Origin: Nostoc linckia FACHB-104
GTDB lineage: Bacteria > Cyanobacteriota > Cyanobacteriia > Cyanobacteriales > Nostocaceae
Direction of reading: 5' to 3'
Assembly (NCBI RefSeq): GCF_014696615.1
Contig: NZ_JACJQJ010000006.1
Coordinates: 124,001-188,000, forward strand
Length of the DNA: 64,000 bases
Position numbers and translations under genes: made by a program
The notes under the pieces: model-generated
What the model was told of the DNA's origin: nothing
The model's database searches: none
Seen by the model: only the letters and a program-made list of their open reading frames with translations
Part shown: positions 1 through 64,000 of the stretch, piece by piece
How the letters are laid out: every line of letters begins with the position of its first letter
Numbering within the stretch: the first letter of the stretch is position 1

Positions 1-1098
1 ATTGACATCTGAGTAATTAGTTAATACTTCACATTCCCAATCAACTTGATTAATAATTTCTCTGGTAGCAGCACATGTTTCTGCTTCTCCAGGTTTATCT
101 GCTCTCGCTCCATCAGCAACGACTAATAATTTAGTGGGTTTAGCTTGGCGGATGGCTGCAAAAACTTTAGCGGTAGTTTCGGGGCGATTAAATATTAAAA
201 GAGCAATTGGTGTTGTTAATTGCCAATTATCTTCATATTGAAAATTATTCATCTCTGTAGCTTTAGGATTAGTAATTTGTAGACAAGATTTACCCAAAAA
301 AGATTTTTTGTCACTAGGTAGCAAATTAGCTCCTAAAATTTCTGTTGATTGAAAAAATATAGACGTACAGTTTTTATAAAGATAACCGGGAATCAATCCC
401 CAGAAGTCAATTCTTTTATAGCCCTGAGAAAACATTAATTGTAATGATGAATCATATCGATAATTGTCTGTATTGTCAAAAATAATAAATCCATTATCTT
501 TGAGTTTGCTTAAGCAATTCTCTAAACAAACATTACGATTAATACCATCAACAATAATTACATCAAAATATTTATCTGGATATTGCAAAATCAGATTAGC
601 ATAATTTTTTTCATCCACGTCTAAATGTAAATGTACATTATGAGGCATTTGCTGATAAATTTCGTTATACCAATCTTGATTACTTTCAACTGAGATTACT
701 TGATTAACCCTTTCTGCCCACCATAAAGTTGACTGTCCCCCACCAAACTCAAATACTAAAAACTCTCTTTTAATCTTATCTTCTATAAACTCTATTGCAG
801 GATATGTATACCAAGGAATAGGTCGATTTTCTGCATTCACCGGTTTACCTTGGGATAAAGAATTTAACCAGCCGGAAGTTTCTAAATAATTAGTGTCAAT
901 AATCAAATTCTTTGATATTTCCAACCAATCCGCTGATAATAGTAGACAGTGTGCTAGCCTGATAGATAAACCTTGTTGTGCTAATTGAGGATTTTCTATC
1001 AATATTTCTCTGTATAAATTAATCGCCTCACAAAAATGTTGCTTGTTAGCATATTCATTCGCTTGTTGTAATTTGTTTTTTATAAACATTTCATGCAT
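1..1098 (-). CDS. Methyltransferase-glycosyltransferase fusion protein (partial, 3' end outside window)
   Basis: An uninterrupted frame of 366 codons runs from an ATG at 1098 to the left edge with no stop, so the C-terminus lies outside the window. Residues 1-50 look like a short TPR-type helical region. About 75-290 form a class I SAM-dependent methyltransferase: a glycine-rich loop (VFEFGGGQST), an acidic residue after strand 2 (VISVES) and DVIIVDG. From about 310 a second domain begins (TPIALLIFNRPETT, then VVADGARADKPGEAE), which resembles the GT-A glycosyltransferases often annotated HlpA-like. The likely role is modification of cell-surface glycans; acceptor and sugar are unknown. The fusion is inferred from one continuous frame. 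Confidence is good for the domains and low for substrate. Confidence 0.75.
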   Translation of the reverse strand, partial: MHEMFIKNKLQQANEYANKQHFCEAINLYREILIENPQLAQQGLSIRLAHCLLLSADWLEISKNLIIDTNYLETSGWLNSLSQGKPVNAENRPIPWYTYPAIEFIEDKIKREFLVFEFGGGQSTLWWAERVNQVISVESNQDWYNEIYQQMPHNVHLHLDVDEKNYANLILQYPDKYFDVIIVDGINRNVCLENCLSKLKDNGFIIFDNTDNYRYDSSLQLMFSQGYKRIDFWGLIPGYLYKNCTSIFFQSTEILGANLLPSDKKSFLGKSCLQITNPKATEMNNFQYEDNWQLTTPIALLIFNRPETTAKVFAAIRQAKPTKLLVVADGARADKPGEAETCAATREIINQVDWECEVLTNYSDVN

Positions 1099-1372
1099 AT
1101 AATTTTTATTACCTTTGTTGGATGATTATTTTTATTGTAAAGCCAGAGAAAATTATTTATTTGTAACCAGATGATTGTATATTAAAAATTTAATTCCTCT
1201 TTTGTGTTGGTTAAAAGCTAGCTTTGGTAATACTTTCAGCATCGTGAATTAAATTAACAACTATTACTATAGTTATATTGTTATTAACCCTGCTCAAGCA
1301 AATTTGTTATTAGATTCTCCAGGAATGATCAAATCAAAATGCCATACTTAGGTAATGCTTAAGTCAATATTA

Positions 1373-1795
1373 TTAATTAGGTTTAGGCTGGTTATTTATT
1401 TGAGAATTACTTTCGACTTGTTCTTTCTTCAATTTCTCTAATAAAACTTTGTAATTCTGATTATCAGGACGCAACTTGACTAACTTCTCTAATGGTTGAA
1501 TTGCACCTTGAGTATCTTTCAACCCTAGACGTACATTTACCAATCCCTGCAAAGCTACTTGATTGTCTGCTTCTCTTTGTAAAACCAGTTCAAAACCCTT
1601 TTCTCGCTGTTTTAGTGCAGAATCTGGAGATGCAACTACTGTCTTAGATGGCTGAATAGCCTTTTGAATTACAGGAACCGCCGAAAACGCAATAGAACCT
1701 AAGAACGATCCTAGAGATATAAATGTAAGCAACTTTTGTCGTCGCTTAATTTGTTTTTTGCGATTAATGAGGTAGTCTTCCCCTGAACTAGCCAT
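1373..1795 (-). CDS. Small TPR-domain membrane protein, conserved in cyanobacteria
   Basis: The protein has a basic N-terminus ([11 protein letters not shown]), one hydrophobic segment ([18 protein letters not shown]) and then a tetratricopeptide-like helical region ([43 protein letters not shown]). It probably sits in the membrane by its N-terminus with the TPR part as a protein-binding surface. I chose the ATG at 1795 (protein begins MASSGEDYL); the frame stays open to a GTG at 1858, which would add 21 residues without family-like features. The C-terminal tail is rich in Asn, Gln and Pro. Specific function is unknown. It is monocistronic, with AT-rich gaps on both sides. Confidence 0.7.
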
Positions 1796-1858
1796 ACTTA
1801 ATGAATACTGTGGTAAATACTTAGGTGATACCAGTCCTCCCGATATGAGGATACCCAC

Positions 1859-2625
1859 GGCTTACCACAAACTATCATTTTGGCGAAAAATGTTTTACAC
1901 AATATTCAAAGGTAGATTTTGAATACTTGATGTTATTTATGCTAAGTCAGTAGAACATTCATAATTCTGGGTTGCGATCGCCTACTCTAAACTAAGACAT
2001 ACACCAGCGATCGCATTCTCTGGCAAAATCACAAATCAATAGTATTTGCATGAGTCATGGATTTATGATATTGATTCACTCCATCTACCTGGAGCAGGAT
2101 TTTTATATATGCAAACCGTAAACTAGGATACTGTTGCGCGATCGCACTTGAGCAGCAAGATGAAAGTTTTATAAAGATTTGCAATCTGATTGTTGAAGTT
2201 TAGATGTTTGCGATATTCTATATAAGATGCAAATACAAAACGGTAAAATTGTTTTGCTGTTGCACAACAAAAATTCTCAACTACCCGTATTGTATGGGTT
2301 TTTCAAAATTTGCAAATATTCCGTTGACTAAAACCAATACAGTTTTACAAGTCGTGTCTGCCTATGTGATCCATGCATTGATGAGGACGGCTGTTTTGTG
2401 CTTTAACTGTCTACGATGACTGTGCGATAGACATCTTTGTTTTGTGGTGGTAATTACCGTACAAAACCGATTGACCGCTAATTTAGTAGAGTAAGTTATG
2501 GTATAGTTAAATAGTTAAGACTAGCTTTGCCAAATTACAACGCTCTACGCATCGGTAGCATTTACAAAACGGAAAGCAGTTTTGATTAAGTATTTACTAA
2601 ACAAAATCTGAATTGAATCGAGGTT
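1859..2625. other. Intergenic region, no gene supported
   Basis: This is 767 bases of AT-rich sequence with two or three HIP1-type sites (around 1976, 2010 and 2140). A 71-codon frame at 2204-2419 is present but is Cys- and aromatic-rich with no family look, and I do not accept it. The last 150 bases must contain the promoter of the DUF4327 gene; a TTGACC at about 2470 is a possible -35, but no convincing -10 is spaced correctly. Confidence 0.5.
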
Positions 2626-2844
2626 ATGACTCAGCAAGTAATTCACCCAATGGTGAAATTGCAGCGTAACGTGCAATCACTCGTAGAATCAAATATTATC
2701 AAGCCAACTGATAGCATTTGGAAAATCGCTTTGCTCTATGGCAACGATTGGCCACACTGGAAACAAGAACTGTTAGATTTTGGATTTACTATGCAAGATC
2801 CAATCAGCGAATTGTTAGCAGTGGAAGCTTGGGACGAAGAATGA
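2626..2844 (+). CDS. DUF4327 family small protein
   Basis: A 72-residue acidic protein whose whole sequence has the character of the cyanobacterial DUF4327 family: an N-terminal MTQQVIHPMVKLQ, a central DSIWKIALLYG and a C-terminal PISELLAVEAWDEE. There is no signal peptide, membrane segment or metal motif. Family members are small, cytosolic and of unknown function. The gene stands alone, convergent with the downstream kinase gene, with 43 bases between their stop codons. The family name is recalled from sequence character, not from a search. Confidence 0.8.
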   Translation: MTQQVIHPMVKLQRNVQSLVESNIIKPTDSIWKIALLYGNDWPHWKQELLDFGFTMQDPISELLAVEAWDEE

Positions 2845-2887
2845 AGGATGAATTTTCAACCTTCAGACTGATGCTTATTTACTTAAT

Positions 2888-4141
2888 TTATCGGCAAGTA
2901 GCTAATGCTGTAGCCAGTTCTTTCGCAGTTTGATAGCGATCGCGTGGCAATGGCTCTGTGACGCGATCAATCACCTCTCTTAATTGGGGGGTGATTGTAG
3001 GTACACTAGCTACTTCAAACCGAAAATGTCGTCCTCGTTGGTGGTAAAACTTGAACGGGTTTTCACCTGTCAGCAAAAAAATTAAGGTTGGGCCGATAGC
3101 ATACAAATCGGATTGAGTCAGGGGTTGTCCGCGTTCTTGTTCGGGAGCGCAGTAACCCTCTGCACCAATCCGAGTACCTGGTGCTGTACCAATTTCTTTG
3201 ACAGCACCAAAATCTAGCACCACTATGCGATTATTAGAACTTCGCACCATCAAATTCGCCGGTTTAATATCACGGTGAATTAGTGGTGGTTGTTGGCTGT
3301 GGAGATAGTCTAAAATATCGCAGGTTTGAATCATCCAGGCGATCGCTTGGTTGGGTGTTACTGGCCCTGTAGTATAAATTCGCTTTTCTAAATCCTGTCC
3401 GTGAACTAATTCCATTGCCAAATATTTTTTGCCTCCTTCCACAAAGAAGTCATAATATTTGGGAATTCCTTCATGGTGCAAGGATTTTAAAGTATGTGCC
3501 TCTCGCTCAAATAATTCCTGAGCCTTAGCAATCTTCACCATATCGGCATTCATCTGCTTTAACACCAACAGTTGAGGGTGTTTAGCAGTCACACCTGTTG
3601 CATCCCAAGCTAAATAGGTAGTCCCCATACCACCTTGTCCCAGTGTTCGTAAGACTTGATACTGGCGAATTGTCTTTTGTACTGATAAAGGCTGACCGCA
3701 ATGGATGCAAAATAGATTATTTGGGGAGTTACCTTCATGGGTGCAGGGAACAGATCCAGGCGAGAGGGTTTTTTCCATTGAGCCTGGTAGTTCATTATGC
3801 TGCAACCAAGAGTTTGGTGCTGTCACCTCTTGCAGTTGGAATTTTAGTATTGGGCCTCCCTGTGCTAGTTGTAACAGAGAATTATCTGGCAGTTGATTCT
3901 GAGTCACAAGCACACCATTTAAGAAAGTGCCATTTGTGCCTTGACTAATGACTTGCCACAAACCACCATTTTTTACAGAATTGACTTGTTTGAGTTCTAG
4001 ATGATAGCGAGAAACTAAGCTATCAGTTAAAACAACATCGTTATCCGCCGCACGACCAATGCGAATTACGGAGGAGTTCTCAAAATACCATTGCTTAAGC
4101 GGCGTTTTTTGTTGCGGTTCTAGCAGTGTCAGAGTAACCAC
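2888..4141 (-). CDS. FHA domain Ser/Thr protein kinase
   Basis: The 417-residue protein has three parts. Residues about 20-90 form an FHA phosphothreonine-binding domain (RIGRAADNDVVL, SRYHLEL, NGTFLNG). A four-cysteine zinc ribbon follows at about 134-152 (CTHEGN..., CIHCG). From about 161 there is a Hanks-type kinase with a glycine loop (LGQGGMGTTYLAWD), catalytic loop HRDIKPAN, DFGAVKE and APEQ. It phosphorylates Ser/Thr on unknown partners; the FHA domain probably recruits phosphorylated proteins or its own autophosphorylated form. There is no transmembrane segment, so it should be cytosolic. It lies 122 bases downstream of, and in the same direction as, a PP2C phosphatase gene, suggesting a kinase/phosphatase pair acting on the same targets. 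Confidence 0.93.
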   Translation of the reverse strand: MVTLTLLEPQQKTPLKQWYFENSSVIRIGRAADNDVVLTDSLVSRYHLELKQVNSVKNGGLWQVISQGTNGTFLNGVLVTQNQLPDNSLLQLAQGGPILKFQLQEVTAPNSWLQHNELPGSMEKTLSPGSVPCTHEGNSPNNLFCIHCGQPLSVQKTIRQYQVLRTLGQGGMGTTYLAWDATGVTAKHPQLLVLKQMNADMVKIAKAQELFEREAHTLKSLHHEGIPKYYDFFVEGGKKYLAMELVHGQDLEKRIYTTGPVTPNQAIAWMIQTCDILDYLHSQQPPLIHRDIKPANLMVRSSNNRIVVLDFGAVKEIGTAPGTRIGAEGYCAPEQERGQPLTQSDLYAIGPTLIFLLTGENPFKFYHQRGRHFRFEVASVPTITPQLREVIDRVTEPLPRDRYQTAKELATALATCR

Positions 4142-4263
4142 AATACAAAGATAAAGGATGAAGGTTAAAGGTCAACAACAGAAATGTAACTGAGCATTAG
4201 CTACATTTAATTTTAGGAAGTTACGGCAATTAGAATTAAAAATTTATACTTCATAATTCATAT

Positions 4264-6270
4264 TTATTTTTGGCTGTCTAAATTGGGACGTACTTTAGCC
4301 CGAATCAGTATAGCTGTAATATTGTCATGACCATTGTATTGATTTGCTAAATCAATTAAGTCCATCACACCGGACTCTAGGTTAGTCCCAGAGCCGAGCA
4401 GCGGTTTAAGGTGCGTCTGCCAATGTATTTCTAATAAATCATTATCCGATAAACCGTCTGAGGCCAGTATGAACAGAGTATCTTCATTAATCTCGAAAAA
4501 GTCTACATCGGGATTAATTGAGTGTTCGTCACGGGGCCCTAAAGCTTGGGTAAGTTGATAAGCATCGGCACGGGCATAAGCGACGCTAGGCTCTACACCT
4601 CTGCTAATCTCCCGTTGACCAACTTCATGATCTACAGTGATTTGTTCCAGCCCTTGCTTATGAGTAACGCAATAGAGGCGGCTATCTCCTACATGAGCTA
4701 CAGCGGCGTGACTATCCTGTATTAAGAGCATGACTAGAGTAGTACCCATGCGCCCGACTCCTGAACGGGCATCTTTTTGATTCAGGTCATAAATTGCCTG
4801 ATTTGCTAGGTATACAGCTTCCCGGATGCTCTCCTCGCTTGGTAGCTGGTTAGCAACCCAGTGTTCTTGGAAATATTGCCGCAGGGTAGTAACTGCCAAC
4901 TCACTAGCTATTTCGCCGCCAGCGTGACCGCCCATACCATCACAGAGAATATACAAACCACGGGCTTGTAGAACTCTAGTTTTAGGTAACTCTAGTTTAT
5001 TAATCTTGGTTTCAATGCCAAAGAAATCTTCATTGTGATGACGTTGCCTGCCAACATCGGTAGAACCGGCATCTTGCAGGCTACTTAGCTGCATTGGTAG
5101 CACCACTGTGGGCATATCATCATTTTTGGCACTGAAATCCTCTGAGTCATCAAATTGCAGCATAGTTGGCGCGGTGGGATATTTTTCCTCTTTCGGCGGC
5201 AAAGTTTCAATTGTTGGTGTTACTAATTCAGTAGACATTTCTTCAAGACGCGATCGCAATTGTGCGATCGTCTCAATTTTACCGATTTCCAAATCTCCTA
5301 ACATCTGAACTACAGAGCCAAATTGAGTACGTTGAGACTGCCTAAACAATGCCTGCCAAACTCGCCCCAATGCTTTAATTGTTAAAGGCTGCTCTGGTTG
5401 ATCGGATGTCTGGTCTGCTAAATCTGCTGTCACATCACCAGAGCGTTGAATATTGGATAATTCCGGATATAAACGTCCAAGGGTCAGCGTTTGGTCTTCA
5501 TCCAAGAGCAAATTTGATAAATCCAAAAGACTATGACGACAATTCACTGTTTCTAGCACTGTCCACAATTGGGTCATCTGATAACACCAGTGAATTATTT
5601 GTAGCGAACTTGTGGTGTTTTCTTGCCACAGGTCGAGTAACCGCGGCAAATGTGAGCGGTCTTGGATGACTACCACTTGCATTTCACCTTGCTGCCATGC
5701 ATCATGAATTGGCGGTATTCCTGGGTTTCCTTGGGATTCTAAGGCAATATAAGGTTTAGCAAGGTGGGGAATACCACTGGCTTCTACAGATGGTGTAACT
5801 AAACCCTTTTGCCAATTTCCTAATATGGCCTCCAGTGGTGAAATTTGATATGGTTGACAGTCTAATACCTTAATACATGTCTCAGCGTTGACGGAAAGTG
5901 CTTCTAAATTTGGTAATGGTTCTAATAATTGATAACGCTGTTCTAAGTCTAAATAAGAGCCTACTATAAGCTGAGGGCTAGTTGGCGTAGGAGATACAGC
6001 AGATATCGCTGCTTCTTCTATATCTTTTTCTCCTGCCTCATTTTCTGTACTATTTTGATTAGCAATTTCCGCTTCTGCAGTGGCAGCTTTGGCAATAATT
6101 GCCCACCAAACGGTTCCGCATTCTGTACCACAGTTGGCACAATTTAGTGCGTTGATAGGTACAGAGGTACTGCATTCCGGACAGACCTTGTGGGTCAAGG
6201 ATGTACCACAGTTTTGGCAGAATTTGTTAGAGTTCAAGTTTTCAAATTTACACTGAGGGCAAATCAGCAT
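4264..6270 (-). CDS. Zinc-ribbon PP2C-type protein phosphatase
   Basis: The 668-residue protein begins with two CxxC...CxxC zinc ribbons (CPQCKF...CQNCG, CPECST...CANCG). A long middle region (about 100-400) resembles a degenerate kinase-like or scaffolding segment with no catalytic motif I can see. From about 405 it becomes a PP2C/SpoIIE-class Mn/Mg-dependent Ser/Thr phosphatase: DVGRQRHHNEDFFG, CDGMGGHAGGE, AHVGDSRLY, ASDGLSDND and GHDNITAI, all metal-binding positions present. It probably reverses phosphorylation by Hanks-type kinases, most obviously the FHA kinase encoded just downstream. It reads like the cyanobacterial counterpart of PstP/PrpC, with an N-terminal regulatory addition. 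Its long length is due to the ribbons and middle region. Confidence 0.93.
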   Translation of the reverse strand: MLICPQCKFENLNSNKFCQNCGTSLTHKVCPECSTSVPINALNCANCGTECGTVWWAIIAKAATAEAEIANQNSTENEAGEKDIEEAAISAVSPTPTSPQLIVGSYLDLEQRYQLLEPLPNLEALSVNAETCIKVLDCQPYQISPLEAILGNWQKGLVTPSVEASGIPHLAKPYIALESQGNPGIPPIHDAWQQGEMQVVVIQDRSHLPRLLDLWQENTTSSLQIIHWCYQMTQLWTVLETVNCRHSLLDLSNLLLDEDQTLTLGRLYPELSNIQRSGDVTADLADQTSDQPEQPLTIKALGRVWQALFRQSQRTQFGSVVQMLGDLEIGKIETIAQLRSRLEEMSTELVTPTIETLPPKEEKYPTAPTMLQFDDSEDFSAKNDDMPTVVLPMQLSSLQDAGSTDVGRQRHHNEDFFGIETKINKLELPKTRVLQARGLYILCDGMGGHAGGEIASELAVTTLRQYFQEHWVANQLPSEESIREAVYLANQAIYDLNQKDARSGVGRMGTTLVMLLIQDSHAAVAHVGDSRLYCVTHKQGLEQITVDHEVGQREISRGVEPSVAYARADAYQLTQALGPRDEHSINPDVDFFEINEDTLFILASDGLSDNDLLEIHWQTHLKPLLGSGTNLESGVMDLIDLANQYNGHDNITAILIRAKVRPNLDSQK

Positions 6271-6533
6271 AGTGGAAGTTCCTCATTCCCATTCCAAGGT
6301 GCTTCTTGCCACTTACATCCAAAGTGCCACAACTGGCTACCCCTGCCTACAGTAGACCGCTCAGAAATTGTGGTCACTATTAAATTTTGGTGGCAGTATT
6401 AATTGTGACGCATATTAGCCTAATATTTCAGATTTCAGCCAGCTAATTTATTCAACAATGGTGCAGGGGAGTAGGGTAAGCAGGGGAGAAAACACCAAAT
6501 CCCAAATACCAAACACCCATTGTTTAATTTCCC

Positions 6534-8264
6534 TCACACCTCATTACTCAATGGTAATTGAATTGCAAAACAGGTACGGTTTGACCCACTTTCAACTTCG
6601 ATTATTCCTCCTAAAAGTTTGGTAAGTTTCTGTACTAGTGCTAGACCTAAACCCGTACCACCTTGCTTCCAAGGGTCATTACTGGGAATGCGATAAAATT
6701 TATCGAAAATGCGTGGTAATTCACAACTGGGAATTTCTACACCCGAATTAATTACCTGAAATTGCATATTTTGCGATTTCATTTGAGCAGAAATTGTAAT
6801 TTCTGCATCGGGGGGGCTAAATTTACAAGCGTTGGTGAGCAGTTCGATTAAAATACGCTCTAGACTGAATGGATCGCAAGTTAATAAAGGCAGATTGCTA
6901 GCAACGCTGAGGCGTAACTTTTGCTGACAAGAGTTGCGGTTACGTGCTTTAAATAGTTCTACTACCCGCCAGAGCCATTGCTGTACTTGAATCGTTTCGA
7001 GTACCAAAGGCTTAGTATTATTATCTAGCCTTTGCAAATCTAAGAAATTACTAATGAGATTAATTTCGCGATCGCACTCGTTGTCTAAAATGTCATAATA
7101 GCGGGCGGCCTTAGAGCGTTCTATCTGTGGCTTCTCCATCTCTGACAAAAAGTTTTGCTCTTGATTGAGCGCTATACCCAACATTTGGATTGCCATTTTC
7201 ATATTAGTTAATGGCGTGCGTAATTCGTGCGACACAGTACTGAGAAATTCATCTTTGAGGCGATTTAGGCTTTCCATTTCCTCTAACTGCGCTTGCACTG
7301 ATTCTTGACTATGTTTGAGAGCAACTTCTGCTGATTTGCGCTCTGTAATATCTATACAGCAGCCAATGTAACCCACGAATTTACCATTGGGGGTAAACCT
7401 CGGAATACCTGTATCTAACACCCAACGATATTCATTATCATGGCGCTTCAGCCGATATTCCATCTCAAATTTGGCTCTAGCATGAAAAGCGGAATCATAG
7501 ATTTCTTGGCAGAAATCTTGCTCTTGTGGATGCACTCCTTCTAGCCAGCCTAAGCCTTGCTGTTGCTCCATGCTACGTCCAGTAAACTTTAACCAGGATT
7601 GATTAAAAAAGGTAAAAAGTCCATCACATCCTGTCATCCACAACATGACTGGTGCAGTATTCGCCATAGAATGAAAGCGTTGTTCACTTTCTCGTAAAGC
7701 ATCTTCCGCTTGTTTATGAGTAGTGATATCTTCCAACACCATCAGAATTTGCGGATACTGTTGATAATGTTTATCTGTTGAGCCTAAGTCTAGATGGGAA
7801 AACCCATCATCAGCAGGTAATAACCTTGCTACAACCTTTACCCATACAACCTCGCTAGCCGGACAATTTAAACGTAACTCCCACTTGGAAACATCTTTAA
7901 AAGATGAAGTTTTGGCTAATTCTCCTAATGCATCAGATAATTTTTGTTTGTCGGACTGTTCAAACAAGTTAAACACAGACTTATCAATCAATTCTTCCAC
8001 GCTGTAACCAAGACAGTTGGCACCAAATTTATTTACAGACAAAATAATTCCTGTGATATCTAAACTGAAATATACAGAAGGAATATTTTCATAAAGCCTA
8101 CGATACAAAGTTAATTCCTCTTGGGTAGGAAGCAGGGTTTCTGCTGTGCAAAGTTCTAAATCTTCGGCTCGTTCAGACACAAGTTCTAAGCGCGCAGATT
8201 TTGCAGACAAGATATCTTGTTGACGGCGATTTTTATGCCAGATCGATTGCTGATTACGGCTCAT
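6534..8264 (-). CDS. PAS domain sensor histidine kinase
   Basis: Numbered from the ATG at 8264 (MSRNQQSIW), this is a 576-residue soluble kinase. Two PAS/PAC units lie at about 50-190 and 195-310; the second carries a typical PAC end (GYIGCCIDITERK). A short coiled coil leads to a HisKA dimerisation domain with the phospho-acceptor in FLSTVSHELRTPLTN. The HATPase domain follows, with NACKFSP, FDKFYRIP and GGTGLGLALVQKL. The frame stays open 40 codons further upstream, but that stretch is hydrophobic and unlike the family, so I start at 8264. No response regulator gene is adjacent, so its partner is elsewhere. The sensed signal is unknown; no heme or flavin ligand motif is obvious. Confidence 0.9.
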   Translation of the reverse strand: MSRNQQSIWHKNRRQQDILSAKSARLELVSERAEDLELCTAETLLPTQEELTLYRRLYENIPSVYFSLDITGIILSVNKFGANCLGYSVEELIDKSVFNLFEQSDKQKLSDALGELAKTSSFKDVSKWELRLNCPASEVVWVKVVARLLPADDGFSHLDLGSTDKHYQQYPQILMVLEDITTHKQAEDALRESEQRFHSMANTAPVMLWMTGCDGLFTFFNQSWLKFTGRSMEQQQGLGWLEGVHPQEQDFCQEIYDSAFHARAKFEMEYRLKRHDNEYRWVLDTGIPRFTPNGKFVGYIGCCIDITERKSAEVALKHSQESVQAQLEEMESLNRLKDEFLSTVSHELRTPLTNMKMAIQMLGIALNQEQNFLSEMEKPQIERSKAARYYDILDNECDREINLISNFLDLQRLDNNTKPLVLETIQVQQWLWRVVELFKARNRNSCQQKLRLSVASNLPLLTCDPFSLERILIELLTNACKFSPPDAEITISAQMKSQNMQFQVINSGVEIPSCELPRIFDKFYRIPSNDPWKQGGTGLGLALVQKLTKLLGGIIEVESGSNRTCFAIQLPLSNEV

Positions 8265-8583
8265 AAGACTGTACAACTTGCACCCAAGGTTTTGATGTGG
8301 ATATGGGCAGGAATAAAAAAAGATTATTATACTGCTTCTGACTTGATTTTTGTCAAAGGGTGCAAGTAAAAACTTATGTAACAAAAATCATCCTAATTTA
8401 GTTAGTTTTTGAGTTCTAATTAAGAACAAATAGCTCAATATGTTTGGCAAAATACATTTATTTGGATATTCCTGTGATGGAAAAAGTAATTTTGTATATA
8501 CAGGATGATAGTATCCAAATCCGGAGGATATGGCGGAGTAATCTTTGAATAGAGAATAAGCACAAATGCTCAAAAATAGCTAA

Positions 8584-8629
8584 CTTATTGTATTGCTTAA
8601 TAAATGATTTTTTTTAGCAATACAATAAG
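8584..8629 (-). terminator. Perfect 14-bp inverted repeat after the pseudouridine synthase gene
   Basis: Bases 8584-8597 (CTTATTGTATTGCT) are exactly complementary to 8616-8629, with an 18-base T-rich loop. The hairpin begins 12 bases beyond the stop codon of the minus-strand gene at 8641, and the sequence after it on that strand contains TATTTTT. Placement and shape fit an intrinsic terminator, although the stem is AT-rich and the loop is longer than usual. Confidence 0.55.
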
Positions 8630-8640
8630 GGCTTAACCCC

Positions 8641-9219
8641 TCAAACTAGTAAAATTTTCAGTTCAGAGTCAGTGAGATCCCGCCACTCCCCTGGTTGCAA
8701 ACCCTCTAATTTTAAGTGGGCGATACTCACTCTGATGAGCCGCAAAGTTGGAAATCCTACTGCTGCTGTCATCCGCCTTACCTGACGGTTTTTGCCCTCA
8801 GTGAGAGTCATTTCTAGCCAGGCTGTGGGTACATTCTTGCGAAATCTGATGGGCGGATTGCGATCGCACACTGGAGGTTCTTCAGATAATAATCGCACTT
8901 GTGCTGGACGAGTGTAGTAATCTTGAATCTTCACACCTGTTTGCAACTTATTTATAGCATCAACATCTGGAATGCGTTCTACTTGTGCCCAATAAGTACG
9001 TTTATGCCCAAATTTTGGATTAGCCAAGCGATGTTGTAGCTGTCCATTGTTCGTCAACAACAGTAACCCTTCACTATCCCAATCTAAACGCCCTACTGGA
9101 TAAACATCAGTAACCTCTATATATTCTTTTAGGGTGCGGTGTTTGGGAGTTTCTTGGGTAAATTGGCTAAGAACGCCATAAGGTTTATGAAAAAGAATAT
9201 ATCTATATATAGAAGTCAT
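8641..9219 (-). CDS. rRNA large-subunit pseudouridine synthase, RluE/RsuA family
   Basis: The protein converts a specific uridine in ribosomal RNA to pseudouridine. The family signature is clear: [12 protein letters not shown], the catalytic-Asp motif [18 protein letters not shown], the KTY-type strand KRTYWAQVE, and the C-terminal [18 protein letters not shown] followed by LIRVSI. No N-terminal S4 domain is present, which fits RluE-type members. I choose the ATG at 9219 ([13 protein letters not shown]). Longer starts at 9240 and 9282 would translate a heptanucleotide repeat (TGACAAATGACAAAG type) common in intergenic DNA here, giving MTNNKGQ. It is divergent from thiC. Confidence 0.88.
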
Positions 9220-9530
9220 TTGGCCTTTGTTATTTGTCATTTGTAATTGGTCAAGAGTTAAAATTTTCCCCCTTATCCCCAACAGTTATCATGAACTGCG
9301 TCAACCAGCACGCATGAAAATTTCTCTTCCCAATCAACAGTCATCCGTTAACCGTCAACACTTACAAGTCAGCTATTCACGCCAAATTTGGGCACAACCA
9401 AGCATAAAAATCTGTCTTTCCCATGCCCTATGGCCTATTGTTATCCATAAATAACCGTCAATCTCTACTGCACACACTTCAGGAATTTTTAACGGCCTTG
9501 CTCACAGCTATAAGCAAGGTGGTACAATCT

Positions 9531-11008
<1,478 letters not shown>

Positions 11009-11027
11009 CAGTAGTATTCTCTACATC

Positions 11028-11060
11028 AAATAGCCCACTTAGGTGGGCTATTTTGTTATT
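11028..11060 (+). terminator. Intrinsic terminator of thiC
   Basis: TAGCCCAC (11031-11038) pairs perfectly with GTGGGCTA (11043-11050) around a TTAG tetraloop. Flanking AAA/TTT extends the stem to 11 pairs, followed by TTTTGTTATTTT. It lies 20 bases after the thiC stop codon. Confidence 0.9.
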
Positions 11061-11231
11061 TTGATTTAAATTCCTGTAACTATTGATATTCACATGAAAG
11101 TGAAGCTTGATGATAATAAATTCGATATGTAGCCTTATTTGAAATTTAAAGAATCCTCATACTTAGGATTTTAAACACAAAATTCAAAATCTAGAATTGG
11201 TATAGATAACTCATAATGTGCCATCAAAATA

Positions 11232-11936
11232 ATGATACTGCAAGACCATTTTCGTCCTCCACTATCAGTTCGCCGTCACTGGCACGCATTCCATAATGCT
11301 TGGGCGACTTATATTGCATCTGATTTAAATGCTAAATTACCAGATGGTTACTTTGCTGAACCGAATGTACAATTTGGTATTGAAATTGATATAGCTGCTT
11401 TTGAAGAATCGCGACAGGAATTCAAGAATATTAATACGATGTGGATGCCTTCACCACCAAATCAAACTATTACTTTCCTGCCTACAGATGAAACAGTAGA
11501 AGTAAATATTTTTAATACTGAGGCTGGCCCCATTTTGGCAGGAGCAATAGAATTAGTAAGTCCTGCTAATAAAGACCGTTCTAGTCATCGCAATGCTTTT
11601 GTTTCTAAGTGTGAAACTTATTTGAGGCAGGGAATTGGTTTAGTAATTGTTGATGTTGTGACTGAACGGAAGACAAATCTTCATAATGAATTATTAAACC
11701 GTGTTGCAGAAAATAATGCTTTACTGTTCAACGCTGAACTTTATGCTACAGCTTACCGCCCAATTCAGCGAGATGGGCATTATAAACTTGATATATGGCA
11801 AGAAAAATTAGCTGTGGGTTGTACGCTACCGACTTTGCCATTGTGGTTGCATGGTGAAATCTGCTTACCAGTAGAATTAGATAGTATCTATGAGCGGACT
11901 TGTAGAGAACAGCGCATTACCCTTCACAGTGCTTAA
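11232..11936 (+). CDS. DUF4058-like protein
   Basis: A 234-residue soluble protein with no signal peptide. The sequence has the character of cyanobacterial DUF4058 proteins: WHAFHNAWATYIASDLNAKLP near the N-terminus, GAIELVSPANKDR in the middle, VDVVTERKTNLH, LDIWQEKL and a C-terminal YERTCREQ. The central block with acidic and Lys residues vaguely recalls PD-(D/E)xK-type folds such as Uma2, but I cannot show a catalytic set. No biochemical role is known to me. It is a stand-alone gene between thiC and pyrE. The family call comes from memory of the sequence style; the CDS itself is certain. Confidence 0.72.
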   Translation: MILQDHFRPPLSVRRHWHAFHNAWATYIASDLNAKLPDGYFAEPNVQFGIEIDIAAFEESRQEFKNINTMWMPSPPNQTITFLPTDETVEVNIFNTEAGPILAGAIELVSPANKDRSSHRNAFVSKCETYLRQGIGLVIVDVVTERKTNLHNELLNRVAENNALLFNAELYATAYRPIQRDGHYKLDIWQEKLAVGCTLPTLPLWLHGEICLPVELDSIYERTCREQRITLHSA

Positions 11937-12206
11937 GAATTATATTTAGTTGTGTGCTGGTTCATATTAAAAGGATAAATAAAAAGTGCGATCGCACTAC
12001 AGCAGTTGTTATAATCACTCAACTAAATTTACAGTTTTAATAGTTTAAATCCATGATTGGCATCAATTCTTAACCTTAATTACCAAACTGCCTTATTTTC
12101 CAGAAATTCATACTATTAGTAATTGCCTATTAGAGAATGCGATCGCACTCTTTATGAGCTAATTACCAACAAAGTAATTTTGCGATTCGCATTCTTGATT
12201 ACCTTA

Positions 12207-12827
12207 CTAATTTCCTAATTCCCGATACCGCTTTTGAATCTCCTCAATTGAGAACAACGCTTCAAACTTTAATCCGGCTGACTGATATAATTCAGCGCCT
12301 CCTTGCAGACGGTCTACTAGTGCAATTACTTGGTCAACGGTATAACCTGCTTCTGTGAGACGGTTAACTGCTTTGAGCGCAGATTGCCCAGTCGTGACCA
12401 CATCTTCTAAAACTACAACTTTTGCGCCTTCTGGCAAACTGGGCCCTTCAATATAAGCCCGCGTTCCATAACCTTTGGCTTCTTTACGTATAATCAGCGC
12501 TGGGATTGGTCGGTTTTCATAGACAGAAACAACACTGACTGCAGTCACAATGGGGTCAGCACCCAAGGTTAACCCAGCTACAGCTTGGGTATCTACAGGT
12601 AATAAAGGAAATAGTAAACGTCCGACAGCTAAAGCGCCTTGGGGATGTAGTGTTACCTGCGTCTTGTTAACGTAATAAGAACTACGTAACCCAGAAGAAA
12701 GCACAAAATCACCCTCTTGATAAGCAAGTTGACAGAATAAATCTAGTAAATTGTGGCGCAGGGTGGTCAAATCAGCAGTAGCTGCCCAAATATTGGATGG
12801 GTTAGTGGTTTCAGTAGAATAAGTCAT
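12207..12827 (-). CDS. pyrE: Orotate phosphoribosyltransferase
   Basis: PyrE transfers phosphoribose from PRPP to orotate, giving OMP in UMP synthesis. The PRPP-binding loop is plain: VVLEDVVTTGQSALKAV, a slightly changed form of the usual VEDVxTTG. Also visible are FVLSSGLRSSYYVNKT (orotate-side N-terminal motif) and RKEAKGYGTRAYIEG, the flexible catalytic loop with Lys and Arg. Length (206 aa) is usual for the stand-alone enzyme. It is transcribed divergently from the secreted protein at 12929. The next pathway gene in this window, pyrC, is 35 kb away, so there is no pyr operon, as is normal in cyanobacteria. Confidence 0.95.
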   Translation of the reverse strand: MTYSTETTNPSNIWAATADLTTLRHNLLDLFCQLAYQEGDFVLSSGLRSSYYVNKTQVTLHPQGALAVGRLLFPLLPVDTQAVAGLTLGADPIVTAVSVVSVYENRPIPALIIRKEAKGYGTRAYIEGPSLPEGAKVVVLEDVVTTGQSALKAVNRLTEAGYTVDQVIALVDRLQGGAELYQSAGLKFEALFSIEEIQKRYRELGN

Positions 12828-12928
12828 TACAAGACGTTATAAATTGTGCTACACCAAAGGTTGAACTCATCTGAGTTCTGAATTTAAGCATAAATTAAGA
12901 TTCGCGCAAAAATTGAGGAGTAGGGAAT

Positions 12929-13357
12929 ATGGGTATAAAATTTCAGACCCCAAGTGTTTTTTTACTACTGCTAGCTACTAGTATTGCGGTTCCCTCTGTG
13001 GCTAGTGCCCAAACAGCAACACCTAATTATGAAACACCAAGTGAGGCACTGGAGCGAGCTTATTTCCGCCATGATCCTAATTTCTATCAAAATCGTAGCT
13101 TACAACGTCAAGTAGACTCTCTTGTCGGTGCTGGCTCCTTTGGCAATTCCTTTCCAGAAAATGAAATTGCCCGTGATGGTGAATTGATCAATAGTGTTTA
13201 TCGAGATATGTTAAACCAACAAGCCACCAACGACCCTTACCTGCGTACCCCAGATTTACCCAACCCATACGGTACATCACTACTGTTGTCTCCTCGTGCA
13301 AATGCTGAGCAGCTCAAAGTGGGGACTGAGTTTCGTTTCGAGACTTCAACAAGGTAA
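12929..13357 (+). CDS. Secreted protein of unknown function
   Basis: A 142-residue protein with a clear Sec signal peptide (FLLLLATSIAVPSVASA, cleavage likely after the ASA before QTATPN). The mature part is about 115 residues, polar, rich in Asn, Pro and Tyr, with no Cys pair or enzymatic motif. I do not recognise a family beyond a conserved cyanobacterial periplasmic protein. A GAGGAG Shine-Dalgarno sequence stands about 8 bases before the ATG. It diverges from pyrE over a 101-base gap. Confidence 0.75.
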   Translation: MGIKFQTPSVFLLLLATSIAVPSVASAQTATPNYETPSEALERAYFRHDPNFYQNRSLQRQVDSLVGAGSFGNSFPENEIARDGELINSVYRDMLNQQATNDPYLRTPDLPNPYGTSLLLSPRANAEQLKVGTEFRFETSTR

Positions 13358-13364
13358 TATTGCT

Positions 13365-13488
13365 GAGTGCTAAGCGATAAGTAGTTAGTAGTTAGTTCAA
13401 ACTTAACTATGAGATTATGGTATTTTTTCTAACTCATAGTCACTAGTCCCTAATCCCTAGCCTCTAGTCCCTTAGCAGCTTAGCACTC
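13365..13488. repeat. Imperfect nested inverted repeat
   Basis: GAGTGCTAAG at 13365-13374 is the exact complement of CTTAGCACTC at 13479-13488. Smaller inverted and direct repeats (TAGTAGTTAGTAGTT; CTATGAG/CTCATAG) lie between them. This is a degenerate intergenic repeat type common in Nostocales; no function is evident. Confidence 0.5.
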
Positions 13489-13508
13489 ACAATCTAGTAT
13501 TGATTAAA

Positions 13509-13581
13509 TCCAGGGTGCAGGAGTTGAACCTGCCTTGGGCGAATTATGAGTTCGCTGCCTCAACCGCTCGGCCAACCCTGG
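13509..13581 (-). tRNA. tRNA with CAU anticodon, probably tRNA-Ile2 (lysidine type)
   Basis: The minus strand folds into a complete cloverleaf: acceptor CCAGGGT/ACCCTGG with discriminator A, a D arm (GGCCGAGCGGTTGAGGC), anticodon stem GCGAA/TTCGC closing the loop CTCATAA, and T arm GCAGG-TTCAACT-CCTGC. The anticodon is CAU. The body resembles the CAU-Ile tRNA of chloroplasts and bacteria (GAACTCATAATTC context) rather than elongator Met, which is present separately at 53060. If so, the wobble C is modified to lysidine by TilS and the tRNA reads AUA. The 3' CCA is not encoded. Confidence 0.85.
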
Positions 13582-13902
13582 TTGATTTTTAATTGTAGCG
13601 TGACTTTGGTAGCTCGTGTACCCTCGAAGATAGTTTAGCAGATTTTTTTACTACATAATTTGATTATGGAATAGTGCAGACTAATATTGATTAAGTTCTT
13701 TTAAGGATTGAGGTCAACGGAAGGCTGAAGTATGAAGTATAAAGTATGAGATTACTTTAATCATCAAGGCAAGGGGTAAAACGACTTGTGGGCGATACCG
13801 AGTCCTGACTTGATCAAAAATCCTTTAAACTTGAGATTTCTTTAGTCAACAGCTTCAATCGGTTTAAATAAAAGAGAATTATTCTGCAATAGCCTGTCAG
13901 CG

Positions 13903-14604
13903 ATGAAACTAAATTCCACTGTACTTCTAACGTTAATTTTGTTAACCCTGATGTTAGGGGCAGGTTCTGTAAGCGCATTTTGGGGGTTTACTCTAGGGAG
14001 TTCAGCACTTAAAGGGGTAACAACACCAGATGGTCGTCCTACAACCAAATTTACCAGTGCTAAGTCCTCTAACTCACAACAAGGAACCTTAGCGTTATTA
14101 AGAGAAGAAGAGATACTAAAAATTGTTAAAGCCAGAATTGAGGGTAAAACCAAAGCTGCTAAATCGGAAAAATTAGAGGAAGATGATGAGGAAACCAATA
14201 ATAGTAAGCAGAAGCCAGAGGAAAAACCTCAGGAAGTAGCAGAAGAAAAACTCCAGCAAGGTTTTCCCATTAATGCTGAAAACAAAGGTGTAACTCTCTC
14301 TGTCCAATCTGCTCGCTACTCAGGTGGAGATTTATTACTGAAGGTGAAGATGCAGAATAAAGGCGCTGATTCTGTGCGCTTTTTGTATAGTTTTTTGGAT
14401 GTCACCGATGACAAAGGTCGAACTCTCAGTGCTAGTACAGAGGGTTTACCAGCAGAATTACCAGCAAATGGCCCTGCTTTCTCAGGCACAGTGAGTATTC
14501 CTACTGCTCTCCTTGATGATGTCAAAAAGGTTTCACTGGCGCTAACAGATTACCCTGCTCAACAATTAAAGCTGGAAGTATTAGATATCCCTGTAGCAAA
14601 ATAG
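13903..14604 (+). CDS. Secreted or membrane-anchored protein of unknown function
   Basis: A 233-residue protein starting with a signal/anchor segment (LLTLILLTLMLGAGSVSAFWGF). Residues about 70-125 are strongly charged and Lys/Glu-rich (KLEEDDEETNNSKQKPEEKPQ), likely a coiled or extended linker. The C-terminal 100 residues are a beta-rich module (GVTLSVQSARYSGGDLLLKVKMQN, LYSFLDVTDDKGR) of a kind seen in DUF4352-like immunoglobulin-fold domains, though that is only a resemblance. No enzymatic residues are seen. It stands alone. Confidence 0.65.
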   Translation: MKLNSTVLLTLILLTLMLGAGSVSAFWGFTLGSSALKGVTTPDGRPTTKFTSAKSSNSQQGTLALLREEEILKIVKARIEGKTKAAKSEKLEEDDEETNNSKQKPEEKPQEVAEEKLQQGFPINAENKGVTLSVQSARYSGGDLLLKVKMQNKGADSVRFLYSFLDVTDDKGRTLSASTEGLPAELPANGPAFSGTVSIPTALLDDVKKVSLALTDYPAQQLKLEVLDIPVAK

Positions 14605-14883
14605 GCGAGACAATTTTGATATAGGGAATTTGAGGTTGGAATTGGAGAGGAAAAATCCAGTGAGTTGTTAAGAAAAGTTTGCTCTGTCAAGCAGAAATCG
14701 CAGTAGAGTGTGACAAGTTGTTAGACAACAGAATTGCGAAGGCTAACTAAGAAAATTTGCTTTCATAAAACCCAGTTAAACAGACTTCTGTAGGTGTAGC
14801 TGGGGTAGTTGGGCACCAGGGATGGCGAAAATCGCAACCACTATCCCCAATTCCCGAACCTCAAATTCTCAATTTAAGAGTGG

Positions 14884-16251
14884 GTGCGTAGTTGTACACG
14901 AGCTTTAGCAGTGAGTGGTTTTCCTAGCTTAATTTGGACAGATGTGGGGCTGCGATTGTTATCAGTGCTGCTACTGATTGCCATCAATGCTTTTTTTGTC
15001 ACAGCTGAATTTTCAATGGTGACAGTGCGGCGATCGCGTATCCATCAGTTAGTCCAAGCTGGTGACATTCCTGCGATCGCTGTGGAAATGTTGCAACGTA
15101 GTATTGACAGACTGCTATCTACCACCCAGTTAGGCATTACTCTTTCTAGTTTGGCGCTGGGATGGATCGGTGAAAGCTCGATTGTTGTTTTGGTGGATAC
15201 ATGGCTTAAATCTTGGCCTTTACCTGAACGTATGAGTTTGTTAGTGGCTCATTCGTTATCTATCCCCATCACATTTTTTTTAATAGCCTATCTGCAAATC
15301 GTTTTAGGAGAACTTTGCCCCAAATCGGTAGCGATGCTGTACTCAGAACAGCTATCCAGATTTTTGGGGCCTTCAGTTAAAGCGATCGTGCGTTTTTTCA
15401 GTCCCTTTATTTGGATTCTCAACCAATCAAATCACTGGCTGTTAAGACTTTTTGGTATTGAATACACAGGTCAAGGCTGGAGACCACCTGTGACTCCAGA
15501 AGAATTGCAGCTGATTATCTCCACAGAACGGGAATCAACTGGTTTACAGCATTCAGAACGTGAACTGCTCAATAACGTCTTTGAATTTGGGGATGTAATG
15601 GCGCAAGAAGTGATGATACCGCGCACCAGCATTGTAGCTTTGCCCAGAGACGCTACCCTTCAAAGATTACTCAAGGAAATGGCTTCTACAGGTCACTCCC
15701 GCTATCCCATCATGGGCGAATCTTTAGACGACATTTGCGGCATCATTTACTTTAAGGATTTAGCACAACCTTTGGCAGTGGGAAAATTAACTTTAGAATC
15801 ACCCATCCAACCGTGGATACGTCCAGCACGCTTTGTCCCAGAACATACCCCATTAAGTGAATTATTGCCCATGATGCGGCAGGAAAAACCAGCTATGGTC
15901 ATGGTAGTGAATGAATTTGGCGGTATTGTAGGATTAGTAACGCTGCAAGATGTAGTAGCGGAAATTATTGGTAGTGCGGGAGTACTTGATAGTGCTGAAG
16001 ATTTGCTCATTCAAATGTTAAATGAGCAGACATTTTTAGTACAAGCACAAATCAACTTAGAAGACCTTAACCAAGTTTTAGATTTAAACTTGCCTTTAAC
16101 TAAGGAATATCAAACATTAGGGGGCTTTTTGCTCTACCATCTCCAAAAAATTCCCGCCAAAGGAGAAACCTTCTTATTTGAGAATCTGGAATTTACAGTA
16201 GTTTCCGTCATTGGCCCCCGCTTACACCAAATTCAACTCAGACGCTTGTAA
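14884..16251 (+). CDS. CNNM/HlyC-CorC family transporter-associated protein
   Basis: The 455-residue protein has an N-terminal DUF21/CNNM membrane domain (VLLLIAINAFFVTAEFSMVTVRRSR, LGWIGESS and two further hydrophobic helices to about 150). A pair of CBS domains follows at about 215-340 (MIPRTSIVALPRDATL; PAMVMVVNEFGGIVGLVTLQDVVAEIIG), then a CorC/HlyC C-terminal domain. Members are linked to Mg2+ or Co2+ efflux and were historically called hemolysins; the old hemolysin label is not functional evidence. The GTG at 14884 is the longest start; a GTG at 14911 would also leave the first helix intact. Confidence 0.88.
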   Translation: MRSCTRALAVSGFPSLIWTDVGLRLLSVLLLIAINAFFVTAEFSMVTVRRSRIHQLVQAGDIPAIAVEMLQRSIDRLLSTTQLGITLSSLALGWIGESSIVVLVDTWLKSWPLPERMSLLVAHSLSIPITFFLIAYLQIVLGELCPKSVAMLYSEQLSRFLGPSVKAIVRFFSPFIWILNQSNHWLLRLFGIEYTGQGWRPPVTPEELQLIISTERESTGLQHSERELLNNVFEFGDVMAQEVMIPRTSIVALPRDATLQRLLKEMASTGHSRYPIMGESLDDICGIIYFKDLAQPLAVGKLTLESPIQPWIRPARFVPEHTPLSELLPMMRQEKPAMVMVVNEFGGIVGLVTLQDVVAEIIGSAGVLDSAEDLLIQMLNEQTFLVQAQINLEDLNQVLDLNLPLTKEYQTLGGFLLYHLQKIPAKGETFLFENLEFTVVSVIGPRLHQIQLRRL

Positions 16252-16261
16252 GGGGATAGGT

Positions 16262-16340
16262 GAATGGGGAATGGGGCATTAGTAATGGGTAATTGGTGAT
16301 TGGTATAATTATTTACCCTTGTCCCTTTGCCCCTCACCTC
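16262..16340. repeat. Degenerate heptanucleotide repeats
   Basis: The gap between the convergent CNNM gene and queC consists almost wholly of GGGTAAT/GGGGAAT-type 7-mers and a pyrimidine-rich stretch, the short-tandem-repeat intergenic type seen throughout the window. No separate terminator was identified. Confidence 0.5.
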
Positions 16341-16342
16341 CC

Positions 16343-17023
16343 TCATCCCTGAGCATAAGGAACAGGGTCTTTCAAGCCTAATTCCGCAAAAGCTGCTAGC
16401 CTGAGGCGGCAAGAATCACAGACTCCGCAAGCGACATCTGCACCAGCGTAACAAGACCAAGTGAGTTCCCAGGGTACGCCAAGTTGATTACCCAACTGGA
16501 TAATTTCGGTTTTTTTTAAGTTAATTAGGGGAGCCGCAATAGTAATCGGTTCTCCTTCTCTTCCTTGCTTAGTTCCCAGCCGAAAAACTTCCTGCATCGC
16601 TTGGAGATAATCAGGGCGACAATCAGGATAACCAGAATAATCTAAAGCATTCACACCGATGTAAACACATTCAGCGGCGATCGCTTCTGCGTAGGCGAGA
16701 GCAAAACTTAAAAATATGGTATTCCGGGCTGGTACATAGGTGACAGGAATACTTTGTGACATTTCATCCAAGGAGCGTTCTTCCGGTAAATCAATACCAT
16801 CATCTGTCAGTGCCGAACCACCCCATTGTCGTAGGTCAAAATTCACAACCTGATGTTTAGCCGCCCCAGCTTTTTGCGCCACTAACATGGCTGAACGTAA
16901 CTCTCGCTGATGTCGCTGCCGATAATTAAAGGAAAGGGCGTGACACTTATAACCATCCGCTTTGGCTTGGTAGAGAATTGTGGAAGAGTCTAATCCTCCC
17001 GATAACAGAATTACAGCTTTCAT
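16343..17023 (-). CDS. queC: 7-cyano-7-deazaguanine synthase
   Basis: QueC converts 7-carboxy-7-deazaguanine to preQ0 with ATP and ammonia, on the route to queuosine in tRNA. The PP-loop SGGLDSST is at residues 8-15 of the chosen protein, and the C-terminal zinc site is CYAG..CGVCDSC. Starting at the ATG at 17023 (MKAVILLSGG) gives 226 residues, the normal family length; the frame continues 25 codons upstream without similarity. Neighbouring genes are not queuosine genes, as is common in cyanobacteria. Confidence 0.96.
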   Translation of the reverse strand: MKAVILLSGGLDSSTILYQAKADGYKCHALSFNYRQRHQRELRSAMLVAQKAGAAKHQVVNFDLRQWGGSALTDDGIDLPEERSLDEMSQSIPVTYVPARNTIFLSFALAYAEAIAAECVYIGVNALDYSGYPDCRPDYLQAMQEVFRLGTKQGREGEPITIAAPLINLKKTEIIQLGNQLGVPWELTWSCYAGADVACGVCDSCRLRLAAFAELGLKDPVPYAQG

Positions 17024-17613
17024 CGTGCGTTTAATTTTGAGATTTTCAATCGCTAAATCTGATTGCTGGAGCCTTTGGACTTCTATTGGCGATCGCATCT
17101 CTCTTACGCCCTAAAAATTCCAAGGCCAATATCTACACCAGTGTGCTGAAAAATGCACTTCACAATCTGCAATAGTTGCAGATAATTATGTAAAAATTAT
17201 TAAAGTGTATCATTGGTGATCTTTATCAGTAGATTTTTTAAATTTTTCTTCAGGCAAAGTCTCAGTGTGCTACTTTCGTTTTTTCGTAATTTTACTGACA
17301 AAAAATTATTAACTTCTAATTATCAATCTCTGTATTGATGCAAATAATTATTACCTTTAGGTATTACTTAGATTATTAAGTTAATAAAAAGACATCAGAT
17401 ATTTTGTGTAACGTGTAAAAAATCTATCAATGGGAGACTTACTATACAAAAGATACTCAGATTGCGGGAACCCATAACAAACTTTGAAATTCTTCATAAA
17501 TAGAACCTCTATGTTACCATCTGGATGGTTTTAGACGGATCGTCACTGGCAGTTAAGTATAAAGGCCAACGACCGTAGCGTCTCTAAATTTGGTGGTTGA
17601 GGAGAGAATCATA
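17024..17613. other. Divergent intergenic region
   Basis: About 590 AT-rich bases between queC (minus) and the oxidoreductase gene (plus). They must hold both promoters. I see no perfect dyad, riboswitch motif or RNA gene. The only clear signal is the Shine-Dalgarno GAGGAGAG at 17599-17606, which selects the GTG at 17614. Confidence 0.4.
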
Positions 17614-18696
17614 GTGCAGGATAGCATGTCAGTAGCAGAACCAAATCTATATACACAGCGCAACCAACCACGACCAATTCGCATAGGCGTAATTGGGGTG
17701 GGTAACATGGGGCAACATCACACCAGAGTCTTGAGCTCAATGAAAGATGTTGAACTGGTAGGTGTTTCAGATATTAATGTCGAGCGAGGATTAGAAACCG
17801 CTAGCAAATATAAGGTCAAATTTTTTGAAGATTATTGCGATCTTTTGCCCCATGTGGAAGCAGTTTGCATTGCTGTTCCCACCCGCTTACATTACGCTGT
17901 GGGCATTAACTGTTTGTTAGCGGGAATTCACGTTTTAATTGAAAAACCAATTGCCGCAAGTATTTCCGAAGCCGAATCCTTGGTTAATGCTGCTGCTGAA
18001 TCGCAGTGTATTCTCCAGGTAGGTCACATCGAGCGCTTCAACCCAGCATTTCGCGAGCTGAGCAAAGTCTTAAAAACTGAGGAATTACTTGCCCTAGAAG
18101 CTCATCGCATGAGTCCTTATTCAGACCGCGCTAACGATGTTTCTGTGGTCTTGGATTTAATGATCCATGACATTGACTTACTTCTCGAATTAGCTGCTTC
18201 TCCTGTAGTTAAGTTGACTGCTAGCGGTACTCGTGCCCTAGATTCTGGTTATTTAGATTACGTGACTGCTACCTTAGGATTTGCTAATGGGATTGTAGCT
18301 ACTTTAACTGCCAGCAAAGTTACCCATAGAAAAATTCGTCGGATTGTTGCCCATTGCAAAAATTCATTCACTGAGGCAGATTTTCTTAAGAATGAAATTT
18401 TAATTCATCGGCAAACAAATACCAACTCTTTAAACGATCATCGGCAAGTACTTTATCGCCAAGATGGTGTAATTGAGAAAGTGTATACAACTAATATTCA
18501 ACCTCTTAGTGCAGAGTTAGAACATTTTGTGAACTGTGTACATGGAGGTAATCAACCTTCTGTTGGTGGAGAACAAGCTCTTAAAGCTTTAAGATTAGCC
18601 AGTTTAATTGAGCAGATGGCTTTGGAAGAGCGGGTTTGGAACCCATTAGATTGGCAATCGGAACCCAGAGTGCAATCACTCACCCCAACGGTCTAA
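17614..18696 (+). CDS. Gfo/Idh/MocA family NAD(P)-dependent oxidoreductase
   Basis: The protein has an N-terminal Rossmann fold (IRIGVIGVGNMGQHH) and the family motif EKPIA with the substrate-side Lys. The second domain carries GHIERFNPAF and the catalytic-type MIHDIDLLLEL. These enzymes oxidise or reduce sugars and related polyols; several are in nucleotide-sugar or inositol metabolism, but the substrate cannot be told here. GAGGAGAG ends 7 bases before a GTG at 17614, so I start there; the frame is open to a TTG at 17590 and there is an ATG at 17626. A T-rich repeat stretch (GACTTTTG) follows the stop and may terminate transcription. Confidence 0.88.
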   Translation: MQDSMSVAEPNLYTQRNQPRPIRIGVIGVGNMGQHHTRVLSSMKDVELVGVSDINVERGLETASKYKVKFFEDYCDLLPHVEAVCIAVPTRLHYAVGINCLLAGIHVLIEKPIAASISEAESLVNAAAESQCILQVGHIERFNPAFRELSKVLKTEELLALEAHRMSPYSDRANDVSVVLDLMIHDIDLLLELAASPVVKLTASGTRALDSGYLDYVTATLGFANGIVATLTASKVTHRKIRRIVAHCKNSFTEADFLKNEILIHRQTNTNSLNDHRQVLYRQDGVIEKVYTTNIQPLSAELEHFVNCVHGGNQPSVGGEQALKALRLASLIEQMALEERVWNPLDWQSEPRVQSLTPTV

Positions 18697-19161
18697 AAAG
18701 AAATTAAAAGTCAAAAGTCAAAAGTCGAAAGATTTTTGACTTTTGTTTTTTGTCTTCAATTTCACTCTTTTAACTTGGTTGCAAGTGAAATTTCTAGTTT
18801 TAGTGCAACTAAATTTACCTGGCTCCAGCCAACACAAATAATCAAATTTGGGCTTATACAACTGACTTAATATATTTTTTTGACTTTTTTCAGAATCTAA
18901 AGTTCAAAATCCAAAGTTCCATGATTTTGGACTCTTGACCCTTGAATACGACTTAAGGCGCGAGCTAATCCTTAAGCATCTTAGTGGTAAGGCCGCCCTT
19001 AAGGAAGCGACGCAAAGCTAAAGCGTAGCAAACAGAAGTCTACAGTAACTGACAACCTTACTGAGAAAAAACATGACAAGTGCTGAAGTTCGGTAAAGTT
19101 TAAAAAAGTTAACGCTGAATTTTGCAATCAGACTGGTGTAGTATTTGCAGGAAGTAACTCG
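18697..19161. other. Intergenic region with short repeats
   Basis: This gap starts with three AAAAGTC heptamers (about 18706-18727) and a complementary GACTTTTG stretch that could form a terminator-like hairpin after the oxidoreductase gene. A degenerate palindromic-repeat remnant (AAGGAAGCGACGCAAAGC, about 19000) resembles the GCGTAGCGTCTCC repeat family better preserved at 47441 and 56413. No coding frame is supported. Confidence 0.4.
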
Positions 19162-19776
19162 ATGCTTGAATGGATAACTAACACTATCAACTCCCTAGGC
19201 TATTGGGGCATTGCTCTATTAATGTTTGTAGAAAACCTCTTTCCCCCTATTCCTTCAGAGTTGATTATGCCACTGGCAGGATTTACAGCCAGAGCAACAC
19301 CTGAAAAACTAAATATCTTTGGTGTATTTCTTGCCGGACTTTTCGGTTCTGTACTAGGCGCACTCATCTGGTACTACCCAGGAAAATTTTTAAGTGAAAA
19401 GCGCTTAAAAGCTTTAGCAGATAAACATGGCAAATGGATTGCTATCTCTGGAAAAGATATTACTAAAGCCAATAACTGGTTTCACAAGCAGGGTAATAAA
19501 GCTGTATTACTTGGTCGTTTGGTGCCGGGAATTCGTACTTTAATCTCTGTACCGGCAGGAATGAGCAATATGAACTTGCTAAATTTCTTATTTTACACTA
19601 CCTTGGGTAGCGCTGCTTGGGTAGGTTTGCTAACATACTCAGGATATTTGTTGGGTAGTCAGTATGAACTTGTGGACAAGTACCTTGCTCCTGTATCAAA
19701 AATTGTGCTTGGGAGCTTGGTCATAGCATTTTTTATTTGGGTATTCAAACGTAAACAAAAAAGTACTAGAAAATGA
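19162..19776 (+). CDS. DedA family membrane protein
   Basis: A 204-residue integral membrane protein of the DedA/VTT (SNARE-associated) family. Typical elements are FVENLFPPIPSELIMPLAGF near the N-terminus, GALIWYYPGKF, and the conserved GRLVPGIRTLISVPAGMSNM with the functionally important Arg residues, followed by two C-terminal hydrophobic helices and a basic tail. DedA proteins act in lipid flipping or membrane homeostasis, notably undecaprenyl-phosphate recycling in some members; which applies here is unknown. Confidence 0.92.
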   Translation: MLEWITNTINSLGYWGIALLMFVENLFPPIPSELIMPLAGFTARATPEKLNIFGVFLAGLFGSVLGALIWYYPGKFLSEKRLKALADKHGKWIAISGKDITKANNWFHKQGNKAVLLGRLVPGIRTLISVPAGMSNMNLLNFLFYTTLGSAAWVGLLTYSGYLLGSQYELVDKYLAPVSKIVLGSLVIAFFIWVFKRKQKSTRK

Positions 19777-19987
19777 TATACACCAGCGTTTGTCCACAAA
19801 ATTAGGTTTTAAAGATACCTAAAATTGGCCTACACTATCCCAAATAATGCTAAATTCGCGATCGCCTGACTTAATTTTTTGCGTATTTCTAGCTACACTT
19901 GACGCAGCTGGAAATTTTTGGTACCTCCCATTTTTGTAAGATTGAGCAGGATAAGTTTTTACAGTTAAGTTAGGACTAGGAGCTTTT

Positions 19988-21139
19988 ATGACAGACCAAC
20001 CTTCCGCTGCCACCCCGATGAATGCCGCTGCTATTCCTATGAATAGAGTGTCGGCATCTACCCCAATCAACGCGACTACTACTCCTAAGCCCGGTACCTC
20101 CTATTCAGGTAAGGCTATTCTTAGCGTTGATTTAGGTAGAACTTCTACTAAAACTTGCGTCAGCCGCGAACCAAACAATGTCATTTTTGTACCTGCAAAC
20201 GTCAAACAAATGTCCATCGAACAGGTACGTGGTGGTGTCTTTGAAGCCCGTGCTACTGACCCTTTAATGGATTTGTGGTTAGAGTACCAGGGTAGTGGCT
20301 ATGCTGTCGGTCAACTGGCAGCAGACTTTGGCGCTAATTTAGGCGTAGGTCAATCAAAAGTAGAGGATGCACTGGTAAAAGTTTTAGCTAGTGCTGGTTA
20401 CTTCAAGCTCAAAGACGAGATTTCAGTTGTTCTCGGTCTACCTTTTCTTTCGTTAGAACAATTTGAAAAGGAAAAATCACAACTGATTAGCCTGGTAAGT
20501 GGCCCTCATGTTTTAAACTTCCGTGGCGAATCTGTCTCGCTTAACGTTACCAAGGTTTGGGTTATGCCAGAAGGTTACGGTAGCTTGCTCTGGACAGAAG
20601 CTCAACCTCAAAAAGGTGCCACTGTTCCTGATTTTACGAAAATTTCAGTTGCCATTGTCGATATCGGGCATCAAACCATTGATTTGTTGATGGTCGATAA
20701 CTTCCGCTTTGCTCGTGGTGCTTCTAAGAGTGAAGATTTCGGGATGAATAAGTTTTATGAACTAGTAGCAGCTGAAATCGAAGGTGCGGATAGTCAATCG
20801 CTAGCATTAATTTCCGCGGTCAACAAATCCAAGGGCGAAAGATTCTACCGTCCCAAAGGTGCAAGCAAGCCTACCAACCTAGATGATTTTCTCCCCAATC
20901 TGACAGAAATGTTTTCCAGGGAAATTTGTAGCCGCGTCCTAGCATGGTTGCCAGAACGGGTTACAGATGTAATTATCACCGGAGGGGGTGGTCAATTCTT
21001 CTGGGAAGATGTACAACGTCTACTTAAGGAAGCTAAAATTAACGCTTATTTAGCTGCACCTTCCAGACAAGCCAATGCCTTGGGGCAATATATTTATGGA
21101 GAGGCGCAATTATCCGCCGTTCGCTCTTCTAGGGCTTAA
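19988..21139 (+). CDS. ParM/StbA-type actin-like ATPase
   Basis: The 383-residue protein has a low-complexity Ala/Thr/Pro leader (about 1-40) and then an actin/Hsp70-fold ATPase: phosphate-1 motif ILSVDLGRTSTKTCV, phosphate-2 motif VAIVDIGHQTIDLLMV and adenosine motif VIITGGGGQFFW. The arrangement and length match ParM/StbA and Alp proteins, which polymerise into filaments that push DNA apart, rather than MreB or FtsA. The next gene, 5 bases on, encodes a ParR-like protein, so the two form an operon. Context here looks chromosomal (thiC, pyrE, glnB nearby), which is unusual for ParM. The centromere-like site was looked for upstream and not found. Confidence 0.82.
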   Translation: MTDQPSAATPMNAAAIPMNRVSASTPINATTTPKPGTSYSGKAILSVDLGRTSTKTCVSREPNNVIFVPANVKQMSIEQVRGGVFEARATDPLMDLWLEYQGSGYAVGQLAADFGANLGVGQSKVEDALVKVLASAGYFKLKDEISVVLGLPFLSLEQFEKEKSQLISLVSGPHVLNFRGESVSLNVTKVWVMPEGYGSLLWTEAQPQKGATVPDFTKISVAIVDIGHQTIDLLMVDNFRFARGASKSEDFGMNKFYELVAAEIEGADSQSLALISAVNKSKGERFYRPKGASKPTNLDDFLPNLTEMFSREICSRVLAWLPERVTDVIITGGGGQFFWEDVQRLLKEAKINAYLAAPSRQANALGQYIYGEAQLSAVRSSRA

Positions 21140-21144
21140 AACTG

Positions 21145-21654
21145 ATGTTCCAATGGTCAAAAAAAGTAGTGAAATCGGTCACGTTCAATCCAGGGGTCGC
21201 TGATGAAAGTTTGTTGGCGCTTGTAGAAAGCTATTTGGAGAAACAAGTCGATAAAACTTTCAGCGACCTGTGTAAAGAAGCTCTATGGCAGTCTTTATGT
21301 GTACCGGAATCAGTCAAACCTGTTCCGCAAACAACAACAGCAGCAACAGATGCGGTTGAACAACAAATCGGTAAACTGCAAAATCAACTGGCTGACCTTG
21401 AGGAACGTTTTTTTGCCAAGGAATCTCATCGTCTGGAGGTAATGGAAAGCCAGATTATGCAACTTACTCAACAAGTTGCCCACTTGGCTATCATGGTCGC
21501 TGAACGACCAGTGATTCAGTATTCATATCCAACAACATCAGCCCCAGCAACCCCAGTAGTGGAAGTAGTAAATAATACTTATTCTCCACCTCCACCACCT
21601 CAAGAGGTTGACCCCGTAATCAGCCGACTTAGCCAGTTTCTCGATGATTTTTAA
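21145..21654 (+). CDS. ParR-like ribbon-helix-helix / coiled-coil adaptor
   Basis: Residues about 10-50 have the layout of a ribbon-helix-helix DNA-binding unit as in ParR/CopG: a short strand (SVTFNPG), helix A (DESLLALVESYLEKQ) and helix B (TFSDLCKEALWQSL). A coiled coil follows at about 72-115 (QIGKLQNQLADLEERFF, LEVMESQIMQLTQQVAHL). Then come a Pro-rich linker (SPPPPPPQE) and a short acidic helix at the end (VISRLSQFLDDF). It is the expected partner of the ParM-like ATPase, five bases upstream. The C-terminal helix could be the filament-contact segment, by analogy with plasmid R1 ParR. This is inference from layout. Confidence 0.65.
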   Translation: MFQWSKKVVKSVTFNPGVADESLLALVESYLEKQVDKTFSDLCKEALWQSLCVPESVKPVPQTTTAATDAVEQQIGKLQNQLADLEERFFAKESHRLEVMESQIMQLTQQVAHLAIMVAERPVIQYSYPTTSAPATPVVEVVNNTYSPPPPPQEVDPVISRLSQFLDDF

Positions 21655-21694
21655 ATTACCATCAGGGTTTTAAGCATCTTGTGCTGTTTTTCTA

Positions 21695-21724
21695 AATCCT
21701 TAATAGGGAAAACTATTAAGGATT
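21695..21724 (+). terminator. Hairpin after the ParMR-like operon
   Basis: AATCCTTAATAG (21695-21706) and CTATTAAGGATT (21713-21724) form a perfect 12-bp stem with a GGAAAA loop, 40 bases after the stop codon. The following sequence is AT-rich but not a strict T run, so termination is likely rather than certain. Confidence 0.6.
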
Positions 21725-21980
21725 ATTAATATTTGTATATACTTTTATATTTATTTAAAGATGTAATAGCTGCGCTAAAACTCTCTCTTGGAGTCGTTAG
21801 GCGAAAGCTAAGGCAGTTTTTCGCCAACTCAGAACGCCATCTTTTTCCTTTCAGAAAGGGGAAGAGTTGATTGGCTATTTATGCTTAGTAGCAATTATAC
21901 TTAGTATTACACTAGAATTTTTTACACAGGATACTGTATAAAATAGTAGAATCCGCAGGTAAAAAATTTAGGATACCTCC

Positions 21981-23417
21981 ATGCCAGTTGTAGCGAACTC
22001 CATCAAATTTGGTACAGACGGCTGGCGAGGCGTGATTGGTGATGAGTTCACCTTTGAACGCCTCGCCTTGGTTGCACCAGTAGCAGCAAAAGTATTATAT
22101 GATACGTATTTTCCTAGCGTAGGTAGCCGGACGATCATTGTTGGTTACGATCGCCGATTTATGGCGGAAGACTTTGCCCGTGTTGTAGCCGATGCTGTTA
22201 CCGCTGTTGGATTTGATGTGCTACTTAGCGAAACCTATGCACCCACCCCAGCTTTTAGTTGGGCGGCGAAACAACTTAATGCTTTGGGCGCATTGGTAAT
22301 TACAGCTAGCCATAATCCTGGCACATATTTAGGTTTAAAAGTTAAGGGATATTTCGGGGGTTCGGTATCACCCGAAGTTACAAAAGAGATAGAAGCGCTG
22401 TTACCAGAAGGAATACCGACAGTAGATACTCCTGGCAAATTAGATACATTTGATCCTTGGCCCAGCTACACTGCAGGTTTAGAGCAGAAAGTTGATATTG
22501 CTAAACTTAGAGATGCCATAGCCTCTGGGAAACTGACCGTATTTGCTGATGTTATGCATGGAGCAGCTGCTGGTGGATTAGCTAGATTACTAGGCGATCG
22601 CGTCCATGAAATCAACAGCAATCGCGATCCTTTATTTGGTGGTGGCGCACCAGAACCCTTACCTAAATACCTTTCAAAGCTATTTGAGGTGATTAAAACT
22701 CATCACCAAACCAATCAAACTGATTTAGCCGTTGGATTAGTTTTTGATGGGGATTGCGATCGCATCGCAGCCGTAGACGGATCAGCCAATTTTTTGAGTT
22801 CTCAGGTGCTGATCCCAATATTAATTGACCATTTAACCTTACGGCGCAATTTTAGCGGTGAAATTGTCAAAACAGTAAGTGGTTCTGACTTGATTCCCCT
22901 AGTGGCAAAATTACATAACCTCTCAGTGTTTGAGACAGCAGTGGGTTACAAATACATTGCTGACAGAATGCTAGCCGCAGAGGTGTTGTTAGGGGGCGAA
23001 GAGTCTGGTGGAATTGGCTATGGTAGCCATATCCCCGAACGAGACGCACTGCTATCAGCCTTGTATGTTCTGGAAGCAATCGTGGAATCTGGAAAAGATT
23101 TAGGCGAATATTATCAGCACTTACAAAAGCAAACTAATTTCACATCAGCCTATGATCGCATTGATTTACCCCTAGCGAGTATGGAAGTGCGATCGCGTCT
23201 TTTACAACAACTGCAAACCCAACCTTTAACGGAAATTGCTGGACAAGCCGTAATTGACTGCAACACTATTGACGGTTACAAATTCCGGTTGGCTGACAAT
23301 AGTTGGTTAATGATTCGTTTTAGCGGTACTGAACCAGTATTACGCCTGTACTGCGAAGCCGCGACACTCGAGCGAGTACATCAAACTCTTGCTTGGGCGA
23401 AACACTGGGCAGAGTAA
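21981..23417 (+). CDS. Phosphoglucomutase/phosphomannomutase family protein
   Basis: A 478-residue alpha-D-phosphohexomutase. All four family loops are present: the phosphate-carrying serine in ITASHNPGTYLGLK, metal-binding DGDCDRI, sugar-binding GGEESGGIG, and the C-terminal phosphate loop RFSGTEPVLRLY. It opens with the family N-terminus IKFGTDGWRGVIGDEFT. It interconverts sugar 1- and 6-phosphates, supplying nucleotide sugars for glycogen or cell-envelope synthesis. Glucose versus mannose preference cannot be settled by reading, although GEESGG is typical of the group. Confidence 0.93.
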   Translation: MPVVANSIKFGTDGWRGVIGDEFTFERLALVAPVAAKVLYDTYFPSVGSRTIIVGYDRRFMAEDFARVVADAVTAVGFDVLLSETYAPTPAFSWAAKQLNALGALVITASHNPGTYLGLKVKGYFGGSVSPEVTKEIEALLPEGIPTVDTPGKLDTFDPWPSYTAGLEQKVDIAKLRDAIASGKLTVFADVMHGAAAGGLARLLGDRVHEINSNRDPLFGGGAPEPLPKYLSKLFEVIKTHHQTNQTDLAVGLVFDGDCDRIAAVDGSANFLSSQVLIPILIDHLTLRRNFSGEIVKTVSGSDLIPLVAKLHNLSVFETAVGYKYIADRMLAAEVLLGGEESGGIGYGSHIPERDALLSALYVLEAIVESGKDLGEYYQHLQKQTNFTSAYDRIDLPLASMEVRSRLLQQLQTQPLTEIAGQAVIDCNTIDGYKFRLADNSWLMIRFSGTEPVLRLYCEAATLERVHQTLAWAKHWAE

Positions 23418-23469
23418 AATTAGTCAAAAGTCGAGAGTCCAGAGTCCAAAGTCCAAAATCCAAAATCAT

Positions 23470-23535
23470 AATACTTGACCTTTGACCCTTGACCCTTGAC
23501 CTTTGACCTTTGACCCTTGACCTTTGACCTTTGAC
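23470..23535 (+). repeat. TGACCTT-type heptanucleotide tandem repeat
   Basis: About eight consecutive 7-base units alternating TGACCTT and TGACCCT run up to the rdgB start codon; the last unit is TGACACA followed immediately by TG of the ATG. This is the short-tandem-repeat family of Nostocales. It replaces any visible Shine-Dalgarno sequence for rdgB. Confidence 0.9.
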
Positions 23536-23537
23536 AC

Positions 23538-24122
23538 ATGACTAAACTACTTGTAGTAGCCACAGGAAATCCAGGTAAATTGCGGGAAATGCAAGAATAC
23601 TTGGTTGAGTCTGGTTGGCAATTAACTCTAAAACCAGAAGAATTAGAAATTGAAGAGACAGGTGAGACTTTTGCTGCAAATGCTTGTCTTAAAGCTTCCC
23701 AAGTTGCCAAAGCTACGAAAAGTTGGGCAATTGCGGATGATTCTGGCTTACAAGTAGATGCATTAGATAGCGCTCCAGGGGTGTATTCTGCACGTTATGG
23801 CAAGACTGACTCAGAACGTATTGCTAGGGTATTGAACGAATTAGGTAGCGAAGTCAATCGTAAAGCGCAATTTGTGTGTGCCGTGGCGATCGCTAATCCT
23901 CATGGTGCGATCATTTTAGAATCTGAAGGGGTTTGTCATGGCACAATACTCCATGCACCTCGTGGGACTCGTGGGTTTGGCTACGATCCAATTTTTTACG
24001 TTCCAGATAAGCAATTAACCTTTGCAGAAATGACACCACAGTTAAAGAGGTCAATTAGCCATCGAGGTAAAGCTTTTGAATCTTTACTGCCTAAACTGGC
24101 AGGGTTGAATAGTAAATTTTGA
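23538..24122 (+). CDS. rdgB: XTP/dITP diphosphohydrolase (Ham1/RdgB)
   Basis: The enzyme hydrolyses non-canonical purine triphosphates (dITP, XTP, ITP) to monophosphates, keeping them out of nucleic acids. Motifs: VVATGNPGKLREMQ at the N-terminus, ETFAANACLKA, the catalytic-Asp segment WAIADDSGLQVDAL, SARYG, and RGFGYDPIFYVP plus SHRGKAF near the end. The length of 194 residues is normal. The ATG directly follows the heptamer repeat array, so the 5' untranslated region is repeat-derived and lacks a clear ribosome-binding site. Confidence 0.96.
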   Translation: MTKLLVVATGNPGKLREMQEYLVESGWQLTLKPEELEIEETGETFAANACLKASQVAKATKSWAIADDSGLQVDALDSAPGVYSARYGKTDSERIARVLNELGSEVNRKAQFVCAVAIANPHGAIILESEGVCHGTILHAPRGTRGFGYDPIFYVPDKQLTFAEMTPQLKRSISHRGKAFESLLPKLAGLNSKF

Positions 24123-24375
24123 TTTGGATAAATGCGTCAAATTTGACAATCTCAAGTCTTAACTTAGATTTATTTTGTGATTCAAAGATGAAATCCTTTA
24201 ATAAGTTCTGAATTTGAGCCTATTACGTCAAAATATTAGCTTTTTTAGTTTGCAACTCAGCTATGCCAGTTGCTGCAAATGAGGATAACCTCAACGCCAG
24301 CTACCTACAACGGGACAACTGTTTTCAGTGCTGGCTTTGCAACGCACTGGCTTATGAAAACTGAAGCTTCAGAAT

Positions 24376-24750
<375 letters not shown>

Positions 24751-24823
24751 CTATCTAAGCAGATCCCTTGTCACAGACTTTAACTAGTAGGATTATTTTA
24801 AAAATAATATGTAATAATTTACG

Positions 24824-24863
24824 ACTTTATTTGCCATAGGGGAACAATTGTAAAATTAACCAC
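24824..24863 (-). promoter_or_regulatory. Predicted NtcA-activated promoter of glnB
   Basis: On the minus strand, GTG-N8-TAC occupies 24863-24850, one base from the NtcA consensus GTA-N8-TAC. It is followed after 20 bases by TAAAGT (24829-24824), matching the TAN3T -10 box. Consensus NtcA class II promoters have 20-24 bases between the two. The start codon is about 110 bases downstream. Prediction from pattern only; the first half-site has one mismatch. Confidence 0.65.
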
Positions 24864-24906
24864 GATAAATCTGACTAATTGAATAGTCGTTATGGTTATG
24901 ACATGA

Positions 24907-24935
24907 GAAAAAATCCCTCTATTTAACATTAGAGG
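24907..24935 (-). terminator. Intrinsic terminator of the coiled-coil membrane protein gene
   Basis: On the minus strand CCTCTA (24935-24930) pairs with TAGAGG (24921-24916), followed by GATTTTTT. It lies about 115 bases after the stop codon at 25051 and just ahead of the glnB promoter, insulating glnB from upstream transcription. Confidence 0.75.
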
Positions 24936-25050
24936 ATGTGTGTGTTACGACTATTTTTTATATAAATTCCCTGATTTAACCTCTAGGAGTTGAGCAAGTA
25001 ATTTAAGAGCAATTGTGTAAGCAGCTAAAGACAAAAACAAAAAAGGGGAA

Positions 25051-25683
25051 TTAACGACTTTGATGTTCAAAAAAGGGACGCACAACCAAATACCCAGCGG
25101 TGAAAGCAGTTAGCATAATTAATAAAATTGAGATTGCTAACCACCATCCACTTATTTCCTTGGGTTCTGACTCAGTAGGCCCATAATATCTGACCTCTTC
25201 CTCTTCTATTAATATTGTTTCCGGTATTGACGGTAGCATTTCTGTTACAGGTACAGAAACATGGTTGCGATCGCCTTTAGCGCTGGTAACTTCGGGTTTA
25301 GCAGGCGGACGGGGGCGTGCAACTTGCTGACGTGGACGTGCTTCCTTAGCTGGAGGCTGAGTTGCGGCTGCACTTTTCGCCTCATTTTTCACCTCAGGGT
25401 TAGGTGCTGGGCGATCGCTTGGCTTAGCAGGTGGCTGAGTTGGTACATCCACCAACTTTTGCAAATGCAATAAAGACTGAACTACTTTAGTAATTTCTTG
25501 GCGCAGCAGTTGATTTTCTTGCACTAGTTTGTGATTTTTAGATGTAAGTGCATCTATTTGTATCTGTGCTGTTTTTAACTCATCCGCCAACTCCCGATAT
25601 ACTGACAGTGGTACAGACGGAGGCTGTGCTGGAGCCTTGTCTGCATCTGGATTGTAATAAATAGAACTTGTAGTTGTTACCAT
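25051..25683 (-). CDS. Coiled-coil, single-pass membrane protein of unknown function
   Basis: The 210-residue protein has a coiled coil at about 25-75 (LADELKTAQIQIDALTSKNHKL, QENQLLRQEITKVVQSLLHLQ). A long Pro/Ala/Lys-rich linker follows (about 80-135). Near the end is one transmembrane helix (WWLAISILLIMLTAFTAGYLVV) with a short basic tail. It should be tail-anchored with most of the protein in the cytoplasm. I do not recognise a named family. It stands alone upstream of glnB, separated by a terminator. Confidence 0.7.
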   Translation of the reverse strand: MVTTTSSIYYNPDADKAPAQPPSVPLSVYRELADELKTAQIQIDALTSKNHKLVQENQLLRQEITKVVQSLLHLQKLVDVPTQPPAKPSDRPAPNPEVKNEAKSAAATQPPAKEARPRQQVARPRPPAKPEVTSAKGDRNHVSVPVTEMLPSIPETILIEEEEVRYYGPTESEPKEISGWWLAISILLIMLTAFTAGYLVVRPFFEHQSR

Positions 25684-25816
25684 TTGTCGCCTGGTATTAA
25701 AAATCGAAGTAATTCATTATGTTGTAGAGATAGTATCAGAGATAGTCAACTCTGAAACCATGCTGAAGAATAATTGAAAAATTATTGAATAGAGAAAAAA
25801 GTAGGGATTGGGGATT

Positions 25817-25844
25817 GGGTAATGGGTAATGGGTAATGGGTGAT
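25817..25844. repeat. GGGTAAT heptanucleotide tandem repeat
   Basis: Three GGGTAAT units and a GGGTGAT unit in tandem, followed by CTCCCTCATCTCCCTCATC just beyond the thiD stop codon. Same short-tandem-repeat class as elsewhere in the window. Confidence 0.9.
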
Positions 25845-25876
25845 AGGTATTTATTATTTCTCCCTCATCTCCCTCA

Positions 25877-26707
25877 TCACTTAGCCTCTCTCTGAAGCAA
25901 AGGGAAAAAATGACCCACAGGGCCTTGTCCTTTGCCAATATCTAGGGAATAAGTGAGTGCAGTTGTAACATAGTTTTTTGCTTGCTGCACTGCTGTTAAT
26001 AGGTCTTTGTTCTGAGCTAGATTGGCGGCGATCGCAGCTGATAAAGTACAACCAGTACCGTGGGTATTTTTTGTCTCGACTACTTGGGTAGTTATAGTTT
26101 CTAGATTTTGCCCATCAAACCAGATATCAACACCACGTAAGTTTCCTTGCATACCTCCACCTTTGACTAAAACTGCTTTTGCACCTAATTTACGGTGAAT
26201 GCTTTCGGCGGCTGCTTGCATATCTTCCAGGGAATTAATCGTTAAACCACTCATAATTTGGGCTTCATAGCGGTTTGGTGTGACAATAGCAGCTTGCGGT
26301 ACTAAAGCACTACAAAGAGTTTGTACAGCATCATCATCAATCAATTGTGCCCCTGTGCGTGAAACCATTACTGGATCTACTACTAGGTTATTGATTTTCC
26401 AAGCTTCAACTTGTTGAGCAACAGCTAAGATAATCTCCTTATTAAGTAACATTCCTGTTTTTGCAGCTTGTACACCAATATCCTCAACTACCGCCTGAAT
26501 TTGCGCTACTACAGCCTCAACAGGTATAGCATCAACTCGAATTACCCCCAAGGTATTTTGCGCCGTGATACAGGTAATAGCACTAGTTCCGTGGACACAG
26601 TGAAAAGCAAAAGTGCGTAAATCCGTTTGAATTCCCGCACCACCACCACTATCGGAGCCAGCAATAGTTAAAGCAACAGGTATCTTTGATTGTGTAACAG
26701 CGTTCAT
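25877..26707 (-). CDS. thiD: Hydroxymethylpyrimidine/phosphomethylpyrimidine kinase
   Basis: ThiD phosphorylates HMP and then HMP-P to HMP-PP for coupling by ThiE, acting after ThiC. Motifs: VALTIAGSDSGGGAGIQTDL at the start (substrate loop), GVQAAKTGML, VVDPVMVSRTGAQLI, and the ribokinase-superfamily anion hole TKNTHGTGCTLSAAIAANLA. I start at the ATG at 26707 (MNAVTQSK); a TTG five codons upstream is possible. No thiE fusion is present. No TPP riboswitch is seen upstream, unlike thiC. Confidence 0.95.
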   Translation of the reverse strand: MNAVTQSKIPVALTIAGSDSGGGAGIQTDLRTFAFHCVHGTSAITCITAQNTLGVIRVDAIPVEAVVAQIQAVVEDIGVQAAKTGMLLNKEIILAVAQQVEAWKINNLVVDPVMVSRTGAQLIDDDAVQTLCSALVPQAAIVTPNRYEAQIMSGLTINSLEDMQAAAESIHRKLGAKAVLVKGGGMQGNLRGVDIWFDGQNLETITTQVVETKNTHGTGCTLSAAIAANLAQNKDLLTAVQQAKNYVTTALTYSLDIGKGQGPVGHFFPLLQREAK

Positions 26708-26794
26708 CTGATTTAAGGTCAAAAGTTAAAGGCTAAGAGTTCAGGGTCAAGAGTTCAGTATATTTATTTATCTTGAATTATTAAATGTTTTGTT

Positions 26795-26832
26795 CCCATT
26801 ACCCATTAACCATTACCCATTACCCATTACCC
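26795..26832. repeat. CCCATTA heptanucleotide tandem repeat overlapping a gene end
   Basis: About five tandem CCCATTA/ACCATTA units run into the 3' end of the minus-strand gene at 26820. On that strand the units read GGGTAATGGGTAA, so they encode the last residues (Gly-Asn-Gly) and the stop codon. Confidence 0.9.
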
Positions 26833-27236
26833 AATTTGCTTTGTAAATACTTCCCCCATTCTGCTGCTAAAGGGATTTCTGTGAAGGGAACTTTTACAGA
26901 TTTGGCTGGTTCGGGAAAGAGAAACTCTAACTCAATCTGACGACCTTTTTCTGGTGGAGATTCTAAATTAGATAATTTGTCATCGACTAAAAGATTGATT
27001 GTTTGGACATCACCTAAAGAAAAGGTTTCTAGTTTAATTGGCCCTTTAGGTGTAGGGTTTCCCCAGGTTATATTGTTACCTTTTTGACCCAATACTGCAT
27101 AGATATCATACTTTGCACGTTCAAATTGCTCGGCCCAGGTACGGTAAGCTTCAACTTTTTGATACTCTTTTGAGCCTTGCCAAGCCAACCAGAAAAACAT
27201 TGCTAACAGCGGCAACCACAATAGACCATGTTCCAT
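26820..27236 (-). CDS. Membrane-anchored protein of unknown function
   Basis: A 138-residue protein with an N-terminal membrane segment (GLLWLPLLAMFFWLAWQG), a short amphipathic helix (EYQKVEAYRTWAEQFERAKYD) and a beta-rich soluble part ending in FTEIPLAAEWGKYLQSKLGNG. It looks like a conserved cyanobacterial protein. Its last three residues and stop codon come from the adjacent heptanucleotide repeat. It is divergent from the subtilase gene at 27354, 117 bases away. Confidence 0.7.
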   Translation of the reverse strand: MEHGLLWLPLLAMFFWLAWQGSKEYQKVEAYRTWAEQFERAKYDIYAVLGQKGNNITWGNPTPKGPIKLETFSLGDVQTINLLVDDKLSNLESPPEKGRQIELEFLFPEPAKSVKVPFTEIPLAAEWGKYLQSKLGNG

Positions 27237-27353
27237 TGTTTCAACAGTCCTGAGTACTAAGTGAAAGTTTTAACTAAAGTGCAAAATACACCAACTAGGG
27301 GCACAGATAAGTTATCGTAGTGAGCAACTGGCAAAAAGCGGTGATGACTTTAT

Positions 27354-29207
27354 ATGAGAAGGCTTATATTATTTTGCTTGTTTCTCATTGGGCTGGGGGC
27401 TGCTGTATTTGGGTTCCTCAATTTTCAGGGACTAGCAGCCAAAGGTGAGTTTGAGACAATTCTGCTTGATTTTCGTGAAGATATACCCAAAGAGGTAGTA
27501 GAGAAAAACTTGCAAGCGATCGCTCAACAATATCAGGTTACACCCCAACTCGATAATAAATTTTCAGCAAAAGATAATGTGTATATTATCAGAGGCGATC
27601 GCCAACTGCTGAAAAAACTGCAAAAATCAAAATTCAAGTCGGCTACAGAATTTATCGAGCCAAATTATATTTACAACAATATTCCCCAACCGGGTGAATT
27701 TGCTTATTTGGGAGAATTTTTAAAACCCGATGAAGATGAAGAGAATGTAACTCCCTCATTAACTGGCCCCAATGACCAGTATTACAGTAAGCAGTGGAAC
27801 TTGCATAATATTGGCATTGAAGGCGCGTGGAGTCAAACCAAGGGTAGTGGCATTACGGTTGCTGTCATTGACACTGGGATCACTCGCGTGCGGGACTTAT
27901 ATGAAACGAAATTTGTCAAAGGCTACGATTTCGTTAACGATAGGGAAGAAGCCAAGGATGATAACGGTCATGGTACCCATGTTGCAGGTACTATAGCCCA
28001 AGCTACCAATAATAAATATGGTGTAGCTGGTATTGCCTACGAAGCCAATCTCATGCCATTGAAGGTATTGAATGAGTATGGTGGTGGTACAGTTGCCGAT
28101 ATTGCCGAAGCCATTAAATTTGCTGCTGATAAAGGCGCAGATGTCATTAATATGAGCTTGGGTGGTGGCGGTGAAAGCCAGTTAATGAAGCAAGCCATTG
28201 ACTATGCCCACAACAAAGGTGTTGTGATTGTGGCGGCGGCTGGTAACGAAAACGCGAATGGTGCTAGCTATCCAGCACGTTATCCCCATGTCATTGGCGT
28301 TTCGGCATATGGCCCAGATAGCGAAAAAGCCCCATATTCCAATTTTGGTGCTGGTGTTGATATTTCTGCCCCTGGTGGTAGTGATGCTGGCAAGATTCTC
28401 CAAGAAACCATCAATGAGCAAGGTGAAGGGGTTTTCCTTGGCTTCCAAGGTACAAGTATGGCATCTCCCCACGTTGCTGGTGTAGCGGCATTAATCAGAG
28501 CTAAAGGTATCACAGACCCGGATGAAGTTTTAAAAGTCCTCAAACAGTCTTCCAGAGTTATTCAAGAGGATGGTTTGAACTACTACGGTGCTGGGCTACT
28601 AAATGCTGAAGCCGCTGTTAAACTTGCCACTGAAGGTCAAATTAGCTTCTCTGATTTCTTCCGTTGGTTAAGGGATAACGGCTATCTCAACCCTGGATTT
28701 TGGATTGATGGCGGTGCTGTAGCGCTGTTACCCAAAATTTTGATGGTAGTTGGTTCTTATCTACTAGCTTGGTTTTTAAGAGTTTACTTTCCTTTCACCT
28801 GGAGTTGGTCTTTATCCAGCGGTTTAATTGCTGGCAGTTCAGGGTTATTTTTCCTCAAGGGAATTTATATCTTTGACCTTCCCCAATGGCCTTTCCGGCT
28901 TTTGGGTAGTTCCATCCCCGAATTAGGTAACAGTCTCCAAGGAACTGGTGATTTAAATCCATTGTTTGCCAGCGTATTAATTCCCATAGTTCTCGTTGCA
29001 TTACTACTGGGACATCCTAGCGGCAAATGGTTTGCCATTGGCTCTACCCTTGGTGTCGCAGCTTGTTTAACAGTCAGTGCCGTTTACGATCCTACTGTTT
29101 GGGGTTTGGGCAGTAGCTACTTAGCTCGAGTTTTCTTGATTGCTAATGCTCTACTGTGTTATGGATTAGCTCGGTTAGCGTTAAAAAACGAAAGGCAAGT
29201 AGCTTAG
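27354..29207 (+). CDS. Subtilisin-family (S8) serine protease with C-terminal membrane domain
   Basis: The 617-residue protein has a signal/anchor (LILFCLFLIGLGAAVFGFL), a propeptide-like region to about 125, and an S8 catalytic domain. The triad is visible as Asp173 (VAVIDTGIT), His206 (HGTHVAGTIA) and Ser368 (GTSMASPHVAGVAAL), with Asn at AAAGNENA for the oxyanion hole. After about 455 come several hydrophobic helices (PKILMVVGSYLLAWFL, GLIAGSSGLFFLKG, FASVLIPIVLVALLL), so it should be tethered with the protease outside the cytoplasm. The membrane C-terminus distinguishes it from secreted subtilisins. Substrates are unknown. Confidence 0.93.
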   Translation: MRRLILFCLFLIGLGAAVFGFLNFQGLAAKGEFETILLDFREDIPKEVVEKNLQAIAQQYQVTPQLDNKFSAKDNVYIIRGDRQLLKKLQKSKFKSATEFIEPNYIYNNIPQPGEFAYLGEFLKPDEDEENVTPSLTGPNDQYYSKQWNLHNIGIEGAWSQTKGSGITVAVIDTGITRVRDLYETKFVKGYDFVNDREEAKDDNGHGTHVAGTIAQATNNKYGVAGIAYEANLMPLKVLNEYGGGTVADIAEAIKFAADKGADVINMSLGGGGESQLMKQAIDYAHNKGVVIVAAAGNENANGASYPARYPHVIGVSAYGPDSEKAPYSNFGAGVDISAPGGSDAGKILQETINEQGEGVFLGFQGTSMASPHVAGVAALIRAKGITDPDEVLKVLKQSSRVIQEDGLNYYGAGLLNAEAAVKLATEGQISFSDFFRWLRDNGYLNPGFWIDGGAVALLPKILMVVGSYLLAWFLRVYFPFTWSWSLSSGLIAGSSGLFFLKGIYIFDLPQWPFRLLGSSIPELGNSLQGTGDLNPLFASVLIPIVLVALLLGHPSGKWFAIGSTLGVAACLTVSAVYDPTVWGLGSSYLARVFLIANALLCYGLARLALKNERQVA

Positions 29208-29368
29208 TTAATTAGCTGATATGTAGTAGAGAAAATATTCTCTTATTCAAGCTATTCAGGCTCAAGGAGGATGAAAAAAGGGGATAAACAATTCAAAATT
29301 CACAATTATCCCCTATCTCCTCCGAACAAACACCAAACACCCAACACCAAATAACAATCAGCAATTAT

Positions 29369-29602
29369 ATGAGTACTACAGTTACAGGCACTATTGAACA
29401 CCGCGACATTGGTATGGGCGCTTGGGCGCTAGTTACCGATGAAGGCATTACTTATGAACTTCCTAGAAGTGTAGATAAAAAATTATTAAAAGCAGGACAA
29501 AAAGCCAAAGTTACAGGCAAGGTGCGTGAAGATATCATGACTACTGCCATGATTGGCCCTGTCCTGGAAGTAAAATCTTTTGATGTAATTAGTTCTGATT
29601 AG
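29369..29602 (+). CDS. Small beta-rich protein of unknown function
   Basis: A 77-residue protein (MSTTVTGTIEHRDIGMG...) with alternating strands and Gly turns (GAWALVTDEGITYELP, AGQKAKVTGKV), the look of an OB-fold or small beta barrel. No signal peptide. Its stop codon overlaps the 3' end of the convergent thioredoxin-like gene by 14 bases, which supports both reading frames ending here. I do not recognise a named family. Confidence 0.72.
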   Translation: MSTTVTGTIEHRDIGMGAWALVTDEGITYELPRSVDKKLLKAGQKAKVTGKVREDIMTTAMIGPVLEVKSFDVISSD

Positions 29603-29912
29603 CTGCAGACGCTAAAACTTCTTGTAAACGGCTTCTAAATTCACCTTTGGGATGGCCTCCTTTAACCTCACCAATAATCTGGAACTCTCCTTCAGGAGAA
29701 TCGCAGAGAATGTAGGTAGGCCATCCCATTTCTGATTTATCAGGATACTGAGTTAACAAAATCTTGCGATACTTGCGATAAGTAGCTGTATCCTGCATTT
29801 TGACATCAATGAATTGCAAACCGAGTTCTTCAGCTACCTTTTGGTCATAAAATGACATTTTGTGGCAAATGCCGCATTCTTCCGAAGAGAACTTAATTAC
29901 TGCTAAATTCAT
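29589..29912 (-). CDS. Thioredoxin-like protein with CGIC motif
   Basis: A 107-residue cytosolic thioredoxin-fold protein. The redox motif is ECGICHKM at residues about 12-16 in place of WCGPC. The cis-Pro is present in MGWPTYILCD, and GGHPKGEFRSRL follows. It probably reduces or senses a disulfide; the nonstandard CGIC motif and missing Trp separate it from classical thioredoxins. The gene is convergent and overlaps its neighbour at 29369 by 14 bases. No signal peptide. Confidence 0.82.
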   Translation of the reverse strand: MNLAVIKFSSEECGICHKMSFYDQKVAEELGLQFIDVKMQDTATYRKYRKILLTQYPDKSEMGWPTYILCDSPEGEFQIIGEVKGGHPKGEFRSRLQEVLASAANQN

Positions 29913-30302
29913 TTGACTGTGCGACTATTTTGAATATAGGCAAATCATTTTAGCAGAAAATGTTGAATCTCAGTAGCATGATGGGGCAAATAGTAATAAA
30001 TACTAGCCTTGCTCAAGCTAAATTATAGAAAAATAATTAAAAATTATGCCAATTTGGCAGAGATATTGTGGAATAACAATATGTACAAGCCTAATAACCC
30101 CTAAAAAGGTAGAAATTTAGTCAGGGAAAGGCATAACGAGTATCGAAAAATAATGATAAGATAGATGTAATTAACGGTGACAGCAAGATAAGCGATCGCT
30201 AAGACACAATATCAGAAATTAAATTTCATAGCGCAGTTTTTGTGCTAGAATATATGCCTCATCAATTATCAGTGGGCAGCTAGAGGCAAATTATCTCCTC
30301 AG
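29913..30302. other. Intergenic region before the NsiR1 array
   Basis: About 390 AT-rich bases with a single HIP1 site (near 30193). It lies upstream of the thioredoxin-like gene and downstream, in the minus sense, of the last NsiR1 copy. No coding frame, hairpin or repeat unit is convincing. Confidence 0.4.
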
Positions 30303-30359
30303 AAAACCCCTAGTATGAATGAGCCTACCAGGGAAGTTAGTTATCAGGGTTCATCTACC
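30303..30359 (-). ncRNA. nsiR1: NsiR1 copy 1 (distal, degenerate)
   Basis: Box TCCGGA at 30390-30395. The conserved start reads GGTAGATGAACCC, a G to T change on the plus strand in the otherwise invariant GTGCAT. The terminator T run is only four bases. Probably weakened or inactive. Confidence 0.65.
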
Positions 30360-30434
30360 AATTTATTGTTCTTAATTAAAGCGCAATCTTCCGGAGGAAT
30401 TTTGATAAAGGAAGATTGTTGTTTTTTCAATAAT

Positions 30435-30492
30435 AAAAAACCCTAGTAGGTATAAGCCTACCAGGGGAGTTAGTTATCAGGGTGCATCTACC
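30435..30492 (-). ncRNA. nsiR1: NsiR1 copy 2
   Basis: Box TCCGGA at 30522-30527, canonical 5' motif, hairpin CCTAGTAGG/CCTACCAGG with one mismatch and a six-base T run. Confidence 0.82.
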
Positions 30493-30559
30493 ATTTAATT
30501 CTTCCAGTGCAACTACTATAATCCGGATAAATTTTTAACGTGATCGCTTGTTGAAAAAC

Positions 30560-30616
30560 AAAAACCCCTAGAGGCTTTTGCCTAAAAGGGGAGTTAGTTA
30601 TCAGGGTGCATCTACC
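30560..30616 (-). ncRNA. nsiR1: NsiR1 copy 3 (variant promoter box)
   Basis: The box is TCTAGA (30646-30651) instead of TCCGGA, still palindromic. The RNA body and hairpin (CCCCTAGAGGC/GCCTAAAAGGGG) are intact. Promoter strength is probably altered. Confidence 0.75.
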
Positions 30617-30688
30617 ATTCAACTTTTCTTGTGCAACTACCCTTGTCTAGACACTTTTTGATGGGATCGCTAATTATGGCTAAAAAAT

Positions 30689-30745
30689 AAAAAACTCCAC
30701 CGATTGTCATCAACCAGGGGAGTGAGTTATCAGGGTGCATCTACC
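30689..30745 (-). ncRNA. nsiR1: NsiR1 copy 4
   Basis: Box TCCGGA at 30775-30780. The first of four near-identical units (copies 4-7) with hairpin ACTCC/GGAGT and the same TTTTTTATTTTTTAGCC downstream. Confidence 0.83.
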
Positions 30746-30817
30746 ACTTAACTCTTCTTGTGCAACTACCCTTATCCGGACACTTTTTGACGCGATCGCT
30801 AATTATGGCTAAAAAAT

Positions 30818-30874
30818 AAAAAACTCCACCGATTGCCATCAACCAGAGGAGTGAGTTATCAGGGTGCATCTACC
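30818..30874 (-). ncRNA. nsiR1: NsiR1 copy 5
   Basis: Box TCCGGA at 30904-30909, 129 bases from the box of copy 4. Nearly identical to copies 4 and 6. Confidence 0.83.
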
Positions 30875-30946
30875 ACTTAACTCTTCTTGTGCAACTACCC
30901 TTGTCCGGACATTTTTTGACGCGATCGCTAATTATGGCTAAAAAAT

Positions 30947-31003
30947 AAAAAACTCCACCGATTGTCATCAACCAGGGGAGTAAGTTATCAGGGTGCATCT
31001 ACC
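30947..31003 (-). ncRNA. nsiR1: NsiR1 copy 6
   Basis: Box TCCGGA at 31033-31038, again 129 bases on. Canonical 5' motif and T run. Confidence 0.83.
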
Positions 31004-31075
31004 ATTTAATTCTTCTTGTGCAACTACCCTTGTCCGGACATTTTTTGACGCGATCGCTAATTATGGCTAAAAAAT

Positions 31076-31131
31076 AAAAAACTCCACCGATTTGAATAAT
31101 CAGAGGAGTGAGTTATCAGGGTGCATCTACC
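31076..31131 (-). ncRNA. nsiR1: NsiR1 copy 7
   Basis: Box TCCGGA at 31161-31166. Loop sequence differs from copies 4-6 (TTTGAATAAT region), but the ACTCC/GGAGT stem is kept. Confidence 0.82.
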
Positions 31132-31204
31132 ATTTAACTCTTCTTGTGCAGCTACCCCTATCCGGATAAATTTTTAACTTTATAGGTGGCTATTACGTAA
31201 ACAC

Positions 31205-31262
31205 AAAAAACCCCCAGTGGTGGCAGCCAACTAGGGGAGTGGATTATCAGGGTGCATCTACC
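31205..31262 (-). ncRNA. nsiR1: NsiR1 copy 8
   Basis: Box TCCGGA at 31292-31297. Hairpin CCCCCAGTGG/CCAACTAGGGG with mismatches. The motif reads GATAATCC instead of GATAACT. Confidence 0.8.
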
Positions 31263-31332
31263 ACTTAACTCTTCTTGTGCAGCTACCCTTATCCGGATAA
31301 ATTTCTCATATAAGTGTATTAGTGTTTACAAC

Positions 31333-31393
31333 AAAAAAATCCCCTAGTGGGTACCAACCAGCTAGGGGAGTCAGTTATCAGGGTGCATCTACC
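31333..31393 (-). ncRNA. nsiR1: NsiR1 copy 9
   Basis: Box TCCGGA at 31424-31429. Hairpin CCCCTAG/CTAGGGG plus inner pairs GTGGGTACC region; seven-base T run. Confidence 0.83.
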
Positions 31394-31463
31394 ATTTAAT
31401 TGTTCTAGAAGAAATAAGTAAGCTCCGGATGAAATTGTCACAATAGTGGCTGTCGATTTTTTC

Positions 31464-31523
31464 AAAAAAAAACCCAGTAGGTATAAGCCTACTAGGAGAG
31501 TTAGTTATCAGGGTGCATCTACT
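31464..31523 (-). ncRNA. nsiR1: NsiR1 copy 10
   Basis: Box TCCGGA at 31554-31559, 130 bases from the box of copy 9 with an almost identical promoter region. The first bases read AGTAGATGC (one change). Nine-base T run. Confidence 0.82.
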
Positions 31524-31594
31524 ATTTAATGGTTCTAGAAGAAATAAGTAAGCTCCGGATGAAATTATCACAAATAATGGCTATCTATTTTTTC

Positions 31595-31655
31595 AAAAAA
31601 ACCCCCCAGTAAGTGTTAGCCTACCAGGGGAGTTAGTTATCAGGGTGCATCTACC
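31595..31655 (-). ncRNA. nsiR1: NsiR1 copy 11
   Basis: Box TCCGGA at 31686-31691. Body nearly identical to copy 12 (shared CCAGTAAGTGTTAGCC hairpin side), but the promoter flanks differ. Confidence 0.83.
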
Positions 31656-31734
31656 ATTTAATTGTTCTCTAGATAACAAGTCTCATCCGGATAAAATTCA
31701 CTATGTATTAACTTTATTGTGATTTGCCAAGGCG

Positions 31735-31794
31735 AAAAAAACCCCCAGTAAGTGTTAGCCTACCAGGGGAGTTAGTTATCAGGGTGCATCTACC
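31735..31794 (-). ncRNA. nsiR1: NsiR1 copy 12
   Basis: Box TCCGGA at 31825-31830. Canonical 5' motif; hairpin and T run as in copy 11. Confidence 0.83.
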
Positions 31795-31864
31795 ACTTCA
31801 TTGTTCTTAGGCGAACTGTCAACCTCCGGATAAATTTACTAAAATGTGTATTTTAGTTGTGTGT

Positions 31865-31951
31865 CAAAACCAACCTAGAGGATGGTAGCCAACGAACCAC
31901 AGAAAAGTGGTTTGATTTACCACCTTCTCCAGTTAAGAATGTTTGTGTCGG
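31865..31951 (-). repeat. Decayed NsiR1 unit between copies 12 and 13
   Basis: The stretch keeps TTTACCACCTT (for CTACCACTT), GTTAAGAATG and TGTCGGA (for TCCGGA, about 31945), but has lost the GTGCAT core and the terminator hairpin. It explains the larger spacing of about 240 bases between the boxes of copies 12 and 13. Confidence 0.55.
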
Positions 31952-31972
31952 AATAAGTTGATTCACCAACAT

Positions 31973-32033
31973 AAAAAAATCCCCTAATAGGCATTCGCCT
32001 ATTAGGGGAGTCGAAGATCAAGGTGCATCTACC
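31973..32033 (-). ncRNA. nsiR1: NsiR1 copy 13 (proximal to hetF)
   Basis: Box TCCGGA at 32064-32069. Perfect 11-bp hairpin CCCCTAATAGG/CCTATTAGGGG with a seven-base T run. The motif reads GGTAGATGCACCTTGATCTTC, so the part after GCACC has diverged. Closest to hetF; any hetF transcript starting upstream would overlap it in antisense. Confidence 0.8.
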
Positions 32034-32325
32034 AATAAACTGTTCTACCCAGATGTCAACTAATCCGGATAAAGTTGTAAAAGCCTAAGGGACTGCCAAC
32101 TTAAAAATATCCTATCGCCGTCTTAGCAGGTGATTGGGGAGAAAAAGACAAAGATGATCTGAGTAAATTGGATAATTTGTTTTCTAGAAGTCCCTAAAAA
32201 AAGCAAAATAACGAGCATTCAGAAACATTCAGTGGGAAGATGCATCTAAGGTATCAGAAGAAGCGAAAAATCGACTTGAAACTTTCGCGTTTCAAACCTG
32301 ATTTAGGAGGCGAAGAGGAGAAGTT

Positions 32326-34815
32326 GTGACCCAGGAATTTCACATTTCCGTAACCCCAGTAGGGCAAAATGACTACTTGGTGCGGACGGAACAAGTCGCG
32401 CCTGGGGTGCCATTAGCAGAAGAATTGGTGACTTGGCCTGTAGCTGATTGGTTAGCCGCTGCTGGGCATTTGATGAACGATCCGTTGATGTCAGTGTTGC
32501 AAGGAGATGCGATCGCCTTTGGCGGACGTGAAAGCGACATTGCCAGAAACTCAGTCAATTTAGTAGCGTTGGGTCAGCAACTATATAATGCACTGTTTCA
32601 AGGCACTCTCAGAGATAGTTGGATTACAGCACAAGGTATCGCCCAAAATCACCAGCAGGTGTTGCGTCTACGTCTGGGGTTAAAAGATACTAGGTTAGCG
32701 CGGCTACCGTGGGAAGTCATGCACGCAGGCGATCGCCCTCTCGCCACCGGGCCCTATGTCGCTTTTTCTCGTTACCAAAGTGGAATTCTGCCAGCATCTC
32801 GGTTGCCATCAAAAAACATACCTCAACCCTTAGAAGAAGCTGGTATCAAAGTATTAATGGTGATTGCTTCACCTACAGATCAAGTCCGGTTGGATTTGCT
32901 CAAACATGAGGCTATTAAATTACAAGCTGAACTGCACCGTCATATACCACGCCCTGCAGAAGGTAGTAATTATCTGCCTGAGATTGAACTTACCTTACTG
33001 GACCAACCAGGGCGAGAAGAATTAACGCAAGCCCTAGAACAAGGGCGATATCATGTTCTACACTACTCCGGTCATAGCAACCTGGGAGCTAACGGTGGTG
33101 AAATTTATTTAGTTAGTAGCAGAACTGGCTTGACGGAAACCTTAAGTGGTGACGATCTCGCAGGTTTGCTCGTCAATAATAATATCCAAATGGCAGTATT
33201 TAACTCCTGTTTGGGAGCATACAGCGCTAACAGCGATACTGCTGAAGAAACCGGAGAACGTAATCTCACAGAAAGCCTAGTTAAACGCGGAATTAGAAGC
33301 GTCTTAGCAATGTCAGAACGTATTCCTGATGAAGTAGCGCTGACTTTGACACAATTGTTTTACCGCAACCTCAATCAAGGATATCCTGTAGATTTGTGCG
33401 TGAGTCGGGTACGCCAAGGGCTAATATCTGCCTACGGTTCTCACCACATGTACTGGGCGTTACCAATTTTATATCTCCAGCCAGAATTTGATGGTTTTCT
33501 CAGCCCAGAAATTCCTGAGAGTGCAGAAGCACTCAATGAGTATAATCCAGCTTTAAGGGCAAATCCTGCAGCAATGTACTCTGATGTTGCAGATGAAACT
33601 GATATGTCTTTAATGGAGGATATGATCCCTTCGGGTTTAGCCCGTGACTCTTCAGGGCTAGACTGGCTTGGTGAAGATACTTGGGGCGATCTAGTTGATG
33701 AAATAGAGTACGATGATGACCCAAGCTACGCAGAAGATTCTGCGCTAGTTTCAGATTTGTTTCGCCAACTAGATACCCAGAAAGGAACTTCTGAGCAATC
33801 ATCTTCCATGACGGCAGAACTTGTACCGCAGTTGAATGACAATAGCCTGCGGGGAAGACAATTTTCTCAAGAATTGACTGCGTCAGATCAAGAAGCTAGC
33901 TTTTGGGAAGAAGAACCGGAAACATCAAATGAATCATCTACGAGTTTTGATGGTAATTGGAATAATAATTCTTATGGACGCTCACAACCATATTCTCCAA
34001 AACGCCGCCAGCGTCGGCATATTTGGCCGATTGTAGGAATGGTAGGAGCAAGCGCGATCGCAGTTTTTGTGGGTGTCAATTGGTGGCAAAATCATCAAGC
34101 TACAAAATTACCTCCCATACCACCAATTCCTACCCAGTCAATCACAGCCCAACCTCCTGTAGATTTAAAGACGGCTGCAACTGGAATTGTGACTGCTACC
34201 GCTACGGAAAAATTGAGCCAAGGCGACTTACAAGCAGGGCTAGAGGCTGTAGAAGAATTACTTAACCGTGGCGCGCTTCCTCCCGCGCAAGCAGCGTTAA
34301 ATCTTGTACCAGCAAAGCAAGCTGATAATCCATCTGTAAACTTTTTCAAAGGAAGATTAGCTTGGCAGTCTGTGCAGTTAAAAGATAAAAAATATAGTAT
34401 TGATGATGCCCGCCGTTATTGGGAAAGTGCTGTAAAAGCAGACCCAGATTCGTTTGTATATAATAATGCCTTGGGATTTGCTTATTACGCCGAAGAAAAC
34501 TTAAATCGAGCTAATGATTCTTGGTTTAAGGCTTTAAATTTAGCTCTCAAACAACAAACAACTACTAAAAATGCCGCGCCTAAAGATGCTTTGACTTCTT
34601 ATGCTGGATTGGCTCTAGGACTTTATAAATCTGCATATAATCAACCAAATGATAAACAGTATCAATATATGAATGAAGCGCTGAAACTGCGCCAAATGGT
34701 GATTAAGGATGATCCGATAAATTTCCAGGTAAATAAATTAAGCCAAAATTGGTTGTGGACAGAAAAGGCTATTGCTGATTGGCGATCGCTACTGCAAGAA
34801 AAAGCCCAAAAATAA
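32326..34815 (+). CDS. hetF: HetF, CHAT-domain (caspase-like) heterocyst differentiation protease
   Basis: HetF is required for heterocyst differentiation and normal cell size in Nostoc; the CHAT domain is named after it (caspase, HetF associated with TPRs). Here the CHAT domain covers about 100-390, with the predicted catalytic His250 in HYSGHSN and Cys295 in NSCLGAYS. An acidic linker (about 400-560) leads to one transmembrane helix (IWPIVGMVGASAIAVFVGV, about 566-586) and then TPR-like repeats to the C-terminus. The start is GTG at 32326 behind GGAGGCGAAGAGGAGAAG. The NsiR1 array upstream and its divergent orientation support the gene name. The activity is thought to limit HetR accumulation, acting with PatU3; nothing here shows the substrate. 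Confidence 0.93.
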   Translation: MTQEFHISVTPVGQNDYLVRTEQVAPGVPLAEELVTWPVADWLAAAGHLMNDPLMSVLQGDAIAFGGRESDIARNSVNLVALGQQLYNALFQGTLRDSWITAQGIAQNHQQVLRLRLGLKDTRLARLPWEVMHAGDRPLATGPYVAFSRYQSGILPASRLPSKNIPQPLEEAGIKVLMVIASPTDQVRLDLLKHEAIKLQAELHRHIPRPAEGSNYLPEIELTLLDQPGREELTQALEQGRYHVLHYSGHSNLGANGGEIYLVSSRTGLTETLSGDDLAGLLVNNNIQMAVFNSCLGAYSANSDTAEETGERNLTESLVKRGIRSVLAMSERIPDEVALTLTQLFYRNLNQGYPVDLCVSRVRQGLISAYGSHHMYWALPILYLQPEFDGFLSPEIPESAEALNEYNPALRANPAAMYSDVADETDMSLMEDMIPSGLARDSSGLDWLGEDTWGDLVDEIEYDDDPSYAEDSALVSDLFRQLDTQKGTSEQSSSMTAELVPQLNDNSLRGRQFSQELTASDQEASFWEEEPETSNESSTSFDGNWNNNSYGRSQPYSPKRRQRRHIWPIVGMVGASAIAVFVGVNWWQNHQATKLPPIPPIPTQSITAQPPVDLKTAATGIVTATATEKLSQGDLQAGLEAVEELLNRGALPPAQAALNLVPAKQADNPSVNFFKGRLAWQSVQLKDKKYSIDDARRYWESAVKADPDSFVYNNALGFAYYAEENLNRANDSWFKALNLALKQQTTTKNAAPKDALTSYAGLALGLYKSAYNQPNDKQYQYMNEALKLRQMVIKDDPINFQVNKLSQNWLWTEKAIADWRSLLQEKAQK

Positions 34816-34902
34816 GAAGAACTTACAAATTGACTTTGGCTTTCACAAATTAAATAGGAATGCTATAGAGTTAAGAAGCTAATAATAAATATAGCTACCA
34901 TT

Positions 34903-35886
34903 TTGCGAAATACTAAACCGATTATCATCGCGCATAGAGGGGCTAGCGGCTATCGTCCCGAACATACATTAGCGGCTTATGAGTTAGCAATTGATTTAGG
35001 GGCTGACTATATTGAACCTGATTTAGTTGCTACTAAAGACGGGATATTAATTGCGCGTCACGAAAATGAAATTTCGGAAACTACTGATGTTGCTAGCCAT
35101 ACAGAATTTGCCCAACGCCAAACTACTAAAATCATTGATGGGGAAAGCAAAACAGGCTGGTTTACCGAAGACTTTACCCTAGCCGAACTCAAAACACTAC
35201 GGGCAAAAGAGCGAATTCCCGAAGTGCGATCGCAAAATATAAAATATGATGGTTTATTTGAAATTCCTACACTGCAAGAAATCATTGATTTAGCTCAAGC
35301 TAAAAGTATTGCAGTTAATCGGACTATTGGCATTTATCCAGAAACTAAGCACCCAACCTATTTTCAATCGATTGGTTTATCCCTAGAAGAACCGCTATTA
35401 AAAACTTTAGCAGCTAACGGTTATCAAGGTGCAAATACACCAGTTTTTATTCAGTCTTTTGAGGTCAGCAACCTCAAATATTTATCAACAAAAACTGATT
35501 TACCTTTGGTGCAATTAATTAATAATACGGGTAAACCTTATGATTTTATCGTTAATGGTGATGAGCGCACATATAGCGATTTAATTACAGCCTCAAGTTT
35601 AAGAGAAATCGCTGAATATGCACAGGCGATAGGAATTCATAAAAATCTCCTTGTTCCTAGAGATAGCACAGGTAAATTATTGCCACCTACATCCTTAGCG
35701 AAAGATGCTCATGCAGCTTCTTTGCTGGTTCATGTTTGGACTTTTCGGAATGAAGATGTATTTTTACCTCTAGACTTTCAAGGTAATCCAAAACAAGAAT
35801 ATGAGCTATTTTTTAGCTTAGGAATTGATGGCGTTTTTAGTGATTTTCCTGATATAGCTCATAAAATTTTGAATTTTGGATTTTAG
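34903..35886 (+). CDS. Glycerophosphodiester phosphodiesterase
   Basis: A 327-residue GDPD-fold (TIM-barrel) enzyme that splits glycerophosphodiesters to glycerol 3-phosphate and an alcohol. The N-terminal signature is complete: IIAHRGASGYRPEHT, then GADYIEPDLVATKDGILIARHENEI, giving the catalytic His pair and metal-binding Glu/Asp. Length and an internal insertion around 70-110 (GESKTGWFTEDFT) match the GlpQ subgroup. I see no signal peptide, whereas GlpQ relatives are often periplasmic. The start is a TTG at 34903; no ATG is nearby and no strong Shine-Dalgarno is visible. Confidence 0.9.
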   Translation: MRNTKPIIIAHRGASGYRPEHTLAAYELAIDLGADYIEPDLVATKDGILIARHENEISETTDVASHTEFAQRQTTKIIDGESKTGWFTEDFTLAELKTLRAKERIPEVRSQNIKYDGLFEIPTLQEIIDLAQAKSIAVNRTIGIYPETKHPTYFQSIGLSLEEPLLKTLAANGYQGANTPVFIQSFEVSNLKYLSTKTDLPLVQLINNTGKPYDFIVNGDERTYSDLITASSLREIAEYAQAIGIHKNLLVPRDSTGKLLPPTSLAKDAHAASLLVHVWTFRNEDVFLPLDFQGNPKQEYELFFSLGIDGVFSDFPDIAHKILNFGF

Positions 35887-35937
35887 ATTTTGGGTAGTAA
35901 ATCTCCATTTCTGTATGGGTTATGTAAAGGTTTTCTC

Positions 35938-36900
35938 CTAATGCCAAGAGCGATAAAATGTACTTTCTTGCCAGATTTGGGCAGTAAGTTGCTCAATTTC
36001 TGCTAATTGTTGATTATTTAAAGGTTGAAAAGAACGTGCTGCCTGAATATTTTCTTCTAACTGTTGCACGCTATCAGCCGGAATTACACAACAGTGAACA
36101 CCTGGCTGAGACAAAGTATATCCTAAAGCTTGATTGATATTTTTTAAACCACCTGCTTGAAATAACTTGCCATAAGCGGGAACTTTCATGGCAATTACAC
36201 CTATGTTTTTCTGTTTTGCTAATGGCAAAATTGCCGGAATAAATGATTGTGGATGATGATTTTCTACTGCATTTATCGGGATCAGTGTAGTATGAAATTG
36301 AAAGCGACGTAATCCTTCAGCAATAATCTGTGTATCATGGTGTCCGGTAATGCCAACAAACCGCACAATTTTTTGCTGCATCGCTTCTTCTAAGGCTTTG
36401 CTCGCACCAGATTTACTAAATATTGTGTCAAGTTCATCGGCAAAAGACACATGATGCAGCTGCCATAAATCCAGATAATCAGTATTTAGGCGTTTTAGCG
36501 AACTCTCTAATTCTCGCCAGGCTCCATCTCTGTCTCTTTTATCGGTTTTACTTGCTAAAAAAACTTTTGCTCGCTGAGGTGGTAACACTTTACCCAAATG
36601 AATTTCACTAGCGCCATAGCTACTGGCTGTATCAAAGTAACGAATACCAAGTTCGATCGCTTTTTCAATAATCGCCACAGCTTCCCGTTCGCGATCGCTT
36701 TTATCTAGGGGTGTATTTGTACCCGCACCTCCCAACCCAAGAATCGGAACTTTTACGCCTGTGTTTCCTAGAAACCGTTCTGGCATTTTTGCTGATGGTG
36801 GTTGAGAGATTTTAGGAGTCAAAGCATCAGCTTGTACAATACCGCTAGCTACAGCAACAGTAGTTAGCAAGAAATTCCGCCTTGTCTTTTTTCCTTTCAT
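35938..36900 (-). CDS. Aldo/keto reductase with twin-arginine-like leader
   Basis: A 320-residue aldo/keto reductase (TIM barrel). Motifs include LGNTGVKVPILGLGG, IRYFDTASSYGASEIHLGKVL with catalytic Asp and Tyr, KVFLASKT with catalytic Lys, and the His in LDLWQLHHV. The N-terminus KTRRNFLLTTVAVASGIV looks like a Tat signal (RRNFLLT), so the enzyme may be exported folded with its cofactor. The C-terminus lacks the CTGCxYC ferredoxin motif of some relatives. Substrate unknown. Confidence 0.88.
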   Translation of the reverse strand: MKGKKTRRNFLLTTVAVASGIVQADALTPKISQPPSAKMPERFLGNTGVKVPILGLGGAGTNTPLDKSDREREAVAIIEKAIELGIRYFDTASSYGASEIHLGKVLPPQRAKVFLASKTDKRDRDGAWRELESSLKRLNTDYLDLWQLHHVSFADELDTIFSKSGASKALEEAMQQKIVRFVGITGHHDTQIIAEGLRRFQFHTTLIPINAVENHHPQSFIPAILPLAKQKNIGVIAMKVPAYGKLFQAGGLKNINQALGYTLSQPGVHCCVIPADSVQQLEENIQAARSFQPLNNQQLAEIEQLTAQIWQESTFYRSWH

Positions 36901-36964
36901 TGCCCAATTTCAGGATAAAGTTTGGTTGCGAATTATGGAGATTGAAAAATCTTGTCAACACATC

Positions 36965-37033
36965 AATAATCTGTAAAGGCACAAGGCTTTGCGCCCCTAC
37001 TCATGTATTTGTTGCATTCTCTTTTTAAACTCG
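36965..37033 (+). repeat. Interspersed repeat, copy A
   Basis: Shares a pattern with 47367-47427 (minus) and 51541-51616 (plus): (T)AAxAATCTxxAxA, ACAAGGCTTTG, TGTATTTGTTGCATTCT and TTTTTAAA, about 65-70 bases. No coding capacity. Possibly a miniature element or a conserved structured repeat. Confidence 0.6.
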
Positions 37034-37102
37034 TATTACTAGCCCAAATAATACTGTCTCAGTTTTTCTGTATTTAGACTATTTTCATCTTACTGAGTAT
37101 TT

Positions 37103-37690
37103 TCATGGGCTGCAAAACTCCTCGATTACTTGCGCCTTCACCTCATCCAAAGGAAAGGTATCGGGATAGGTAGAAAACATTAGCATGATGCCTTGTAAGG
37201 TTGAGGAAAAATAGATGGATCGCTTGCGTGGATTTGCTACCCCCAGCTTTGTGAACATTTCTGTCTGCACCTCAAACTGCTTTTCTTGCTCATCCATTAA
37301 CCTCTGGCTGTATTTAGCTACCACTGGATCGAGTCTGGGTTGGGTAAACAGGTTGAGGTAGAAACGGAAAACTTCTGGTTTTCGGCGGACATCTTCTAAA
37401 GCACCTTCGGCAATGTGCCGGATTTGTTCGGCAGGTGTCGGTTTTGCAGCCGCGGCTTCCATGACAAACAATAAATCTTGGAGTCGTATATCAACCAGTG
37501 CTGCAATTAAATCTTCTTTGCCTTTGAAATAATGATAAAGAAGTCCCTTGGATATCTTCGCCGTTTTCGCAACATCATCAATTGAGGTGGCGTGATAGCC
37601 TTTGCTGAAAAAAAGCTCCATCGCCGCTTTTAAGATTTGCTCCTTGGTAGCCTGACGGATACGTTCATTTTCTGCTGGGGTGCGGGGCAT
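37103..37690 (-). CDS. TetR/AcrR family transcriptional regulator
   Basis: A 195-residue repressor-type protein. The N-terminal HTH is typical: QILKAAMELFFSKGYHATSIDDVAKTAKISKGLLYHYFKGKEDL. The C-terminal domain is an all-helical ligand-binding domain. It is the second gene after the hydrolase at 37701 (10 bases between stop and start), so one mRNA. It probably binds the perfect dyad TGACTGTACAGTCA at 38552-38565, upstream of the operon, which overlaps the -35 box, giving autoregulation. The inducer may relate to the hydrolase substrate; unknown. Confidence 0.93.
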   Translation of the reverse strand: MPRTPAENERIRQATKEQILKAAMELFFSKGYHATSIDDVAKTAKISKGLLYHYFKGKEDLIAALVDIRLQDLLFVMEAAAAKPTPAEQIRHIAEGALEDVRRKPEVFRFYLNLFTQPRLDPVVAKYSQRLMDEQEKQFEVQTEMFTKLGVANPRKRSIYFSSTLQGIMLMFSTYPDTFPLDEVKAQVIEEFCSP

Positions 37691-37700
37691 CTTTAGATTA

Positions 37701-38456
37701 TTACTCGCTCAAAAAATCGCTAATCAGGTTATTTACCTCTGCTGGATGTGTCAGCGTCGGTAGATGATCCGCGCCTTCAATCTCGGCAAAACGAATATCA
37801 GGAACCTGTTTAAACAACTCTACTATGCGGAAGAGGTCTTCACTGTCTTTTGTGCCAATCATCAATAGAGTCTTGATTTTGAGTTCGTGCAATCTCGAGA
37901 TCGCAGGTGGTTGGGGCCAGACTTGCTCGAAGCTTTGCCACTCAAAGTAGCGCTCTATATTGTGCTTGAACATTTGATAGAGCAAATCGCGCTGCGGACT
38001 CGCTACGGTGGTTTGGTAGATTGAGTGTTCTAAATTTAGCTTGACCATTTTCTCCACATCTGGAGCTGCGGCTCTAATTTCCTCAAACCACTGCTGTATT
38101 TGGGGCGAGAATTCAAAGCCTGTTAATCCCGGAGCTACTAACACCAGTTTGGAGACTCTCTGAGGATAGGTTAAGGCGAAATCGGTGGCAATTTCACCAC
38201 CAATGGAATGCCCTACGAGAGTAACTTCATAAATTCCGAGATGATCGAGGAGTTTTCTTAAATCTTCAACATAATTTGCGGGTTCCAGTGGTGGTGGTGA
38301 CTTTCCTGCACCGCGTCCATCAAAGGTGATTACCTGATATTTCTTCGCTAACTCTGGGGCAATAAATAGCCAATCACGTAAATCTGCACCGCCACTATGA
38401 ATGAAAGCGATCGCATCGCCCCTCCCTTGGATTTCGTAATGTAGATCCATTTGCAC
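37701..38456 (-). CDS. Alpha/beta hydrolase
   Basis: A 251-residue alpha/beta-hydrolase. It shows the oxyanion region AFIHSGGADLRDW, the FDGRGAGKS turn, the nucleophile elbow VGHSIGGE with Ser, an acid (GTKDSEDLF) and the catalytic His in EGADHLPTLTHP. Members are esterases, lipases, epoxide hydrolases or lactonases; the substrate is not evident. It is the first gene of an operon with a TetR regulator, and the palindromic operator lies about 95 bases upstream of its ATG. This layout suggests a detoxification or xenobiotic-response function. Confidence 0.92.
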   Translation of the reverse strand: MQMDLHYEIQGRGDAIAFIHSGGADLRDWLFIAPELAKKYQVITFDGRGAGKSPPPLEPANYVEDLRKLLDHLGIYEVTLVGHSIGGEIATDFALTYPQRVSKLVLVAPGLTGFEFSPQIQQWFEEIRAAAPDVEKMVKLNLEHSIYQTTVASPQRDLLYQMFKHNIERYFEWQSFEQVWPQPPAISRLHELKIKTLLMIGTKDSEDLFRIVELFKQVPDIRFAEIEGADHLPTLTHPAEVNNLISDFLSE

Positions 38457-38551
38457 ATCCTCCTGTAGCCGCCAATTGCAGCCATATATGGGGTGATGGC
38501 GTTTTTTTAGTGAATGCGATCGCCACCACTATCTTCAATATATTTTATGAC

Positions 38552-38565
38552 TGACTGTACAGTCA
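38552..38565 (-). promoter_or_regulatory. Palindromic operator and promoter of the hydrolase-tetR operon
   Basis: TGACTGTACAGTCA is a perfect 14-bp dyad, as TetR-family operators often are. On the minus strand it overlaps a -35-like TTGACT (38566-38561) followed 18 bases later by TATATT. A regulator bound here would block polymerase. Confidence 0.78.
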
Positions 38566-38580
38566 ACATTAAAATCACAC

Positions 38581-38608
38581 AAAAATAGCCCTCCGTAAAA
38601 TAGGAGGG
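38581..38608 (-). terminator. Intrinsic terminator of the HAD hydrolase gene
   Basis: On the minus strand CCCTCC (38608-38603) pairs with GGAGGG (38594-38589), followed by CTATTTTT. It lies 130 bases after the stop codon of the gene ending at 38739 and before the operator of the next operon. Confidence 0.8.
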
Positions 38609-38703
38609 TCAAGGACTTTCAAATAAAAAATATCCCATTACTTTTAAAGCTGGGGAAGTTAAGGCAGAAAAGGGGACAAGCAATTCAAAATTCAGAAATT
38701 TAT

Positions 38704-38731
38704 TTGACTCTTGACTCTTGACTCTTGACTC
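38704..38731. repeat. TGACTCT heptanucleotide tandem repeat
   Basis: Four tandem units close to the stop codon of the HAD gene. Same repeat class as elsewhere. Confidence 0.9.
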
Positions 38732-38738
38732 AGCACTC

Positions 38739-39404
38739 CTAAATATTGAGTCCTGACTTTTGCTCGCGGTTGATCAAAATGCCTCTCAAGCCAGCAGCTT
38801 TAGCAGCTTGATAGTCTTCTTCTGGGCTGTCGCCAATGTGCCATGCAGCCTCAGGTGGACATTTATGTTTTTCTAAGGCTATAGCGAAAATTTGCGGATC
38901 GGGTTTAGCGGCGCGTGCTTCCGTAGAAATGGTGATGGACGCAAAAAAGTCCCTGAGTCCTAAACTTTGCAACACTGAATAAATGCGGGAATCGAAATTA
39001 GACAATACACCTAATTCAATTCCCATCCGTCGCCAGTTAATCAAAGCTGGTAGCACATCAGGATAAACAAACCACGGTTCAGCAGTGCCAAAGTGGATAT
39101 AAAGTTCACTAAAAAAAGCCGAAAAGTCAGAAAATTGCTTGAGAACGCCTGCGCTTTCAAAAGTATTGAGGGCAATGATTCGCCACCAATCAAATTCGCG
39201 CTGGAGAATGTCTTGGTTGTCTGCATCAGGAAATATCGGCGGTGGTGCGGCTTTAAAGCTTTCGATAAATGTTTTATTTAATGTATCAGCGGAAACTTCC
39301 ACATCAAATTCCTGGGCTAGCTTACTATAAACTTCGCCCACACTACCTTTGACCCCAATGAGTGTGCCTACAGCATCTAAAAAAATAACTTTCGGTCGTT
39401 CCAT
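38739..39404 (-). CDS. HAD-superfamily (subfamily IA) hydrolase
   Basis: A 221-residue HAD-fold protein. Motif I is VIFLDAVGTLIGV: the nucleophile Asp is present, but the second acid of the usual DxD is a Val. Motif II is GVLSNFDSR, motif III the Lys in EARAAKPDPQIFA, and motif IV WHIGDSPEEDYQAAKAAG. Loss of the second Asp, which serves as acid/base, suggests weak phosphatase activity or another hydrolytic role, as in HDHD3-like proteins. I start at the ATG at 39404; a TTG one codon upstream is possible. Confidence 0.85.
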   Translation of the reverse strand: MERPKVIFLDAVGTLIGVKGSVGEVYSKLAQEFDVEVSADTLNKTFIESFKAAPPPIFPDADNQDILQREFDWWRIIALNTFESAGVLKQFSDFSAFFSELYIHFGTAEPWFVYPDVLPALINWRRMGIELGVLSNFDSRIYSVLQSLGLRDFFASITISTEARAAKPDPQIFAIALEKHKCPPEAAWHIGDSPEEDYQAAKAAGLRGILINREQKSGLNI

Positions 39405-39486
39405 CAAACTGTTATGCTTTTGAGTCCTGGATTTGAGATTATGCCTGATAGAGCTTCAGTGCATAGTTATATTTACGCACTATTTG

Positions 39487-40680
39487 CTACTGAGAAAGCG
39501 TTTCTATAATAGGACGTACTAGCCAATTAAAACCAACTCTTAGTTGATGATCGAAAGTAGGCAACCGATACAGATAGGCAAGACGACGTGCTAAATATGC
39601 CAATGGCCCGTCTAGTTTGATTCCCAAACCAGTTAAAGTAGCATTGTCTACTCCCAGCGCCAGCATTTCCCCTAATTTTTGATATTGGAAAGGAAGTAAA
39701 GGGCGATTTGTCAGAGAAGCCCAGATATTCCAAGCAGTATAATCAGCTTGTTGAAAAGCAGCTTGAGCAGTAGCGGGTACTTGCTGACCTTGAGCATCAA
39801 CACAATCTACTAAATCTCCCAAAGCAAAAATTTCTGGATGTTCTAGAACTTGTAGAGTAGCTGTAGCTGTAATTTGACCGCGTTGATTTTGCTTGAGAGG
39901 TAGGGATCTAACTACAGGAGTTACTCGCGTTCCCACAGTCCAAATTACCAAATCTACAGGAATTGCATCAACTTGATTTTTATATTCTAGGGAAATAGTA
40001 TCTTGACCAATAGACTCAACATTGGTTTCTAAATCAATAAATACACCCCGTGCTTCTAAGGCTTTCTTTGCGGCTTCGCGGTTAAAATCTGGGGAAGTTC
40101 GTAAAATTTGGTTGCTGAGTTCTATCAGCCGGAAGCGTCCTCTCTCCCCTAGTCTGTCAGCTAACTTACAGGCTAACTCGACACCGCTATAACCTGCGCC
40201 CACAATGGCGACCCGAATTTTATCAGCATCGGATTCTTCTAAAACTCGCAAGCGTTCTTCTAGCCGATAAACATCAGCAACAGTGCGGAAGGGGAATGCA
40301 TAAGATATTGCACCGGGAACCAAATCCAGCGGTGTTTCTCCACCCAGCGCCAGCACTAATCTGTCGTAGGCGATTTCCGGCCCATCTTGTAAGTGTACTC
40401 GTTGCTGGTCGATATCAATGCCAGACACCACAGCTTGATAAAAGCGTATACCCGTACCTTGTAATAATTCTGCAAACGGTGGGGCAATTTCCCAAGTTTG
40501 GAGTTCACCAGTCAGCAATTCGTAGAGCAAGGGAGAAAACAGGAAGCGATCGCTTTGATCTACCAGGAAAATTTCGGGTTTTTGCGTAGACTCCCAAGGT
40601 AACTGGCTCAAGCGTAAGGCAGTATAGAGACCACCAAAACCTCCACCTAGGATCGCAATTCTATTAGTTCGTTGAGTCAT
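39487..40680 (-). CDS. Type II NAD(P)H dehydrogenase (NDH-2)
   Basis: A 397-residue FAD-dependent oxidoreductase with two dinucleotide-binding folds: FAD site IAILGGGFGGLYTALRL at the N-terminus and NAD(P) site VAIVGAGYSGVELACKL at about 163-180, plus the second FAD motif HPEIFALGDLVD. It transfers electrons from NAD(P)H to quinone without proton pumping and is peripheral on the membrane. The C-terminal region (YLARRLAYLYRLPTF) is typical for membrane binding of this family. Cyanobacteria carry several NDH-2 paralogues; which one this is cannot be settled. Confidence 0.88.
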   Translation of the reverse strand: MTQRTNRIAILGGGFGGLYTALRLSQLPWESTQKPEIFLVDQSDRFLFSPLLYELLTGELQTWEIAPPFAELLQGTGIRFYQAVVSGIDIDQQRVHLQDGPEIAYDRLVLALGGETPLDLVPGAISYAFPFRTVADVYRLEERLRVLEESDADKIRVAIVGAGYSGVELACKLADRLGERGRFRLIELSNQILRTSPDFNREAAKKALEARGVFIDLETNVESIGQDTISLEYKNQVDAIPVDLVIWTVGTRVTPVVRSLPLKQNQRGQITATATLQVLEHPEIFALGDLVDCVDAQGQQVPATAQAAFQQADYTAWNIWASLTNRPLLPFQYQKLGEMLALGVDNATLTGLGIKLDGPLAYLARRLAYLYRLPTFDHQLRVGFNWLVRPIIETLSQ

Positions 40681-40866
40681 TTGTTATTAGGGAATATTCA
40701 TCCCAATTGGGCAACTAACATTCAGTGTAATGATTTATTTCCGCCTATTGCATGGGAACAATAAACTTAGGCCCACAAAGGCTGCTCAATTTACTAATAT
40801 CACCTAGTAATGTTTCCAGGTGAGTTGAAAAACAGCAATACTGTGAACTGGTAGTGCCACACTTAG

Positions 40867-42567
40867 ATGACTCCAATCAATTTTCGTAAGTTAGTCACCC
40901 AAAAAGAATTTCTGGCCATCCTCAATCACCTGGAAAGGGAGATGGGCACTACTATTTGTATTGAAGATATCAAGGGCACAGCACTAATTGGTGTTAAAAA
41001 TGATGTCAGCGTATCTAGATACCCAGTACTATTACTAGAAGAAGTGATTGGTTGGGTAGTTGGTGACCAAAAAAGCGCTAGTATTGCTACGCTCATTTCC
41101 TACCTAGCACAACAGCAATCCGAGAAAAAGTCATTAGCTAAAGAATTGTTAGAAAAGTATCAAGAAATCGACTTATTTCAAGACCTTTCTACACAAGTTA
41201 CCGCCAGCTTAGATGTGCAAGAAATTGCCCGACTGGTGATTGAGGAAGCGAGAAAATGTATTCCTTCGAGCTGTGGTGCAATTTTATGGTTGGATGAAAA
41301 AACTGGTTGGCTAAAAATTCTCTGGGAATATGGCGAACTTAGCTCATGGTCAGAACCTCTCAATCTGGGTCAAGGAATCATCGGTACAATTCTGCGATCG
41401 GGTAAGGGTGAGATAGTCAACAATGTGTTTGCAGATCAGAGATTTGTGGAGATGGAAGCTAAGATTACCTCTCTGATTTGTGTACCCCTATTGTCTAAAA
41501 AGCAGCTAATTGGGGCAATAGTTATGTGTAATCAGACTCCCACAACTTACTCTACTAAAGATGGGAAATTACTCAGTATTTTGGCATTACAAGCAGCAGG
41601 TGCAATAGAAAAAGCCCTACTTTATGAGCAAAGCTGTAGTGCTGCACAAGTCGCCCAAGAACAGGCGCAGCAACTCCAGCTAACTCTGTTTGAACTTCAG
41701 CAAACACAAAGGAAGCTGATTCAAAGTGAGAAAATGTCTTCTTTAGGTAATTTGGTTGCAGAAGTTGCTCATGATATTAACAACCCCATTAACTATGTCA
41801 GTGGTAACCTCAGCCATATTCAACAATCTACGCAAGAAATTCTAGATTTACTGCAACTTTATCAACATCACTATCCCAAGCCAGTCACAGAAATTCAAAC
41901 TGTCATTGAAAGTCTAGATTTGGAGTTTGTCATTGAAGATTTGATAAAAATGCTGTCCTCTATGATTGTAGGAGTTGGGCGAATGCGCCAACTGGCCTTG
42001 ACTCTCAGAAACTTTTCTCGCATAGATCAAGCGGAGATGAAGCCAGTGGATATTCATGAAGGAATCGAAAGTACTTTACTCATCTTGCAAGGACGATTCA
42101 AGCCTAGAGAAAGAAACTTAGGTATTCAGATTATCAAAGAGTACGGTGATATTCCCTTGGTTGAAGGCTACGCTAATCAGCTAAACCAGGTATTTATGAA
42201 TTTAATTGCCAATGCGATCGATGCTTTAGAAGAGTCAATGATCAGTTGTCCATGGCCGCCTATGACCGCGAAAACTCCAGATAAGTACCAAATTCGCATT
42301 TCTACTGAGATAGTTAACTCTAATTGGCTAAAAATTCAAATTGCTGATAATGGCCCTGGTATTCCAGAAAATATTCAAGAACGATTATTTGAGCCGTTTT
42401 TTACTACTAAACCTATTGGTAAAGGTACTGGATTAGGGCTATCTATCAGCCACCAGATTATTGAAAAACATGGTGGCTTCTTACGTTGTCTATCTCAGAT
42501 GGGAGAGGGGACTACTTTTAGCATTGAAATTCCGGTTATGCACAATACTGATATCTCTACTTATTAA
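40867..42567 (+). CDS. GAF domain sensor histidine kinase
   Basis: A 566-residue soluble kinase. The N-terminal 100 residues are a small mixed domain I do not recognise. A GAF domain runs about 105-255 (SLDVQEIARLVIEEARKCIP ... NVFADQRFV ... GAIVMCN), then a coiled coil. The dimerisation helix has the H-box EVAHDINNPINYV, a His-Asp-Ile-Asn form of the HisKA motif. The ATPase domain has NLIANAIDALEE, DNGPGIPE and KGTGLGLSISHQII. The GAF domain lacks a visible chromophore Cys, so light sensing is not implied. A response regulator gene lies 520 bases downstream on the same strand and may be its partner. Confidence 0.9.
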   Translation: MTPINFRKLVTQKEFLAILNHLEREMGTTICIEDIKGTALIGVKNDVSVSRYPVLLLEEVIGWVVGDQKSASIATLISYLAQQQSEKKSLAKELLEKYQEIDLFQDLSTQVTASLDVQEIARLVIEEARKCIPSSCGAILWLDEKTGWLKILWEYGELSSWSEPLNLGQGIIGTILRSGKGEIVNNVFADQRFVEMEAKITSLICVPLLSKKQLIGAIVMCNQTPTTYSTKDGKLLSILALQAAGAIEKALLYEQSCSAAQVAQEQAQQLQLTLFELQQTQRKLIQSEKMSSLGNLVAEVAHDINNPINYVSGNLSHIQQSTQEILDLLQLYQHHYPKPVTEIQTVIESLDLEFVIEDLIKMLSSMIVGVGRMRQLALTLRNFSRIDQAEMKPVDIHEGIESTLLILQGRFKPRERNLGIQIIKEYGDIPLVEGYANQLNQVFMNLIANAIDALEESMISCPWPPMTAKTPDKYQIRISTEIVNSNWLKIQIADNGPGIPENIQERLFEPFFTTKPIGKGTGLGLSISHQIIEKHGGFLRCLSQMGEGTTFSIEIPVMHNTDISTY

Positions 42568-43088
42568 TATAAAAACAAGTCATAATTTTTTTAGTTAATT
42601 ATTGTCAAAATAATAATTGATTAGTAATTTTTGCGGCATTAATTTATTAATATAAAATCTCTGCTAAACCTGGGCTGTAACTATAGCAAGCATCGGAACC
42701 TAAAGGGTAAAAGTAAGTTGGTATTATTTATTTAATTTGCAGCTTTATCTTATTCTGACGAGAATTTATTTTGCATCAGTAAAGTAATAATTATTTTTAG
42801 GGGATTGCCACATATAGCAGCTTTCATAATTAATGTTTTAGTAGTAAATAAAAACTTCTAAACCTTATAAATACTGACAGACATATTAAATACACAGGTA
42901 TACAATGTTATTGGCACATCTATAAGTAAAGCCAAAATGCCAATATGACTAACAAGTAATCAAAGGAGGATGTTTGTTTGACTTTGATTTTATCATTGTT
43001 CAATTCAGGGAAAAATAATTATACAAGGGTTCATCTAAATATTTATTAGTTATTTTATTTGGCAGTTATCAGGGAAAAATTATTTTAT
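42568..43088. other. Intergenic region between kinase and response regulator
   Basis: About 520 bases, very AT-rich. A GGAGGATG at about 42964 opens only a four-codon frame. I see no hairpin terminator after the kinase, so read-through into the regulator is possible. Nothing else was identified. Confidence 0.4.
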
Positions 43089-43499
43089 ATGAACAAAAAG
43101 CTACTAATTGTTGATGATGACGCTAGTATGCGGTTGCTAATGGAAGAAGTACTAGAAAGTCTAGAAGATGAGGCAGTAGAATTATTGACGGCTAAAAATG
43201 GTGAAGAAGCATTAGAAATTATTCAAACAGAAAAGCCAGAATTAGTCTTTTTGGACATAATTATGCCAAAAATGGATGGTCTAGAAGTTTGTAATACTGT
43301 TAAGAACAAACTAGCAATACCAGATATTTATATTGTGATGCTTACTGCCAATGGGCAGGAATTCGATAAACAACAAGGTATTGATGTAGGTGCAGATTTG
43401 TATATAACCAAGCCTTTTCGCCCTAATATAGTACTAAATATTTCAAGAGAGGTACTGGGTTTACCGGTTGCTGTTGAATTAGTAAAAGACGGTTTGTAA
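43089..43499 (+). CDS. Single-domain response regulator
   Basis: A 136-residue receiver domain without output domain (CheY/PatA-N type). The acidic pocket is VDDDAS, the phospho-acceptor Asp lies in VFLDIIMPKMDG, the switch Thr in VMLTANG and the conserved Lys in YITKPFRP. The ATG at 43089 gives MNKKLLIVDD; ten upstream codons from 43059 have no family likeness. It should be phosphorylated by a histidine kinase, perhaps the GAF kinase upstream, and act by protein-protein contact. Confidence 0.92.
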   Translation: MNKKLLIVDDDASMRLLMEEVLESLEDEAVELLTAKNGEEALEIIQTEKPELVFLDIIMPKMDGLEVCNTVKNKLAIPDIYIVMLTANGQEFDKQQGIDVGADLYITKPFRPNIVLNISREVLGLPVAVELVKDGL

Positions 43500-43543
43500 C
43501 CTAAGACAAACCGCCGGGAATTTAAGCTTTAACAAAAAGGCAA

Positions 43544-43789
43544 TTAATTGCCCCCAGTGGTGATAGCTTTATTATGTATGGGGGGATCTTCTGGTTTTCT
43601 TTGCCATTGACCACCGTTACCTTGTTGGTATTCATTCCTAACGCTATTCCAAGCAACTTCACGCGCTCCATTTTCACTCATACCGTCTTTTTGAGCCGCA
43701 TTGAAGGCTGTAAAGAAAATCTGTTGAGCATGTTCAGGAAGTTGCCCTCTGATATCCTGTGGTAATTCGTCTATCTTGTTATACGCCAT
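43544..43789 (-). CDS. ChaB family protein
   Basis: An 81-residue protein matching the ChaB fold: YNKIDELPQDIRGQLPEHAQQIFFTAFNAA followed by NGAREVAWNSVRNEY. ChaB was named as a regulator of the ChaA cation antiporter in E. coli; in cyanobacteria its role is not shown. The Asn/Gln-rich C-terminal tail is low complexity. Convergent with the response regulator gene. Confidence 0.88.
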   Translation of the reverse strand: MAYNKIDELPQDIRGQLPEHAQQIFFTAFNAAQKDGMSENGAREVAWNSVRNEYQQGNGGQWQRKPEDPPIHNKAITTGGN

Positions 43790-44125
43790 AAACCTACTCC
43801 AGTTATCTCTACTTTTGGTTTATGCTAAAAACTAAAAAATCAAATTTCCTCTACTAGCAGAGATATAAAAATACTATACTTTTGGCTGAGTCAGAAGATT
43901 TTCAAATCAACTCTACAAGATATCGAAAGCATGGTAACACATCGTTTTCATGTTTTGATATTTCGATGTCACCTAAGCGGTTTATTGATATGATTCTATC
44001 TGTTTCCATTTTGGCGAGGTACAGCAATAAAAAATTAACCGCCGATGGCCGAGGCTTAACGCATATAAACGCCGATAGATTTGTAAATCTGCAGATTAAT
44101 AAACGCTATAATATTTATTTTTTTG
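43790..44125. other. Intergenic region, degenerate repeats
   Basis: An open 84-codon frame (43882-44136) is rejected: its second half translates a degenerate GCAGATG/CGCAGATAAACGC-type repeat (ACCGCCGATGGCC...AACGCCGATAGA). No gene, RNA or terminator was identified. Confidence 0.4.
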
Positions 44126-45754
44126 CTATAAAATAATAACATCTTGCCATTTATTTATCATCTTTGCACTAACTCCGGGGACTTTTTCTAAGTCATTTAA
44201 AGATGTAAACTTTTGTTGTTGACGAGTAGTAATTATTCGTTGTGCTAATTTTTTACCAACCCCAGGCAGAGTTACCAATTCTTCTAAGCTGGCAGTGTTG
44301 AGATTGATTTTAGTAGATATTTGATTGGTACTAGATGTTGGAGATTGAATTTGCGGACATTGTTTGGCTTCGGTGGCAATTTTTTGTTGAATTGTAACTG
44401 GTAAACCAAGTTTTACCTTTGTATAAAGGCGAGCAAATTCACGTACATAATGGGCAGCAACTTTAGGATTTTCAATTACTAGTAGGGTTTCGTCATTTCC
44501 ATTGTTAGCTGCTTCTGACCAATTATGAGAACCTGTAATTACTGTCTTTCCATCAATTACAGCAAATTTGTGATGCAATAAGTCGCCCTTTGCTAAAGTT
44601 GGTACACCAACAGTAGTAATAGGATTTTTCCAAGGACGATTATCTACTTCATATTTACATTCTTCAGCTAGTGCAAATCCCATCATGTCTAAGCCTTCGC
44701 TATAAGAACGATAGGCAAATTGTGGTTCAATTAAAGCGCGAATATTGACTTTGTTTTGATGGCGATTTTCAAGGATATTAGCTATTTGCTGATCGGAAAA
44801 TACAAACAATGCCATATCCACATATTTTGTAGCTGATTCTAATGTATTACTTATTAAACCATTAGTACTCTGACTCCAAGGTTGAGTGGGTGAAGTTGGC
44901 GAAAACTGTACAGTAATTTTACTTTCACCTAAAGTGATAGTTTTTGGCGATCGCACTGGTTTTTGCAAACCAAATCGGCTATCTAGTTTACCACCCGGGC
45001 CATCACCCCACATAGTGGTAAACTCTTCTGTAAATAGCGCTGCTAGTTCTGGACTCTCAATTTTTAAGAAGTTATTGGCATTGCCTAAACTACTAGGATT
45101 ACTGTAGTCTCCGAACACATCACTTAAAGTGAAATTAGCCGAAGTGACAATCACAATGCTATTATCTACAATCACAAATTTGTGATGCATTAAACTACTA
45201 CCTGCTGTCCCATCGGCTTTGTCATCTATGAAAGGAACTTTAGCATTTTGTACGATTACCAAAGCATCTCTTTGATTAATTTCTTCAGAACTGAGCCGAT
45301 TATCTTGGTTAATATCGATAAATTTACGAACTTCGTTATAGCGTTCTTGTTCCCTTTTTTCTAACTGGCTAATTTCCTCAGGAGTAAAGCTACTCCAAGG
45401 ACGGCTATAGGTATTTTCTAAAATTAATCTGACTTTGACTCCAGCTTTTTGTCTGTCTACTAATGCCTGAGCGATTTTCGGTAAACGTAATTCTTGAACG
45501 GCGACATCGACAGTAGATTTCGCTTGAGCAATTGTATCGACAATCTGCTGTTCTAAATTATCTCCCAGACGAATTTGCTGACGGTAAGGCTCGGTAAATT
45601 CTGAGGACTCGGAATGGTTAAAGTAAACCTGTACTAATGGATCTTGCGGTAGAGGTGCGGGAAGTTTATTGAATGACTGAACTTTTTGACAACCAGCTAG
45701 AGCCAGAACAAGCAAGCAAATACAATAATTATGGGAATGATAGAAACAAGGCAC
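44126..45754 (-). CDS. Lipoprotein with two PLD motifs, an EF-hand loop and a ComEA-type HhH domain
   Basis: A 542-residue protein with a lipobox (LVLALAGC). Two phospholipase-D/nuclease HKD motifs follow: HHKFVIVDNSIVIVTSANFT (about residue 190) and HHKFAVIDGKTVITGSHNW (about 400). A classic EF-hand loop, DINQDNRLSSEE, sits at about 145 inside the first half. The C-terminal 60 residues are a ComEA helix-hairpin-helix module (NLNTASLEELVTLPGVG, KVPGVSAKMINKW), which binds DNA. The sum suggests an envelope-anchored, possibly calcium-dependent nuclease that grips DNA, relevant to DNA uptake or extracellular DNA degradation. This is inference; phospholipase activity is the alternative. Confidence 0.85.
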   Translation of the reverse strand: MPCFYHSHNYCICLLVLALAGCQKVQSFNKLPAPLPQDPLVQVYFNHSESSEFTEPYRQQIRLGDNLEQQIVDTIAQAKSTVDVAVQELRLPKIAQALVDRQKAGVKVRLILENTYSRPWSSFTPEEISQLEKREQERYNEVRKFIDINQDNRLSSEEINQRDALVIVQNAKVPFIDDKADGTAGSSLMHHKFVIVDNSIVIVTSANFTLSDVFGDYSNPSSLGNANNFLKIESPELAALFTEEFTTMWGDGPGGKLDSRFGLQKPVRSPKTITLGESKITVQFSPTSPTQPWSQSTNGLISNTLESATKYVDMALFVFSDQQIANILENRHQNKVNIRALIEPQFAYRSYSEGLDMMGFALAEECKYEVDNRPWKNPITTVGVPTLAKGDLLHHKFAVIDGKTVITGSHNWSEAANNGNDETLLVIENPKVAAHYVREFARLYTKVKLGLPVTIQQKIATEAKQCPQIQSPTSSTNQISTKINLNTASLEELVTLPGVGKKLAQRIITTRQQQKFTSLNDLEKVPGVSAKMINKWQDVIIL

Positions 45755-45898
45755 AGGAATTTAGCTAGATATGCTTTAAAGGTGAATAGATAATATTATT
45801 CCCACAATCGAGTATGTCCTGTGCTGAAAAGACACTACCGAAAGCTTTTGCTAAGATTAGTTACATAATTTAACATTTTGTTTTTTATTTAGAAATTT

Positions 45899-47203
45899 AT
45901 GCAGACTGTTCTCAAGTCAAATCAAGAACAAGTCACTCGATTGTTTTCTAATTTGGAATTTGATGGAAATCAGTTAAGTCATCAACCAGGTAGCGTTTTG
46001 GGAAGTACGGCGCTGATTGCAGGAACCACGGTTGGTGCAGGAATTTTGGCATTACCTGCGGTGACGTTACCCTCTGGGGTTGTACCCTCAACAGTCTTAC
46101 TGATTGGTGTATGGTTATACACCTTAATCTCAGGATTATTAATTGCTGAAGCTACCGTCAATACTATGCGTGTTGCTGGCCGTCCCAGCGTTGGGATGTT
46201 AGCAATGATTGAAAATACCCTTGGCGTTGTAGGTGGGCGAATTGCTGGTGCTACTTACTTATTGCTACACTATGCCCTCTTGGTAGCATACACTACTCAA
46301 GGCGGTGAAATTTTGGGTTCTGCGATCGCCAACTTATTGGGCATACCCCACAAATTACCAGCATGGGTAGGGACAATAGTTTTCACCCTGATATTTGGCG
46401 GGATTATGTATTTGGGGCGAGACAAGTTTGTCGAAAAACTCAATAGCTTGTTTGTCGCCATTGTCCTAGTGTCGTTTCTCGGATTATTGCTGCTAGCTGG
46501 CGAACAGGTTAAAACTACACAATTATTATTTCAAAATTGGAGTGCTTTAGGTAGCGCCGTTTCTGTCATGGCTGTAGCGCTGTTTTACCATAACGTCGTG
46601 CCAGTGGTAGTGACGCAGCTAGAAGGCGACACTCACAAAATTCGGCAGTCTATTGTGATTGGTTCTCTGGTTCCCTTAATTATGTTCTTGGCGTGGAATG
46701 CGGTGATTTTGGGCAGCGTCAATCCAGAGGTACTTCAGAAGATTGCCGATGGTAGAACTATATTTGACCCCTTGCAAATTCTGCGCTCTGGTAGTGCTGG
46801 AGAATGGTTAGGCGTACTAGTTTCGATTTTCTCAGAATTTGCGATCGCCACATCATTCATTGGATTTGTCTATGGCTTGCTAGATTTCTTCCAAGAAATT
46901 TTCTTCGTTACCCAAGTGCAATTTTCTAGCCGTCTACCGCTTTATTCGGTGATTCTTTTACCTGCTATGAGTTTAGGGGCAATTAATCCCAAAATTTTCT
47001 TTATTGCTCTAGATTATGTCGGCACATTCAATATCACAGTTTTAGCGGGCATAATTCCCGCGCTGATGACTTGGAAGCAGCGCCACAATTTAGAACATTC
47101 ACATAAAATTCACCAACCACTCGTCCCTGGCGGAAAGGTAACACTAATAGCGATGATTGGCATTGCCTTAGTTATTATTGGCAAAGAAATTTGGGCGTTG
47201 TAA
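45899..47203 (+). CDS. Aromatic amino acid permease (HAAAP family, TyrP/Mtr-like)
   Basis: A 434-residue integral membrane protein with about 11 hydrophobic helices. The first carries the family signature GSTALIAGTTVGAGILALP. Other helices are VVPSTVLLIGVWLYTLISGLL and VMAVALFYHNVVPVVV. HAAAP transporters carry tyrosine, tryptophan or phenylalanine with protons; the exact substrate is unknown. The start at 45899 follows a T-rich leader with no strong Shine-Dalgarno. It is followed by the palindromic hairpin at 47217. Confidence 0.87.
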   Translation: MQTVLKSNQEQVTRLFSNLEFDGNQLSHQPGSVLGSTALIAGTTVGAGILALPAVTLPSGVVPSTVLLIGVWLYTLISGLLIAEATVNTMRVAGRPSVGMLAMIENTLGVVGGRIAGATYLLLHYALLVAYTTQGGEILGSAIANLLGIPHKLPAWVGTIVFTLIFGGIMYLGRDKFVEKLNSLFVAIVLVSFLGLLLLAGEQVKTTQLLFQNWSALGSAVSVMAVALFYHNVVPVVVTQLEGDTHKIRQSIVIGSLVPLIMFLAWNAVILGSVNPEVLQKIADGRTIFDPLQILRSGSAGEWLGVLVSIFSEFAIATSFIGFVYGLLDFFQEIFFVTQVQFSSRLPLYSVILLPAMSLGAINPKIFFIALDYVGTFNITVLAGIIPALMTWKQRHNLEHSHKIHQPLVPGGKVTLIAMIGIALVIIGKEIWAL

Positions 47204-47216
47204 AGTTCTGAGTTGC

Positions 47217-47240
47217 ACAGACGCGATTAATCGCGTCTGT
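47217..47240 (+). repeat. Palindromic hairpin after the permease gene
   Basis: ACAGACGCGATT and AATCGCGTCTGT abut as a perfect 12+12 palindrome, 14 bases after the stop codon. This hairpin type recurs in cyanobacterial genomes (compare 50198) and probably acts as a terminator or RNA stabiliser. Confidence 0.75.
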
Positions 47241-47263
47241 ACAAGAGTGCTGAGTAAAAAATG

Positions 47264-47369
47264 CTAGCTTCTAGTCCTTGGTGCTACTAAGCTTGCTACC
47301 ACATCAGCCAAGTGTTTTGGCTCTAGGGGTTTGGGGATGTGCATTTGATAGCCGGAAGCGATCGCTTTT
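47264..47369 (-). pseudogene. Remnant of a response regulator receiver domain
   Basis: The minus strand reads KAIASGYQMHIPKPLEPKHL then ADVVASLVAP and a stop at 47264. This is the C-terminal end of a receiver domain (the conserved Lys-Pro of HIPKPLEP and the final helix). The body of the gene is missing upstream, where the interspersed repeat at 47367 begins. A hybrid kinase or regulator seems to have been truncated here. Confidence 0.65.
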
Positions 47370-47515
47370 AAAAAGAGAATGCAACAGATACACAGCCCCA
47401 AAGCCTTGTTCTGTCTGGATTCTTAACTTTGAATTTTGTTAGCGTAGCGTTAGCGAGTCATCTCCCAAGGGGAGACGCTACGCGAACGAGCGTCATTTTG
47501 AATTTTGAATTGGTA
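47367..47515 (-). repeat. Interspersed repeat, copy B, with an inserted palindromic repeat
   Basis: Bases 47367-47427 match copies A (36965) and C (51541) on the opposite strand. Beyond it, 47441-47494 hold a palindromic repeat (GCGTAGCG...TCTCCC...GGGAGACGCTACGC). AATTCAAAAT-type sequence flanks this at both ends, as in copy C, where no palindrome is present. The palindrome therefore looks inserted into the repeat. Confidence 0.6.
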
Positions 47516-47744
47516 TGAGTCAACTTGCTGAAGTTGCACTTCCACTCGCCCACCTTGGGGCGTGAATTTAACAAGTATCTGAAGGTTTTGGTGAACAGCT
47601 TTAGCAGGATAAATTATTAGATAAATTAGGTTTTTAAGTCCAAAAGCCTAATATTTACCTTGAAAAGTCCGTTAATTTAGGTCACAAGAAGTCAAGGTTT
47701 AATGTCCCCTTGTCTCCTTGTCCCCCTTACTCCCAATCCCCAAC

Positions 47745-49064
47745 CTATACAAAAGTTAAAGCTTGACCGCGAACTTCGGTATTTAACTTACCTTTGTCAT
47801 AGACAATTTCGCCACCAACAATAGTAGTAACAGCCCATCCAGTCAGATCCCAGCCTTCAAAAGGACTCCAACCGCACTTGGTTAATAATTCTTCACGTAG
47901 CACTGGGCGGTAAGTATTTAAATCTACCAAGACTAAATCAGCATCATATCCAGGGGCGATCGCACCTTTGTTAGGAATACCGTAAGCTTCAGCCACAGCT
48001 TTTGACATCCACTGGACAACTTGGCTAACGGTACACTTCCCTTCCATCGCTGCGGTTAACATCACAGCCAAGGAAGTTTCCACCCCAGGCATACCAGAGG
48101 GGGTATTGGGATATTCCTGGGCTTTTTCTGCTAGGGTATGGGGTGCGTGGTCTGTAGCGATAAAATCAATCACACCATCGCGCAAAGCTTGCCACAGAAC
48201 TTCATTATCGTGGGGCGATCGCAAAGGTGGATTCATCTGTGCCAAGGTACCAATCTTTTCGTAGGCGCTGGTATTTAACACTAAATGCTGTGGTGTTACC
48301 TCTGCAGTTACCCAACTAGGTTTTTCTTGACGCAGCAAATTGGCTTCTTCGGCAGTGGACATATGCAGAATATGCAGCCGCCGTTGGTATTTTTTAGAAA
48401 GCTTCAATGCCAGCTTTGTTGCCAATAGTGCGGCTTCATTATCTTGAATTTGCGAGTGAATTGCTGGATCGTGAACACCTGCAAATTCTTGCCGCCGTTG
48501 GTTAATTCTCGCTTGGTCTTCAGCATGAACAGCAATTAAGCGATCGCCCTGAGCAAATATTGCCTCTAGGGCAGTTTCTTGGTCAACTAATAACTGACCA
48601 TGCATTGACCCCATAAAAATTTTAATTCCTGGTGTCGGCTTAACAGTCAGTAAATCTGGCAAATTCTCTGCCGTTGCCCCAATAAAAAAGCCATAATTAA
48701 CTAAGCACTTAGTGGAGGCACGTTGTAGCTTATCATCTAAAGCTGCTTGGTTAGTTGTGAGAGGACGTGTGTTTGGCATTTCTAAAAAGGAAGTTACTCC
48801 CCCTTTAGCGCAGGCACAACTGGCGGTAAACAAGTCTTCCTTGTGTTCCAGTCCTGGTTCACGGAAATGCACTTGCGGATCAATGACTCCTGGCAACAAA
48901 GTTAACCCAGCTGCGTCAATTTCTGTAGTAGGCGTTGGTGTAGAAATTTCTGGTGCAACTTCGACAATTTGGCGATCGCGCGTCAGCACATCCCCAACCA
49001 TCAATTCACCATTAGGTAGAATGATACGGGCGCGGCGAATCAGTAAACTTTTTGGAGATGACAT
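47745..49064 (-). CDS. pyrC: Dihydroorotase (type I)
   Basis: Converts carbamoyl-aspartate to dihydroorotate, the third step of UMP synthesis. The 439 residues have the amidohydrolase layout: GVIDPQVHFREPG, GGVTSFLEMPNTRP, HILHMSTAEE, ATDHAPH and SGMPGVET. The first metal motif reads QVH, not the usual HxH, so one zinc ligand is replaced by Gln; a similar DDQVHFREPG occurs in some bacterial dihydroorotases. The rest of the site is intact, so activity is likely. The gene is divergent from lepB at 49306. Confidence 0.9.
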   Translation of the reverse strand: MSSPKSLLIRRARIILPNGELMVGDVLTRDRQIVEVAPEISTPTPTTEIDAAGLTLLPGVIDPQVHFREPGLEHKEDLFTASCACAKGGVTSFLEMPNTRPLTTNQAALDDKLQRASTKCLVNYGFFIGATAENLPDLLTVKPTPGIKIFMGSMHGQLLVDQETALEAIFAQGDRLIAVHAEDQARINQRRQEFAGVHDPAIHSQIQDNEAALLATKLALKLSKKYQRRLHILHMSTAEEANLLRQEKPSWVTAEVTPQHLVLNTSAYEKIGTLAQMNPPLRSPHDNEVLWQALRDGVIDFIATDHAPHTLAEKAQEYPNTPSGMPGVETSLAVMLTAAMEGKCTVSQVVQWMSKAVAEAYGIPNKGAIAPGYDADLVLVDLNTYRPVLREELLTKCGWSPFEGWDLTGWAVTTIVGGEIVYDKGKLNTEVRGQALTFV

Positions 49065-49305
49065 GGAATTAACAATATTAAGGCAAAGGACTATACATAA
49101 CAGAGAACTATCTTTTTAGGTTAAACTTGGTTGCACTCTTAAGAGTCAACTTTTGCCGCGGGTGAGAAAAAAGTTTATTTTACCTATGTATGTAATTGTA
49201 AATATGGCAACATAACTAGAACATCAAAGTTCTCCTGTTAAGATTCAAAAATATAGTTCCCCTTGGCGAGTTAAGTAGCTGCATCTTTTTTACTTCAGTA
49301 ATTTC

Positions 49306-49947
49306 ATGCAAAATCAAGTGTCTGATAAAAATTCTAGTCAACAACCCGATCATTCTTGGATTGCAGAGCTAGGTAGAACAGTCGTATTAAGTATAGTTCT
49401 AGCCCTAGGTATTCGTACTTTTGTTGCCGAAGCTCGCTGGATTCCTTCTGGTTCAATGGAACCCACTTTGCATGGGACTCCCAACCAGTGGGAGGCAGAC
49501 AAGATCATTGTGGATAAATTGAAGTACAAGTTTTCCGATCCGCAGCGAGGGGACATTGTGGTCTTTTCGCCTACAGCTGAGTTACAAAAAGAACAATACC
49601 ACGATGCTTTTATTAAACGTGTAATTGGCTTGCCTGGAGAAAAAGTTGAACTGAAAAATGGCAAAGTCTTCATTAACAATAAACCTCTGCCAGAAGAGAA
49701 GTACCTGAGCAACCAACAACGTACAGTAATTGATGTTTGCACATCTGGACAGCAACCACCATTTTTAGCACAGTCTCAGACTATACCCCAAAACGCATAC
49801 TTAGTGCTGGGTGATAACCGTAACAGTAGCTACGATAGCCGTTGCTGGGGCGTAGTTCCTCGCCAAAATATTATTGGTCGTGCTGTGCTGCGTTTTTGGC
49901 CTTTAAATCACGTTGGTGGTATCGATAAGTCACCGCTATATCCATAA
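49306..49947 (+). CDS. lepB: Signal peptidase I
   Basis: The membrane enzyme that removes Sec and Tat signal peptides. The 213-residue protein has one N-terminal anchor (TVVLSIVLALGIRTFVA). The Ser/Lys dyad is visible: RWIPSGSMEPTL and DAFIKRVIGLPGE. Box E follows as LGDNRNSSYDSRCWG. A start ATG at 49306 gives the usual length. Cyanobacteria often have two LepB forms; which this is (thylakoid or cytoplasmic membrane) is not told by sequence. Confidence 0.95.
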   Translation: MQNQVSDKNSSQQPDHSWIAELGRTVVLSIVLALGIRTFVAEARWIPSGSMEPTLHGTPNQWEADKIIVDKLKYKFSDPQRGDIVVFSPTAELQKEQYHDAFIKRVIGLPGEKVELKNGKVFINNKPLPEEKYLSNQQRTVIDVCTSGQQPPFLAQSQTIPQNAYLVLGDNRNSSYDSRCWGVVPRQNIIGRAVLRFWPLNHVGGIDKSPLYP

Positions 49948-50197
49948 TTGCATAGTTAGGATTTAGTCCTGATTTTCACAGTTTTGTCCGTTCAGCACTG
50001 CCAAATCTTTAGTCAAAGCTTGATTATTAAGTTGTTAGCAGTAGCCACCTAGTACTACGAGAAAGAATTCAATATTCAAAATCAATACAGCTTAAGCATT
50101 TCGTTGATTGAGAATGGATGATTTATTAATGCCTTGTTGTACTAGGTTTATTGATACTTTGTCAGATGTTACAGCGTATTTCAATTAAATGAAGAAC

Positions 50198-50234
50198 ATT
50201 GTAGGGGCACAACATATCGTTGTGCCCCTACAAT
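50198..50234. repeat. Perfect 16-bp palindromic hairpin
   Basis: ATTGTAGGGGCACAAC (50198-50213) pairs exactly with GTTGTGCCCCTACAAT (50219-50234) around ATATC. This resembles the GTAGGGGCAC...GTGCCCCTAC hairpins that recur in cyanobacterial genomes. Confidence 0.85.
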
Positions 50235-50272
50235 TATTGATACTTCACTTCTTTGCAATCTGTGCTATTAAG

Positions 50273-50353
50273 TGGAGCCGTCGGGAATTGAACCCGAATC
50301 CTGCAACTGTCCGTTTGTTGGCTTCAGAGCAGTCGAACACCAATCGCGGCCCC
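50273..50353 (-). ncRNA. tRNA-like element with tmRNA-like features, 81 nt
   Basis: On the minus strand the ends pair as a tRNA acceptor stem: GGGGCCG (50353-50347) with CGGCTCC (50280-50274), one G-U pair, discriminator A. A perfect T arm, TCGGG-TTCAATT-CCCGA, precedes it. The 5' part reads CGATTGGTGTTCGACTGC, similar to the TTCGAC segment of tmRNA. The middle has no proper D or anticodon arm; CTGC/GCAG could pair. It is too short for tmRNA and not a normal tRNA. It may be an internally deleted tmRNA-like or tRNA pseudogene, or a real small RNA. Confidence 0.5.
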
Positions 50354-50578
50354 AAAATTTGTATTGCCGATGGTAATTTATATACCAAGGTTTAAATAGG
50401 TTTTTCGCCTGATAATACATTTGTAATACAAAAAATACATGATGTCAATGGGATACTGCTGAAGTTGTTGAACAAATTTATCTCTAATGGCTTTGATTGC
50501 CTGAAGTTAATTTTGTTAGCGTGGTGATATAAGGTTTATTGTTCCTCAGCAATTAACTAAGGGATACAGGGGTATAAC

Positions 50579-51454
50579 ATGGCTAATTTAAAACTGCGTC
50601 GCACCCAAAATGTCAACGGCGATTTGTATGTAGATACTAGCTGTATTGATTGTGATACCTGTCGCTGGATGGCTCCTGAAGTATTTTATCGTGCTGATGA
50701 ACAGTCAGCAGTTTATCACCAACCGACAAATGAGGCAGAAAGATTAGCCGCACTGCAAGCACTTTTAGCCTGTCCTACTAGCTCTATTGGTACAGTTGAA
50801 AAGCCACAAGATATCAAAAGTGCCCAAGAAACATTTCCGATTGTAGTTGAGGAAAATGTTTACCATTGTGGCTATCATTCGGAAAAATCTTATGCCGCCG
50901 CTAGCTATTTTATTCAACATCCTGAAGGCAATATTTTAGTAGATTCGCCTCGATTCACGCCGCCTTTGGTCAAGCGTTTAGAAGAGATGGGCGGAATTCG
51001 TTATATGTATTTAACTCACAGAGATGATATCGCGGATCATCAAAAGTTTGCAGAGCATTTTCAATGCCAACGCATTCTCCATGCTGATGATATTTCGCTA
51101 GATACTCGCAATGTGGAAATACAATTAACTGGATTAGAACCGTTTGCTTTGTCTGGAGATATATTAATTATTCCGGTTCCTGGTCACTCAAAAGGGCATA
51201 CAGTTTTACTCTATAAAAATCAGTTTCTGTTTACTGGTGACCATCTTGCTTGGTCAGAAAAATTACATCAATTGAACGCGTTTCATGATTTCTGTTGGTA
51301 TTCTTGGACAGAGCAGATTAAATCGATGCGGAAATTGGCTAATTACTCATTTGAGTGGGTGCTACCTGGTCATGGACGGAGATTTCATGCTGATGTTGAA
51401 ACTATGCACCAGCAAATACATAAGTGTATTGATTTGATGGAAGCTTTTAACTAG
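50579..51454 (+). CDS. Ferredoxin-metallo-beta-lactamase fusion protein
   Basis: A 291-residue protein. The first 75 residues form a small ferredoxin domain with a single cluster (CIDCDTCRWMAP, ACPTSSIG). The remainder is a metallo-beta-lactamase fold: LTHRDDIADHQKFAEHF (in place of HxHxDH), VPGHSKGHTVLL, FTGDHLAW and LPGHGRRFHA. The motif at the first metal site is divergent, so metal content and chemistry are uncertain; oxidoreductase or hydrolase activity with an electron input is plausible. A clear ATG follows a weak GGGG Shine-Dalgarno at 50567. Confidence 0.85.
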   Translation: MANLKLRRTQNVNGDLYVDTSCIDCDTCRWMAPEVFYRADEQSAVYHQPTNEAERLAALQALLACPTSSIGTVEKPQDIKSAQETFPIVVEENVYHCGYHSEKSYAAASYFIQHPEGNILVDSPRFTPPLVKRLEEMGGIRYMYLTHRDDIADHQKFAEHFQCQRILHADDISLDTRNVEIQLTGLEPFALSGDILIIPVPGHSKGHTVLLYKNQFLFTGDHLAWSEKLHQLNAFHDFCWYSWTEQIKSMRKLANYSFEWVLPGHGRRFHADVETMHQQIHKCIDLMEAFN

Positions 51455-51540
51455 ATAATTACTAATTTGAAATTTGTGATTGTTAGCCATCCTCATGATG
51501 CAGGTAGTAGTTATACCAATTCAAAATTCAAAATTCAAAA

Positions 51541-51616
51541 TTAAGAATCTAAACAACACAAGACTTTGAGTCTGTGTATGTGTTGCATTCTTTTTTCAAA
51601 TTTGTATTAATAAGCC
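51541..51616 (+). repeat. Interspersed repeat, copy C
   Basis: TTAAGAATCTAAACA, ACACAAGACTTTG and TGTGTTGCATTCTTTTTT match copies A and B. It is preceded by ATACCAATTCAAAATTC (51512-51540), which also flanks copy B. Confidence 0.6.
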
Positions 51617-51918
51617 AATTATCCATTACCCATTACCAAATTCCCTGCTTACTCTGTTCTTTCACTAGCAAACTATTTCATACCATTTTAGATTTTGCGG
51701 AAAGTTGAGCCAGTGCGTTGGAAGGGTTTCCCGACTTGAGCAAACTTTCCAAGACGGATTGGGAATTCCTTTTTGTGTAAGGGTTCTCTCATTCTATCTG
51801 TCGCAATCTTGTCGAGTTGTATTTATTTAGCTGAAAACCTCTCTAAGTGAGGAGGATTTTACAATTTGATTCAGACACAGTGAGTTAAATGTCATCCAAA
51901 ACTAGTGAAAGGTAGATT

Positions 51919-52953
51919 ATGAAAGCAACTGTGTATTACGGAACTGGCGATGTGCGGGTAGAAAATGTTCCTGATCCGCAAATTCAAAAACCAACAGATG
52001 CGATCGTGCGGATTACTCATGCTTGTATCTGTGGATCAGATTTGTGGTTTTATCAAGGTAAAGACCAATGGCAACCAGGATGGCGTACTGGACACGAATG
52101 GATGGGTATTGTCGAAGAAGTGGGATCAGATGTGCGAAATATCAAGCGGGGCGATCGCGTTTTAGCTCCGTTTGCTTTTTCTGATGGTGCGTGTGAATTT
52201 TGCGGCAAAAATCTCCAAACTTCTTGTCTACAAGGGGGTTTTTGGGGCGGGACAAATGATGGCGGACAAGCTGAAGCTGTTCGCGCCCAGTTTGCTGATG
52301 GTACGCTGGTGAAAATTCCCGATGCTGTGGAAAATGATGCAGCCATGCTCAAGAAGATTTTACCGCTAACAGATGTGATGTCCACAGGACACCATGCAGC
52401 AGTATCAGCAGGCGTAAAACCAGGAAGCACAGTCGCGGTAATTGGTGATGGAGCCGTGGGATTGTGTGGAGTGTTAGCTGCTCACCGATTAGGAGCCGCC
52501 AGGATTATTATGCTTGGTCGGCATGAGAATCGGCTGGCGATCGCTCGTAAATTTGGCGCAACAGATTTTGTCACCAGTCGGGACGAACAAGCTATTCAAG
52601 AAGTGCAAGAAATGACAAAAGGCGGTGCAGAATCAGTTCTAGAATGCGTTGGTACAGAGTCTTCGATGAAAACAGCGATCGGTATTTGTCGCCCAGGTGG
52701 AGCGATCGGCTATGTCGGGGTTCCTCATGGTAGCGAGACAATCAATTTATCGAGGATGTTTATGTCCAACATCACATTGCGAGGTGGTGTTGCTCCTGCA
52801 CGTGCTTATATTCCAGAACTATTGATTGATGTCCTGGCTGAAAAAATCGATCCATCGCTAGTCCTCGACGTTACCGTTGATATTAATGGTGTTCCTGATG
52901 GCTATCAAGCAATGAACGATCGCAAAGCTATCAAAGTCATGGTGAGCGTTTAG
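51919..52953 (+). CDS. Zinc-dependent alcohol dehydrogenase (medium-chain)
   Basis: A 344-residue MDR-family enzyme. The catalytic zinc motif is CICGSDL plus GHEWMGIVEEVG. The NAD(P)-binding loop is VAVIGDGAVGLCGV. The structural-zinc loop is FSDGACEFCGKNLQTSC, where the first Cys is replaced by Asp. Substrate unknown; the sequence (GGFWGG, GGQAEAVR, FADGTLV) has the look of a group often annotated threonine-dehydrogenase-like or zinc alcohol dehydrogenase. A Shine-Dalgarno GAAAGG stands before the ATG. Confidence 0.9.
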   Translation: MKATVYYGTGDVRVENVPDPQIQKPTDAIVRITHACICGSDLWFYQGKDQWQPGWRTGHEWMGIVEEVGSDVRNIKRGDRVLAPFAFSDGACEFCGKNLQTSCLQGGFWGGTNDGGQAEAVRAQFADGTLVKIPDAVENDAAMLKKILPLTDVMSTGHHAAVSAGVKPGSTVAVIGDGAVGLCGVLAAHRLGAARIIMLGRHENRLAIARKFGATDFVTSRDEQAIQEVQEMTKGGAESVLECVGTESSMKTAIGICRPGGAIGYVGVPHGSETINLSRMFMSNITLRGGVAPARAYIPELLIDVLAEKIDPSLVLDVTVDINGVPDGYQAMNDRKAIKVMVSV

Positions 52954-53059
52954 CGATCGCTGCTTTTCAAAAAATCCCTATCATAAATTATCTCCACTGC
53001 TCCAGAGTAACGGATTCAGTGGGGTAACCTATAGCAATTTAGTTAAATAAATTTTTTAA

Positions 53060-53133
53060 TGGCTCAGGTCTGACTTGAACAGACGACCCCAGGCTTATGA
53101 GTCCCGTGCTCTAACCAACTGAGCTACTGAGCC
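53060..53133 (-). tRNA. tRNA-Met (CAU), elongator type
   Basis: Cloverleaf on the minus strand: acceptor GGCTCAG/CTGAGCC, discriminator A, D arm GCTCAGTTGGTTAGAGC, anticodon loop CTCATAA (anticodon CAU), T arm GTCTG-TTCAAGT-CAGAC. The start of the molecule (TAGCTCAGTTGGTTAGAGCA) resembles bacterial elongator tRNA-Met, and there is no initiator-type C1-A72 mismatch. CCA is not encoded. Confidence 0.92.
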
Positions 53134-53236
53134 TTGCTTTATCCAATGATTTCTAAATATAGCAGAAAAACTTCACAATTTCTAGTGCAATTGCAAATTA
53201 ATTTTCTGTTTGGGGTTGGTGAATTGCTGTGAAGCA

Positions 53237-53261
53237 AAAGAGGGAGCTAAACTCCCTCTTT
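53237..53261 (-). terminator. Hairpin terminator of the LysM/M23 peptidase gene
   Basis: AAAGAGGGAG (53237-53246) and CTCCCTCTTT (53252-53261) form a perfect 10-bp stem around CTAAA, about 40 bases beyond the stop codon at 53303. T-rich flank on the minus strand is short (CTTTTG). Confidence 0.75.
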
Positions 53262-53302
53262 GAAAAAGGCAAGACAAGAATTGAATTCTAGACAGCCAGA
53301 AA

Positions 53303-55630
53303 TTATATCCGGTTCGCCAATAAAGTAATGGGGTTAACCGCGCCCTTACCTGTGGGATGAATTTCAAAATGGCTGTGTGGCCCAGTGCTAAAACCAGTAC
53401 TACCCATGAGAGCAATTGTGTCTCCTTGACGTACTTGCTGACCTGCTTGCACTAAAATCTTGCTGTTATGGCCATAGCGAGTCATGCTGCCATCAGCATG
53501 GCGGATATCTACAAGATTACCGTAGCCACCATTATTCCAGCCTGCTTTAACCACAACACCATCAGCGGATGCGTAAATTGGTGTGCCTGTGGAGTTGGCA
53601 ACGTCAATTCCTTTGTGCATTCTTCCCCAACGCCAGCCATAGCCGGAGGTAAGAACACCTTTAGCGGGCCAAATATAACTTGCTGTTCCTGTGGATGGAG
53701 GAGGAATAGCCTCATCAAGAGGTTTGGGTAGATATTGATCTACTGCTGACAAAGGCGGCAAACTTGGAGAAACAACAGTACCCCGCATTTTTCCTAAAGA
53801 ATCAGAAGCATTAACTCCTCTGGGAGGTGTAGCAATCCGAGGTGCAGGTAATTTGCGTCCAGGTGCTTGGTTGGACAAGAACTCTGGATTTACTGGCTCG
53901 TTAGTTGGTTGAGTTGCACGGAACAGAGGCTTCACTGGTTGGAAGTTAACCGTTCCTCTAGGTGTAGGCACAGGAATCTGTATTGCACTTCGTGACAAAG
54001 TGGGGCTAGTCGCAAAATTATTGCTATTAGCCACAGGAAGCACTGCTGCAGGCTGATTATTTTCGCTAACTACCGGTACAACGACTCCAGCTTGTTGAGC
54101 GCGGTATTTCTCGCGCAATCTTTGGATTTCTGCTTGTAAGCTCTGAAGGCGCTCATTACTTTTAGCGCTTGCTAGCTTCTGCGGTTTTTGATTTTGCAAT
54201 TCTGCAAATACTTTTGGTACTGGAGCATCACCACCCATGCCATAAGAATTACCTGGAGTGGGGGCTTTTTCTGCAGCTGCAGTATTTGTGGGAATTTGAT
54301 TGTTCGCTGTTGCTAGTGTCGGTACAGTGACACTGTTATTGTTAGCAACGGTTGGTAACTGTGGTGTTACAGGTAAAGTAACACTGTTATTGTTAGCAAC
54401 ACCTGGTAACTGTGGTGACACAGGTACAGATGGGCTGACAATAGCTGTATTTACAGGAGATGGTACTACTTTGGGGGTAGCCACTTCAGACTGCTCTACA
54501 GCGGGGTTAATTGCTAACTTGGATGGGTTAGCTATACTGCTGTCAACTCCAGTAGACGGCACAACCAATTTTTGACTGATTTGCAGTTGATTGGGATTGC
54601 TCAGATGGTTAGTTTTGGCTAATTCGGAGACAGATGTACCGTACTTACTAGCGATCGCAGCTAGTGTATCTCCTGGCTTAACTTCGTAACCTACAGTAGA
54701 CGATGGTGTAGCAGCTTTGATTGTCGCTGGTACAGGTGTAGCTACAGGAGATGTATTAGACTTTGCCTGTTTTAGCTTTGCTATCAAGCTTGCTTGACTA
54801 GCATTTGTGCTGGTTGGTGATTGCTCTGTTGTAATTTTGCTTGCGTTGATTTGTGGCGCTTTTTCAACTACAGCTGTTGGTTCAGCCAACCCCTTGTTAA
54901 CTTCTGATAAATTCTGGGTCTCCTCAGACCGCAACTCCGCCAGACTTTCTTTTAAACGGTTCGATTTTTCTTGTAAGCGATTCAGCGCAAATTCTTGCTG
55001 TGCTTTCAACTGGGCAGCAACTTCACTATCCACACCTTTAGTGTCTGTTACTGCTGTTAAGGATGTATTGGGTGAGCTAACTGCACTATTACCAATAGAA
55101 AGTTTTTGTACTTCAGGTAGTTTGTTGGTTGTTTGTAAACCATTTACTACTTGAGACTGTTGGTAGAGAGATGTTTTATAAGTTGTTGTAGCTTTGGCAG
55201 TTGCTTCTGATGCTGGAAATGGCAAAGACATCCCACTGGACGCAACCTGTAGTTTAGCTTCAAGCCCAGGCACTTGTGAAATTGCTGTTGGTTCCACAAT
55301 CACAGGATTTTCCGGCACGCTCACTAGGGAGACGGTTTGGTTTTCCAGCTTAGTGGGAGCAAATTTCATCTCAGTGTCAGGAGCAGCAGGAATCGTTGAG
55401 GCTGCCTTTTGGCTGCCTACAGGAGCCGCTGCTTGGGCTTGATCGCTTTGCCGAGTTACCAAAAGGCTGGTTGCTCCCATTGACAGGGCCAAGCCGATCA
55501 TGGCGGCTTGTGTCCGCGCCCGGCGGTTAGCGCCAGAATTTACAATGTTTGACGGTTCCACCGGGACACCTTCACTGCTGGGAGTATTGTTCAGCACAGC
55601 CTTTACTCTCTTTTTCAATGCTCGTTTCAA
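53303..55630 (-). CDS. LysM and peptidase M23 cell-wall protein (NlpD/EnvC-like)
   Basis: A 775-residue envelope protein. A hydrophobic segment (AAMIGLALSMGATSLLV) lies at about 35-55 with a basic N-terminus. A coiled coil spans about 200-240 and a LysM domain about 315-365 (YEVKPGDTLAAIASKYGTSVSEL). A long Pro/Val/Asn-rich linker with an internal repeat follows. The C-terminal M23 (LytM) domain has GWRWGRMHKGIDVA, YGHNSKI and the metal motif HSHFEIHP. The residues for zinc are present, so it may cut peptidoglycan directly or regulate an amidase, as EnvC does. An N-terminal cytoplasmic tail of about 35 residues is unusual for NlpD. It probably acts in septum splitting. Confidence 0.9.
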   Translation of the reverse strand: MKRALKKRVKAVLNNTPSSEGVPVEPSNIVNSGANRRARTQAAMIGLALSMGATSLLVTRQSDQAQAAAPVGSQKAASTIPAAPDTEMKFAPTKLENQTVSLVSVPENPVIVEPTAISQVPGLEAKLQVASSGMSLPFPASEATAKATTTYKTSLYQQSQVVNGLQTTNKLPEVQKLSIGNSAVSSPNTSLTAVTDTKGVDSEVAAQLKAQQEFALNRLQEKSNRLKESLAELRSEETQNLSEVNKGLAEPTAVVEKAPQINASKITTEQSPTSTNASQASLIAKLKQAKSNTSPVATPVPATIKAATPSSTVGYEVKPGDTLAAIASKYGTSVSELAKTNHLSNPNQLQISQKLVVPSTGVDSSIANPSKLAINPAVEQSEVATPKVVPSPVNTAIVSPSVPVSPQLPGVANNNSVTLPVTPQLPTVANNNSVTVPTLATANNQIPTNTAAAEKAPTPGNSYGMGGDAPVPKVFAELQNQKPQKLASAKSNERLQSLQAEIQRLREKYRAQQAGVVVPVVSENNQPAAVLPVANSNNFATSPTLSRSAIQIPVPTPRGTVNFQPVKPLFRATQPTNEPVNPEFLSNQAPGRKLPAPRIATPPRGVNASDSLGKMRGTVVSPSLPPLSAVDQYLPKPLDEAIPPPSTGTASYIWPAKGVLTSGYGWRWGRMHKGIDVANSTGTPIYASADGVVVKAGWNNGGYGNLVDIRHADGSMTRYGHNSKILVQAGQQVRQGDTIALMGSTGFSTGPHSHFEIHPTGKGAVNPITLLANRI
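54331..54432 (-). repeat. Tandem 51-bp repeat inside the M23 peptidase gene
   Basis: CACTGTTATTGTTAGCAAC occurs at 54331 and again at 54382, in frame, encoding two copies of a 17-residue unit (VANNNSVT, PQLP). It lies in the Pro/Asn-rich linker and probably varies in copy number between strains. Confidence 0.85.
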
Positions 55631-56412
55631 AGACGACCTCCTAAATGTTCACTAGCGCTTAACTGACCTTGATTTTTTTCAGTCTGATACTAGTCAATGA
55701 TTTAGATCACATCCAAAGATTGATCAAGATCACACCCACCAGAGATACTTACGCAAGATTAACCTGCTTCTCTGATTTAGACAAGTTCACACCTATTAGC
55801 AAAACTTAAAATTGCTGTGCTGACTTGTCCGCTCCGTTCCTCACACCTTTAGGATTTTTTGCTGTTTACATCTGTCTGCGCTTGCTTTGCTGAACTAACT
55901 GGGGCTGGACAAACATATACACTGTGCCATTTCCACTTGTTGCTATCAGCAATTAATTCGCTACGACTTCTAGAAAAGCAAATCCCCTGCTGTAGATATC
56001 TTCAAGAGATTTCCATCCAATCCGTCTACCCAACACGAGACTTTACGTTGATTATTCCCTAAAAGACAACCGTATTATCCCGCAGCTACTTTTGCGCTCC
56101 TTTTTCATCTTGCTTGAGCAAAAAACCTTTAAATGCCTCATAAGACTAGCTTTTACCGATTTTGTTCCCAAGATTAAGATAATTGAAGTTCATCAAAATC
56201 TATCATTCAATTTCGGAATCGTCGCTACTTTTCGATACAAATTTCTTATATAAGCTCACCTACATTCGTAAGTATTGTTTACCGAGCTTCCAAAAAGCTT
56301 TCAGAATCAAGTATAACCATTCACTTTGTTGAAGCTGTAACAATGGATATATTTGACCAAATTTGCGGGAAAAGGGATTGGGGATTGGGTATATGGGAAA
56401 TGTAGAGGTATA
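55631..56412. other. Intergenic region upstream of the M23 peptidase gene
   Basis: About 780 bases. It contains the peptidase promoter and a possible long-range stem GACAAGT/ACTTGTC (about 55780-55828). A 67-codon frame at 55859 is not supported. CCTCACACC at about 55840 recalls the Yfr1 RNA core but lacks its flanking hairpins. Confidence 0.4.
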
Positions 56413-56520
56413 GCGGTGTTCGCGTAGCATCTCCGTAGGAGACGCAGTGGGTTGGGCGGGTTCCCTGACTTGTTCGCGTAGCGTATCCGAAGGATTCACC
56501 CGGAGGGTGGGGGATGAGGA
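56413..56520. repeat. GTTCGCGTAGC-type palindromic repeats
   Basis: Two copies of GTTCGCGTAGC (about 56418 and 56473), with partly complementary TCTCCGTAGGAGA and ATCCGAAGGAT hairpins. This is the family better preserved at 47441-47494. Confidence 0.65.
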
Positions 56521-56592
56521 AGTGAAGGGACAAGAAGATAAATACTATTACCAATTACCCATTACCATGCCTAATGCCCAATGCCCCATGCC

Positions 56593-57054
56593 CTATTGTA
56601 AATATCCTAATTGGCGGCGGGCTTCAAATAAGCTTACAGCAACACTTACAGAAAGATTTAAGCTGCGAACATTGGGTTGCGCCATAGGAATATAGAGAGT
56701 GGCATCACAGGCTGACAAAGCTGTGGGTGGTAATCCTGTTGTTTCGCTACCAAATAACAGCCAGTCATTATCTTGAAATTGAAATTGAGCATAATTGGAA
56801 CTGCCACGTACAGAGAAGCCTAAACATCTACCGCCACGTTGCTGATGTACAGTTTTAAAGTCTTCTAGGGTTTCATGATAGTTGAGCTTGACATAGGGCC
56901 AGTAATCTAAGCCTGCTCTTTTGAGGTAGCGATCGCTAATTTCAAACCCCAAAGGCCCTACCAAATGTAATTCTGTACCCGTAGCAGCACAAGTACGCGC
57001 AATATTGCCTGTATTCGGCGGAATTTGGGGATTAACTAAAACTACCTGGGGCAT
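56593..57054 (-). CDS. trmL: tRNA (cytidine/uridine-2'-O-)-methyltransferase, TrmL family
   Basis: A 153-residue SPOUT-class enzyme that methylates the ribose of the wobble nucleotide in certain tRNA-Leu. Motif 1 is PPNTGNIARTCAATG, then HLVGPLGFE, motif 2 LLFGSETTGLP, and motif 3 IPMAQPNVRSLNLSVSVAVSLFEARRQ, the trefoil-knot SAM site. Length is typical. The stop codon lies next to a heptanucleotide-type repeat (TACCATGCCTAATGCCC). Confidence 0.94.
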   Translation of the reverse strand: MPQVVLVNPQIPPNTGNIARTCAATGTELHLVGPLGFEISDRYLKRAGLDYWPYVKLNYHETLEDFKTVHQQRGGRCLGFSVRGSSNYAQFQFQDNDWLLFGSETTGLPPTALSACDATLYIPMAQPNVRSLNLSVSVAVSLFEARRQLGYLQ

Positions 57055-57257
57055 TTTTCAGTGGTAAAAATGTAGTAGAAACAACAATGTATCATTTCGA
57101 CACATTTTACCAATCTATGTTGATTATCTATAGGTTTTCTTAATAATTATGAAGCTAATTCTATTGATTAGTTTTTTAAAACATAAAAAATAAACTCTTA
57201 AAAGCAAATCTAAGAGTACTCATAAGATAAAACAATCAATTATTAAACTTTTATGAT

Positions 57258-57318
57258 CAACTAGTGCCATCATGCAAAAATCAAATTACTGAGATTTATT
57301 TCCATGAGGCACTAGTTG
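57258..57318. repeat. Long imperfect inverted repeat downstream of gshA
   Basis: CAACTAGTGCCATCATG (57258-57274) and CATGAGGCACTAGTTG (57303-57318) pair over 16 bp with one bulged A, around a 28-base AT-rich loop. It lies 70 bases beyond the gshA stop codon. It may be a terminator-like or miniature-element structure; no T run follows. Confidence 0.65.
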
Positions 57319-57387
57319 TTCGTGTTCCTGGGGTCTCCCAAGTATTCAAAAAAATCTATCATTTGTAACTGGGGAGGGGATGGGGTG

Positions 57388-58527
57388 TTACGCCATTGAG
57401 GGGGAACACAATTTATCTTCTAATTCAAATTCGCGTTCTTTAGCAGTAACAATTGCTTGGGTAATGACACGTTGAGCATCAACCCCTACGGCGTGCAATT
57501 GTAGCCACTGTTGGGCTTCATTACCTTCGCGCAAAATTTTCTGTAAAGGAGAAAGGAAACAATTAAATCCTCGTTCTTTAGCGATCGCCCAAAGTTCTTC
57601 ATACATTTGAGCGATCCAATCTCTGGCTAGAATAGTTCTGCCATCTTGCCAATGTGTCATCTGAGCATCCAAACTAGCTGCTGCTGCGGCTGCTTCGTTG
57701 CTAGCAGTGACAGCAATTAGTTCGTCAGGGGTAAAGGTGCTTTGGGTTAAAGGATCGATGTGGGTGTTTTCTATTATCTGCAACAAACGAGCTTCCAGCA
57801 ACGCGGTAATTGCTAGTAAAGCAATGGGATCTGTGACTAAATCGCAAATTCGCAGTTCTAGGCGATTTAAATCATAAGGACGGCGATCGCCATTTGGACG
57901 AACTGATGTCCACAAATGACGAACATTTTGCATAGTACCAGCAGCTAGCTGTTGTTCTACCCATTGAATATGATCGGCATGGCTAGAAAATAGAGGTACA
58001 TGGCTAGGAGTTTGGGGGAAGAGTCCCCAACGAGTAGAGTGATAGCCAGTAGCTTTGCCATCAATGAAGGGTGATGAGGCGCTGAGAGCTAGGAATAAGG
58101 GTGCTTCGGTGCGAATAACCCGACAAGCCCGCATTAAGACATCTGGATCGCTAATACCTACATTAATATGTACACTAGCGGTCACTACTTTTGTACCGTA
58201 AGTGTTCTCAATGTAATCGTGATACGGATTTTTGGGATCGGAACGGAAGAAGCGATCGCTCCTACCCAAAGACAGCGTACTACCTGGAATTAAGGTATAG
58301 TCTCCAAGTTGCTGGAGGTATTTTCGTAGTTCTTGACGAGGACGTACTAAGGCACACAATAGCTGCTCAAAACTTTGTAAAGGTTTCGTGACATATTCAA
58401 CGTTGCGGCTATCTGGCTCTCGCATAAAACTTGGCATAGCCTCAACTATTTTGTCAGAGAGACCGACGATTTCACCCTGAGGCGTGCCCGTATACATTTC
58501 AATTTCAAAGCCTTTTAATAACCTCAC
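57388..58527 (-). CDS. gshA: Glutamate-cysteine ligase, cyanobacterial type
   Basis: A 379-residue ATP-dependent ligase making gamma-glutamylcysteine, the first step of glutathione synthesis. It has the shape of the cyanobacterial GshA group (MRLLKGFEIEMYTGTPQGEIVGLSDKI near the start; TASVHINVGISD; NRLELRICDLVTDP; STRWGLFPQTPSHVPLF), related to the GCS2 family rather than E. coli GshA. No signal peptide; cytosolic. It stands alone; gshB is not in this window. Confidence 0.9.
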   Translation of the reverse strand: MRLLKGFEIEMYTGTPQGEIVGLSDKIVEAMPSFMREPDSRNVEYVTKPLQSFEQLLCALVRPRQELRKYLQQLGDYTLIPGSTLSLGRSDRFFRSDPKNPYHDYIENTYGTKVVTASVHINVGISDPDVLMRACRVIRTEAPLFLALSASSPFIDGKATGYHSTRWGLFPQTPSHVPLFSSHADHIQWVEQQLAAGTMQNVRHLWTSVRPNGDRRPYDLNRLELRICDLVTDPIALLAITALLEARLLQIIENTHIDPLTQSTFTPDELIAVTASNEAAAAAASLDAQMTHWQDGRTILARDWIAQMYEELWAIAKERGFNCFLSPLQKILREGNEAQQWLQLHAVGVDAQRVITQAIVTAKEREFELEDKLCSPSMA

Positions 58528-58985
58528 CTTTTTCTCCTCGGCTCTCCTAGCCTATAAATTGTATCGAACACGACGATTTTCTGCATGGATGTAGTAGTTC
58601 AATCCAATTCAGATTTTTTACCCAGAAACTAAGAACCACAAGCATTTCACCTGTTTGCCTAGAAAGCAGCAATACTAAAGGCATAAATAATTTATGCCCT
58701 TAGTATTAGTGATTCATAATTAATATTTCTTTGCGATCCATTCTGCCGATAGACCTCATGAGCAGCCTTCTGCATTAGGGAGTACGTAACAATTAAGCCT
58801 ATTATTGCCAGGCGATCGCTTATATAGGATGAACACCAATTTTGTTTAAAGGCAAATAGTTACCCCATATTGATATATTCCCATAAAGTTAGTACCGCTT
58901 TGCGTCAGAAAATAGTATTGATAAAACCCAATTCACGCAGAGGTTTTGGGCATTTAACTTGTCATCAAGTTGTGAAATATTGTAT
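58528..58985. other. Intergenic region between gshA and the PLD-like gene
   Basis: About 460 bases. It includes a near-perfect palindrome GGCATAAA-TAA-TTTATGCC at 58679-58697 of unknown role, and a HIP1 site near 58813. It carries the gshA promoter on the minus strand. No gene is supported. Confidence 0.45.
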
Positions 58986-60893
58986 TTACTCCTTGACTTT
59001 TTTCCTCGTCTTCTTTTCTGTTGGTAGTTTTTTTGCTTTTGTTACTGGTTCCTTTTTAGAAGCTTGCTGAGGTAAAGTCTGTTGCGAGATAAAATCATCG
59101 ACTGAATCATTTTCTTGAGCAATCTGAAGACGGAGAAATTCTGACCATACTTCATTATTGATTAAATTGATAGCAGTGTCACGGTTGTGTGTGGCGATCG
59201 CATTAATAAATTGACGTAATCCCTGCTGCAATGAATCAAGGAAGGGTGCTTCTGGTGTTACCTGACTCAGCAATGAAAATGCTAAGTTCAAACTTACTAA
59301 ATCATCAGATGAGTTTTGGGAATTTAACCTTGGCAGGAGAATATTCAGCCATACAGGAAGCAATTCTAGCCAGTGATTTTTATCTATTTCTTTCAATGCT
59401 ATATTTTCCATTCCTATAGCACTCCATAGATACAGAGAATCTGTAGCTAATTGAGTGTCACGAATTTCTAAAGCCTTTGTCCATAATTGTTGAGTGTGAT
59501 TATGGAAGCGCTGGGTGAGAAATTCATAAGCATCATTAACTTGCTGGGGAATTGTAACTTGATAAACGGACTCACCTAATAGTATTTGTTCGCCGTTATA
59601 ATCAAGCCATTGGTAGGAACTACAAAGATAAATTTCTCTATCAACTATTATTTCTTTAATATGCGAATCTGCTAACGCCGCAAACTGCATAAAGGGTAAG
59701 CCTTCGGGGGGTTTAAAATCTGAATTTTCTGGGATTTCTGTTGATATTGGTTGTTCTACTGGCGGCGATATTCCATAACCGATTAAAATTGTAACTCCGC
59801 GCTTGGCTGCTTGTTCTAACGCCTCTATAATTTCTCTATTGGCAATTACCTGATTTACCCAAGGTGAATAGATAATTATTTGAAATTTCGCAGCATTGAG
59901 AATTTCTAAAAAAGTTTGATTATCTTGGCGATCGCTTAACTGTATGACATTACCAGAATCGCCAGATTTTTTGCGTTTCGTGCTAGGTTGGAGATGATTT
60001 TCTAAGGCTTGCTGCCGAATCTTGTTAAATCTAGACTCTATTTCGTCATTTTTATGATTACGAACTGCCTCTAGCTCAAAATTGATAGCTGTGTTTGATG
60101 ATTTGCACAATTCAGATAAAGATATTTTACCTTCAGATAGCAGAGTATCTAGCCATTTTGAACTAGAATCTAAAATTTCCTTTCCTCGTCGCAGTTGCAT
60201 AGTAATTTTATCTTCATTGGCATCATAAATCACAAAAATTGCTATTTTTCGCCAAATAATTTGCTGTGATTGTAATGCTCTAAAAGCTGTGACAATTTTG
60301 CCAGCTTCGGGTACATGAATCTCTACATCTGAAGCTTGGAGACTAGTTTGTATTTGCTCTAAAGTTAAGGAAGATATCTCTTGATTTGGCAAATTGATAT
60401 TTAAAAAATTTGTCAAATTAGGCAGATTGAGATTTATCTCATTTAATGGTTCAGCTTGAAAGGTAATATTGTCGCTGAAAGCATCTGTAATTGCATAAAT
60501 CTGTACAGCATAGGGGGGTTGGGATACAGAACCTTTTTCATAAAATAAACGTCCTTGTTCTGTAACTGTAATTGGCGATTTAGGTGCAAGAGTTTGTAAC
60601 CTTTGCAAAGTTTTAATTGTACTTTCTACAAATATGCTATCCAGCCCCAGAATTGATGCTAGTTCCTTGGCTGTTGGTGGCGGATCAAATTCTATGCCAG
60701 CACGAATGATAAACTCTTCTAGGACATTTAACGGACGAGGTTCTGTGATGGTTAATTCTACAGTTATTTGTTGCAAACTATAGCGCAATTGACGAGCGGC
60801 TAAAACTGATAAATGTGGATTTTGGGCAGTAATTTCTTCGACTAAATTTTTAAGACTGTCATCTATAGGTTTATTTGAGGATGCGAGAAACAT
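58986..60893 (-). CDS. PLD-like domain protein paired with the SF1 helicase
   Basis: A 635-residue protein with the first ATG behind GGAGG at 60893 (MFLASSNKP); longer starts exist at 60908 and 60929. The N-terminal half is all-alpha and looks like a winged-helix-rich region (TAKELASILGLDSIFVESTIKTLQRL) plus beta-rich parts. A PLD-like domain follows at about 330-440: FLEILNAAKFQIIIYSPWV, EALEQAAKRGVTILIGYG and DSHIKEIIVDREIYLCSS, the last carrying His-x-Lys of an HKD motif, once only. The C-terminal half is helical with a Lys-rich tail. It overlaps the helicase gene by 23 bases and is translationally coupled. The pair suggests a nucleic-acid-processing or defence complex. Confidence 0.8.
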   Translation of the reverse strand: MFLASSNKPIDDSLKNLVEEITAQNPHLSVLAARQLRYSLQQITVELTITEPRPLNVLEEFIIRAGIEFDPPPTAKELASILGLDSIFVESTIKTLQRLQTLAPKSPITVTEQGRLFYEKGSVSQPPYAVQIYAITDAFSDNITFQAEPLNEINLNLPNLTNFLNINLPNQEISSLTLEQIQTSLQASDVEIHVPEAGKIVTAFRALQSQQIIWRKIAIFVIYDANEDKITMQLRRGKEILDSSSKWLDTLLSEGKISLSELCKSSNTAINFELEAVRNHKNDEIESRFNKIRQQALENHLQPSTKRKKSGDSGNVIQLSDRQDNQTFLEILNAAKFQIIIYSPWVNQVIANREIIEALEQAAKRGVTILIGYGISPPVEQPISTEIPENSDFKPPEGLPFMQFAALADSHIKEIIVDREIYLCSSYQWLDYNGEQILLGESVYQVTIPQQVNDAYEFLTQRFHNHTQQLWTKALEIRDTQLATDSLYLWSAIGMENIALKEIDKNHWLELLPVWLNILLPRLNSQNSSDDLVSLNLAFSLLSQVTPEAPFLDSLQQGLRQFINAIATHNRDTAINLINNEVWSEFLRLQIAQENDSVDDFISQQTLPQQASKKEPVTKAKKLPTEKKTRKKVKE

Positions 60894-63800
60894 CAACAAA
60901 ACCTCCATGATGACTAACAATATTAGCAACTTCTGAGTACATATTTCCGACTTTACCAGGTTGCTTGGTAAATAAATCGTGACAGCCTACAATTACTAGC
61001 AATTCTTGAGCGCGAGAAAACGCAACATTTACCCGTTCTGGTTTTTTCGCAAATCCCACATCTCCTTTATTATTGTTGCGAACCATACTCACAATCACTA
61101 CAGGGCGTTCCATACCCTGAAATCTATCAACGGTACCAGTACGAATTTGCAGTGAGGGGAAAAGTTCTGATTGGAGGCGTTCATCAATTTTTCTGAGTTG
61201 CGCGCCATAAAATGTAATTACAGCTATTTCTTTTTTCGGTTCACCACAGGCGACTTTTGCAGCCCAAGAATTTTCAAATTGCTGACATAAAGCTTCAATC
61301 ACATCTATTTCCTGAAGGTTAAATAAAGAAGTACCTTCACGCTGTTCTTGGAATGCATCTTCTCTGGGCATTTTAACCCAAAGTAAATGGTGTTGAGGTT
61401 GAATTATTTCCCCTGCTAAATCATGGGCACGTTTAATATCAGGCTGCGAAATTCCACATTCTAATTTACCCTCATAAAATTGATTGATTGCGCCCATAAT
61501 ATTGGGGTGCATTCGATATTGGGTAGTTAACATTTGTTTGATGCTTTGATCCGCATCTTCAAATTGGCTTTTGAAGAGAGATTCTTCTAAAAATTGCAAT
61601 TCTTCTCTACTACTACCAATTTCTTGGACAACTTCTTCTAAAGTACTAGTATCTAGCATTGGTGGTAATTGTCGATGATCGCCTACCATGACTAATTTTT
61701 TACCCTTCAAAGCTGGGATGAGTAATTCTGGTGGCGTACATTTACTAACTTCATCAATAATCACCACATCAAAGCATTGAAATTCTTCGGAAAAATCACG
61801 ATTTGCTGCTTGTACACAGGTAATCCCAACGACGTTAGCATTATCTAAATATACCTGTCTTAAATCGTGGCGATCGCGTTCTGAGGGGTTGCGTACTTTT
61901 TCGATCCAATCTTGAATAAAATTACCATAGCGGTTGAGATAAGCTTCATCTTGAGTGAGTTGTTCTTGTAAAGCCTCAAATTGAGATTTAATGCTGCGTA
62001 AAAATTCTAAATTATATAAATCAGTAGTAGAAGTTTGAATTTTAAATTTATCAGCTATTCCTTGCAATTCTATTTGCCACCAGTTACGCTCTAATAATAA
62101 AGTTGCTGATAATTCTTCTGGTTGTGTCTGTTCGGATATTTTAGCTAGTTTGACTTTTAAAGTTTCAATCTGTTGTTGAACAATCGTTGTTTCCTCTTGC
62201 AAAATTGTTAGCTGTTCAATCAAAGAAAATTTGATATTTTCTAATACAGCAAATGGTTCTAAGGATGTAATTAAATTTTCTAGCTGACTTAGCTGATTGA
62301 TCCAAGTATGGACGTGTTTAGAAAATTCTTGCGGATGTTCCCAAATCTTGGCTTGGGTTGTGAGATATTGGTCAACTAAAGTACGTAATTGCTGAGGAAT
62401 ATTTGGCTGTTGGTTGAGTTCTTGCAAAGTATTGATTGCTCTTGCCAGTTTCACATTAGCATCTTGCCTGGCTGCTTCTATGTTATTTTGAATATTCAAT
62501 ATTTGCTGCGGCGCAGTTTCATGATTGTGCAGTTCATTTAACTGTTGTTGCAGATGTTGTAAATGCTTTTCGATTTCAGTTTTGACTTGAAAAACGCATT
62601 GGCGCGCATTGCTAAGAATGCTATCTATGAGTTCTTGGGTAATTTTATTGAGAGTTGCTTCACTATTATTGGCTTCCCATAATTCGCCATAGGTTTGTTG
62701 AATCCTGCTTAATAAAACTTGAGTCGCATCAACTATAGTTCTTCGCTGATTTAGTGTTAAATATTGATAGTTATTCAACTGTTGCGAAATTTCTTGCCAT
62801 TGAGTGCGATGGCTCGTTTCCAAAACTAGAGGAATTTTGCTAAAATTCTGCTGAAGGAAATAGCTAAAACTATGCTGTCTACCTTTTCTATCGCTATATT
62901 CTCCTTCAATTTCGTAAGCGATCGCCTTTGCCAATAAATCCCAGTCTGGTAGATTAACTGTGTAATTACTTGGCATCAAAGATATTTTTAAGGAATTAGC
63001 CAGCATCACCAATCCTGGCGGTAATTGCATTAACTCTAAGGTTAAAGGTTGATTATTCTGCCGAGCATTATTTAAAATCTCTGATAAGCGGGTATTAGCT
63101 GTAGCCTTCCATTCCTTGACAGCAGCGATAATTGACTCAAGTTCCTGCTGGCGAGTTTCCCAATTTTGAATTGTTTGCTGTAGGCTGTGCTGTTTACTAA
63201 AAAATTGCTGATTATCTTTTTGTAACTGTTGTAAATTGCTGGAATGCTGTTTAAAAACCTGAACTGCGGCTGCGACTTCTAACATCGCTACAGTTGCACT
63301 TTGAGCATAAATTAATGCAGTTTTAAAGTCTGGAATTCCCTTGGCGACAGTGTCACGTAACCAAACAGCCAATCCAAAAGCACCACATTGAGGGCGAAGA
63401 AAGCCAAGTTTATCAGTCAAGGTTATAGCTTTAGCGACATTTACCAAAAAGTCTTTAACTAAAGTATTGCCTTCAGTATATGGGCGTAAATGTGGTAAAA
63501 AGTTGGTAATTTCTGGAGCTTCCCAATTAACTATTGATGGAGAATCTAAAAGATTTTCTAAACCAGAAATTAAGCTTTCAATTTCAGTCTTTTTGGCTAA
63601 TGTATCCTGATAAAGTGCTTCTTGCTGTTGCAGATTAACTTGTAATTTAGCTCGTTTATGCGTTAATTCTTCCTGGTTTACTTGGTATTCTTCCTCTGAT
63701 TGGAGATAATCTTTAAATCTTGGATAAAATGCCAATAATTGACGAGAATTTTCTAAATTTTGGTGGCGATTACTGAGACGAGTTTCACAGTCACTAGCAG

Positions 63801-64000
63801 TATTATCTAACCAAGTGCCAATAACTTGGTCTTCTAAAAATGGCTGTCCTTCTTCGCCAACTTTCTCCGCACGTCCCTTACGTATCGCCCGAATTACAGG
63901 GTTATGAACTAATCTACTCAGGGCGTTATCTACTGCTAAATTTGCTTGCGAAGCAATCAAAGTCCGCCCACCTCGCAAAGCAACTTGATAGCAAATCTCA
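60871..64000 (-). CDS. Superfamily 1 (DNA2/UPF1-like, COG1112) helicase, partial, with large coiled-coil insertion
   Basis: The reading frame is open to the right edge; at least 1042 codons are visible and the true start with Walker A lies beyond 64000. Motif Ia is GGRTLIASQANLAVDNAL. About 600 residues of Gln/Glu-rich coiled coil follow. Then come motif II VIIDEVSKCTPPEL, motif III MVGDHRQLPP, motif IV TQYRMHPNIMGAI, and motifs V/VI TGTVDRFQGMERPVVIVS, NVAFSRAQELLVIVG. These fit DNA2/NAM7/UPF1-type helicases. The long insertion is the odd part. The gene precedes and overlaps a PLD-like gene by 23 bases, the same pairing of domains found in Mokosh type defence proteins. Confidence 0.9.
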   Translation of the reverse strand, partial: EICYQVALRGGRTLIASQANLAVDNALSRLVHNPVIRAIRKGRAEKVGEEGQPFLEDQVIGTWLDNTASDCETRLSNRHQNLENSRQLLAFYPRFKDYLQSEEEYQVNQEELTHKRAKLQVNLQQQEALYQDTLAKKTEIESLISGLENLLDSPSIVNWEAPEITNFLPHLRPYTEGNTLVKDFLVNVAKAITLTDKLGFLRPQCGAFGLAVWLRDTVAKGIPDFKTALIYAQSATVAMLEVAAAVQVFKQHSSNLQQLQKDNQQFFSKQHSLQQTIQNWETRQQELESIIAAVKEWKATANTRLSEILNNARQNNQPLTLELMQLPPGLVMLANSLKISLMPSNYTVNLPDWDLLAKAIAYEIEGEYSDRKGRQHSFSYFLQQNFSKIPLVLETSHRTQWQEISQQLNNYQYLTLNQRRTIVDATQVLLSRIQQTYGELWEANNSEATLNKITQELIDSILSNARQCVFQVKTEIEKHLQHLQQQLNELHNHETAPQQILNIQNNIEAARQDANVKLARAINTLQELNQQPNIPQQLRTLVDQYLTTQAKIWEHPQEFSKHVHTWINQLSQLENLITSLEPFAVLENIKFSLIEQLTILQEETTIVQQQIETLKVKLAKISEQTQPEELSATLLLERNWWQIELQGIADKFKIQTSTTDLYNLEFLRSIKSQFEALQEQLTQDEAYLNRYGNFIQDWIEKVRNPSERDRHDLRQVYLDNANVVGITCVQAANRDFSEEFQCFDVVIIDEVSKCTPPELLIPALKGKKLVMVGDHRQLPPMLDTSTLEEVVQEIGSSREELQFLEESLFKSQFEDADQSIKQMLTTQYRMHPNIMGAINQFYEGKLECGISQPDIKRAHDLAGEIIQPQHHLLWVKMPREDAFQEQREGTSLFNLQEIDVIEALCQQFENSWAAKVACGEPKKEIAVITFYGAQLRKIDERLQSELFPSLQIRTGTVDRFQGMERPVVIVSMVRNNNKGDVGFAKKPERVNVAFSRAQELLVIVGCHDLFTKQPGKVGNMYSEVANIVSHHGGFVDVSRILK

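Follow-up and report, generated by a model that had tools for sequence, protein, structure and literature searches.

A 13-copy NsiR1 array upstream of hetF in Nostoc linckia FACHB-104 as a probable dosage amplifier for the silencing of hetF translation

The window studied here, which is the whole analyzed stretch of 64 kb from the genome of Nostoc linckia FACHB-104, carries 13 tandem NsiR1 units upstream of hetF, and we put at roughly 88% the probability that in this heterocystous cyanobacterium the DIF1-driven units serve to amplify the dosage of an sRNA that silences hetF at the level of translation. A search of the window with the Rfam covariance model (RF02399) located all of the units on the minus strand between 30299 and 32034, with scores of 45.0 to 74.4 bits versus a gathering cut-off of 39 (13/13 above), while position and strand in the sequence indicated that the array points away from hetF. 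Together with its outermost box and terminator, the array extends over 30299–32069 (Table 1). The initial annotation had described a 13-copy array upstream of hetF at 30303–32069, on the minus strand and read away from this gene, and, with the far end moved to 30299, this was borne out by the analysis. The 5' ends of neighboring units are 124–139 nt apart, the only exception being units 1 and 2 (239 nt), and a comparison of the units revealed that units 8–10 are mutually nearest within the array. The hetF product contains a CHAT domain (PF12770, E 3.4e-28) and matches NCBIfam NF045509 (CellDiv_HetF) with 1505.5 bits (cut-off 1200).

Table 1. Units of the NsiR1 array and neighboring features in the 64-kb window
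Feature	Position	Strand	Score (bits)	Box	Remarks
NsiR1 unit 1	31973–32034	-	61.4	TCCGGA 32064–32069	NsiR1.1 type, CACCTTGATCTTC; hairpin
NsiR1 unit 2	31734–31795	-	73.9	TCCGGA 31825–31830	hairpin
NsiR1 unit 3	31595–31656	-	74.4	TCCGGA 31686–31691	hairpin
NsiR1 unit 4	31465–31524	-	59.8	TCCGGA 31554–31559	5' end TAGTAGATG; hairpin
NsiR1 unit 5	31333–31394	-	67.6	TCCGGA 31424–31429	hairpin
NsiR1 unit 6	31203–31263	-	66.2	TCCGGA 31292–31297	hairpin
NsiR1 unit 7	31076–31132	-	45.5	TCCGGA 31161–31166	hairpin
NsiR1 unit 8	30947–31004	-	46.3	TCCGGA 31033–31038	hairpin
NsiR1 unit 9	30818–30875	-	46.2	TCCGGA 30904–30909	hairpin
NsiR1 unit 10	30689–30746	-	45.0	TCCGGA 30775–30780	hairpin
NsiR1 unit 11	30557–30617	-	51.3	TCTAGA 30646–30651 (altered)	hairpin
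NsiR1 unit 12	30432–30493	-	67.4	TCCGGA 30522–30527	hairpin
NsiR1 unit 13	30299–30360	-	52.6	TCCGGA 30390–30395	GGTAGATGAACC; hairpin
hetF	32326–34815	+			GTG start, upstream AGAGGAGAAGTT; divergent from array
Enlarged interval, units 1–2	31796–31972				239 nt 5'-end spacing
Small gene	29589–29912	-			on the array side opposite hetF; has a CGICHK motif and by eye looks thioredoxin-like
Subtilase gene	27354–29207	+			PF00082

NsiR1 is known from heterocysts, and its array upstream of hetF in Nostoc sp. PCC 7120 has 12 copies (PMC9045159). The array of FACHB-104 resembles it in its location and orientation, in units of about 60 nt each with a DIF1 promoter (a predicted one here), and in a hetF-adjacent NsiR1.1 that has diverged from the other units, the central copies being near-identical (PMC9045159). 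It differs from the PCC 7120 array by its 13th copy and one TCTAGA box, and only units 8–10 are strongly alike, whereas seven copies are identical in PCC 7120. Tandem NsiR1 repeats upstream of hetF, 12 in number, are also reported for Nodularia spumigena CCY9414 (PMC3610870), and the array described here adds one strain to this known system.

An exact TCCGGA (DIF1) box precedes 12 of the 13 units, and the gap between box and unit is 28–29 nt in all of them. The box starts about 35 nt 5' of GGTAGATG, in agreement with the 30–36 bases that had been proposed between TCCGGA and the constant 5' sequence, and TCCGGA lies at about -35 of the predicted starts in 12/13 units. The claim that each unit has its own promoter box holds for these 12, with their exact motif and fixed spacing, but not in that form for unit 11, whose TCTAGA is, as judged from the sequence, a natural promoter variant. 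The window contains 15 TCCGGA sites, 12 of them inside the array, while GGTAGATGCACC occurs 11 times on its minus strand, always within the array, and is absent from its plus strand; the two units devoid of it carry AGTAGATGCACC and GGTAGATGAACC instead. The boxes of the array are promoter-like, and their use as promoters is predicted. The spacing of about 35 nt before the start is shared with the DIF1 class (hetR, patS, patX and a predicted patX-hetR promoter of Leptolyngbya BL0902; PMC6133370, PMC7377430, PMC11298460), though, unlike in those members, the box would drive a repeated sRNA here. On the other side of each unit, folding revealed a hairpin before a T-rich tail (13/13, -13.0 to -26.3 kcal/mol), as the initial annotation had foreseen. 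A consensus terminator scan yielded 11 sites versus 2.0 expected from shuffles, of which 10 were on the minus strand, eight of these corresponding to unit hairpins and two not; it missed 5/13 units, though all 13 fold as hairpins.

Each unit would be transcribed singly from its DIF1 (TCCGGA) promoter and stop at its own hairpin terminator, yielding 13 sRNAs of about 60 nt with differing terminators and a common, almost unchanging 5' pairing stretch, UGGUAGAUGCACCCUGAU. HetR, whose gene is present in the FACHB-104 genome, would switch on all units together via HetZ in developing heterocysts; individual DIF1 promoters and HetR dependence of NsiR1 have been described in PCC 7120 (PMC9045159). The published mechanism is post-transcriptional, with NsiR1.1 inhibiting hetF translation and NsiR1.4 repressing alr3234 in PCC 7120 (PMC9045159). 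The idea that gene dosage and the independent firing of units matter is consistent with this work.

The hetF start site of PCC 7120 is reported to lie beyond nsiR1.1, which places nsiR1.1 inside the hetF leader (PMC8406250), and for this reason we placed the putative hetF promoter of FACHB-104 in the enlarged interval separating unit 1 from unit 2. Since a scan of 31850–32340 found no plus-strand sigma-70-like site, we only infer its position. Should the hetF transcript, as in PCC 7120, begin on the far side of unit 1, this unit is a perfect complement of the leader and would be fully antisense to it, and units 2–13 may pair with the same site by way of the 5' end and stem common to the units. 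Pairing with the unit-1 complement in the leader amounted to -120 kcal/mol for unit 1, -50 to -78 kcal/mol for units 2–13 and -46 kcal/mol for a solo NsiR1 copy located between cobM and lgt; these values take no account of mRNA structure, and the common ancestry of the units in part dictates them. Jointly, the 13 sRNAs would thereby amplify the dosage of a repressor of hetF translation, and further targets may be struck at the start codon, like alr3234 in PCC 7120. In favor of this reading, NsiR1 sites at the start codon were found in 6/6 alr3234-like genes (shuffle p<0.05) and 0/12 hetP-like genes.

The enlarged interval resembles a decayed unit by eye, yet a 14th unit was rejected, the 239 nt giving no Rfam match. 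Among loci with at least two usable units, the first interval measured 215–295 nt in 8/10, and clearer decayed NsiR1 units were seen by eye in that of G128, G147 and G031; in G103 it is not enlarged (124 nt). Sixteen loci entered this comparison and hetF was found in 12, the motif or region having missed it in the four left out (G108, G116, G102 and G060). In a separate search for hetF, 12/12 genomes gave a match, two of them in two pieces.

Among the alternatives, the one that survives best holds that the array serves mainly trans targets other than hetF, and that pairing with hetF is a by-product of location. Possible NsiR1 sites were also found in 5/6 PIDYIPYRTYIR-type HetP paralogues of other genomes, this class and the alr3234-like and hetP-like ones being defined by protein motifs and not by comparison with PCC 7120 proteins. 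Unlike that of PCC 7120, the FACHB-104 genome (G000) yielded no HetP-family gene bearing an NsiR1 site: its single HetP-family gene is of the hetP type and lacks the start-codon site of the published target alr3234, and an alr3234-like query gave only 41–46% matches in this genome and in 6/7 others of its genus. The 5' end of the RNA is unchanged in FACHB-104 all the same, the solo copy retains an identical 5' stretch, and NsiR1 persists where it is unlinked from hetF, all of which would suit trans targets. However, NsiR1.1 is reported to repress hetF in PCC 7120 (PMC9045159), no target besides hetF was identified in this analysis, and in 13/15 loci the best match of another genome's unit 1 is the unit next to hetF, from which the latter is, on sequence grounds, taken to be orthologous between genomes. 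Unit 1 of FACHB-104 and unit 1 of G003 are mutual best matches, whereas unit 1 of neither G103 nor G020 is nearest to that of other genomes. We therefore regard a mainly trans role as rather unlikely and prefer silencing of hetF. It counts against the preferred reading that the arrays of G026 and G136 occupy other chromosomal sites than hetF, which makes the antisense arrangement dispensable in some genomes.

That unequal crossing-over between tandem repeats sets the copy number neutrally, without any function in dosage, appears improbable to us. Middle units are often homogenized within a genome, the array is split in 3/12 genomes (G026, G136, G033), and 145 genomes gave 2 to 30 NsiR1 matches each over all loci (E <= 0.001, among at most 34 candidates scored); furthermore, G013 and G069 contain no array unit above the Rfam cut-off, matches at E <= 0.001 below that cut-off being discounted as evidence because E. 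coli also gives them. On the other hand, each of the 12 compared genomes retains at least three array units above the cut-off, and among units with at least four of six box matches the box is exact in 113/143, its other variants being mostly spread together. A small CGICHK gene, which in FACHB-104 has no Pfam or NCBIfam match, is also found near the split arrays of G026, G136 and G033.

It is very hard to believe that the array acts in cis as an insulator or transcription-interference block shielding hetF from upstream reading, as the initial annotation had suggested. In its favor, 13 hairpin units separate hetF from upstream genes, the subtilase gene on their other side is oriented towards hetF, and NsiR1 and hetF are divergent neighbors in 5/11 examined genomes of other families. 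Against it, the T runs lie 3' of the hairpins on the minus strand, so that they would halt transcription leaving hetF and not transcription approaching it, a purely cis role leaves the near-invariant 5' end of the RNA unexplained, the arrays of G026 and G136 are not linked to hetF, and PCC 7120 PhetF-gfp fusions reportedly showed no noticeable difference in nitrate between the whole array and nsiR1.1 only, and behaved similarly in heterocysts with and without the full array (PMC8406250). Changing or deleting the -10 box of nsiR1.1 is likewise reported to have altered GFP little (PMC8406250). As the chromosomal array was still present, these plasmid fusions test cis effects only.

The analysis also points beyond the heterocystous family, outside of which NsiR1 above the Rfam cut-off was present in 163/165 hetR-bearing genomes versus 22/152 without hetR. 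In some of these genomes it lies beside hetF (linkage in 5/11 outgroup genomes) or in cobM-lgt (5/14), and the DIF1 box is also kept on units of other families. Outgroup loci were picked by the Rfam model, which favors the 5' stretch, and among 37 aligned units from 15 genomes and 11 families this stretch is near-invariant and the terminators differ. The alignment took 23/30 outgroup loci (omitting L254, L267, L269, L272, L278, L279 and L280), and in none of the units of the Rfam cluster of G171 C18 (L309) was the 5' stretch exact. The filamentous relatives that carry close NsiR1 copies with the same box probably lack heterocysts; absence of nifH was rejected as proof of this, since 20/71 genomes of the heterocystous family have no nifH match at E <= 1e-80. 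A 57-nt NsiR1-like RNA, RNA162, is reported from Limnospira indica PCC 8005, which is said to form no heterocysts; the published account, in its discussion of it, treats RNA162 as one RNA and gives no link to hetF or cobM-lgt (PMC8400943).

We lean towards the view that NsiR1 is an ancestral output of HetR/HetZ and DIF1 in filaments, predating heterocysts, although the limited linkage to hetF (5/11) and to cobM-lgt (5/14) outside the heterocystous family slightly lowered our confidence in it. The ancestral genome would have had two NsiR1 loci, beside hetF and in cobM-lgt, each with its DIF1 box and an identical pairing stretch, and arrays would later have grown from the hetF copy in heterocyst formers and, in separate events, in other lineages. 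If so, NsiR1 would give a simple readout of HetR action where filaments form no heterocysts, and the copy in cobM-lgt would be a second sRNA gene of the NsiR1 type. Almost all filamentous cyanobacteria are said to have hetR and patX, and what these genes do in species that form no heterocysts is reportedly still a mystery (PMC11298460); the co-occurrence of hetR and NsiR1 makes the role of hetR in such species testable.

The short cobM-lgt paralogue was present as a single copy per genome in 12/12 genomes and in 13/13 genomes of genus g39, it carries the same 5' pairing stretch, and no mention of it was found in the literature searched. Its identity with the PCC 7120 sRNA 4547237r (51 nt, Northern-verified) was weighed and not adopted: the two are probably different RNAs, because NsiR8 is about 320 nt away from 4547237r, which has homologues in 12/27 heterocystous genomes versus the 12/12 and 13/13 found here. 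Unlike the array, the cobM-lgt copy is a cleanly deletable NsiR1-type gene. Finally, the order subtilase gene, NsiR1, hetF also occurs in other families (G189, G214 and G171).

The window does hold the array, an ordinary addition to the NsiR1 arrays already known. An Rfam search returned 13 NsiR1 matches, all of them on the minus strand and above the curated cut-off, which bears out the 13 minus-strand units, with their constant 5' sequence, that the initial annotation had proposed. A TCCGGA box had been proposed for every unit as well; the per-unit table gave the exact box in 12 of them, the exception being unit 11 (numbered from the hetF side), which has TCTAGA and is thus predicted to be silent or deregulated. 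The gap between box and unit is 28-29 nt in all 13 units, and the array contains 12 of the 15 TCCGGA sites of the whole window. The hairpin terminators ascribed to the units were recovered too: all 13 fold into hairpins (-13.0 to -26.3 kcal/mol). A consensus scan yielded 11 terminator-like sites where 2.0 were expected; of the ten on the minus strand, eight are unit hairpins, and five units were missed. Between box and -10 region, seven units (6-12) contain stretches that look like NsiR1's own 5' end and are perhaps a trace of past recombination.

Features of the window and the solo NsiR1 copy (window positions unless a contig is named)
Feature	Position	Strand	Remarks
TPP riboswitch	9532-9628	plus	above Rfam cut-off
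Short 7-base tandem repeats	23422-23542, 25802-25849, 26795-26833, 38704-38731, 51518-51542
Subtilase gene	27354-29207	plus	beyond CGICHK-motif gene
CGICHK-motif small gene	29589-29912	minus	far side of array; no match in Pfam or NCBIfam
GTAGCTGCAC or GTAGTTGCAC, units 6-12	30507-31286		
Variant box of unit 11	30646-30651		natural promoter variant
hetF	32326-34815	plus	near side of array; CHAT domain, NCBIfam CellDiv_HetF
Solo NsiR1 paralogue, 52 nt	contig C149:118782-118833 of the same genome (fetched loci L009 1501-1552, L068 2483-2534)		own TCCGGA box

In PCC 7120, 12 NsiR1 copies are reported, each expressed from an individual DIF1 promoter (PMC9045159), DIF1 being TCCGGA at -35, with a suitable -10 region also required (PMC6133370). 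The suggestion that the array acts as a cis insulator for hetF is not supported: in PCC 7120, removing most of the array from PhetF-gfp fusions made no noticeable difference in nitrate, and a changed -10 box of nsiR1.1 had little effect in such fusions (PMC8406250), which test cis effects only, because the chromosomal array is present in those cells.

One surprise around the array is a conserved second NsiR1 locus. The window's genome (G000; other G numbers are further genomes) carries a fourteenth copy on a contig other than the window's, and in all 12 genomes examined, flanking ORFs placed a single copy of 51-52 nt between a divergent cobM and a convergent lgt, with a TCCGGA box ending 29-30 nt ahead of GGTAG in each; cobM and lgt of G000 were confirmed by NCBIfam (TIGR01465 and TIGR00544). 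An exact search with the 25-base 5' sequence of this solo copy gave at least 116 matching stretches among named records. Among the 80 listed, cobM is adjacent in 76 (the locus end truncates the remaining four), lgt in 68 (seven are cut, five are without lgt), and 79 have the exact box; identity over the 25 bases is by construction, neighbours and box being independent of it. All 13 genomes of genus g39 have one solo copy. The portions of the NsiR1 literature searched make no mention of it, and a query combining NsiR1 and prolipoprotein gave no paper.

Across the order, 388 genomes were surveyed. With stricter filters and 13 candidates scored in each, NsiR1 came out above the cut-off in 256 of them, and hetR was found in 236; NsiR1 status was assigned per genome by E <= 1e-5, which reproduces the search total of 256. 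With the window's family taken as the heterocystous one, 317 genomes outside it formed the comparison set. There, NsiR1 is above the cut-off in 163 of the 165 hetR-bearing genomes and weaker in two; of the 152 genomes without hetR, 22 have it above the cut-off (some being incomplete assemblies), 22 have a weaker match and 108 have none. Counted by family from the same survey, the figures are 18/18 versus 3/15, and since these counts are uncorrected for phylogeny, common descent may explain part of the match. Families f32 (10 genomes) and f18 (6 genomes), with NsiR1 above the cut-off and no hetR match (e.g. locus L255, genome G222), look like real exceptions. We infer that the families outside the window's form no heterocysts. 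A nifH match is absent in 111 of the 163 outside genomes with NsiR1 and hetR, and likewise in 20 of the 71 genomes of the window's family. At 18 loci from 11 outside genomes, TCCGGA or TCCTGA stands upstream of 38 of the 41 units that carry the 5' stretch exactly, a weak cluster in G171 having no such unit. NsiR1 lies upstream of hetF and divergent from it, as one or two units, in five of these 11 (G189, G165, G214, G171 and G312), with a subtilase beyond in three genomes; the stretches fetched from the other six contained no hetF. The cobM-lgt copy occurs in five of 14 outside genomes among 30 loci fetched (G153, G340, G189, G165 and G154), and tandem arrays of 10 and 8 units, both beside a subtilase, occur in G184 and G396, and one of 6 units in G209. 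The other surprise is thus a HetR-DIF1-NsiR1 link that is apparently older than heterocysts. An NsiR1-like RNA is already on record for Limnospira (PMC8400943), so that its presence in the absence of heterocysts is not entirely novel; the literature searched yielded neither the correspondence with hetR nor the pair of conserved loci.

A comparison covered 143 units at 18 loci in 15 genomes. The hetF-proximal unit, or in displaced arrays the one of NsiR1.1 type, had another genome's unit 1 as its best match at 13 of 15 loci, the rule being broken in G103 and G020. Middle units are nearest to neighbours of their own genome in most longer arrays (e.g. G103, G128, G147, array A of G026, G060 and G116); G000 shows this for units 8-10 alone, and its units 1, 2, 3, 5 and 7 each have a reciprocal best match in the corresponding unit of G003. 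The exact box precedes 113 of the 143 units, and variants have spread together (TCCTGA in 10 of 12 units of G128, TCCGGT in 10 of 11 of array A of G026). Unequal crossing-over with the first unit conserved leaves this kind of pattern. Split arrays occur in three of a 12-genome set: G033 has five units adjoining hetF and seven near the CGICHK gene and the subtilase, and in G026 and G136 (genus g26; loci L074-L080), NsiR1.1-type units adjoin an unrelated long ORF, other units lie near the CGICHK gene, and hetF, unlinked from the arrays, stands elsewhere with no NsiR1 match. In G136 an interruption splits hetF into ORFs of 666 and 134 aa. G013 and G069, both from the heterocystous family, keep a copy of solo length, have no array units above the cut-off and possess hetR and nifH. 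The largest NsiR1 count seen is that of G022, with 30 matches, most in one array (contig C57:31640-35174), and an additional cluster below the cut-off on contig C55.

The 5' end of unit 1 lies 292 nt upstream of the hetF start codon, a GTG with AGAGGAGAAGTT ahead of it. Units 1 and 2 are spaced 239 nt apart and all other neighbours 124-139 nt; where at least two units of a locus were usable, this first interval measures 215-295 nt in 8 of 10 loci, G103 (124 nt) and G020 (144 nt) being the exceptions, and a decayed NsiR1 unit was recognized in it by eye in G128, G147 and G031. The PCC 7120 hetF start site is reported at -256, beyond nsiR1.1 (PMC8406250). We infer that the hetF promoter would be located in the enlarged interval between units 1 and 2 and that unit 1 would be complementary to the predicted hetF leader; a scan of the window between 31850 and 32340 found no plus-strand sigma-70-like site. 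Computed pairing with this complement gave -120 kcal/mol for unit 1 itself and -50 to -78 kcal/mol for units 2-13, energies that mirror the units' shared ancestry and ignore mRNA structure.

In PCC 7120, NsiR1.1 is reported to inhibit hetF translation, and NsiR1.4, seven identical central copies, to repress alr3234, which is hetP-like and acts as a brake on commitment (PMC9045159). Start-codon regions of 28 HetP-family loci from 12 genomes were compared with shuffled regions for pairing with the NsiR1 5' end (uncorrected p<0.05). The shuffles were beaten by 6 of 6 genes of the PQRTYSR type, which we class as alr3234-like, and by 5 of 6 of the PIDYIPYRTYIR type, and by none of 12 hetP-like or four other HetP-family genes; in these predicted pairings, the near-invariant 5' stretch thus behaves like a target-recognition stretch. 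G000 has one HetP-family gene only, hetP-like, with no NsiR1 site by start-codon pairing. The alr3234-like protein of G108, used as query, had a full match in G108 alone among eight genomes of the genus; the other seven gave one match each of 41-46%, which in G000, G003 and G133 is their hetP-like gene. Since the NsiR1 5' end of G000 is intact despite this siteless gene, other targets must keep it, perhaps hetF among them.
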